A DNA stretch of 37,007 nt from a bacterium. Lineage in GTDB: Bacteria > Omnitrophota > Gorgyraeia > Zapsychrales > Fredricksoniimonadaceae. This document shows, one piece after another, positions 1 to 37,007 of the stretch. The translations under genes and the position numbers were made by a program. The notes beneath the pieces are model-generated. The model had not been told where the DNA came from. It made no database searches and worked only from the letters and a program-made list of their open reading frames with translations. Within the stretch, counting starts at the first letter, position 1, and the number at the start of each line of letters is the position of its first letter. Location: positions 9,712-46,718 of the forward strand of contig JAJXTI010000003.1 of NCBI GenBank assembly GCA_021783915.1, written 5' to 3'.

Positions 1-1
1 A

Positions 2-739
2 CGTTGTTCTTTTATGACCAATGAAACTGTTTTTATCGACAAGGCGCTTATCCCCCATCATTTGAACTTTGGTAATTTCGCCGTTGCGTGGACAAAAGGT
101 AATTTCGCCGTCTATTTTTTAAATAGCGTTATTTACACGGTGTGTGTCGTTACGGGAATTGTCTTCATTTCATCCCTGGCCGCGTTTGCTTTTTCTCGGT
201 TAAAATTTCCCGGTAAAAACATCATTTTTTATATGTTTGTGGGGGCGATGATGATCCCTTTGCCGGGTTCCTTTGTGGCCCTGTTCGTACTCGTGACTAA
301 ACTGCATTTGGTCAATACCCGTTTCGGCTATATTCTATGCATGATCAATGTCGGGCTTTCCATGAGTATTTTATTATTGAAGACTTTTTTTGATAAAATG
401 CCCCCTGAGCTTGAAGATGCCGCTCGTATCGACGGTTGCGGTAAGTTGGGAATTTGGTGGAACATGGCCATGCCCTTTGCTCGTCCGGCCATTGCGGTCA
501 TCGTGATTTTTAATTCACTTAACGTATGGAATGAGTATATTTTGGCTATGTTACTTTTGGAAGATACTAAATTGATGCCCTTGCAAAGAGGCCTTGTGGT
601 CTTTCAGGGGGCCAACAGTACTGATTATCCGGTTCTGATGGCAGGCCTAACGATGGCAGCTATACCTATCATTTTGATATGCCTGGCCATGCAGAAATAT
701 ATTGTCAAAGGCCTTTCTTCAGGAGAAGTGGTAGGATGA
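2..739 (+). CDS. Carbohydrate ABC transporter permease, MalG family (5' end outside window)
   Basis: Multi-TM protein with the inner-membrane permease EAA-type loop (PPELEDAARIDGCGKLGIWWNMAMPFARPAIAVI). Frame is open upstream of the ATG at 14 to the window edge, so likely truncated at 5'. Confidence 0.9.
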   Translation, partial: RCSFMTNETVFIDKALIPHHLNFGNFAVAWTKGNFAVYFLNSVIYTVCVVTGIVFISSLAAFAFSRLKFPGKNIIFYMFVGAMMIPLPGSFVALFVLVTKLHLVNTRFGYILCMINVGLSMSILLLKTFFDKMPPELEDAARIDGCGKLGIWWNMAMPFARPAIAVIVIFNSLNVWNEYILAMLLLEDTKLMPLQRGLVVFQGANSTDYPVLMAGLTMAAIPIILICLAMQKYIVKGLSSGEVVG

Positions 740-3099
740 TGCAAAACCCCCCCATAATGGTAGACAACTTGACAAGGTTGAAGCAATTGGGCTTTTTGCG
801 CGTTTACGTTATTTTATTTGTTTTTTTATTTTTGGGAGCGTCGTACGTACAAGCACAGGATTTTGTTTCCGATCAGGCAAGTTCAAAGAGGGATTCCTCC
901 GAAATTGTTCGTTTATCATGGAAAGCCTCCAGGTCTGGAGATCTCAAGACACTCTCCAGCTTGACTGACGAAATAATTAAGACCTATGGAGATAGGGCCA
1001 AGGCTTTGGCTTCCGAATTAAGCAATTTCCCCCCTCGTAACAAGATTAGCCATTATAAAATCATGTGTGATGTGGCTACTGCTTTGTTTATTAAGGCCGA
1101 GGCTTTAATGCATCAAGGGAAAAAAGAAGAGGCGATCAAGGAGTTTAAGAGTATTATTGCCCAATATCCCGGGTCCCAGTGTTTCGACCCCAGCCGGGGT
1201 GCTTATTGGTCGGTGGCGGAAAAGTCACAGGCCAGTATTGATGTCATGTTAGGAGTTACCGGTCCAATAAAAGAAACTGTTGATTTGAGACCACAAACTA
1301 TGCCTACTTTGGCTTTTCCTGGTAAAGAAAAAGAGGTGGATTACACTAAGTATGGCAATTTTCTTAATGTAGGAACCAGGGATTATCATTATCAAATTAC
1401 CGACCGAAAAGGGCTCATCGCCGCTTTAGGTGAGGGTATTTATCCTAATATATCAGATGTTTATGAAGATCCACAATATAAGAAAGCATTGAAAGAAGGG
1501 CGTTTAAAGGGAAGTCACTGGGATTTTATTAACACCCCAGACTTGCAAGCTGCTTTATATAAATGGATTACTGCCCCTGAGTCTTGGGGGGTACGTTTGT
1601 TTTATATGGGTATTGTTTTTGAAAAGGCCAAAATGTATTATGAGGCCATTAAATGTTACCATGCGGCCATTGTGCAATTTCCAGGGACTTTAGCTTGGAC
1701 GTATTGGCATACACCGTGGTTCCCATCTCAGGCCGCGATTGCTAAAATCCATTACATCATTCGCACACACCCTGAACTTAAACTAGAATTTAAAGGGGCA
1801 AAAATTAAAATTCTCAATTTTTTTGATAATGACCCTTCCAATAAAATTCCAGTTACAAATCCAGGAGAAATCCGACAGCTTGATAGTGTTGAACTTGCCA
1901 AGGAAGCTTCAGATGTAGAAAAACAAAAGAATCTTTTAGGAGAACCAGTTAAAAGTTTAGGGCATGGGGTTGTCCATTTTGTCAAATATGCCAACGGCCA
2001 TTGGCAGCTTATTGTCGATAATAAACCTTTTCTCATTAAAGGCGTTACTTATACGCCGACGAAGGTCGGACAAAGTCCCGATGATGGTACGTTGGCTAAT
2101 TGGATGGATGACGACCCTAATCCTGCCTATACGGCTTGGGTCGATAAAAATGGTAACGGTAAACAGGACCCTGATGAACCTAACGTGGGTGATTTTACTC
2201 TTATGAAGGAAATGGGAGTAAACACCCTTCGTATTTACTATAATCCTATTAAACCTAAAAAAGAATTTTTAAGAAAAATGTATAAAGATTATGGTTTTAT
2301 GGTTTTAATGGGCAATCTTATTGGTAAGTATGCGGTTGGTTCCGGCGCTTCCTGGTCAGATGGGACCGATTATGAGAACCCTGAGCAACAGAAAAATATG
2401 ATGGAGTCTGTCAAGCGTATGGTCATGGAATTTAAAGATGAACCTTATATTTTGATGTGGCTGTTAGGTAATGAAAATAATTATGGGGTGGCATCCAATG
2501 CTGATAAAAAGCCTGATGCTTATTATAAATTTGTTAATGATGTCGCCAAAATGATTAAATCGATTGATCCAAACCACCCCGTTGCTATTTGTAATGGGGA
2601 CACTTTATTTTTAGATAAATTTGCTAAATATGCACCTGATGTGGATGCGTATGGTGCCAATGTTTATCGTGGGGATTATGGATTTGGTTCTTTTTGGCAG
2701 GAAGTGGCGGAATTGACAGATAAACCGGCTTTTATTACTGAATATGGGGCCCCATCTTACAGTGGGCCTGGTATGAGCACGCAAGAAGCCCAGGACGCAC
2801 AGGCTGCTTATCATAAAGGTAACTGGTTGGACATACTTTACAATAGTGCAGGCTACGCCAACGGAGAAGGTAACGCCGTTGGTGGAGTTGCTTTTGAGTG
2901 GTTAGATGAGTGGTGGAAGAATTATGAGCCTGCAATTCATAATACTAATGTTGATGTAGTGGGTCCTTTTGCTGGCGGTTATTATTATGAGGAATGGTTT
3001 GGTTTATTTGGCCAGGGAGACGGTAGGGATAGCCCATACTTGCGCGAACCCAGGAAAGTATATTATACTTATAAAGAACTCTGGAACTCCAAGGAGTAG
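736..3099 (+). CDS. Secreted/membrane-anchored TPR-like repeat protein with C-terminal GH2-like TIM-barrel glycoside hydrolase domain
   Basis: ATGA overlap with the upstream permease (ATG 736, TGA 737-739). Hydrophobic N-terminal segment, TPR-like repeats, then GH clan-A-like motifs WLLGNENN (putative acid/base Glu) and FITEYGAPS (putative nucleophile Glu). ORF track start at 679 is upstream of the more likely start. Confidence 0.75.
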   Translation: MMQNPPIMVDNLTRLKQLGFLRVYVILFVFLFLGASYVQAQDFVSDQASSKRDSSEIVRLSWKASRSGDLKTLSSLTDEIIKTYGDRAKALASELSNFPPRNKISHYKIMCDVATALFIKAEALMHQGKKEEAIKEFKSIIAQYPGSQCFDPSRGAYWSVAEKSQASIDVMLGVTGPIKETVDLRPQTMPTLAFPGKEKEVDYTKYGNFLNVGTRDYHYQITDRKGLIAALGEGIYPNISDVYEDPQYKKALKEGRLKGSHWDFINTPDLQAALYKWITAPESWGVRLFYMGIVFEKAKMYYEAIKCYHAAIVQFPGTLAWTYWHTPWFPSQAAIAKIHYIIRTHPELKLEFKGAKIKILNFFDNDPSNKIPVTNPGEIRQLDSVELAKEASDVEKQKNLLGEPVKSLGHGVVHFVKYANGHWQLIVDNKPFLIKGVTYTPTKVGQSPDDGTLANWMDDDPNPAYTAWVDKNGNGKQDPDEPNVGDFTLMKEMGVNTLRIYYNPIKPKKEFLRKMYKDYGFMVLMGNLIGKYAVGSGASWSDGTDYENPEQQKNMMESVKRMVMEFKDEPYILMWLLGNENNYGVASNADKKPDAYYKFVNDVAKMIKSIDPNHPVAICNGDTLFLDKFAKYAPDVDAYGANVYRGDYGFGSFWQEVAELTDKPAFITEYGAPSYSGPGMSTQEAQDAQAAYHKGNWLDILYNSAGYANGEGNAVGGVAFEWLDEWWKNYEPAIHNTNVDVVGPFAGGYYYEEWFGLFGQGDGRDSPYLREPRKVYYTYKELWNSKE

Positions 3100-3163
3100 T
3101 CTTTTTTTCTTGTCTAGAGGGGACATAAATTTGTTTAACATAATTAGTTCAAGGGAGGTTCGT

Positions 3164-4150
3164 ATGAAGAAGTTGTTAGGATTTTTTTTGATTTTAGTGA
3201 TGACCCCTGTGGTTTATGCTGAGGACAATGTCCAACCAGAAGCACAGGCCAGTACCCAAGTGCAGGTTGCACAACCGTTGCCGGCAGATCAGCCGCAAGT
3301 ACAGGGAGATCAGTCTTCAGGTCCGTCAGACCAGCCTCAAGCGCAAGGACCGAAAGCCCAAGCGTACAATTTTGGGGACTATCGTTCCTCAACTTTAGTA
3401 TCGAAAGCATGGGGTGCTCTTGATAAAAATGACATTGAAGCGGTCTTAGCTTACACTAACAAATGTATCGAGCTTTACGCTGAAAAAGCCCGACAAATGC
3501 AAACCAGTCTTAAGGATTATGTTACGGGAAGCAATGATGATATCTTTAAATATTGGGCTCTTAATGATGTGGCGACTAGTTACTATATTCAAGGAGAAGC
3601 CTATCGTAAAGCCAATATGAAAGATGAAAGTAAAGAAGCTTTTAATAAACTCATTAAAGATTTTTCTTTTGGTCAATGCTGGGACATCAAAGGCTGGTTC
3701 TGGAAACCGGCTGAAGCGGCCAAAGAAAAATTGGCCATGATCAAATCCGGGGTCAACATTGATTTCGGTGATTATTCTTCTAGCCAATTAGTACAAAAAG
3801 CCTGGGCAGCCTTGGCCGCCAATGATTTAAATGCGGTGATTGCCTATGTCAATAAAACTACGGATCTTTATTCTGCTAAAGCCAAAGAAATGCAGGCTTC
3901 TTTGAAAGAATATCCTTGGGAATCCAAAGAAAAAACGATGAGCTACTGGGCTCTTAATGATGTGGGGACGGCCCTTTTTATCCTAGGTGAAGCCTACCGT
4001 AACGCCGGTAATAAAGGAGAAGCTGCTAAAGCCTATAAGCAACTGATCGACCAGTATTTTTATGCTCAATGTTGGGATCCACAAGGTTGGTTCTGGAAAC
4101 CTGCAGAAGCTGCTCAACAAAAATTGGGTGAAATGGAAAACGCCACCTAA
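3164..4150 (+). CDS. Exported protein with two tandem ~120-aa TPR-like repeats after a Gln/Pro-rich linker
   Basis: SD-like AAGGGAGG before ATG 3164, signal peptide MKKLLGFFLILVMTPVVYAED; two obviously homologous units (NFGDYRSS...GWFWKPAEAAKEKL and DFGDYSSS...GWFWKPAEAAQQKL). Confidence 0.8.
   Translation: MKKLLGFFLILVMTPVVYAEDNVQPEAQASTQVQVAQPLPADQPQVQGDQSSGPSDQPQAQGPKAQAYNFGDYRSSTLVSKAWGALDKNDIEAVLAYTNKCIELYAEKARQMQTSLKDYVTGSNDDIFKYWALNDVATSYYIQGEAYRKANMKDESKEAFNKLIKDFSFGQCWDIKGWFWKPAEAAKEKLAMIKSGVNIDFGDYSSSQLVQKAWAALAANDLNAVIAYVNKTTDLYSAKAKEMQASLKEYPWESKEKTMSYWALNDVGTALFILGEAYRNAGNKGEAAKAYKQLIDQYFYAQCWDPQGWFWKPAEAAQQKLGEMENAT
3368..3760 (+). repeat. Intragenic module copy 1 (approximate limits)
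   Basis: Encodes NFGDYRSSTLVSKAWGALDKND...YWALNDVATSYYIQGEAYR...QCWDIKGWFWKPAEAAKEKLAMI. Confidence 0.75.
3761..4141 (+). repeat. Intragenic module copy 2 (approximate limits)
   Basis: Encodes DFGDYSSSQLVQKAWAALAAND...YWALNDVGTALFILGEAYR...QCWDPQGWFWKPAEAAQQKLGEM; nucleotide stretches such as tgggctcttaatgatgtgg are identical between copies. Confidence 0.75.
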
Positions 4151-4173
4151 TTTAATTATTTATCTTTTTAATG

Positions 4174-4218
4174 TTTTGATCTCTTTACCCCCAATCTGTT
4201 GGGGTAAAGAGATCAAAA
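4174..4218. terminator. Perfect 18-bp inverted repeat, 9-nt loop; intrinsic terminator or attenuator
   Basis: TTTTGATCTCTTTACCCC (4174-4191) / GGGGTAAAGAGATCAAAA (4201-4218). Lies in the gap between the CDS ending at 4150 and the CDS starting at 4238; T-rich sequence on both sides. Confidence 0.7.
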
Positions 4219-4237
4219 GAGTTTTAGAAGTTTTTCT

Positions 4238-4840
4238 ATGAAATTTATTTATTTTTTATTTTGTGCATTTTTTGTCGTGCCGGTTTTAGCTCAGGCCCAA
4301 ACTAACGAAAATAAACCCTTTCCGAAATTTATCGTCTACCAAGATAAAGGGTCCCTTAATCGTTATACTCCTTCAGGTTACATGCCTACAGGAGAGTGTA
4401 TTAAAATGAATGACGGCTGGCAACAGGATTGTCACGAAGGTAAGACCTGTATTAAAGTCATATACGACGTAACTTGTTCTGCCAAAAGTCGACATTGGGC
4501 AGGGGTCTATTGGCTTAATCCTGCAGATAATTGGGGAGACAAAAAAGGCGGTTATAATTTGACTGGCGCTACAAAATTAGTTTTTTGGGCCAAGGGAGAA
4601 AAAGGCGGTGAACAGATTGCCGAATTTAAAGTTGGAGGGGTAGGACAAAATCAAGACTATCCCGACTCAGATACGGCATCCATTGGTCCAGTCATCCTTT
4701 CTAAAAATTGGCGGAAATATTCTATCGACTTGCGTGGCAAAGATTTATCTTATATTAGTGGTGGTTTTGCATGGATAGCCAATGTGGATAACAATCCTGA
4801 TTCCTGCACCTTTTTTCTCGACGACATTCATTTTGAATAG
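4238..4840 (+). CDS. Secreted protein with carbohydrate-binding-like beta-sandwich domain (hypothetical)
   Basis: Signal peptide MKFIYFLFCAFFVVPVLAQAQ; CBM-like pattern (WAGVYWLNPADNWGDKKGGYNLTGATKLVFWAKGEKGGE...FFLDDIHFE). Confidence 0.6.
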   Translation: MKFIYFLFCAFFVVPVLAQAQTNENKPFPKFIVYQDKGSLNRYTPSGYMPTGECIKMNDGWQQDCHEGKTCIKVIYDVTCSAKSRHWAGVYWLNPADNWGDKKGGYNLTGATKLVFWAKGEKGGEQIAEFKVGGVGQNQDYPDSDTASIGPVILSKNWRKYSIDLRGKDLSYISGGFAWIANVDNNPDSCTFFLDDIHFE

Positions 4841-4865
4841 ACTCTTAAGAAAATCATAAAATTTC

Positions 4866-4894
4866 TTGTGTTGCTTTAATACCTTTGTTATATT
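4866..4894 (+). promoter_or_regulatory. Putative sigma70 promoter for the coiled-coil/lacI genes
   Basis: TTGTGT (4866-4871), 17-bp spacer, TATATT (4889-4894), upstream of ATG 4928. Confidence 0.4.
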
Positions 4895-4927
4895 TAATAT
4901 TAAATAAAACCTTTTTTTGGAGGCGTT

Positions 4928-6256
4928 ATGTCCCAAGCAATCCAGCGTGGTATTATAATTTTAACGGTTCTGTTAGTGGCTGCTATTGGGATTGCTGTGT
5001 TTGCCCTATATCAAAAGAAAGTGATTGAAGAAAGAAATTTAAGCCTCCAAGATGAACTTACCGATGTGAAAGGTAAACAAGAAAAAGCTCTTGCCGATTC
5101 TAAGAAATATCAACAAGACATTGCTGATCTGAAGAAGAGTCTTACGGATAAAGGTAGGGAAAATGACCAATTACAAAGTTCTTTGGACGATTTAAAAAAG
5201 AAAGCGGATGATTTAACAAGTCAAATCAATCAAGCCAATCAAGAACGTGATGATTGGAAGAATCGTCTGGAGACAGTTCGTAAAGAACGTGACCAGTTGA
5301 TGACCAAATTGCAACATCAACCTGTGAAAATTGTTTACAAGGAGAAACCTGTTCAGCTAAAATCTGAAGATACGTCTTTAACTTCCGTTGTGCCTGCTGC
5401 TACTCCAGCAACAGGGGATCCGTATTGGGCTGGTATTCTTAAACAAAAGGCCGAACTCGAAGTACAATTAGATAAAGCCAAATCAGACTTGGATGCTGCT
5501 GGTTTACAGGTCGCTGACTTAAGGAAACAAAATTCTGATTTACAACTCCAAATCAAAAGTTTGAATAATGATAAATTAGAGGTGGAACGTCGTTTGACTA
5601 ATGAAAAGAAAATGATGGCTGATAATTTCGATAAAGAAATACAAGACTTGCAACGTAAAGTGAAAGATGGAGACGATTTAGCTAGTAATTTATCTATGGA
5701 AGCGGCCCGCGCCCGGTCAGATCAAAAAGTTGCCAATGATTTTGTAACTAAGGTCAAAGAGGACAACAATCAGTTACAGTCTGATGTAAGACAGTTGGTA
5801 TCGACCAAACTTGCGCTTGAAAAAACAGTAGCACGTTTGAAACAAGAAAAAGATGATATGAGTAAAAAACTGGCAGATACAGAAGGGGTCATACAAGATC
5901 GTATTAATGAAATTTGGCAGATTAAACAAAATCTTGATCAAAAGATTTCTCAAATTAAACAAGTCAAAAACAATAAAGAAATAGAGTTGCCTCCGATTGT
6001 TGTCAACGCTTCAGGTAATGACCAATCTCAAACTCAAGCCCGGGCCCATAAGATCATTAGCATTAACGAGAAAAATAATTTTGTAATCATTGACTGGGGT
6101 GAAGCTCAAGGCAGCAGCATAGGACGAGTTCTCAAAGTTTATCGTGATGGTAGTGAAATTGCCCTTCTACAGGTAATTCAAGTGCGTCGCGACATTTCCG
6201 CAGCTGATATTAAGGATCAAAAGGCCAAGTTACAAATTGGCGACCAGGTTCGATGA
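4928..6256 (+). CDS. Membrane-anchored long coiled-coil protein with C-terminal small beta-barrel-like domain
   Basis: Single N-terminal TM (GIIILTVLLVAAIGIAVFALY), long heptad-rich region, C-terminal KIISINEKNNFVIIDWGEAQGSSIGRVLKVYRDG...GDQVR. Confidence 0.7.
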   Translation: MSQAIQRGIIILTVLLVAAIGIAVFALYQKKVIEERNLSLQDELTDVKGKQEKALADSKKYQQDIADLKKSLTDKGRENDQLQSSLDDLKKKADDLTSQINQANQERDDWKNRLETVRKERDQLMTKLQHQPVKIVYKEKPVQLKSEDTSLTSVVPAATPATGDPYWAGILKQKAELEVQLDKAKSDLDAAGLQVADLRKQNSDLQLQIKSLNNDKLEVERRLTNEKKMMADNFDKEIQDLQRKVKDGDDLASNLSMEAARARSDQKVANDFVTKVKEDNNQLQSDVRQLVSTKLALEKTVARLKQEKDDMSKKLADTEGVIQDRINEIWQIKQNLDQKISQIKQVKNNKEIELPPIVVNASGNDQSQTQARAHKIISINEKNNFVIIDWGEAQGSSIGRVLKVYRDGSEIALLQVIQVRRDISAADIKDQKAKLQIGDQVR

Positions 6257-7263
6257 AAGCTTCCAAGAAAGTCAGCATTACTGATGTAGCCCAAAAGGCC
6301 AATGTATCAATCACTACTGTTTCTCGCGTTATCAATAAAGTTCCTACCGTTGATAAGAAAATAGTCGCGAGAGTCGAAGAAGCGATTGCTGCATTGAAAT
6401 TCAGGCCTAACCCTACAGCTCAGCGTTTAGCTAGAGGGGGCATGGGTACTGCAGTAGGGTTTGTTATCCCAGGATTTCCGGGTATTTTCCATTCTTTTTA
6501 TGCCGTAGAGTTGATGCGCGGGATCGGCCATGGTTGTGAGACTTCCCACCTGGATTTAATTTTTTACATCACTGACGGGAAAAATCCTTTACGTTCAAGC
6601 TACGCTGGCGGGCTTATTTTTGCAGACATTATTGAAAATCGTTCCCAGGTGGAGGATGCTTTATCCGATGGCACGCCATGTTTGGTTATTAATCATTTGG
6701 TCAAAGATTTAGGAGTCAGTTATATTGCTGTTGATAATGTTAAAGGAGGCATGATTGCTGCGGAGTATTTGATTAGTTTAGGCCATAAACGTGTTGCCAC
6801 AGTTACCGGCAATATGCAAACACAAGCTGGCATGGACAGATATGAAGGATTTCAAAAGACCTTGATGAAAAACGGTATTGCTTTTGAACCGGAGTATTTT
6901 TATAAAGGGGATTATTCCAGACGATCTGCAAGGGACGCTGCCGGGCACTTTTTTTCTTTAGATAATCCACCCACTGCCATTTTTGCCGCTAGCGACGATA
7001 TGGCCTTGGAAATCATATCAGTGGCCCATGAAAATGGTATAAAAGTCCCTGAGGATATTTCTGTTATCGGGTTTGATGATAACCCTGCCGGTATTTTTGG
7101 TGCGGTGGCCCTAACGACAATAAAACAACCTTTGTTTGCCATGGGGGAAGAAGCAGTCAACATTATTTATGAAATTATGCAAGGCAAGCTAACTGGTTTA
7201 GTCCAGAAAGTTCTGGAACCCAATTTAATCATCCGCGAATCCTGTGCCCCTCCATCTTCATAA
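6253..7263 (+). CDS. LacI family transcriptional regulator
   Basis: N-terminal HTH VSITDVAQKANVSITTVSRVINKVPTVDKKIVARVEEAIAALKFRPNPTAQRLARG plus periplasmic-binding-like sensor domain (IFAASDDMALEII, DISVIGFDD). ATGA overlap with the upstream gene. Confidence 0.95.
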   Translation: MKASKKVSITDVAQKANVSITTVSRVINKVPTVDKKIVARVEEAIAALKFRPNPTAQRLARGGMGTAVGFVIPGFPGIFHSFYAVELMRGIGHGCETSHLDLIFYITDGKNPLRSSYAGGLIFADIIENRSQVEDALSDGTPCLVINHLVKDLGVSYIAVDNVKGGMIAAEYLISLGHKRVATVTGNMQTQAGMDRYEGFQKTLMKNGIAFEPEYFYKGDYSRRSARDAAGHFFSLDNPPTAIFAASDDMALEIISVAHENGIKVPEDISVIGFDDNPAGIFGAVALTTIKQPLFAMGEEAVNIIYEIMQGKLTGLVQKVLEPNLIIRESCAPPSS

Positions 7264-7287
7264 ATCTTTCTATCGACGCGTAAACAT

Positions 7288-7316
7288 TTGACAATTCAAC
7301 ACTTTCGTTGTAAATT
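7288..7316 (+). promoter_or_regulatory. Putative sigma70 promoter for mnmG-cysK
   Basis: TTGACA (7288-7293), 17-bp spacer, TAAATT (7311-7316), close upstream of ATG 7326. Confidence 0.5.
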
Positions 7317-7325
7317 CTTTCGTCT

Positions 7326-9197
7326 ATGAATTCTTTTGATTGCGTCATTATAGGTGGCGGACACGCCGGGGTTGAAGCTGCTTTGGCCAGTGCGCGTATG
7401 GGGGCTAAGACGCTCATGGTGACCTTGTCTTTTGAAACTATTGGCCAGATGAGCTGCAACCCTGCGATTGGCGGGGTAGGCAAGGGCCAATTGGTCAAAG
7501 AAATCGATGCTTTAGGAGGTGAAATGGGCCTTGCGGCTGACCGTACAGGCATTCAATTTCGCCAACTCAATGCTTCTAAAGGCCAAGCTGTTCGTTCTTC
7601 CCGCTGCCAAAGCGACCGCAAACAATATAAATTGTATATGCAGTCAGTGGTGCGCCAACAATCGAATTTATATATTAAAGAAGATAAGGTTCGAGAGATT
7701 TTAGTTGCCTGTGGGCATGTAGCAGGCATCAAAACAGCCGATGGAAACGCCATTGCTACAAAAGCTTTAGTTATCACCACAGGAACATTTTTAAACGGTC
7801 GTATACATATGGGCACTCACATTACCCCTGGCGGTCGTATTGGCGAACAGGCTTCCAACCGCCTAGCTGATTCTATACGTGCTTTGGGTTTTACCGTACG
7901 TATGTTTAAGACCGGGACACCTCCTCGATTAGACGGACGTACCATTGATTTTACGGATTTAGAACGACAGGACTCCGATAATCCACTGGTACCGTTTTCT
8001 TTTCGCACAGCTTTTATTCCCAAAGAACAAAAATTACTACCATGCCATATCACACGCACGACCAAAAAGACCCACGATATTATTCGTGCCAATTTTCACC
8101 TCTCGCCTATGTATTCAGGTCAGATTCAGGCTACCGGCGTGCGTTATTGTCCCTCTATCGAGGATAAATTAAAGAAATTTGCCGATAAGGACACTCATCA
8201 TGTTTTTCTGGAACCAGAAGGGCTGGGGACTTTTGAATATTACCCTAATGGGATCTCAACCGGCTTACCAGCGCATGTGCAAGAGGCGATGGTGCATTCT
8301 ATCCCAGGTCTGGAGAAAGCAATTATTGTCCGTCCTGGCTATTCCATTGAGCATGGTGTTATTGATGCGACAGATTTAAAATCCACCCTTGAAGCGAAGA
8401 AAGTCAAAGGTCTGTTTATGGCCGGACAAATCAATGGGACAACCGGTTATGAAGAGGCTGGGGCTCAAGGGCTCGTGGCTGGAATCAATGCGGCACTTTC
8501 TGCCAAAGACAAGGAGCCGTTTGTTTTGGGACGGCAATCGTATGTTGGCGTGCTGATAGATGATTTAGTTACTAAAGGCACTGAAGAACCTTATCGCATG
8601 TTCACCTCGCGTGTAGAGTATCGTTTAATTGTACGCGAAGATAATGCAGATAAGCGTTTGTCTGGGTTGGGCCATCGGCTGGGGTTGCTTTGCGATGAGG
8701 ACTATATGAAAGTCCAAAGTAAATATGAAATGATTGAGCGTGAGATTGAACACTTGCGTCATACGAAAATCAATCCCGGCACGGAATTAGATAAAATTTT
8801 GGAAGAGAATGATTCAAGCCCTTTGCGTCAGCCGACAAGTTTATATGAACTTTTAAAGAGACCGCAGGTCAGTTACCAGATGATTGCTTCTTTTGACGGT
8901 ACGTTAAAAGACCAAGGCCCACAGGTGATAGCTCAGGTTGAATACGAGATAAAGTATGAAGGCTTTATCAACCGTCAGAATAAAGATGTAGAGAAATTCA
9001 AGCACATCGAGCATATCCGGATCCCACAGACAATGAATTTTGACCAAATTCCAGGGCTTTCTAAAGAAAGTTGTGAAAAATTTAAGAAATTCTCGCCGAT
9101 GACCTTAGGCCAGGCTAACCGTATTTCAGGAGTGACCCCGGCGGCGATCACGTTAATGATGGTTTATTTGAGAAAATCAAAGGAGGCAGATAAATGA
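7326..9197 (+). CDS. mnmG: tRNA uridine-5-carboxymethylaminomethyl(34) synthesis enzyme MnmG (GidA)
   Basis: [32 protein letters not shown] motif; [54 protein letters not shown]. Confidence 0.98.
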
Positions 9198-10126
9198 GAA
9201 TCGCAAACGACATCACAGAGTTAATCGGCAATACGCCACTAGTTAAAATCAACAAAGTCACCAAAGATTGCCAAGCGACCATTGTCGGTAAATTGGAATT
9301 TTATAATCCACTGGGTTCGGTCAAAGACCGCATTGGTTTTAATATGATCAGGGCTGCCGAGAAGACGGGAAAAATCAAGAAGGATACGGTTATCGTTGAG
9401 CCGACTTCCGGCAACACCGGTATTGCTTTGGCTTTTGTTTGCGCCGTCAAAGGGTATAAACTGCTTTTGACCATGCCTGAGACGATGTCTTTGGAACGAC
9501 GGGCTCTTTTAAAAGCTTTAGGGGCTGAACTAATTCTGACTCCAGGACCGGAAGGAATGAAGGGGGCCATCAAAAAAGCTAAAGAATTGTCTGAGAGTGA
9601 TGCTAAATATTTTATGCCTCAGCAATTCGACAATCCGGCAAATCCGGAGATTCACCGTCTGACTACAGCTGAGGAAATTTGGCGTGATACCGATGGGAAA
9701 GTTGATGTCTTTATCTCAGGGGTAGGTACTGGCGGGACCATCACAGGTGTGGCCCAAGTCATTAAATCTCGTAAACCTTCTTTTAAGGCCATTGCTATTG
9801 AGCCTAAGGGTTCACCTGTTCTGTCCGGTGGCCAACCTGGCCCTCATAAAATTCAAGGGCTTGGCGCTGGTTTTATTCCTAGTATCGTAGATATGAAACT
9901 CATTGATGAGGTCGTTCAGGTAGATAATGACGAGGCTTTTGCTATGGCCAAACGTTTGATTCGGGAGGAAGGTATCCTCTGTGGTATTTCCTCAGGGGCT
10001 GCCGTCCACGCCGCTATCCAAGTAGGCAAACGCCCTGAGAACAAAGGTAAATTAATTGTGGCCATCCTTCCATCGACTGGCGAACGTTATTTATCCACTG
10101 ATTTGTTCGCTGAATACAGAAGTTAA
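9194..10126 (+). CDS. cysK: Cysteine synthase A (O-acetylserine sulfhydrylase, PLP-dependent)
   Basis: [23 protein letters not shown] (PLP Lys), [40 protein letters not shown] overlap with mnmG. Confidence 0.95.
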
Positions 10127-10138
10127 TCTATTGTTGGT

Positions 10139-10167
10139 CCCCCTGTCTTACTTAGGCGAGACGGGGG
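10139..10167 (+). promoter_or_regulatory. Possible SD-sequestering hairpin before the glycosyltransferase gene
   Basis: CCCCC(T)GTCT ... AGACGGGGG: 9 bp with one bulged T; the 3' arm overlaps GGGGGAG, the apparent ribosome-binding site 5 nt before ATG 10175. Confidence 0.35.
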
Positions 10168-10174
10168 AGTTCAT

Positions 10175-11674
10175 ATGCTTGCCCATTGGTTATTCCCATT
10201 TACAACTGATTCCGTTATTTATGTCAGCACCGCCGAGAATATCAGCCATTTCAAAGGGCTAGTCTTTAGCAATTTTTTCGTGCAACCAGCAATTCCAGAT
10301 AGCCTGCCAACTATTTTTGAACCACCCGGCTATCCCATTCTTATTGCGGCACTTAAATTTTTTGGAATCAATGCGTACACAGCCAGTCTTGTTTGGCCAC
10401 GAATAGGGTTCTTATTTTTACCATTCCTGTTTTTTATAGTCTTTAGGAAATTGATGCCCTCTATTGTGGCTTGGGTGGCTTCATTTGTGTGCACATTTAT
10501 GTTTCCTGTTGTCAAGTGTTCACTTATGGCCTGGACAGATGTACCGTATTTATGTTTTAGCTTAATAAGCTTGGCCATGGTATTTCATATCATCGAAAAG
10601 AGGACCAAGGTCCCAATTTTTTTTATTTTTTTGACGGGGATTATTACCGGGTATGCATTTCTTATTAGGTATGTTGGTCTGCCCCTGAATTTAAGCATCG
10701 GTATAGGTTTGATAGGGGCTTTTGTCATCGGGCTGATAAATTTTAAAGATTTCCTAACAACAACAGCTGTGTATGTCCTGGGGGTTTTCTTGGTCGTTGC
10801 TCCCTATGTCATTCGCAATTTAATTGTTTTCGGAAGAATACAGCCTCTTTCGATGCGGCCTTCCAAGATTTCTTTGCAGGTCAGTCTACATGATTACTTC
10901 CGAAGCTTGGCGGAGATGGTTTTTACAAACCGTATTTTTGAAGGCGTAGTTTTTATCCTTATGGCGGGGCTGATAGCAGGTTTTGTTCTTTTTGCCTGGA
11001 ATACAGTCAAACACGAGAAAACCGTCTTTATTTATGCGCTCATCCTTTTGGTCTATTTTGTCCTTGATTCTGTCTTTCTCATTGGCTTTAAAACAATCTA
11101 TTTGACTCCGGAATCTATCGATGAGCGTTTTCTTATCCAGCTGGCTTGGATTTTTATGGGAGGCCTGGTATATGCTGTTCATGCCGTACTTAAAAGATTA
11201 AATGCGTTTGTTGCTTTAGATATTAAATCCATTACAGCCCTTATCCTTTTTGCGTTTGTTCTGGTACAGGTTTTCCCGGCGGTCGATTTTTATTACACTC
11301 AAAAGACAATCAAGAAAGTATCAGAGAAAATAGAGCAGTATGCTCCTCTTGTGCAAAGATTACCTAAGGATTGTGTGATCGTTTCAAATGTAGCTGAAAT
11401 AACCTACTATTTTGCGAAACGCAATGTGCGTATGTTGGGCAATTATACCCCTTATGGTTTGCTTAAGGTTTTTGGGACCAAAAGGAGATTTGTTGTCTTT
11501 ATTATTAAAGAAGACGAATTCTTAAGCCCAGCTTGGGAATATCCAAGAATGTGGCAGAACCCGCAAGGGTATTACAAGTTTTTTTCTGATAAAAATGTAG
11601 ATTTGTTTATACCTCTCCCTTTAGGGTATATTTTAAGAGGGGCAGGTCATGTGCCTGTGATCATCGAGCCGTGA
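10175..11674 (+). CDS. Multi-TM glycosyltransferase (GT-C / ArnT-PMT-like)
   Basis: About 10 TM segments; loop with FEPPGYPILIAALKFFG and DSVIY near the N-terminus typical of GT-C dolichol/polyprenol-P-sugar enzymes. Confidence 0.65.
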   Translation: MLAHWLFPFTTDSVIYVSTAENISHFKGLVFSNFFVQPAIPDSLPTIFEPPGYPILIAALKFFGINAYTASLVWPRIGFLFLPFLFFIVFRKLMPSIVAWVASFVCTFMFPVVKCSLMAWTDVPYLCFSLISLAMVFHIIEKRTKVPIFFIFLTGIITGYAFLIRYVGLPLNLSIGIGLIGAFVIGLINFKDFLTTTAVYVLGVFLVVAPYVIRNLIVFGRIQPLSMRPSKISLQVSLHDYFRSLAEMVFTNRIFEGVVFILMAGLIAGFVLFAWNTVKHEKTVFIYALILLVYFVLDSVFLIGFKTIYLTPESIDERFLIQLAWIFMGGLVYAVHAVLKRLNAFVALDIKSITALILFAFVLVQVFPAVDFYYTQKTIKKVSEKIEQYAPLVQRLPKDCVIVSNVAEITYYFAKRNVRMLGNYTPYGLLKVFGTKRRFVVFIIKEDEFLSPAWEYPRMWQNPQGYYKFFSDKNVDLFIPLPLGYILRGAGHVPVIIEP

Positions 11675-11738
11675 ACCTGCCGATTTTAAGCGAACTGCAG
11701 CAGAAATTACAAGCTCCCGTGCCTGCCATGACCTAACT

Positions 11739-12353
11739 TTAAGAAATTTTGATTCCTAGAGTAACATCCAGCACGACCTCCGCCATCATGGCAGCACAGG
11801 CAGTCACACGGGGGGCCATAGGAGGGTGTCCCTGGTGGGAGTCGGTGGTACGGTCACCGCAAATATACACATTGCCTACTTTTTTAACCGACATGGGTTC
11901 TTTTTGGGTCAACCCTGCCATGCCAACGCCGCTTATAATAATAGAAAAGCGCGGGGCGTAGTACTGCACGAAGCGATATTTCCAATCCACAATATCGAAA
12001 GCTTCCACAATAAAGTCATAGCCCTTAAAGAATTGCCCCCCCTTTGCTTCATTCCATTGGGTTTGGTGGATGAGGACATCAGCATCGGGATTGATATCTA
12101 AGAGGCGTTTTTTGGTGACCTCGACCTTGGGTAAACCTACTTCATTGCCAAAGTACTGCTGGCGGTTTAAATTGGATGCATCAATCACGTCCTGGTCGAT
12201 GATTTCTAAATGTTTAAATCCAGTGCGTACGAGCATCATGGCGCAGTTAGACCCCAACCCTCCGGCCCCACCAATACCAATTTTCTTGGATTGGATGAGG
12301 GAGAGTTGTTCGGGTTTGAGGTAGCGTAAAAGGCCTTGTTCTAAAATATTCAT
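11739..12353 (-). CDS. thiF: ThiS adenylyltransferase, ThiF family
   Basis: KIGIGGAGGLGSNCAMMLVRTGFKHLEIIDQDVIDASNLNRQQYF nucleotide-binding motif; last gene of the thiSGH operon. Confidence 0.9.
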   Translation of the reverse strand: MNILEQGLLRYLKPEQLSLIQSKKIGIGGAGGLGSNCAMMLVRTGFKHLEIIDQDVIDASNLNRQQYFGNEVGLPKVEVTKKRLLDINPDADVLIHQTQWNEAKGGQFFKGYDFIVEAFDIVDWKYRFVQYYAPRFSIIISGVGMAGLTQKEPMSVKKVGNVYICGDRTTDSHQGHPPMAPRVTACAAMMAEVVLDVTLGIKIS

Positions 12354-13369
12354 GCAGTATTTTCAATTCTTCGCCAGTCGGTAAAGACGGGGTCGAAGTC
12401 TTTGGATTTTAAAAGCGCAATTATCTCGGCCACCGAACGTTCGTCTTTGATGTCGAATTGAGGATCCTGCTCTTGTTCAGATAACAGGGCATAGCCTCCA
12501 ACGGATGTGTTCGACCCTGCCGACATGCGGGTGACGGCAATTTCCAACAAATGATCGCGTAATTCCGGCGTCTCGCGGGTGGAGAGATTTATCCCTACGC
12601 GCGGAAAAAGAACACGTGTTAAGGCGATAATTTTAGTCAAAGCAATATCATCCACATCGCAATGGGCGAATTCTTGTGTCTTAATAGTACGTAAACGGGG
12701 GAAGGACACGCTATATTCAACGCCTGGATAATTTTTTTCCATTTCCCGCAAATGGGTGTATAGTTCAAGCAAATCTTCAGCGATATTACTTAAGCCCAAA
12801 AGGATTCCCAGAGAGATCTGACGCATGCCTCCCTCCGCTGCACGTACAGAAGTTTTTCGACGGAAATCATAGTCTTTCTTGTGGCCGGACAAATGCACTT
12901 GAGCGTAGCGTGTACGATCATAGGTTTCTTGGTAGATGGTGATTCCATCCACACCGGCGAAAAAAAGTTCTTTATATTCCTGTATGCGCATGGGATGCAC
13001 TTCCAGAGAGATGCCTTGAAAGTATTCTGAAGCGATCCGTGCCGCTTCTTTCAGATATTCCATAGGAGTATGTTGATAAGATTCACCGGTTAACATCAAA
13101 AGGTTACGGATACCTTGTTTGTAGATGACTTGCATTTCTTTGCGGTATTGTTCAGGCGTTAACTTTATCCGTTGGATTTTATTATGGCTGTGAAACCCGC
13201 AATAGGTACAATGGCTGCTGCAGAAATTAGATAGATACACCGGTGCGTAAAGCACGATGGCTCGACCGAAGTATTGGCGGGTTATACGTGCAGCCTCTTG
13301 GGCCAATTCTTCTAGTGATTCTGATCTAGAATCATTTAATATGTCTTTAATTTTTTGCAGGGATATCAT
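12350..13369 (-). CDS. thiH: 2-iminoacetate synthase ThiH (radical SAM)
   Basis: [25 protein letters not shown] radical SAM CX3CX2[19 protein letters not shown]. Confidence 0.95.
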
Positions 13370-14132
13370 ATAAAAATCCCGTCAGCGGGGAAGAGGGGGT
13401 TGCTAAATTCTTTTGACCTGACAGTTGGCTTAAATAAGCCAGATGCCCGGCCTCGACCGCCCACGCGAATGCTTTGGCCAAAAGGGCCGGATTTCCGGCG
13501 GTGGCGACCGCAGTATTTGCCAATACAGCATCAGCACCCGATTCCATTGCTTCGGCCGCTTGTGAAGGAGCGCCGATGCCCGCATCGACGACAACAGGCA
13601 AATCAATTTCATCGATAAGGATTTTAATAAATTCGCGCGTTTTCAGACCTCGGTTACTTCCGATTAATGAACCGAGAGGCATGATAGTGGCGGCCCCGGC
13701 TTTCATCAAAGCTTGTGCTGCGTAAAGATCTGGGTACATGTAAGGCAACACCACAAAACCTTCCGCGGCCAAAATTTCAGTGGCTTTGATGGTTTCAGCG
13801 TTGTCCGGCAACAGATATTTACTATCATTGATGACTTCAATTTTGACCCAATTGCCGTGGCCGGAAGCTTTGGCCAAGCTGGCAATGCGCACGGCCTCTT
13901 GGGCGTTACGCGCACCGGAGGTGTTAGTCAAAAGTGTGACATTTTTAGGAATATAATCAACAATATTATCCTCGTGATGTTCCAGGTCAATACGGCGTAA
14001 GGCCACGGTAACAATTTCTACACCCGAGGCTTCGATGGAGTCTTTCAAGTCTTTTTTGTTTTTGAATTTTCCGGTACCCAGGAAAAAACGACTTTTGAAT
14101 TGTTTGCCAGCGATCATTAAAGAAGAGTCCAT
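13347..14132 (-). CDS. thiG: Thiazole synthase ThiG
   Basis: [76 protein letters not shown]. Overlaps thiH by 23 nt. Confidence 0.97.
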
Positions 14133-14134
14133 TA

Positions 14135-14335
14135 TTAACCGCCTCCGACAAAGGCGACCAGTTCAATTTGATCCCCCTCTTTGATGCTCGTATGGTTCCA
14201 GTCATTGGAGGTAATGATATGACCGTTGACTTCCGTGATGATATTCTTGGGTTGTTTACAAAACTGGGAGACAATATCCGATAAACAAGAACTGTTGGTC
14301 AGTTCTTTCATTGTTCCATTGATCGTGACTTTCAT
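14135..14335 (-). CDS. thiS: Sulfur carrier protein ThiS
   Basis: 66 aa ubiquitin-like protein [12 protein letters not shown]...[16 protein letters not shown] with C-terminal Gly-Gly; first gene of the thi operon. Confidence 0.93.
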
Positions 14336-14560
14336 AGGATCCTTCTCCTTAATTTTTAGGATACAGCAGTTTGCCGTAATACGGTATGTAGAGCTTTTAG
14401 AGTGTCCATTTTAGTGTATTTGTTTTAAAAAATCAAATGTCGTGTGAGAGGTAAAATTTCATAAAATTATTACTTTATATGATTTTATTTGTTATAAAAT
14501 ACAACCGTTTACTAAGTTAAGCGCTGGATAAAAAATACTTTTATTTTGTAGGGCTTTTTG

Positions 14561-14566
14561 TATAAT
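14561..14566 (+). promoter_or_regulatory. Consensus -10 box TATAAT upstream of the speD-like gene
   Basis: Perfect TATAAT; -35 region is T-rich but not a good match. Confidence 0.45.
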
Positions 14567-14571
14567 ATATC

Positions 14572-14698
14572 GTTTTTTCATGGTTCGACAAAGCTCACCA
14601 CTGCGTCTGGGCGTTGGACCATATAGGGATGCAGTTAACAATCCAAGGGCCGTAAAGGTTCCTTCGCCAGAGTGAGGCTGGCAGAAAAGAGAGCGTAG
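14572..14698 (+). promoter_or_regulatory. Candidate structured 5' leader or small RNA upstream of speD
   Basis: GC-richer than its AT-rich flank. Predicted by eye: ATGGTTCGAC (14580-14589)/GTTGGACCAT (14613-14622), GCCAG (14666-14670)/CTGGC (14678-14682), with loop GTGAG (14672-14676) complementary to CTCAC (14594-14598). Confidence 0.35.
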
Positions 14699-15121
14699 AT
14701 GAGCAAAGCTGGGGTATTCGGGTATGAATTATTGTTAGACCTCTATGATTGTAAACCCGGTGTGTGTGATGATTTGACCCTGTGCTACAATTTTCTCGAT
14801 GAAATCGTAGGATTCTTAGGGATGGAGAAACAAGCTCCTCCGTCAATATTTAAAAGCGACGGTGTGCGTTTCCCGGACAAAGCTGGCCTCTCAGGATGGG
14901 TACCTTTAATTGAAAGTTCCATAGTTATCCATACATTGACCCCTAAAGACTTCATCACCGTAGACATTTATTGCTGCCGTGCCTTTAGTAATAAAAAAGC
15001 AGAGGAGTTTTGCCGCCGGTTCTTTTCTCCTAAACGTGTGGAAGCGCAGTTTGTCGAACGCGGAATGAACTATTATGCGCAAGAAAATGCAGCGACTCAG
15101 AAAGAATTAGTACATAAATAG
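14699..15121 (+). CDS. speD: S-adenosylmethionine decarboxylase-like protein (SpeD family)
   Basis: GLSGWVPLIESSIVIHTLTPKDFITVDIYCCRAF resembles the SpeD core with ES processing site, IHT His and a Cys after IY; ends with FVERGMNYY. Confidence 0.8.
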   Translation: MSKAGVFGYELLLDLYDCKPGVCDDLTLCYNFLDEIVGFLGMEKQAPPSIFKSDGVRFPDKAGLSGWVPLIESSIVIHTLTPKDFITVDIYCCRAFSNKKAEEFCRRFFSPKRVEAQFVERGMNYYAQENAATQKELVHK

Positions 15122-15148
15122 CTCTATTTTATAGAGAGGGAGTTTAAG

Positions 15149-15176
15149 AGGGGGATTGTTTTACAACGATCCCCCT
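15149..15176 (+). terminator. Rho-independent terminator
   Basis: AGGGGGATTGTT-TTAC-AACGATCCCCCT (12-bp stem with one G-T pair) followed by TTGATTTTAATT. Confidence 0.8.
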
Positions 15177-15206
15177 TTGATTTTAATTCGTTTCTTTAAG
15201 TAAAAT
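15177..15206 (+). promoter_or_regulatory. Putative promoter for leuS
   Basis: TTGATT (15177-15182), 18-bp spacer, TAAAAT (15201-15206). Confidence 0.35.
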
Positions 15207-15239
15207 CACTTCTGAACAAAGCGAAGGGTTTCCTCAAAT

Positions 15240-17810
15240 ATGCCTTATACAACCAACGATATCAAATCTATTGAAGCCAAGTGGCAAGAGTACTGGGATA
15301 GACACCAGACCTTCAGGGTGGAAGCTGACAGTACAAAAAAGAAATATTATGTGCTGGAGATGTTTCCTTACCCATCGGGAAAGATTCACATGGGTCATGT
15401 GCGCAACTACACCATCGGTGACGTGATTGCCCGTTACAAAATAATGCAAGGCTTTAATGTTTTACACCCGATCGGCTACGATGCTTTTGGCCAACCGGCG
15501 GAAAATGCCGCTATCAAACATAAAACCGACCCAGGGGAATGGACCTATCGCTGCATCGACCAGATGCATGAAGAATTAAAACGCATGGGCTTTTCCTATG
15601 ATTGGGATCGCGAGATTTCTACTTGCGACAGTGAATATTACAAATGGAACCAGTGGGTTTTTTTGAAGATGTTTGAGCGCGGTCTGGCATATAAGAAAAC
15701 TTCCTCGGTCAATTGGTGTCCTAGTTGCCAGACGACTTTGGCCAATGAAGAAGTCATCGATGGTACTTGTTGGCGTTGTAAATCCCTAGTGGTACAGAAA
15801 GATTTGGAACAGTGGTATTTGAAAATCACGCATTATGCCGAAAGCCTTTTGAAAGATTTAAAGCAGCTTCAAGACTGGCCGTCTCGCGTACGGATCATGC
15901 AACAGAACTGGATAGGCAAAAGTTTCGGTATGGAAATTTATTTTAAGGTCAAAGATAGTCAAGAGGTGATTACTGTTTTTACCACACGTCCCGATACTAT
16001 TTTCGGCGCCACTTATGTAGTACTGGCCCCCGAGCATCCATTGGTAAAGAAATGGGTTTCAGGTATTAAAGAAGAAAAAGATGTTTTGGCTTTCATTGAG
16101 AAAACGGCCAATAAAAGTAAGAGCCTTCGCATGTCCGGCGACCAGCGCAAAGAAGGAGTTTTTATAGGCCGCCATGCGATCAACCCCGTCAATGGTGAGA
16201 CAATCCCTATTTTTATAGGTGACTATGTTTTAATGGAATACGGGACAGGGGCCATTATGGCGGTGCCTACCAACGACCAGCGCGATTTCGAATTTGCCCG
16301 TCAATATCATCTGCCCATGCGTATTGTCATCCAAGACCCTAAAAATCTTAAAATCAACATTGAACAAATGGCTGAAGCTTACGAAGGCACAGGGGTCTTG
16401 GTGAATTCCAAACAGTTCGATGGTATCAATAACGAAGAAGCTAAAGAAAAGATTGCCCAGTGGATGCAAAAAGAGCATATGGGTAAAATCAGTGTGCATT
16501 GGCGTTTGCGTGATTGGCTAATTTCCCGTCAACGTTATTGGGGAACGCCGATACCTGTTATTTATTGTGAATCCTGCGGTGCAGTTCCGGTTCCGTATGA
16601 CCAATTACCTGTCCATCTACCTAAAAATGTGGAAATTACCGGCCAGGGTGGAAGCCCGTTAAATCGTATCGAAACATTTGTAGAAACAATCTGTCCTAAG
16701 TGTTTTAAACCTGCCCGTCGGGAGACTGATACCATGGCAACTTTCTTTGATTCATCATGGTATTTCTTACGGTTTTGTTCGGCACATAATAATAAAGAAA
16801 TTTTTAAAAAACAAGAGGCCAAATACTGGATGGAAGTGGACCAGTATATCGGCGGCATTGAACATGCGATTTTGCATTTATTGTATTCGCGTTTTTTTAC
16901 CAAATTCTTCAAAGATTTAGGTCTGGTTGATTTTAACGAACCGTTTAAGCGTCTTTTGACCCAAGGCATGGTTCTTAAGGACGGGGAAGTGATGTCTAAA
17001 TCCCGCGGCAATACTGTGGATCCTGATGAGGTCTTAAGTAAATACGGGGCCGATACCTTGCGTTTGTTTATTTTGTTTGCCGCACCTCCAGAAGACCAGC
17101 TAGAATGGAACAGCGATGGATTAGAAGGTGCGTGGAAATTCTTAAATCGTATTTATCAAATGGTAGATAAGCCTATAGGAACTGATGTCGTTCAAAGCGA
17201 ACGTACTATTGAAAATATACGAAATGAGCTATCAAATTACATTTTGAATATCTCTGAGATGGATGATAATGATAAAGGACTCGAACGTGCAAGAAATTTA
17301 GCGATAAAACAAATTACCCAATCCTTTGAAGAAGGCTATAAGTTTAATACGGCCATTAGCCAGATCATGATTTTAGCTAATGCCATTGATAAATATACTT
17401 TTCATATGAGAGTTGCTATGGAAGGGGGGAGCCCTTCAGAAAGATTCCTAGTTTTTCGTAGAAAATTATTCTTACAAACTCGATCTATAGAAACTTTGAT
17501 TTTATTACTTGCCCCTTTCACCCCACATTTATGCGAAGAGCTTTGGCAGATGATAGGAAAGAAAGACTCCACCGTCTGCAAGGTTGCCTGGCCCAAATTT
17601 GATGCAGCGGCCCTTAAACAGACCGAAGTGATTTATGCCGTTCAGATTAACGGTAAGATCCGTGGCCAATTCACTGCCCCTGTCACAGCTAGTCAAGAAC
17701 AACTGTGTGAACTTTGCATGACAGACACTAACGTTACCCGTTATTTGCAAGGGGCTACAATAAAAAAATTCATTGTCGTTCCCAATAAATTGGTTAGTAT
17801 AGTTGTTTAA
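15240..17810 (+). CDS. leuS: Leucyl-tRNA synthetase
   Basis: FPYPSGKIHMGHVRNYTIGDVIAR (HIGH), CWRCKSLVVQKDLEQWYLKITHYAE, VMSKSRGNTVDP (KMSKS), HLCEELW. Confidence 0.98.
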   Translation: MPYTTNDIKSIEAKWQEYWDRHQTFRVEADSTKKKYYVLEMFPYPSGKIHMGHVRNYTIGDVIARYKIMQGFNVLHPIGYDAFGQPAENAAIKHKTDPGEWTYRCIDQMHEELKRMGFSYDWDREISTCDSEYYKWNQWVFLKMFERGLAYKKTSSVNWCPSCQTTLANEEVIDGTCWRCKSLVVQKDLEQWYLKITHYAESLLKDLKQLQDWPSRVRIMQQNWIGKSFGMEIYFKVKDSQEVITVFTTRPDTIFGATYVVLAPEHPLVKKWVSGIKEEKDVLAFIEKTANKSKSLRMSGDQRKEGVFIGRHAINPVNGETIPIFIGDYVLMEYGTGAIMAVPTNDQRDFEFARQYHLPMRIVIQDPKNLKINIEQMAEAYEGTGVLVNSKQFDGINNEEAKEKIAQWMQKEHMGKISVHWRLRDWLISRQRYWGTPIPVIYCESCGAVPVPYDQLPVHLPKNVEITGQGGSPLNRIETFVETICPKCFKPARRETDTMATFFDSSWYFLRFCSAHNNKEIFKKQEAKYWMEVDQYIGGIEHAILHLLYSRFFTKFFKDLGLVDFNEPFKRLLTQGMVLKDGEVMSKSRGNTVDPDEVLSKYGADTLRLFILFAAPPEDQLEWNSDGLEGAWKFLNRIYQMVDKPIGTDVVQSERTIENIRNELSNYILNISEMDDNDKGLERARNLAIKQITQSFEEGYKFNTAISQIMILANAIDKYTFHMRVAMEGGSPSERFLVFRRKLFLQTRSIETLILLLAPFTPHLCEELWQMIGKKDSTVCKVAWPKFDAAALKQTEVIYAVQINGKIRGQFTAPVTASQEQLCELCMTDTNVTRYLQGATIKKFIVVPNKLVSIVV

Positions 17811-17838
17811 GGAAGCCCCGCTTTAGCGGGATTCATTT

Positions 17839-19125
17839 ATGCGATTCTATGCAGACCTTCACATCCATTCTAAATACTCCCGTGCAACGGCTAAAAATCT
17901 TGATTTAGAAAACCTTTATCTTTGGGCTCAATATAAAGGAATACAGGTTGTTGGTACCGGTGATTTTGTTCATCCCGTTTGGATGAAAGAACTCGAGGAG
18001 AAATTAGAGCCTGCCGAAGAAGGTCTATTTAAACTCAAAGATAAATATGCCAAGCCTATTGACGCTCAAGTGCCGAAGGCCTGTTACGGTAGCGTACGTT
18101 TTATGCTCACGGTCGAGATTTCCAATATTTATAAACGCCTGGACAAAGTCCGTAAGGTCCATAATTTGATTTGGTCCCCGTCGTTTGCAGCGGCCAAGAA
18201 GGTGCAGGCCAAACTGGGTGGCATCGGCAATATTAAAAGCGATGGGCGACCGATTTTGGGATTGGATTCTAGGGATCTTTTGGAAATCACCCTTGAGGCC
18301 GATAAAAAAAATATTTTTGTGCCTGCCCACATATGGACGCCATGGTTCTCGGCTTTGGGATCTATGGGAGGGTTTGACCGCATGGAAGATTGTTTTGCAG
18401 ATTTAACGGACCATATTTTTGCCGTCGAAACTGGCCTATCATCGGATCCTTTAATGAACTGGCGTTTAAAGCAATTGGATCCTTTTATTCTGGTTTCGAA
18501 TTCCGATGCACATTCGCCTTCAAAATTAGGCCGCGAAGCCAATATTTTTGATACCGATCTTTCCTATCCGGCTATTTATAGGGCATTATCTGATAGCAGA
18601 GATAACGGCTTGTTGGGCACCGTGGAATTCTTCCCAGAAGAAGGTAAATATCATTATGACGGCCATAGGCTTTGTCATGTACGCTGGCATCCCCAACAGA
18701 CCATAGAAAATAATGGTTTGTGTTCGGTGTGCGGTAAGCCTGTGACCGTAGGGGTCATGGCCCGTGTAGCAGAATTGGCTGACCGGAAAGAAGGGGAAAA
18801 AAGTAAACGGCATCGTCCTTATTGGAACACAGTGCCATTGCCTGAGGTGATTGGTGAAGCCAAGGGCGTAGGCCCTGCCAGCAAAGCCGTTCAGGAAGCT
18901 TACATGAACATGCTGGCCAAAATAGGCAGTGAATTTTATATCCTTCTGGATGCCCCCATAGATAAAATTCGCCGAAACGCCGGAGAGATGATTGCCGAAG
19001 GAATAAGCCGTATGCGCAAGGGCAAGGTCAAAATTGCCGCCGGTTATGATGGGGAATACGGCACCGTTGAGATTTTTAAAGAGGGTGAACGGGACAAAAT
19101 CGAGAAGCAGTTAGCCTTATTTTAG
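17839..19125 (+). CDS. PHP-domain phosphoesterase with zinc-ribbon-like region, Endonuclease Q-like
   Basis: DLHIHSKYSRATAKNLDLENLYLWAQYKGIQVVGTGDFVHP PHP motif; SNSDAHSPSKLGREANIF; Zn-binding HVRWHPQQTIENNGLCSVCGKPVTVGVMARVAELADR. Confidence 0.85.
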   Translation: MRFYADLHIHSKYSRATAKNLDLENLYLWAQYKGIQVVGTGDFVHPVWMKELEEKLEPAEEGLFKLKDKYAKPIDAQVPKACYGSVRFMLTVEISNIYKRLDKVRKVHNLIWSPSFAAAKKVQAKLGGIGNIKSDGRPILGLDSRDLLEITLEADKKNIFVPAHIWTPWFSALGSMGGFDRMEDCFADLTDHIFAVETGLSSDPLMNWRLKQLDPFILVSNSDAHSPSKLGREANIFDTDLSYPAIYRALSDSRDNGLLGTVEFFPEEGKYHYDGHRLCHVRWHPQQTIENNGLCSVCGKPVTVGVMARVAELADRKEGEKSKRHRPYWNTVPLPEVIGEAKGVGPASKAVQEAYMNMLAKIGSEFYILLDAPIDKIRRNAGEMIAEGISRMRKGKVKIAAGYDGEYGTVEIFKEGERDKIEKQLALF

Positions 19126-19127
19126 TT

Positions 19128-20693
19128 ATGAATAAACCCGCTGATCTTAATGAAGCACAGTGGCAGGCGGTCTCCCACGAAGGTTCTCATTTAATCATCG
19201 TCGCCGGCCCTGGAACCGGTAAAACGCATACTTTAATCCACCGCATCATCCGTACTCTTAAAACCTTAGAGCAGGATCAAAGAATTTTAGCCATTACTTT
19301 TACCAATAAAGCTGCGCACCAAATGCGTGAGCGTCTGGAAGCTAAAGTGCCGCAATTGTGGCGTCGTGTGACCGTGGGAACATTTCACTGGTTTGCCCTA
19401 AGCCTTTTACGTGAATTTAGCGAATATACACCTTTACCTAAAGATTTCCAAATCGCCCTACCCGAAGACATCCAAGGTTTTATGGGGGAGATTTTCTCAG
19501 AAAAAAGTCCTGTCCAACATAAGCAAGTCCTGGAGGAAATATCTTTGATCAAATCTACCAGACTTGTCGTTGATGCGGATGACAATTATCAAAAGTATCA
19601 TCGTTTTCTACGCGCTAAAGGGCTTATTGATTTTGATGACATCTTACGGGAGGCTTTTATTCTTCTAGAAAATGAAGATATCTCTTTCAAAGTGCGTCAA
19701 CGGTATCGTTATTTATTTGTGGATGAGTATCAGGATATCAATTTGGTTCAAAACGCCTTGCTTAAGATTTTGACCCAAGAGGGTGTTTTATTAACGGCCA
19801 TCGGAGATCCCAATCAATCCATTTACGGCTTTCGGGGCAGCCAGGTCAAATTGTTTCATCGTTTTATCGATGATTTCCTTGGGAGTGTCAAACTTTCTTT
19901 AACGGAGAATTACCGTTCAACGGTCAATTTATTATCGGCCAGTTCTCAGGTCATTAGTAAAGATTGTGGGCATGAAGTCCCCCAGGCAACAGCCAAAATT
20001 TATGATCAAGGAAAACTCGTGATTCATGAGGCCGCGACTGACCGGGCCGAGGCTGAGTTTGTGGCCCATCAAATTGAACAGTTGGTTGGCGGTATCAGTA
20101 TGTTTTCGCAGGATTCCCATAGAGTGGAGACTTATCGTAAAGCCCAGCGTAGTTTTGGAGATATCGCTGTTTTGTATCGGCTTAACGCACAAAAAAATGT
20201 CATCATTGAAGCGTTGGAACATTTGGGGATTCCTTATACCGTTTCATCTAAACCAAAGGTAAAAAAGGAAGATTTGAAAGAATTGAGACAAGATGAAAAA
20301 GACGAGATTTTATTACAGCAGTTTGAAGAAACGTTGTCTTATAACATCGAAAAAGTGTCCTTGTCGACCTTGCATGCCGCTAAAGGCTTGGAATTTCATG
20401 TCGTTTTTATCATAGGTTGTGAGGCCAAACTCCTACCACTGGATTTAGCGGACATGAAAGGAGATCCTCAGGAGGAACGCAGATTGTTTTATGTAGGGAT
20501 GACGCGTGCCAAAGAACATTTATATTTGACGCGTGCCGGTCGCAGGCAACTTTTCGGGCAGACTTTTTTTAATCCTCCTTCGATATTTTGGGAGGATATT
20601 GAAGAAGACTTGAAAGCGTACGAAAACTCTAAATTGCACCGAAGATTATCTAAAGGAAAAGAAGCCGAAAAACAGCAATTGAAATTATTTTAA
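19128..20693 (+). CDS. UvrD/PcrA-type superfamily 1 DNA helicase (compact, 521 aa)
   Basis: AGPGTGKTHTLIHR (Walker A), ITFTNKAAHQMRERL, FVDEYQDINLVQ, IGDPNQSIYGFRGS, TENYRST, LSTLHAAKGLEFHVVFIIG, RLFYVGMTRAKEHLYL. Confidence 0.95.
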   Translation: MNKPADLNEAQWQAVSHEGSHLIIVAGPGTGKTHTLIHRIIRTLKTLEQDQRILAITFTNKAAHQMRERLEAKVPQLWRRVTVGTFHWFALSLLREFSEYTPLPKDFQIALPEDIQGFMGEIFSEKSPVQHKQVLEEISLIKSTRLVVDADDNYQKYHRFLRAKGLIDFDDILREAFILLENEDISFKVRQRYRYLFVDEYQDINLVQNALLKILTQEGVLLTAIGDPNQSIYGFRGSQVKLFHRFIDDFLGSVKLSLTENYRSTVNLLSASSQVISKDCGHEVPQATAKIYDQGKLVIHEAATDRAEAEFVAHQIEQLVGGISMFSQDSHRVETYRKAQRSFGDIAVLYRLNAQKNVIIEALEHLGIPYTVSSKPKVKKEDLKELRQDEKDEILLQQFEETLSYNIEKVSLSTLHAAKGLEFHVVFIIGCEAKLLPLDLADMKGDPQEERRLFYVGMTRAKEHLYLTRAGRRQLFGQTFFNPPSIFWEDIEEDLKAYENSKLHRRLSKGKEAEKQQLKLF

Positions 20694-20707
20694 CCAGTGC
20701 ATGGCTT

Positions 20708-21616
20708 ATGGAACACAATGGATATAATCTGTATAGGGACCGCTTCTCACGCAGCATACGCGGCGTCTTGATCGGCCTTGTCTGCAACGTGGTTCTGGCC
20801 GCTGTCAAGACCATTGTCGGTATCATAGGGCATTCTTATGCCTTGATTGCAGATGGTATCGAATCGATCATGGATATTTTTTCATCAGCGATAGTTTTAG
20901 GCGGCATAAAGATCGGCTCCATCCCTGCAGATGAAAACCATCCTTATGGCCATGGTAGAGCTGAATCTTTGGCCGCGATGATTGTTTCATTGGCCCTTTT
21001 AATGGTCGCAGCGGGGATTGCTGTTGAAAGTGTCCGCGAAATCTTTAACCCCCATCACATGCCTGCAGCGTTTACACTGGTCGTTTTGGTTATTGTTGTT
21101 TTTATTAAGGAAACTTTGTTTCGTTTTCTTTTTTCCGTTGGGAGAGATGTCGACAGCCTTTCAGTCAAGACGGACGCATGGCACCATAGATCCGACGCGT
21201 TGACCTCTATAGCTGCGTTCATAGGTATTTCCATGGCGTTAATAGGCGGTAAAGGTTACGAGTGTGCTGATGATTGGGCAGCCTTGGCTGCCAGTACTAT
21301 CCTCGCTTTTAACGGGAGTATATTGTTAAAAAAGGCCGTTGCTGAAATTATGGACCATGCGCCCAATCCACGAACAGAAGAGGCCGTCCGTGCCATTGCT
21401 TCCCAGGTTTCCGGGGTCGTCACCATTGAAAAATGCAGGGTGCGCAAAAGTGGACTGCAGTTATTTGTCGATATTCATGTGGAAGTCAATGCCAACATGC
21501 AGGTCATTGAAGCCCACGGTATTGCTCATCGTGTCAAAGATGCTTTGATGTTGTCCTCTTTTGGGGTGGCAGATGTTCTGGTTCACATTGAACCGGCTTT
21601 AAGCGATAAACATTGA
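20708..21616 (+). CDS. Cation diffusion facilitator family transporter
   Basis: SYALIADGIESIMDIFSSAIVLGGIKIGSIPADENHPYGHGRAESLAAM and DAWHHRSDALTSIAAF metal-binding motifs. Confidence 0.95.
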   Translation: MEHNGYNLYRDRFSRSIRGVLIGLVCNVVLAAVKTIVGIIGHSYALIADGIESIMDIFSSAIVLGGIKIGSIPADENHPYGHGRAESLAAMIVSLALLMVAAGIAVESVREIFNPHHMPAAFTLVVLVIVVFIKETLFRFLFSVGRDVDSLSVKTDAWHHRSDALTSIAAFIGISMALIGGKGYECADDWAALAASTILAFNGSILLKKAVAEIMDHAPNPRTEEAVRAIASQVSGVVTIEKCRVRKSGLQLFVDIHVEVNANMQVIEAHGIAHRVKDALMLSSFGVADVLVHIEPALSDKH

Positions 21617-21640
21617 ACCCTTGAATTCTTTTGATAAAAT
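21613..21640 (+). promoter_or_regulatory. Putative promoter for comEA-comEC
   Basis: TTGAAC (21613-21618), 16-bp spacer, TAAAAT (21635-21640). Confidence 0.35.
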
Positions 21641-21707
21641 AGATTTCATTGTTAAGTCATTTCCCATGGCTTTATAAATAACAATTCCCCTACGTTTAAT
21701 TCTAAAA

Positions 21708-22043
21708 GTGTTTTGTTGGACACCTCAAGAAAAGTCTGTTGTCAGAGGTCTTTGTATCATTATTTTTGCCGGTACATTGATCAACATTGGGCTTCAAAGA
21801 AATCTTTGTATTTTTGACTGGCTCCATACAGCCCAAAAGAAATCTCTGGCAACAGCTATCAACATTAACCGTGCCAGCATTGATGACCTGCTGAAGGTCC
21901 CGGGTATCGGACCTAAGACGGCTGAATATATTATGGCCTATCGTCACACACAAGGGGCCTTTATCAGCCTGGACCCTTTGCTTAAAGCCAAAGGCATGTC
22001 ACCTCAACGTTATGAACGTATTATCAAATATCTTAAAATTTAA
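21708..22043 (+). CDS. ComEA-like helix-hairpin-helix protein
   Basis: GTG start; N-terminal hydrophobic segment; ININRASIDDLLKVPGIGPKTAEYIMAYRHTQGAF HhH motif. Confidence 0.85.
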   Translation: MFCWTPQEKSVVRGLCIIIFAGTLINIGLQRNLCIFDWLHTAQKKSLATAININRASIDDLLKVPGIGPKTAEYIMAYRHTQGAFISLDPLLKAKGMSPQRYERIIKYLKI

Positions 22044-23568
22044 TCAATATACCCACCGTCCTTGTTTTTATTTAGGCCTTGCTATGGGCCTAGGTATTTT
22101 CTTGGGAAGATATGGACCATGGAGTTGGCCTGTTTGGAGTATCTTAAGCGGTGTTTTTATTATTTTGAGTTTACCGAGGACCAGGGTATCTGTTTTTTTG
22201 TTGTGCTTAAGTCTTGTTTGCTTAGGGGCTTTTTCTTACCAGAATGTTTATCTTTTACCCTCTGATCATATCGGTTTTCTTTCTTACAAAGACCAAAAGA
22301 AAACCAAAGCTATTGAAGGAACCATAGATTCCGATGTGCAGATAAAGCCGACGACATTCGGGACAAAACAAATGTTTGAACTTCAAATCATTCGAGTCAA
22401 TTTGAATGACAATTGGCATAAAGCCACAGGCAGGATATTGGTCAATTGTTATCAGCTTCAAAAGTTGGGCTATGGGGATCATGTGGTTCTGGAGGGGACT
22501 TTATACAAGGCCTTTAGCAGTCCTTTAAGTCGTTTTTCCTATCAACAGTACCTGGAAGACCACGGGTTATTCTTTATTTTTAGTGTGGGGAAGAGAAAGA
22601 CCATCAAAGTGCTTTCCTCCAATAACGGCCATAGCTGGCTTAGCTTTTCTTTTAAAATAAGACACAAATTTAAAACTATTTTAGCGCAGTATTTGGAACC
22701 TCAAGAAACAAGCATGATCCAAGCCATGGTTTTAGGGGACCGTTCTTTTTTAACAAAAGACATTTATGCGCTTTTTAGCAAGACCGGAACATCCCATATC
22801 CTGGCCATCAGCGGGATGAACATGACCCTGATAGCTTCTATTGTCCTATTTATTCTGAAAGTATTACGATTGCCTCGCAAGGGACAATTTGTTCTGGCCA
22901 GCTTGTTTTTATTTGCCTATGCGATTCTTAGCGGTTGGACAGCATCGGTGGTACGGTCAGTACTTATGGCCATTGTTATTTTAAGCAGCTTTTGTTTGGA
23001 ATACGAAGTGGACACAGCCAATTCTTTGGGATTCGCTGCTCTTATTTTGTTTTTATTAAATCCTTTGAACCTTTTCGATATAGGATTTCAATTATCTTTT
23101 ATTTGTGTGGCTATTATCATATATCTCAACGTTCTTTTGGGGCCCTTGCTCAATCAATTTATTAAGGCAAGAATCCTAAAGTATTTGGTACAGGCCTTGA
23201 GTGTATCCTTGGTAGCCTGGGTAGGCATCAGTGGCATAATAGTATACGAATATGACATCATCTCACCGGTTGCCATTATCGCCAATATTCCTATTGTTCC
23301 GTTAGCGGATTTAGTGATAGCCTTAAGTTTGGGACTAGTAGCTGTGGGGCTTTTTTGTCCATGGCTGGCAGTTGCCTTTGCCTGCACGCTTAAGGCAGTG
23401 TTTAATTTTACTTTGCTTTTAACTTCCTGGTTTGCTCAAATTCCATACGGATATTTTTATGTTCACCACTTAAACGGATGGTACATCTTTTTTTATTATT
23501 TAATTTTATTAGGTGGCATGGCCATTTTAAAAAAATGGTTAATTAAGCCAGGAGACTTTACAAGATAG
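22012..23568 (+). CDS. ComEC/Rec2 family competence membrane protein, lacking a visible C-terminal metallo-beta-lactamase domain
   Basis: ALFSKTGTSHILAISGMNMTLIASIVLFILK signature; multi-TM; ends about 518 aa after the competence domain. Start overlaps the upstream ORF by 32 nt; ATG at 22084 is an alternative. Confidence 0.88.
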   Translation: MNVLSNILKFNQYTHRPCFYLGLAMGLGIFLGRYGPWSWPVWSILSGVFIILSLPRTRVSVFLLCLSLVCLGAFSYQNVYLLPSDHIGFLSYKDQKKTKAIEGTIDSDVQIKPTTFGTKQMFELQIIRVNLNDNWHKATGRILVNCYQLQKLGYGDHVVLEGTLYKAFSSPLSRFSYQQYLEDHGLFFIFSVGKRKTIKVLSSNNGHSWLSFSFKIRHKFKTILAQYLEPQETSMIQAMVLGDRSFLTKDIYALFSKTGTSHILAISGMNMTLIASIVLFILKVLRLPRKGQFVLASLFLFAYAILSGWTASVVRSVLMAIVILSSFCLEYEVDTANSLGFAALILFLLNPLNLFDIGFQLSFICVAIIIYLNVLLGPLLNQFIKARILKYLVQALSVSLVAWVGISGIIVYEYDIISPVAIIANIPIVPLADLVIALSLGLVAVGLFCPWLAVAFACTLKAVFNFTLLLTSWFAQIPYGYFYVHHLNGWYIFFYYLILLGGMAILKKWLIKPGDFTR

Positions 23569-23613
23569 AATTTTCTTGTTAAAGTTATACGTTTTTATAA
23601 GCACTCCTCTATT

Positions 23614-24759
23614 ATGAATCCAAAAGAAAAAGTCCATATCCGTATAGTCCCTTTTGAAGAAACATCCGTCCAGCGTAAATTTACAATCATCTTTTTGATC
23701 ATCTCGATTATTCCGATGGTACTACTTTATTATGTTTACCTAAAGAATACAGGGATTGGATACGTCAATATTCCCACCACGGGCTTTACAATTGCCATGA
23801 ATTTTATGGTTATCGGGGTCCTGGTCGGGTATTTCTTCATACGTTCTTTGTTAGTGAAAATCAATGATATTTCTAATAAAAACCGTAAAGCGATCGAACC
23901 ATTTTTAAGCCCGGAAGTCATCAATGAGCTTGGGCATGGAGAAAATGAAATAGTTGTTTTAGGACGTTCTTTCTCTGCTGTTATAAAACAGTTAGAAAAA
24001 GATATTAATGAATTACGAGAAAAGAATGAAAAACTCAAATCCTTAGACCAACTCAAGGATGATTTTGTTAGCAATGTTTCTCATGAATTACGTACCCCCT
24101 TAACTATTATCCAAGAGAGCATTTCCCAGGTTTCAGAGGGGATGTATGGTTCTCCTAATGAACAACAACTTAAATATTTAAATATGTCCCTGAAAAATGT
24201 CGAGCGGTTAAGGGAATTAATTGATAATTTATTGGATCTTTCCAAGATGGAAAAAGGGCGATTGGAGATTGTTAAGAAAAATGTAGACCTTGTAGAGATA
24301 GTCAAAGAAGTCATATCTGATTTTATGCCAAAAATTCAAAAAAAAGGTTTGGAAATAAGGTGTAATTGTCCAGCAAAAAAAGTAGAAGTGTTTGCGGACA
24401 AGGCAAAGATTATTCAGGTTTTATTTAATTTGCTCAGCAACGCGTGTAAATTTACCGATAAAGGCCACATTGAAATATCTGTAAAACAAACTGATAGGCT
24501 TGTAGAGTGTGGAGTTGCCGATACTGGCCTAGGCATTACCCCAGAAAATTTGCCTAATCTTTTTTCGAAATTTTATCAAGTTCGTCAACAGATCAGCCCT
24601 AAAGAAAAAGGGACGGGATTGGGCTTGGTTATTTGTAAAAATATTGTTGAATTGCACAACGGGAAGATTTTTGTGGAAAGCATAAAATCCAAGGGCACAA
24701 AATTCACATTTACTCTTCCTAAAGGGGACATAAATGAAGAAAATATTAATAGTCGATGA
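23614..24759 (+). CDS. Membrane sensor histidine kinase
   Basis: Two TM segments; HisKA box VSNVSHELRTPLTIIQESISQ; HATPase N/G boxes LLSNACKFTDKG, VADTGLGI, GTGLGLVICKNIVELH. Confidence 0.95.
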   Translation: MNPKEKVHIRIVPFEETSVQRKFTIIFLIISIIPMVLLYYVYLKNTGIGYVNIPTTGFTIAMNFMVIGVLVGYFFIRSLLVKINDISNKNRKAIEPFLSPEVINELGHGENEIVVLGRSFSAVIKQLEKDINELREKNEKLKSLDQLKDDFVSNVSHELRTPLTIIQESISQVSEGMYGSPNEQQLKYLNMSLKNVERLRELIDNLLDLSKMEKGRLEIVKKNVDLVEIVKEVISDFMPKIQKKGLEIRCNCPAKKVEVFADKAKIIQVLFNLLSNACKFTDKGHIEISVKQTDRLVECGVADTGLGITPENLPNLFSKFYQVRQQISPKEKGTGLGLVICKNIVELHNGKIFVESIKSKGTKFTFTLPKGDINEENINSR

Positions 24760-25114
24760 TGACGTGGATATTATTGACTTGCTGGAACACAGATTGAAAA
24801 AGAGTAATTATGAAGTCATATTTTCTAGCGATGGAGATAAAGGGGTCAGAAAGGCCGTTGAACAAAAACCAGATTTAATCATTATGGATGTTATGATGCC
24901 AAATATGCCAGGAGGAGAAGCGGTAAAGCTTTTAAAATCAGTTGAGGTCACAAGAAATATCCCCGTTCTGTTTTTTACTTCTATTAATACATATTTGCCT
25001 AAAGGAACAGACCTCAACCAAATCAATGTGGATGGCCAACTTTACCCAGCTATCACTAAACCTTTTGAGCCAGCGAAGTTGTTAACAGTCATAAAAACAT
25101 TGATAGGGCAGTAG
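24734..25114 (+). CDS. Single-domain response regulator (receiver only)
   Basis: KILIVDDDVDIIDLLEHRL, LIIMDVMMPNMPG, VLFFTS, TKPF; 26-nt overlap with the kinase gene. Confidence 0.95.
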   Translation: MKKILIVDDDVDIIDLLEHRLKKSNYEVIFSSDGDKGVRKAVEQKPDLIIMDVMMPNMPGGEAVKLLKSVEVTRNIPVLFFTSINTYLPKGTDLNQINVDGQLYPAITKPFEPAKLLTVIKTLIGQ

Positions 25115-25146
25115 AAAAAATAGAATATTCGAGTAAAAATAGAGAC

Positions 25147-25174
25147 TTGACAAATTAAAAATTTGTGGTAAATT
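25147..25174 (+). promoter_or_regulatory. Sigma70-type promoter of the hsp20-clpB-hsp20 operon
   Basis: TTGACA (25147-25152), 16-bp spacer, TAAATT (25169-25174), overlapping the first CIRCE element. Confidence 0.6.
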
Positions 25175-25199
25175 ATCACTCAGATTTAAAGAGTGCTAA
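25173..25199. promoter_or_regulatory. CIRCE operator 1 (HrcA binding site)
   Basis: TTATCACTC-N9-GAGTGCTAA; one mismatch to consensus TTAGCACTC-N9-GAGTGCTAA. Confidence 0.9.
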
Positions 25200-25236
25200 T
25201 AGTTTTCACCCGGGAGTTTATTCTTGGGTATCTTGG

Positions 25237-25270
25237 TGAGGATATGATTAGGAGAAATCCTCATTTTTTT
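25237..25270 (+). terminator. Terminator-like or attenuator hairpin in the hsp20 leader
   Basis: TGAGGAT (25237-25243) / ATCCTCA (25257-25263) followed by TTTTTTT (25264-25270). Confidence 0.5.
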
Positions 25271-25280
25271 GGCATGGGTA

Positions 25281-25307
25281 TTAGCACTCTAGTTATTAGA
25301 GTGATAA
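25281..25307. promoter_or_regulatory. CIRCE operator 2 (HrcA binding site)
   Basis: TTAGCACTC-N9-GAGTGATAA; one mismatch, in the arm opposite to CIRCE 1. Confidence 0.9.
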
Positions 25308-25347
25308 TTATTTCTTAATAAACAACACTTTAAACAGGAGGTGGGTT

Positions 25348-25794
25348 ATGTCATTGATTCAATATCGTAAACACCAAATAGACCCATTACGGGAAATCTT
25401 GAATGATGAATTCTTTAGTCCATTTTTCCCTTTAGTGGGGAGATCGCTGGTAAGAAATGCTTCACAATGGTTCCCGGCTTTGGATGTCTTAGAAGAGAAA
25501 GAAAGCTATACCATTAAGGCTGATTTGCCAGGTATTAAAAAAGAGGATGTACGTGTTTCCTTTGAAAATGGCCTTTTGACCATTGAAGGTGAACGTAAAG
25601 AGGAAACGGAACAGAAGGATAAAAATTATCACCGCCTGGAGCGGACCTATGGCCATTTCGTACGTTCTTTTAATTTAGGTACAGGCGTAGATGCTAGTAA
25701 AATTCAGGCCAACTATAAAGATGGGGTCTTAGAGATAGTCGTAGCTAAATCCGAAAAGGCCAAACCCAAAGCCATTGATATTCAGGTTGGATAA
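25348..25794 (+). CDS. Small heat shock protein Hsp20 (alpha-crystallin domain)
   Basis: ALDVLEEKESYTIKADLPGIKKEDVRVSFENGLLTIEGERKEE...YGHFVRSFNLGTGVDASKIQANYKDGVLEIVVAK; SD AGGAGG upstream. Confidence 0.95.
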   Translation: MSLIQYRKHQIDPLREILNDEFFSPFFPLVGRSLVRNASQWFPALDVLEEKESYTIKADLPGIKKEDVRVSFENGLLTIEGERKEETEQKDKNYHRLERTYGHFVRSFNLGTGVDASKIQANYKDGVLEIVVAKSEKAKPKAIDIQVG

Positions 25795-25806
25795 TGGGTA
25801 TTGTGT

Positions 25807-25835
25807 AGTAGGGGCGATTTATCATCGCCCCTACT
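25807..25835. repeat. 12-bp perfect palindrome between hsp20 and clpB, no U-tract
   Basis: AGTAGGGGCGAT-TTATC-ATCGCCCCTACT. Confidence 0.65.
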
Positions 25836-25852
25836 GAAAGGAAATGGTATAA

Positions 25853-27976
25853 ATGCAATCGCAAGAGCAGAACATACAAAAACCTTTAGAAAAATTCGGT
25901 AAAGATTTAACAGATTTGGCCAGTAAAGGTAAGCTTGACCCCGTTATCGGGCGCGACGAAGAAATTCGCCGTGTTATTCAAGTGCTATCGCGCCGGACCA
26001 AGAATAATCCTGTTTTAATCGGCGAGCCGGGGGTTGGCAAAACGGCGATAGTCGAAGGTCTGGCGCAGCGGATTTTTTTAGGAGACGTTCCTGAAGGCCT
26101 TAAACACAAAAGGGTCGTTGTTTTGGACATGGGAGCTTTGGTGGCCGGAGCAAAATTCAGGGGAGAATTTGAGGATCGGCTTAAAAGTGTTTTAAAAGAG
26201 GTGGAGTCTAATGATGGAGCCATTATTTTATTCATTGATGAGCTACACACTATTGTCGGCGCAGGGCGGGCAGAGGGAAGTGTAGACGCCGCTAATTTAC
26301 TTAAACCCGCCCTAAGCCGTGGGATGTTGCGTTGCATTGGCGCAACCACATTGGATGAATACCGTCTGTATATTGAAAAAGATGCGGCCTTAGAAAGACG
26401 GTTTCAGCAGGTCATGGTCAATGAACCGACGGTGGAAGACACCATTGCCATTTTACGTGGCCTTAAGGAAAAATATGAGGTGCATCACGGCGTACGTATT
26501 CAAGACTCCGCAATTATTGCCGCGGCGGTAATGAGCCAGAGGTATATTACAGATCGTTTCTTACCGGACAAGGCCATTGACTTAATTGATGAGGCGGCTT
26601 CCCGATTGCGTATTGAAATCGATAGCATGCCTCAAGAGTTGGATCACAATGAACGAGAAATCCGCCGGCTTGAAATAGAACGACAGGCCCTTAAGAAGGA
26701 ACAGGATGTCTCCTCTAAAGAGCGTGTCAAGACAATCGAAGAAGAATTAGCAATTTTAAAGGAAGAAAATAAAAAGATGCGCATACGCTGGCAAAATGAA
26801 AAGGTGGTTATTGACCGGATCCGTACCATTAAAGCGGATATTGAAGAACGTAAAATTGAAGAGGCCAAGGCTGAGAAAGTGGGGGATTTGGATAAAGTCG
26901 CTCAAATCCGCTACGGTGTTCTGGTCCAGTTACAAAGGGAATTGGAAGTTAATAATAAAGAACTCTCCAAAGTACAAAAAAATGGAGCCATGCTTAAAGA
27001 GGAGATTGATGACCAGGACATTGCGGAAATTATTTCTAAGTGGACAAAAATTCCCTTGTCAAAATTGATGCAAGCAGAGACAGAAAAATTAGTATATATG
27101 GAAGAAGCCTTAAAGAAAAAGGTCGTTGGTCAGGACAAAGCCATTGAAGCGATTGCTTCTTGCATTCGCCGCTCTCGCACAGGTTTAAGCGACCCGCAGA
27201 GGCCCTTGGGTTCATTTATTTTTGTGGGGCCCACAGGGGTCGGTAAAACCGAGTTGGCCAAGGCCTTGGCTTGGTTTTTATTTGATGATGAAAGTGCCAT
27301 AGTACGTATTGATATGAGCGAATATATGGAAAAACACAGCACCTCGCGTCTTATTGGTGCCCCACCGGGTTATGTCGGTTATGATGAAGGAGGCCAGTTG
27401 ACCGAGGTGGTACGCCGTAAACCTTATGCGGTGGTACTTTTTGATGAAATAGAAAAAGCCCATCCGGATGTTTTTAACGTACTTTTACAACTGCTTGACG
27501 ACGGACACCTGACCGATTCCCAAGGCAGGGTCATTAATTTTAAGAATACAATTGTGATTATGACTTCCAATATTGGGACGGAACAGATAACGGATTTGAC
27601 GGATCAGCAGAAAATAGAAGACCATGTACAAAGGGCTTTGCGGGTGCATTTCCGCCCAGAATTCTTAAACCGTGTGGATGAGATAATCGTCTTTTCACGT
27701 TTGACAGAAGCCCAGATAAAGAAAATCGTTGATATTCAGTTAGGCATCTTGGCAAGCCGTTTAAATCAGAAAGAAATAACATTGGAGGTTTCCGAGCAGG
27801 CCAAACAATTCTTGGCCAGGCAGGGTTACGATCCTGTTTATGGGGCCAGGCCTTTAAAAAGGACGATTCAAACTTTGGTTCAAGACCCTATTGCCTTTCG
27901 CCTTTTGCAAGGAGAGATCAAAGAAGGCCAGAAGATTAAGGTGGATGCTCAAGGTGAGGGTCTAGTTATTGTATAA
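25853..27976 (+). CDS. clpB: ClpB-type AAA+ disaggregase lacking the N-terminal Clp-N domain
   Basis: NBD1 [18 protein letters not shown], ClpB-length coiled-coil M domain, NBD2 [26 protein letters not shown]; starts directly at NBD1 with only a short N-terminal leader. Confidence 0.9.
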
Positions 27977-27999
27977 GTGATAAAATCAGGAGGTGTCTT

Positions 28000-28629
28000 A
28001 TGCAAACGACAAAACTCAATCGAATCACTACTGTTTTTTTATTGACAGCCGGGATGGTTGTATTGATTCATGCCACTGCCAGGGCCAATGAAACACAGGA
28101 CTTGAAGAATCAGGTTCAGGCCCTACAGCAGAAGGTGGATCAATTGGAAAAACAACTGGCCAACCGGTCTTCGTCACAAGTTAATGCACAGCTTCCCAAT
28201 GCAGGATCTTTTTATGATCAGTGGGATCCCTTTGCCCAGATGCAAATGATGGAACACCAAATGGGGCATATGATGAAGGAGAACGCGGTGGATTTTAACC
28301 CGCGTGAGGACATCAAACAGATGCCCCATGCTTATATTGTCAGCATGGACATCCCCGGGATGCAAAAAGACAAAATTAACCTGGAAGTCAAAAATGGGGT
28401 ACTTGTTGTCTCTGGCCAGCGTGAGAGCGAAGTCAAAGAGCAAAGGCCAAATCAATACTATCGTCAGGAACGTTATTTTGGTAATTTTTTAAGGACCGTA
28501 CCGCTTCCTGATGATGCTAAGACGGATAATATCAATGCCCAGTATAAGGACGGTGTTTTAACTATTACGGTTCCGCGAACTAAAGTAGGAAACAAAGGTT
28601 CAGAAGGGCAAAAAATAACAATTCGTTAA
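28000..28629 (+). CDS. Exported Hsp20-family protein with N-terminal signal peptide and short coiled coil
   Basis: Signal-like MQTTKLNRITTVFLLTAGMVVLIHATARANE, coiled coil, alpha-crystallin domain (HAYIVSMDIPGMQKDKINLEVKNGVLVVSGQRES...YFGNFLRTVPLPDDAKTDNINAQYKDGVLTITVPR). Confidence 0.85.
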   Translation: MQTTKLNRITTVFLLTAGMVVLIHATARANETQDLKNQVQALQQKVDQLEKQLANRSSSQVNAQLPNAGSFYDQWDPFAQMQMMEHQMGHMMKENAVDFNPREDIKQMPHAYIVSMDIPGMQKDKINLEVKNGVLVVSGQRESEVKEQRPNQYYRQERYFGNFLRTVPLPDDAKTDNINAQYKDGVLTITVPRTKVGNKGSEGQKITIR

Positions 28630-28687
28630 AAGTAGAAATATTTTTATTTTGACGAAAGGTATTGTTCCAAGCTAGATTGGTGACTGT

Positions 28688-28722
28688 GTATCGGTATTCA
28701 CTGCCGGTATACCGATACTTTT
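28688..28722 (+). terminator. Intrinsic terminator after the hsp20-clpB-hsp20 operon
   Basis: GTATCGGTAT (28688-28697) / ATACCGATAC (28709-28718), then TTTT. Confidence 0.55.
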
Positions 28723-28918
28723 ATGTTCCTGTGGGGCCATTTCTATGGCTATATCTTTGATCCAAAATGGATCCAGTCAGGGATCCACTTTAGCTTTGCT
28801 TGATCCTATTATGGCGGGCTCCCATCCATTAGCGGCCTTTATGATGGTTATTCTTGTTGGTATCTTTATTGATCATGTTTATGAAGACCTGGAATTGATG
28901 TACCCTTTGGTCAGATGA
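28703..28918 (+). pseudogene. Remnant of a CSCG-motif permease (DUF318 / SO_0444-like)
   Basis: Start-less open frame encoding AGIPILLCSCGAISMAISLIQNGSSQGSTLALLDPIMAGSHPLAAFMMVILVGIFIDHVYEDLELMYPLVR*; resembles the GIPLPLCSCGVIP..L...GAS.GAT..FL signature. In-frame stop at 28673. Confidence 0.5.
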
Positions 28919-29020
28919 GCCGTTGTCATCAATAAGAGTCACATCACAAACCGTAAGCCTGATGATTTGCCGTTGTTTTTCTGGAACATTGAATATTTGA
29001 CTTCTGAAACAAAAGAAGGA

Positions 29021-29048
29021 TTGACAAAAAAATAGGACATGTTATACT
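29021..29048 (+). promoter_or_regulatory. Sigma70-type promoter of the hrcA-grpE-dnaK-dnaJ operon
   Basis: TTGACA (29021-29026), 16-bp spacer, TATACT (29043-29048). Confidence 0.65.
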
Positions 29049-29075
29049 TTAGCAGTCGTATATTTAGAGTGCTAA
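29049..29075. promoter_or_regulatory. CIRCE operator 3
   Basis: TTAGCAGTC-GTATATTTA-GAGTGCTAA; one mismatch to consensus. Confidence 0.9.
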
Positions 29076-29123
29076 TCCCGGGGGCAGTACTTTTATGGAG
29101 GGTTTCACAGGGAGAAAAACAAT

Positions 29124-29849
29124 ATGGTTAAACAAACTGATTTACAACAACGTAAAGATTTAATTTTAGCCATAGTGGTCAATCAATACATCAAGACCAT
29201 TACTCCGATAGGTTCGCATTTTATCACTGAGGAATTTAGGCTGGATGTGTCACCGGCCACTGTGCGCAATATTTTAGCGGAACTAGAAGAGGAAGGTTAT
29301 TTGAGTCATCCGCATACCTCTGCTGGGCGCGTCCCTACCCAGCGTGGGTATCGCTATTATGTCGATCATCTGATGAATGAAATCCAGCTTTTAGAAGAAG
29401 AGAAGCGCCGCATTCAATTGGAATATAAAAGGCACGTGGATCAGTTAGAGATTTTGATGGAGAAAACCACTGAGGTGATCTCTGATTTGACTCATTATAC
29501 GAGTATTATTTCAGTGGATGGCTGGGACAGTAAAATTATTCTCAAAGGGACCAGCCATGTGGTCGGCTATCCTGAAAATACGAATATATTAAAAATACAG
29601 GCAATCTTAAGAATTCTCGAGGAGAAGGAGCGTTTGTTGGCCTTAATCAACCGTGACTTGAATCATAAAATCGAAATTTATATCGGTCATGAAATGGCAT
29701 TGAAAGAAATAGAAGGTTGCTCCTTGGCCGTGTCTAGTTTTGAAAAGGGTAGCTTAACCGGACGCATTGCGGTTTTGGGGCCAACACGCATGAATTACAA
29801 CCGTGTGGTCTCTGCCCTTGAGTATATCTCGGATTTATTTAGCCATTGA
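29124..29849 (+). CDS. hrcA: Heat-inducible transcription repressor HrcA, short form
   Basis: N-terminal winged helix (VSPATVRNILAELEEEGYLSHPHTSAGRVPTQRGYRYYVDHLM) and C-terminal GRIAVLGPTRMNYNRVVSALEYIS; only 241 aa. Confidence 0.95.
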   Translation: MVKQTDLQQRKDLILAIVVNQYIKTITPIGSHFITEEFRLDVSPATVRNILAELEEEGYLSHPHTSAGRVPTQRGYRYYVDHLMNEIQLLEEEKRRIQLEYKRHVDQLEILMEKTTEVISDLTHYTSIISVDGWDSKIILKGTSHVVGYPENTNILKIQAILRILEEKERLLALINRDLNHKIEIYIGHEMALKEIEGCSLAVSSFEKGSLTGRIAVLGPTRMNYNRVVSALEYISDLFSH

Positions 29850-29872
29850 TGGAAAGGTTATAGATCAAGGTT

Positions 29873-30433
29873 ATGGACGAAAACGTTCAACAGCCTACAG
29901 AAGAAGTTTTGTCGCCTCAAGAAAACCAGCCTCAATTTTCACCGAGAATCGAGCAGGAGGTGCCACAGAAAGTTGATGTTTTTGACGGATTAAAAGGGCA
30001 GTTGGCGGCTGAAAAAGAAAAATATGTACGGCTTTTGGCCGAGTTTGACAATATGCGAAAGCGTCACCAGCGCGAGCGCGAAGATTTAATCAAGTATGCG
30101 CATGAAGAAGTCATCATTGAGTGCCTGAAACTTTATGATAACTTGGAACGTTCTTTGAATGCATTTAAAACCAAAGAAGGGGTAGATACAAATTTGGTCA
30201 AAGGCCTTGAGATGGTTTTTAACAACATGAAAGAGCTCATGAACAGGTACGACGTCAAATCCATTGAATCTGTCGGTAAACCGTTTGATCCCAATGCCCA
30301 AGAGGTCTTGATGCAGCAGGAAACAAAGGATTTTCTTGATGGGGTTGTGATGGAAGAATTTGAAAAAGGTTATACCTTAGGAGGACGGGTAGTACGTACG
30401 GCTAAGGTAAAGGTGGCAAAGAATAATACGTAA
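29873..30433 (+). CDS. grpE: Nucleotide exchange factor GrpE
   Basis: [45 protein letters not shown]...[18 protein letters not shown]. Confidence 0.95.
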
Positions 30434-30467
30434 GGGCGTTGGTCCGCCCTTAAAGGAGGATACTATT

Positions 30468-32405
30468 ATGGCACGTGTTATAGGTATTGATTTAGGAACA
30501 TCGAATTCTGCGGCAGCAGCCATGGAAGGCGGCAGACCGGTGATTATCCCTTCAGCCGAAGGGGCTGGGGTTGCTTCAGGAAAAGCGTTCCCTTCATTTG
30601 TGGCTTTTACCAAGGATGGGCAATTACTCGTTGGAGAACCAGCTCGACGACAGGCGCCCATCAATTCCGAGGGCACCATCTATGCCTCCAAACGTAAAAT
30701 GGGCCTGGATTTTAAATTTAAAGTTTTTAGCAAAGAATACACGCCGCAACAAGTAGGTTCTTTTATTTTACAGAAAATCAAAAGCGACGCTGAGAAATTT
30801 TTAGGCGAGACAATAGAAGGTGCGGTCATTACCGTGCCGGCGTATTTTAATGACAATCAGCGCCAGGCAACCAAGGATGCGGGAGAAATCGCGGGTTTAA
30901 AAGTTTTGCGCATCATCAACGAACCTACGGCAGCGTGTTTGGCGTATGGTCTGGATAAAGCCGGTAAGGAACAAAAGATTATGGTGTTTGATCTCGGCGG
31001 AGGAACGCTGGACGTGACTATTTTGGAAATGGGCTGGGATGAAGCCCATAAGGCCGCTACATTTGAAGTGTTGGCTACATCAGGAGACAATCAATTAGGC
31101 GGTACCGATATGGACAATGCCTTGATTGATTATATCGTTGCTGAATTCAAAAAAGAAAGCGGCATTGATTTACGCAATGATAAAATGTCGTTCCAGCGTC
31201 TGCGTGAAGCAGCGGAGAAGGCCAAGGTGGAGCTGTCCAGCACTGTCTCCACAGAAGTTAATCTTCCTTATATCACCGCCGATGCCACGGGGCCTAAGCA
31301 TTTGAACATCAAAATTGACCGTGCTAAGCTCGAAAATTTAATTGCACCGTTGGTAGACCGTTGCCGTGGCCCGGTGCGTCAGGCTATTAAAGATGCGTCC
31401 TCTAAGCTGGGGGAGGAAGTCAAGATTGACCGTGTTGTTTTAGTCGGAGGCCCTACCCGTATGCCTGTTGTTCAGGCTTTTTTAGAAAAGGAAGTTGGTC
31501 AGAAAATCGAAGGCGGTATTGACCCCATGGAATGTGTGGCTTTAGGTGCCGCGATTCAGGCGGCCATTATTACTGGGGACGCCAAAGAAGTCCGTTTACT
31601 CGACGTTACACCTTTGTCGCTTGGCATCGAGACCATGGGAGGTGTGTTTACTAAATTGATTGATCGTAACACTACCATTCCGACAAAGAAAAGTCAGGTT
31701 TTTTCAACGGCGGAAGATAACCAACCCGCTGTGACGATCCGTGTTTTACAAGGCGAGCGCCAGATGGCTAATGATAATACGGAACTAGGCCGTTTTGACT
31801 TAGTAGGTATCCCACCGGCACCCCGTGGAGTTCCACAGGTGGAGGTGACTTTTGATATCGACACTAACGGTATCGTACATGTGGGGGCCAAAGATAAAGC
31901 GACCGGCAAAGAACAAAAAATTCAAATAACGGCCAAGACCAAATTATCTGATGACGAAATTCAGAAAATGGTCAAGGAAGCAGAGAAGTTTGCCGAAGAA
32001 GATAAAAAACGCCGTGACGAAGCTGAGCTTTTTAATCAAGGCAATGCCTTAGTGTATTCGACGGAAAAAGCGCTAAAAGATTATGGCGATAAAGCCCCCG
32101 CGTCTGATAAAGAAAACGTGGAGAAAGAATTGACGGCACTCAAGGATGCCATCAAGGATAAGAATCACGACAAAATTAAATCTTCGATGGAGTCATTGCA
32201 GAAAGTAAGCCATAAATTGGCCGAAGAAATGTATAAGGCCACATCTGCCCAAGGTCAAGCTGGTGCCGGCACTACAGGCGATGCAGGTGGACCGCAACAA
32301 CCTAATGATGCCGATGGCCAACAGCAACCATCGTCAGGGGATACGGGTACTAAGGGCAAGGATGATGTGATTGATGCGGATTTTAAGGCGACAGATAAAA
32401 AATGA
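30468..32405 (+). CDS. dnaK: Molecular chaperone DnaK
   Basis: [71 protein letters not shown]-terminal DDVIDADFK. Confidence 0.98.
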
Positions 32406-33535
32406 AGAAAGATTATTACGAAATTCTTGGTGTCACAAAAACGGCAAGCCTTGCGGATATAAAGAAGGCTTACCGTTCTTTGGCGCTTAAACATCATCCT
32501 GACCGCGTGGCCGTAGGTGAAAAAAAAGGAGCTGAGGAAAAGTTTAAAGAAATTTCCGAAGCCTATGGGGTTTTGTCTGACCCACAAAAACGACAAACGT
32601 ATGATCAATTTGGTCATCAGGGCATTGACCAGAATTATACGTCTGAAGATATTTTCCGCGGAGCTGATTTTTCCAGTATTTTCGAAGGGGCTGGGTTAGG
32701 AGACATTTTAGGCCGCATGTTCGGGGCAGAATTTGATGTTTTTGGCGGCGGTGGTGGCGGCCGTTCCAGCAGGCATTCACGAGGCAGAGACATTCAATAT
32801 GAAATTGAACTGCCCCTGGAAGAAGCTTTTTCAGGCGTTAAAAAAGACATTCGTGTGCCTCGTCACGAGTTTTGTAAACAGTGCAACGGCACAGGAGCTA
32901 AAAACGGGACGGCCTTAAAGACATGTCCCCAATGCCGTGGCCAGGGGCAAGTGGTGATGTCTTCCGGCTTCTTTCGCATGGCTCAAACCTGTGGGCATTG
33001 TCGCGGGACAGGAAAGGTCATTACGGAACAATGCCCTGAATGTTCCGGCCAGGGACTAAAGCGTGTGGTAAGGAACATTGAGGTCAATATTCCAGCCGGT
33101 GTAGATAATGATTCTCAGCTACGCGTGCGCGGTGAAGGTGAAATAGGCCAAGGCGGCAGCGGTGATCTTTATCTTTTTATCAGAGTCCGTGAACATGATG
33201 TTTACAAACGAGATGGCCAGGATTTGTACATGGATGTTCCTATGAGTTTTACCAAGACTGCTTTGGGAGGAGATATCCAAGTCAAGACCCTTAAGGAAAC
33301 GGTGGAGATGAAGATCCCTGCCGGTACCCAAGGTGGAAAAATGTTTAGGCTCAAGGGGCAAGGGATGCCTGGAGTACATGGCCAGACACCAGGAGACCTT
33401 TATGCACGAGCTATGATTGAAGTCCCCACCAGTTTGAATAGCCGCCAGCGAGAACTTCTGGAAGAATTTGCTAAAGAATCAGGGGAAACCACCAAGGGGT
33501 CATTTAAGGACCGGATTAAAAAAGCATTTAAGTAG
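32402..33535 (+). CDS. dnaJ: Molecular chaperone DnaJ
   Basis: J-domain HHPDR (HPD), G-rich linker, four CxxCxGxG-type zinc repeats; ATGA overlap with dnaK. Confidence 0.98.
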
Positions 33536-33560
33536 GGGACCTGTACGGGAGGATTATTAT

Positions 33561-33830
33561 ATGCCAACTTACCAATATGAATGTGAAGCTTGTGGCCATG
33601 AGTTCGAGGCCTTGCAGTCCATGATCGAAGCTAAATTTAGAAAATGTCCTAAATGCAGTAAAAATAAATTAGCGCGTCTTATCGGAAGCGGTTCAGGCAT
33701 GATATTTAAAGGCCCAGGCTTTTATGCCACTGACTATAAGAAAAAAACGTCTTCTGATTCTAAAATCGAAGCCAAGCCTGTTCCAACCCCTGGCCCTTGC
33801 GGCAGCAGTTGTTCCTGCCATCCTCATTAA
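33561..33830 (+). CDS. FmdB-family zinc ribbon protein
   Basis: MPTYQYECEACGHEFEALQSMIEAKFRKCPKCSKNKLARLIGSGSGMIFKGPGFYATDY; ATG 33561 preceded by GGGAGG. Confidence 0.92.
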   Translation: MPTYQYECEACGHEFEALQSMIEAKFRKCPKCSKNKLARLIGSGSGMIFKGPGFYATDYKKKTSSDSKIEAKPVPTPGPCGSSCSCHPH

Positions 33831-33993
33831 GTAATCAAATTTTAAGTTAAGACACAATAATTACAAATTACTGTAAATCAATAGGTTAAGGCAGTCATAA
33901 AATTTGCTTTTTTTAAAAAATATGTTACTCTTGCTTTAATTTGTAAAACCACCCTAAAATTGATCTTATTAGTTTTCTGGAGTTTGATTTACT

Positions 33994-36522
33994 ATGACAT
34001 TGCGGCAAATTTTTGTTATTGCGGCATTGGTTTCTTTTTCCCTGGGTAACCTGGACCCCGTACCTATGTCTTATGCTCAGGAAGCTGCTGATTTGCCTAT
34101 ACCCGGGGCCATGATTAACTTAAGCCCTGCTTTTGAACCCGTACTTATCAAAGGTTTGAAGATCCATCCTGAAAACCCTTTTGCTTTTGATTTTATTATT
34201 GATACAGGTAATACTAATTTAACTGCAAGCAATAGCAAAAAACATTTCCTTCAGGAAGAATCTATCAAGTTAATCAAATATTTCCTGGCTGCGATGACCA
34301 TACCTGAAAAAGATTTATGGGTAAATTTATCTCCTTATGAAAAAAAACATATGATAGCTTCTAATTTAGCGGAAACCAGGATGGGACGGGACATGCTGGC
34401 CCAGGACTATATTCTTAAACAATTGACGGCTTCATTGATTTACCCCGAAAAAAAACTTGGGAAAATCTTTTGGAATAAGATTTATACCAAAGCTCAGCAG
34501 TTATACGGAACGACCCAGATACCAGTCAATACATTTAACAAAGTATGGATAGTAGCGGATAGAGCAGACGTGTTTGAACAGGGTAATGTTGCTTATGTGG
34601 TAGGTGCGCATTTGAAGGTAATGTTGGAAGCAGATTACTTAGCGATGCATAAGGCAAATGTTTCCCAAGGCATCTTACGAAATCAAACGCAAAAGCAATC
34701 GGATGGAACAGAATTACCACGGGAGACTGATGTGCAGCAGATAGGTTCTCAAATGGTACGGGATCTCATCCTTCCTGAACTTGAGAAAGAAGTTAATACC
34801 GATAAAAATTTTGCCACCTTACGCCAGATGTTTTATTCCATGATCCTTGCCAGTTGGTACAAAATGGTGCTCAAAGATTCAATATTGACTCAGATTTATG
34901 CGAATCAATCAAAAGTTAAGATAGGTATTGGCCAGGACGATCCTCAAGCTAATGAAGAAATATTCGACCGATACCTAAAAGCATACAGAAAAGGGGTGTT
35001 TAATTACATCAAAGAAGATATTAATAAAGCGACAGGGCAGAATACTCCTAGAAAGTATTTTTCAGGTGGATTAGAAATTTTTCCTGGAGGAGATGCGGCA
35101 CAGGTCATCTATCGACACCAACCTTGGCGGACAGGGACGATAGTAGGAAGGGCTTTTGATGTAACGGTATTAGTGAAGGCTAAAACAGAAGCGGGTATGC
35201 AGGAAGACCACGCCATGATGAATGAGGGTGATTCAAGAGGGGATGGCGCAGGGGCTTTGTTAAGAGGTGAACGCAAAGAGGTCTACCTGGCCATTAATGA
35301 ATTGACCCAAGGAAATGCTCTTGTTGAAGTGACACGACCAGAGGTCAACGATATAGCCAGGAAATTAAAATTACCACCCAGTCGAATTATAGAGATTATG
35401 GAAAACACTTTAGGGTTATGGGGTACGGAGGCAGAGACCTGGGTGGGTTTTGATTCCAAGTTGACAGGCGGTATTCAATTCATACAAGATCTGCGCTGGG
35501 CAGAATTTCCAGGGCAGAAAGGTACACACATTGTTCCAGACCAAATTAAAGTAAGAACAGGAAATTTAGAATTTCAATTGGCATTACGCTGGCAAGGTGG
35601 ACAATTTAATCCTAGCGGTAAAGAAAACGAAGATTTGAGGTATTCCCTTACAAATCAAGATGAAGGTGTTATCTTGGGGCTGACGCGTGTAGAAAAGAAG
35701 GCCCAACAACGATGGGCATTTGATCTTACCCCTGAACAGCGTGGAGAAATGATAGATTATTTGAGAAGAAACCAACAATATGGGCGACAAGACAAGTCGA
35801 TGAACGCTCAATCATTAAGGCAGGAGGCTGCCCAAATTATCCAAATGGCTAAAACTAATTTTTTAAGCAAACCGGACGTTTTAGTCATAGGATCTGATAT
35901 TTTTTCATCAACGGCGCATATGATCGAAACGATTTATCAAAGAAAAGTTGTGCGGGTTCCTACTAATCAGGCCGCGTTAGCATTATTAAATGGTAGAGGA
36001 AAGGCCGCGGGGAAAATTGGTTTGGTTTTATCTGTCAATGCCTTTGACGAACAGGCTTTCGTTCAAAACATATATCAAAACCGTCTTTTAATACCTATTA
36101 TTATCGCACCTTCTTGGGAGGGGGATCAAGGGCCTGTTGGTGAGCTCCCTCCCAACGTATTGTTTACTCCATCAAGAGTGCTATGGAATAAAGTTGTTTC
36201 TAATATTTTAGATGGCACGATTATAGATAACAGACCTGAATTCAGATCTGCAGTAGCTGCTGTTACAACACAATTAAAACAGTTACCTTCTGTGGAGGGT
36301 TCTTCGATGGCAATGCCGGGAGGTATCGATCTTGACCGTAATAAAATGCAATTGAACACGCGCAAAGAAGAAGGTATTACAATGCACTTCGATGCCGCCA
36401 TGGTTGGGCGTATCAGGCGTGAGGGTTTTGATGGCTTGGAATTTCAAATACAATCTATTGTGCCTGTTACAGATTTGTCGCTGTTGCTCGGCACAACCCC
36501 TAAACAACACTTCAGGCATTGA
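33994..36522 (+). CDS. Large exported protein of unknown function, resembling an Omnitrophota-associated family
   Basis: Signal peptide; N-terminal region GLKIHPENPFAFDFIIDTGN...IPEKDLWVNLSPYEKKHMI...NTDKNFATLRQMFYSMILASWYK; no recognisable enzymatic motif. Confidence 0.7.
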   Translation: MTLRQIFVIAALVSFSLGNLDPVPMSYAQEAADLPIPGAMINLSPAFEPVLIKGLKIHPENPFAFDFIIDTGNTNLTASNSKKHFLQEESIKLIKYFLAAMTIPEKDLWVNLSPYEKKHMIASNLAETRMGRDMLAQDYILKQLTASLIYPEKKLGKIFWNKIYTKAQQLYGTTQIPVNTFNKVWIVADRADVFEQGNVAYVVGAHLKVMLEADYLAMHKANVSQGILRNQTQKQSDGTELPRETDVQQIGSQMVRDLILPELEKEVNTDKNFATLRQMFYSMILASWYKMVLKDSILTQIYANQSKVKIGIGQDDPQANEEIFDRYLKAYRKGVFNYIKEDINKATGQNTPRKYFSGGLEIFPGGDAAQVIYRHQPWRTGTIVGRAFDVTVLVKAKTEAGMQEDHAMMNEGDSRGDGAGALLRGERKEVYLAINELTQGNALVEVTRPEVNDIARKLKLPPSRIIEIMENTLGLWGTEAETWVGFDSKLTGGIQFIQDLRWAEFPGQKGTHIVPDQIKVRTGNLEFQLALRWQGGQFNPSGKENEDLRYSLTNQDEGVILGLTRVEKKAQQRWAFDLTPEQRGEMIDYLRRNQQYGRQDKSMNAQSLRQEAAQIIQMAKTNFLSKPDVLVIGSDIFSSTAHMIETIYQRKVVRVPTNQAALALLNGRGKAAGKIGLVLSVNAFDEQAFVQNIYQNRLLIPIIIAPSWEGDQGPVGELPPNVLFTPSRVLWNKVVSNILDGTIIDNRPEFRSAVAAVTTQLKQLPSVEGSSMAMPGGIDLDRNKMQLNTRKEEGITMHFDAAMVGRIRREGFDGLEFQIQSIVPVTDLSLLLGTTPKQHFRH

Positions 36523-36610
36523 TTAAAATTTTGGTTTCCCTTTTGGGGTGATTCTGGTATTATGGCTGATATTTTTAAAATGTTAAAATTAGGTCAAAGA
36601 AAGATGGATC

Positions 36611-37007
36611 GTGGCTACGATTAAACCATTTAATGCTGTTTTTTATAATAAAGACAAGATAGATAACCTTTCATTGGTTATTTGCCCTCCTTATGACATT
36701 ATTTCCAAGGAGCAGCAGGAAGCCTATTATAAACAGCATCCGTTTAACTTTATCCGTTTGGAATTAGCCAAAGAAACTCCTAAAGATACTGCTAAAGACA
36801 ATAAATATACCCGTGCGAAAAAGACATATGAAGATTGGTTGGCCAAGGGCATCTTGAAGCAGGATGAAGCTTACTGTATCTATTTTTATAAACAGGATTA
36901 TACTTATTTTGGCCAGAAATATACCCGTACAGGTTTTTTAGCCCTCTTGAATCTCAATGAAGACGCTGGTGTTAAGATTTTGCCTCATGAGAACACTCAT
37001 TCGGCCG
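36611..37007 (+). CDS. DUF1015 family protein (3' end outside window)
   Basis: GTG start; VATIKPFNAVFYNKDKIDNLSLVICPPYDIISKEQQEAYYKQHPFNFIRLELAKE...YTRTGFLALLNL. Absent from the ORF track because it runs off the window. Confidence 0.85.
   Translation, partial: MATIKPFNAVFYNKDKIDNLSLVICPPYDIISKEQQEAYYKQHPFNFIRLELAKETPKDTAKDNKYTRAKKTYEDWLAKGILKQDEAYCIYFYKQDYTYFGQKYTRTGFLALLNLNEDAGVKILPHENTHSA

Follow-up and report, generated by a model that had tools for sequence, protein, structure and literature searches.

A double-CIRCE hsp20 leader with a terminator-type hairpin in Omnitrophota: a candidate two-stage HrcA switch

The accepted view of HrcA is that it represses transcription at the initiation step. 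The hsp20 leader described here shares with the HrcA/CIRCE systems of the B. subtilis type, at class I heat-shock promoters, the TTAGCACTC-N9-GAGTGCTAA inverted repeat, an hrcA gene in the same gene cluster, and a CIRCE (CIRCE1) placed over the -10/start site. Unlike the B. subtilis type, it has a second CIRCE (CIRCE2) in the leader behind a putative terminator, and the only CIRCE of its relatives lies inside an operon, about 300 nt from the promoter. Double CIRCE sites are already known in other bacteria, as a preliminary description of this DNA had pointed out: L. lactis dnaK also has two CIRCEs upstream of one heat-shock gene. In the accessible part of that source (PMC1676014), both overlap the promoter, and a terminator or T-run between them is not described. 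The arrangement with a terminator between the CIRCEs looks new.

Three other types of control may be compared. At the LacI, CcpA, CodY, and PurR roadblocks, the operator likewise lies downstream of the promoter, and the bound repressor stops the polymerase, which is then removed (PMC4132739, PMC10310618). The roadblocks documented for LacI, CcpA, and CodY are cleared largely by Mfd; whereas here an A/T tract is fixed where the hybrid of a stalled polymerase would be. Intrinsic terminators and attenuators of 5' leaders likewise place a G/C-containing hairpin and a directly adjoining T-run ahead of the coding sequence. Unlike in leader attenuators, no antiterminator was seen here, and control would be exerted by a repressor bound to the DNA a short way downstream. 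In Campylobacter, an HspR-type protein and HrcA likewise act on the same heat-shock genes, and both bind the promoter (PMC7464140); in Omnitrophota, the operon contains the HspR-like gene, with CIRCE at the gene junction. Comparison with relatives suggests that HrcA might block both the start of transcription and an already elongating polymerase, which would be an unusual mode. By the same comparison, the leader is a derived form, consisting of a new, predicted HrcA-controlled promoter (CIRCE1), a putative terminator, and an old T-run/CIRCE2 stop.

The double-CIRCE leader of hsp20

The window is the whole stretch of DNA analysed (37,007 nt; genome G000, contig C121), and all the features given below are on the + strand. 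It comes from an uncultured Candidatus Omnitrophota bacterium, whose closest named relatives are Omnitrophota MAGs. The hsp20 gene (25348..25794) encodes a small heat-shock protein of 148 aa (Pfam HSP20, E=1.4e-28). Its leader contains, in order, promoter P1, CIRCE1, a leader hairpin, a terminator-type hairpin, T7, 10 nt, CIRCE2, the ribosome-binding site, and the start codon. P1 (25147..25174; TTGACA-16-TAAATT with extended TG) has its -35 TTGACA at 25147-25152, a 16-nt spacer, and a TG-extended -10 TAAATT at 25169-25174, which overlaps CIRCE1 so that the final T of the -10 is position 2 of CIRCE1. CIRCE1 (25173..25199) is the predicted HrcA operator across the -10/start site; CIRCE2 (25281..25307) is the second one, in the 5' leader, and the proposed roadblock site. 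Both are N9-spaced inverted repeats with one mismatch each, and 0 are expected in shuffles. The ribosome-binding site of hsp20 is AGGAGG (25336..25341). The preliminary description is thus borne out as to the coordinates and single mismatches of both elements, the position of CIRCE1 on the -10/start site, and that of CIRCE2 ahead of the ribosome-binding site. It had also singled out the mirrored placement of the mismatches (TTATCACTC...GAGTGCTAA / TTAGCACTC...GAGTGATAA). The mirroring is present in the window, but it is not conserved and is absent even in the genus sister G001. It was also considered whether CIRCE2 might itself provide a promoter (in the window, TTAGCA-16-GATAAT); this was rejected, as the other double-CIRCE leaders, read by eye, lack it.

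The terminator-type hairpin (GUGAGGAU...AUCCUCAU, 25236..25264) has the arms TGAGGAT/ATCCTCA (25237-25243/25257-25263), with 8 bp including one flanking pair, a 13-nt loop, and a dG of about -8 kcal/mol. It is followed by T7 (25264..25270), which ends 10 nt ahead of CIRCE2. A generic terminator scan of the window did not list the hairpin at 25236-25264, because of its loop length. An additional leader hairpin (ACCCGGGA/UCUUGGGU, 25208..25229) is present; the relatives, read by eye, are without it.

In four relatives of the same family (G001, G007, G012, and G020), the leader elements follow each other as in the window: P1, again in the same register, then CIRCE1, a hairpin that abuts the T-run, and CIRCE2. 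P1 takes the form TTGACA-16/17-TAWATT in constant register with CIRCE1 in all five leaders. The hairpins were evaluated by keeping the T-run fixed, shuffling the upstream stretch 1000 times, and combining the p-values by Fisher's method. The p-value was 0.09 for the window and 0.018, 0.003, 0.002, and 0.002 for G001, G007, G012, and G020, respectively; the combined value was 3.6e-7. The window hairpin alone is weak evidence, and it is convincing only together with the relatives. Taken together, a hairpin directly abuts the T-run in 5/5 leaders, as expected of an intrinsic terminator, and the terminator-like hairpin noticed earlier between the CIRCEs is kept, with a T-run, throughout this group. 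The hairpins are strong in G007, G012, and G020 (-16 to -20 kcal/mol), where the CIRCE1 sequence itself supplies part of the 5' arm. The hairpin sequences have diverged among the five leaders; G012 has 12 uninterrupted pairs, and G020 has 14 pairs in two blocks. In the single-CIRCE leaders having a T-run (n=60), the median hairpin energy was 0 kcal/mol, i.e. no hairpin.

A similar double-CIRCE leader was found in a second family (G109, G162, and G338), with the -35 inside CIRCE1. The hairpin of G109 is significant (p=0.001); G162 and G338 have only a short stem a few bases ahead of the T-run, not directly abutting it. In the hsp20 tree, the two double-CIRCE groups fall into separate, well supported clades; judging from this tree, the double-CIRCE form therefore arose at least twice.

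The two further ideas of the preliminary description fared less well. One was that HrcA, bound to both CIRCEs, loops the DNA between them or binds cooperatively. Two full operators are present, and the spacing of the paired CIRCEs at groESL in this family is constant per clade (61-63 or 79-82 bp). The spacing of CIRCE1 and CIRCE2 at hsp20 is 108, 76, 64, 56, and 59 bp (G000, G001, G007, G012, and G020), i.e. 10.29, 7.24, 6.10, 5.33, and 5.62 turns, which is neither constant nor kept in helical phase. Looping is thus highly improbable. The other idea was an RNA switch acting on termination or translation, either through long-range pairing between the CIRCE arms or through a structure that responds to temperature. 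The arms do pair perfectly in the window (9/9), and the leader folds better than its shuffles (z=-2.86). Any two CIRCEs have a common consensus, which accounts for this pairing, and it decays in the relatives without compensation (0, 1, 2, 3, and 2 mismatches in G000, G001, G007, G012, and G020). Moreover, the arms can pair only once the terminator has been passed, and an Rfam search gave no match. When the leader was folded across temperatures, the unpaired probability of the ribosome-binding site stayed at 0.66-0.67 from 10 to 65 C, which speaks against the suggested thermosensor. An RNA switch of either kind has a probability close to negligible.

The T-run and CIRCE at operon junctions

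The hsp20 leaders were read across the Omnitrophota phylum. Most CIRCE-bearing hsp20 genes lie in an operon behind a MerR-family gene of about 95 aa. The best model for this gene is HspR (NF047375, E=1e-18, below its cut-off), and it also matches Pfam MerR_1; it is called hspR-like here. In 59/59 leaders with an hspR-like gene upstream, the distance from the end of an A/T tract (7 or more bases, the last three being TTT) to CIRCE is exactly 9 nt, vs 1/6 leaders without the gene (p=7e-7, the related genomes not being independent). The base after the T-run is a purine in all but one of the operon-form leaders. A genome-wide pattern scan that was not tied to hsp20 also gave a sharp peak of the T-run-to-CIRCE distance at 9 nt. 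Among the matches listed (at least 150), and leaving aside sites where a TATAA/TATA box immediately precedes CIRCE, at least 45 had a distance of 9 nt, at least 6 of 8, and at least 2 of 10. In one relative (G003, L059), the same T-run-9-CIRCE junction is also located upstream of a clpB gene; the unit is therefore not tied to hsp20. Another idea, that the T-run forms one side of an extended, symmetric HrcA operator, was rejected, as no matching A-run lies downstream of CIRCE.

The T7 of the window is the counterpart of this phylum-wide T-run, and CIRCE2 is that of the one CIRCE which the relatives have inside their operon. The gap between the T-run and CIRCE2 is 9-12 nt in the family doubles, looser than in the operon form. 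Orthologues keeping only one CIRCE had been named beforehand as a sign against the double arrangement. Such orthologues exist among the deeper relatives, where the single CIRCE is intra-operonic with its T-run at the fixed 9-nt distance. The five family leaders all have two CIRCEs with an internal terminator-like hairpin, and the second family has a similar form that evolved independently. No CIRCE upstream of hsp20 was found in the genome-scan matches outside the phylum, so there is no outgroup for the arrangement.

The hspR-like gene has a near-consensus promoter ahead of it, scoring at least 10/12 in 35/54 cases, usually as TTGACA-17-TATATT some 54 nt ahead of the start codon. No CIRCE was found at this promoter (the closest has 7 mismatches). 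The operon-form CIRCE lies 304-364 nt downstream of the -10 of this promoter, an operator downstream of the transcribing promoter as at known roadblocks; in the window, CIRCE2 is 108 bp downstream of CIRCE1/P1. Since the promoter is without CIRCE and CIRCE lies so far downstream, HrcA at the intra-operonic CIRCE can hardly act on initiation, and these positions argue for an effect after initiation. On either side of the -35 of the promoter of the hspR-like gene lie conserved inverted repeats, GTTAGATnATCTAAC or TTTCGAAAATCGAAA (L007-L044, L159-L248); the first type reads GTTAGAT-ATCTAAC. These repeats do not match the HAIR consensus and could be the operator of the HspR-like protein itself.

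An alternative is that the T-run is an element of a second promoter P2 that has a T-rich region, with the -10 at the T-run or over the start of CIRCE, and that HrcA represses it classically. The A/T tract is indeed TAAAAT-like at -20 to -15, and a purine nearly always comes next after the T-run. Three merR-less relatives have TTGACA-17-TAAAAT in the T-run register, with the -10 box in place of the T-run, and the T-rich spacers of groES promoters most often end 8-9 nt before CIRCE. Against P2, the -35 is not enriched in that register (mean 2.58 of 6 vs 2.34-3.0 in shifted controls), promoters scoring at least 10 around the operon-form CIRCE number 0/54 with a mean below shuffles, and the hairpin arm replaces the -10-like bases in the five family doubles. 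An ordinary sigma-70 promoter at the T-run was rejected for want of a -35 signal, and P2 as a whole is unlikely. The T-run may nevertheless descend from a promoter element, as the T-rich spacers of groES and the -10 of the merR-less leaders occupy the same place. In the operon form it is kept without a -35 or -10, which favours a role in elongation.

A proposed stop of elongating polymerase

With the EcoRI E111Q protein roadblock, the active site of the polymerase stalls 12-13 nt upstream of the EcoRI site (PMC3913778). Transferred to the present leaders, this distance falls inside the T-run. No paper on an HrcA roadblock was found in the literature searched. The geometry suggests that a roadblock set on a weak RNA-DNA hybrid would be the likeliest reading of the T-run/CIRCE unit. 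It is tentatively proposed that Omnitrophota have a repressor-dependent terminator, in which a polymerase halted by HrcA on the A/T tract exactly 9 nt before CIRCE has an all-A/U hybrid and releases its RNA, and no hairpin is needed; this proposal is plausible, at somewhat less than even probability. If true, it would provide separate HrcA control of hsp20 inside the operon, and the window leader would be a derivative that is reinforced by a hairpin and has an HrcA promoter of its own in front. A rigidly spaced, phylum-wide T-run/CIRCE unit in the operon would show HrcA acting on elongation. It would also be a natural compact switchable terminator, in which a repressor on the DNA acts jointly with the sequence beneath the stalled polymerase.

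From the geometry of the sites, we infer how HrcA binding, termination, a roadblock, and heat might act together in the window leader. At the first stage, HrcA on CIRCE1 would cover the -10/start site of P1, and initiation would be blocked. At the second stage, an escaped polymerase would meet the intrinsic terminator (hairpin and T-run) within about 90 nt, with the T-run 9-12 nt before CIRCE2. HrcA on CIRCE2 would form a roadblock that holds the polymerase while its RNA-DNA hybrid is weak A/U, and the transcript would be released. Upon heat shock, HrcA would leave both sites, and the polymerase would read through to hsp20. The second stage might be inherited from the operon form, in which hsp20 is the second gene behind the hspR-like gene, as in most Omnitrophota with CIRCE at hsp20, and HrcA would control hsp20 alone by stopping elongation at the gene junction. 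In the window clade, the upstream gene and its promoter would have been replaced by P1/CIRCE1, and a hairpin would have been added to the T-run. The probability of this two-stage switch with an inherited second stage is judged to be about even. A point against it is the moderate stability of the window hairpin (about -8 kcal/mol, with a loop of 13 nt).

A simpler explanation is a double operator with a constitutive leader terminator, where CIRCE1 represses P1, the terminator lowers basal read-through, and CIRCE2 is left over without any role in elongation. Two CIRCEs at one promoter have the L. lactis dnaK precedent (PMC1676014), and the evidence for the terminator is good by itself. This explanation does not account for the A/T tract exactly 9 nt from CIRCE in all 59 intra-operonic leaders, with no promoter seen nearby. 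A left-over CIRCE2 would also not be expected to persist in two independent double-CIRCE lineages. The double operator is thus rather doubtful.

CIRCE at other genes, and the gene cluster of the window

Hairpin, T-run, and CIRCE also occur together at other heat-shock genes. In one group of the family, 10-11 nt separate the upstream groES CIRCE from the T-run of a preceding terminator-like hairpin, and the spacer sequence has diverged. The distance is 11 nt in G008, G009, G018, G023, G026, and G027, and 10 in G024; it is 5 in G000 and G001. A clpB gene of G009 has hairpin-T6-12 nt-CIRCE. These cases come from related genomes with hairpins read by eye, and they are supporting evidence only. The groESL genes of the family (L004 1501-1590; L254-L278) often have two CIRCEs, one upstream of the promoter and one on it; outside the family, there is mostly one. 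In groES promoters across the phylum (L279-L346), a strong A-run immediately precedes TTGACA, and the spacer leading to the TATAAT, which overlaps CIRCE, is T-rich.

The genes after hsp20 in the window are a clpB-type gene, a second hsp20-like gene, hrcA, and one that resembles grpE. The hrcA gene (29124..29849) encodes a short form of 241 aa (Pfam HrcA, E=1.8e-25; TIGR00331, 229 bits, above cut-off). A CIRCE scan located a third CIRCE of the window (29049..29075) at the hrcA promoter TTGACA-TATACT. The product of hrcA should be the repressor that reads all three window CIRCEs. Beyond the window, G000 has two further CIRCEs, both upstream of groES. The window HrcA lacks about 100 central residues of the 338-position model; the other complete HrcA copies seen in the phylum (L003, L046, L071, L073, L079, and L376) are similarly short. 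The ClpB-type protein (25853-27976; L053) matches its model from position 151, and its N-terminal domain is absent. One clpB of the relative G009 has the same model start.
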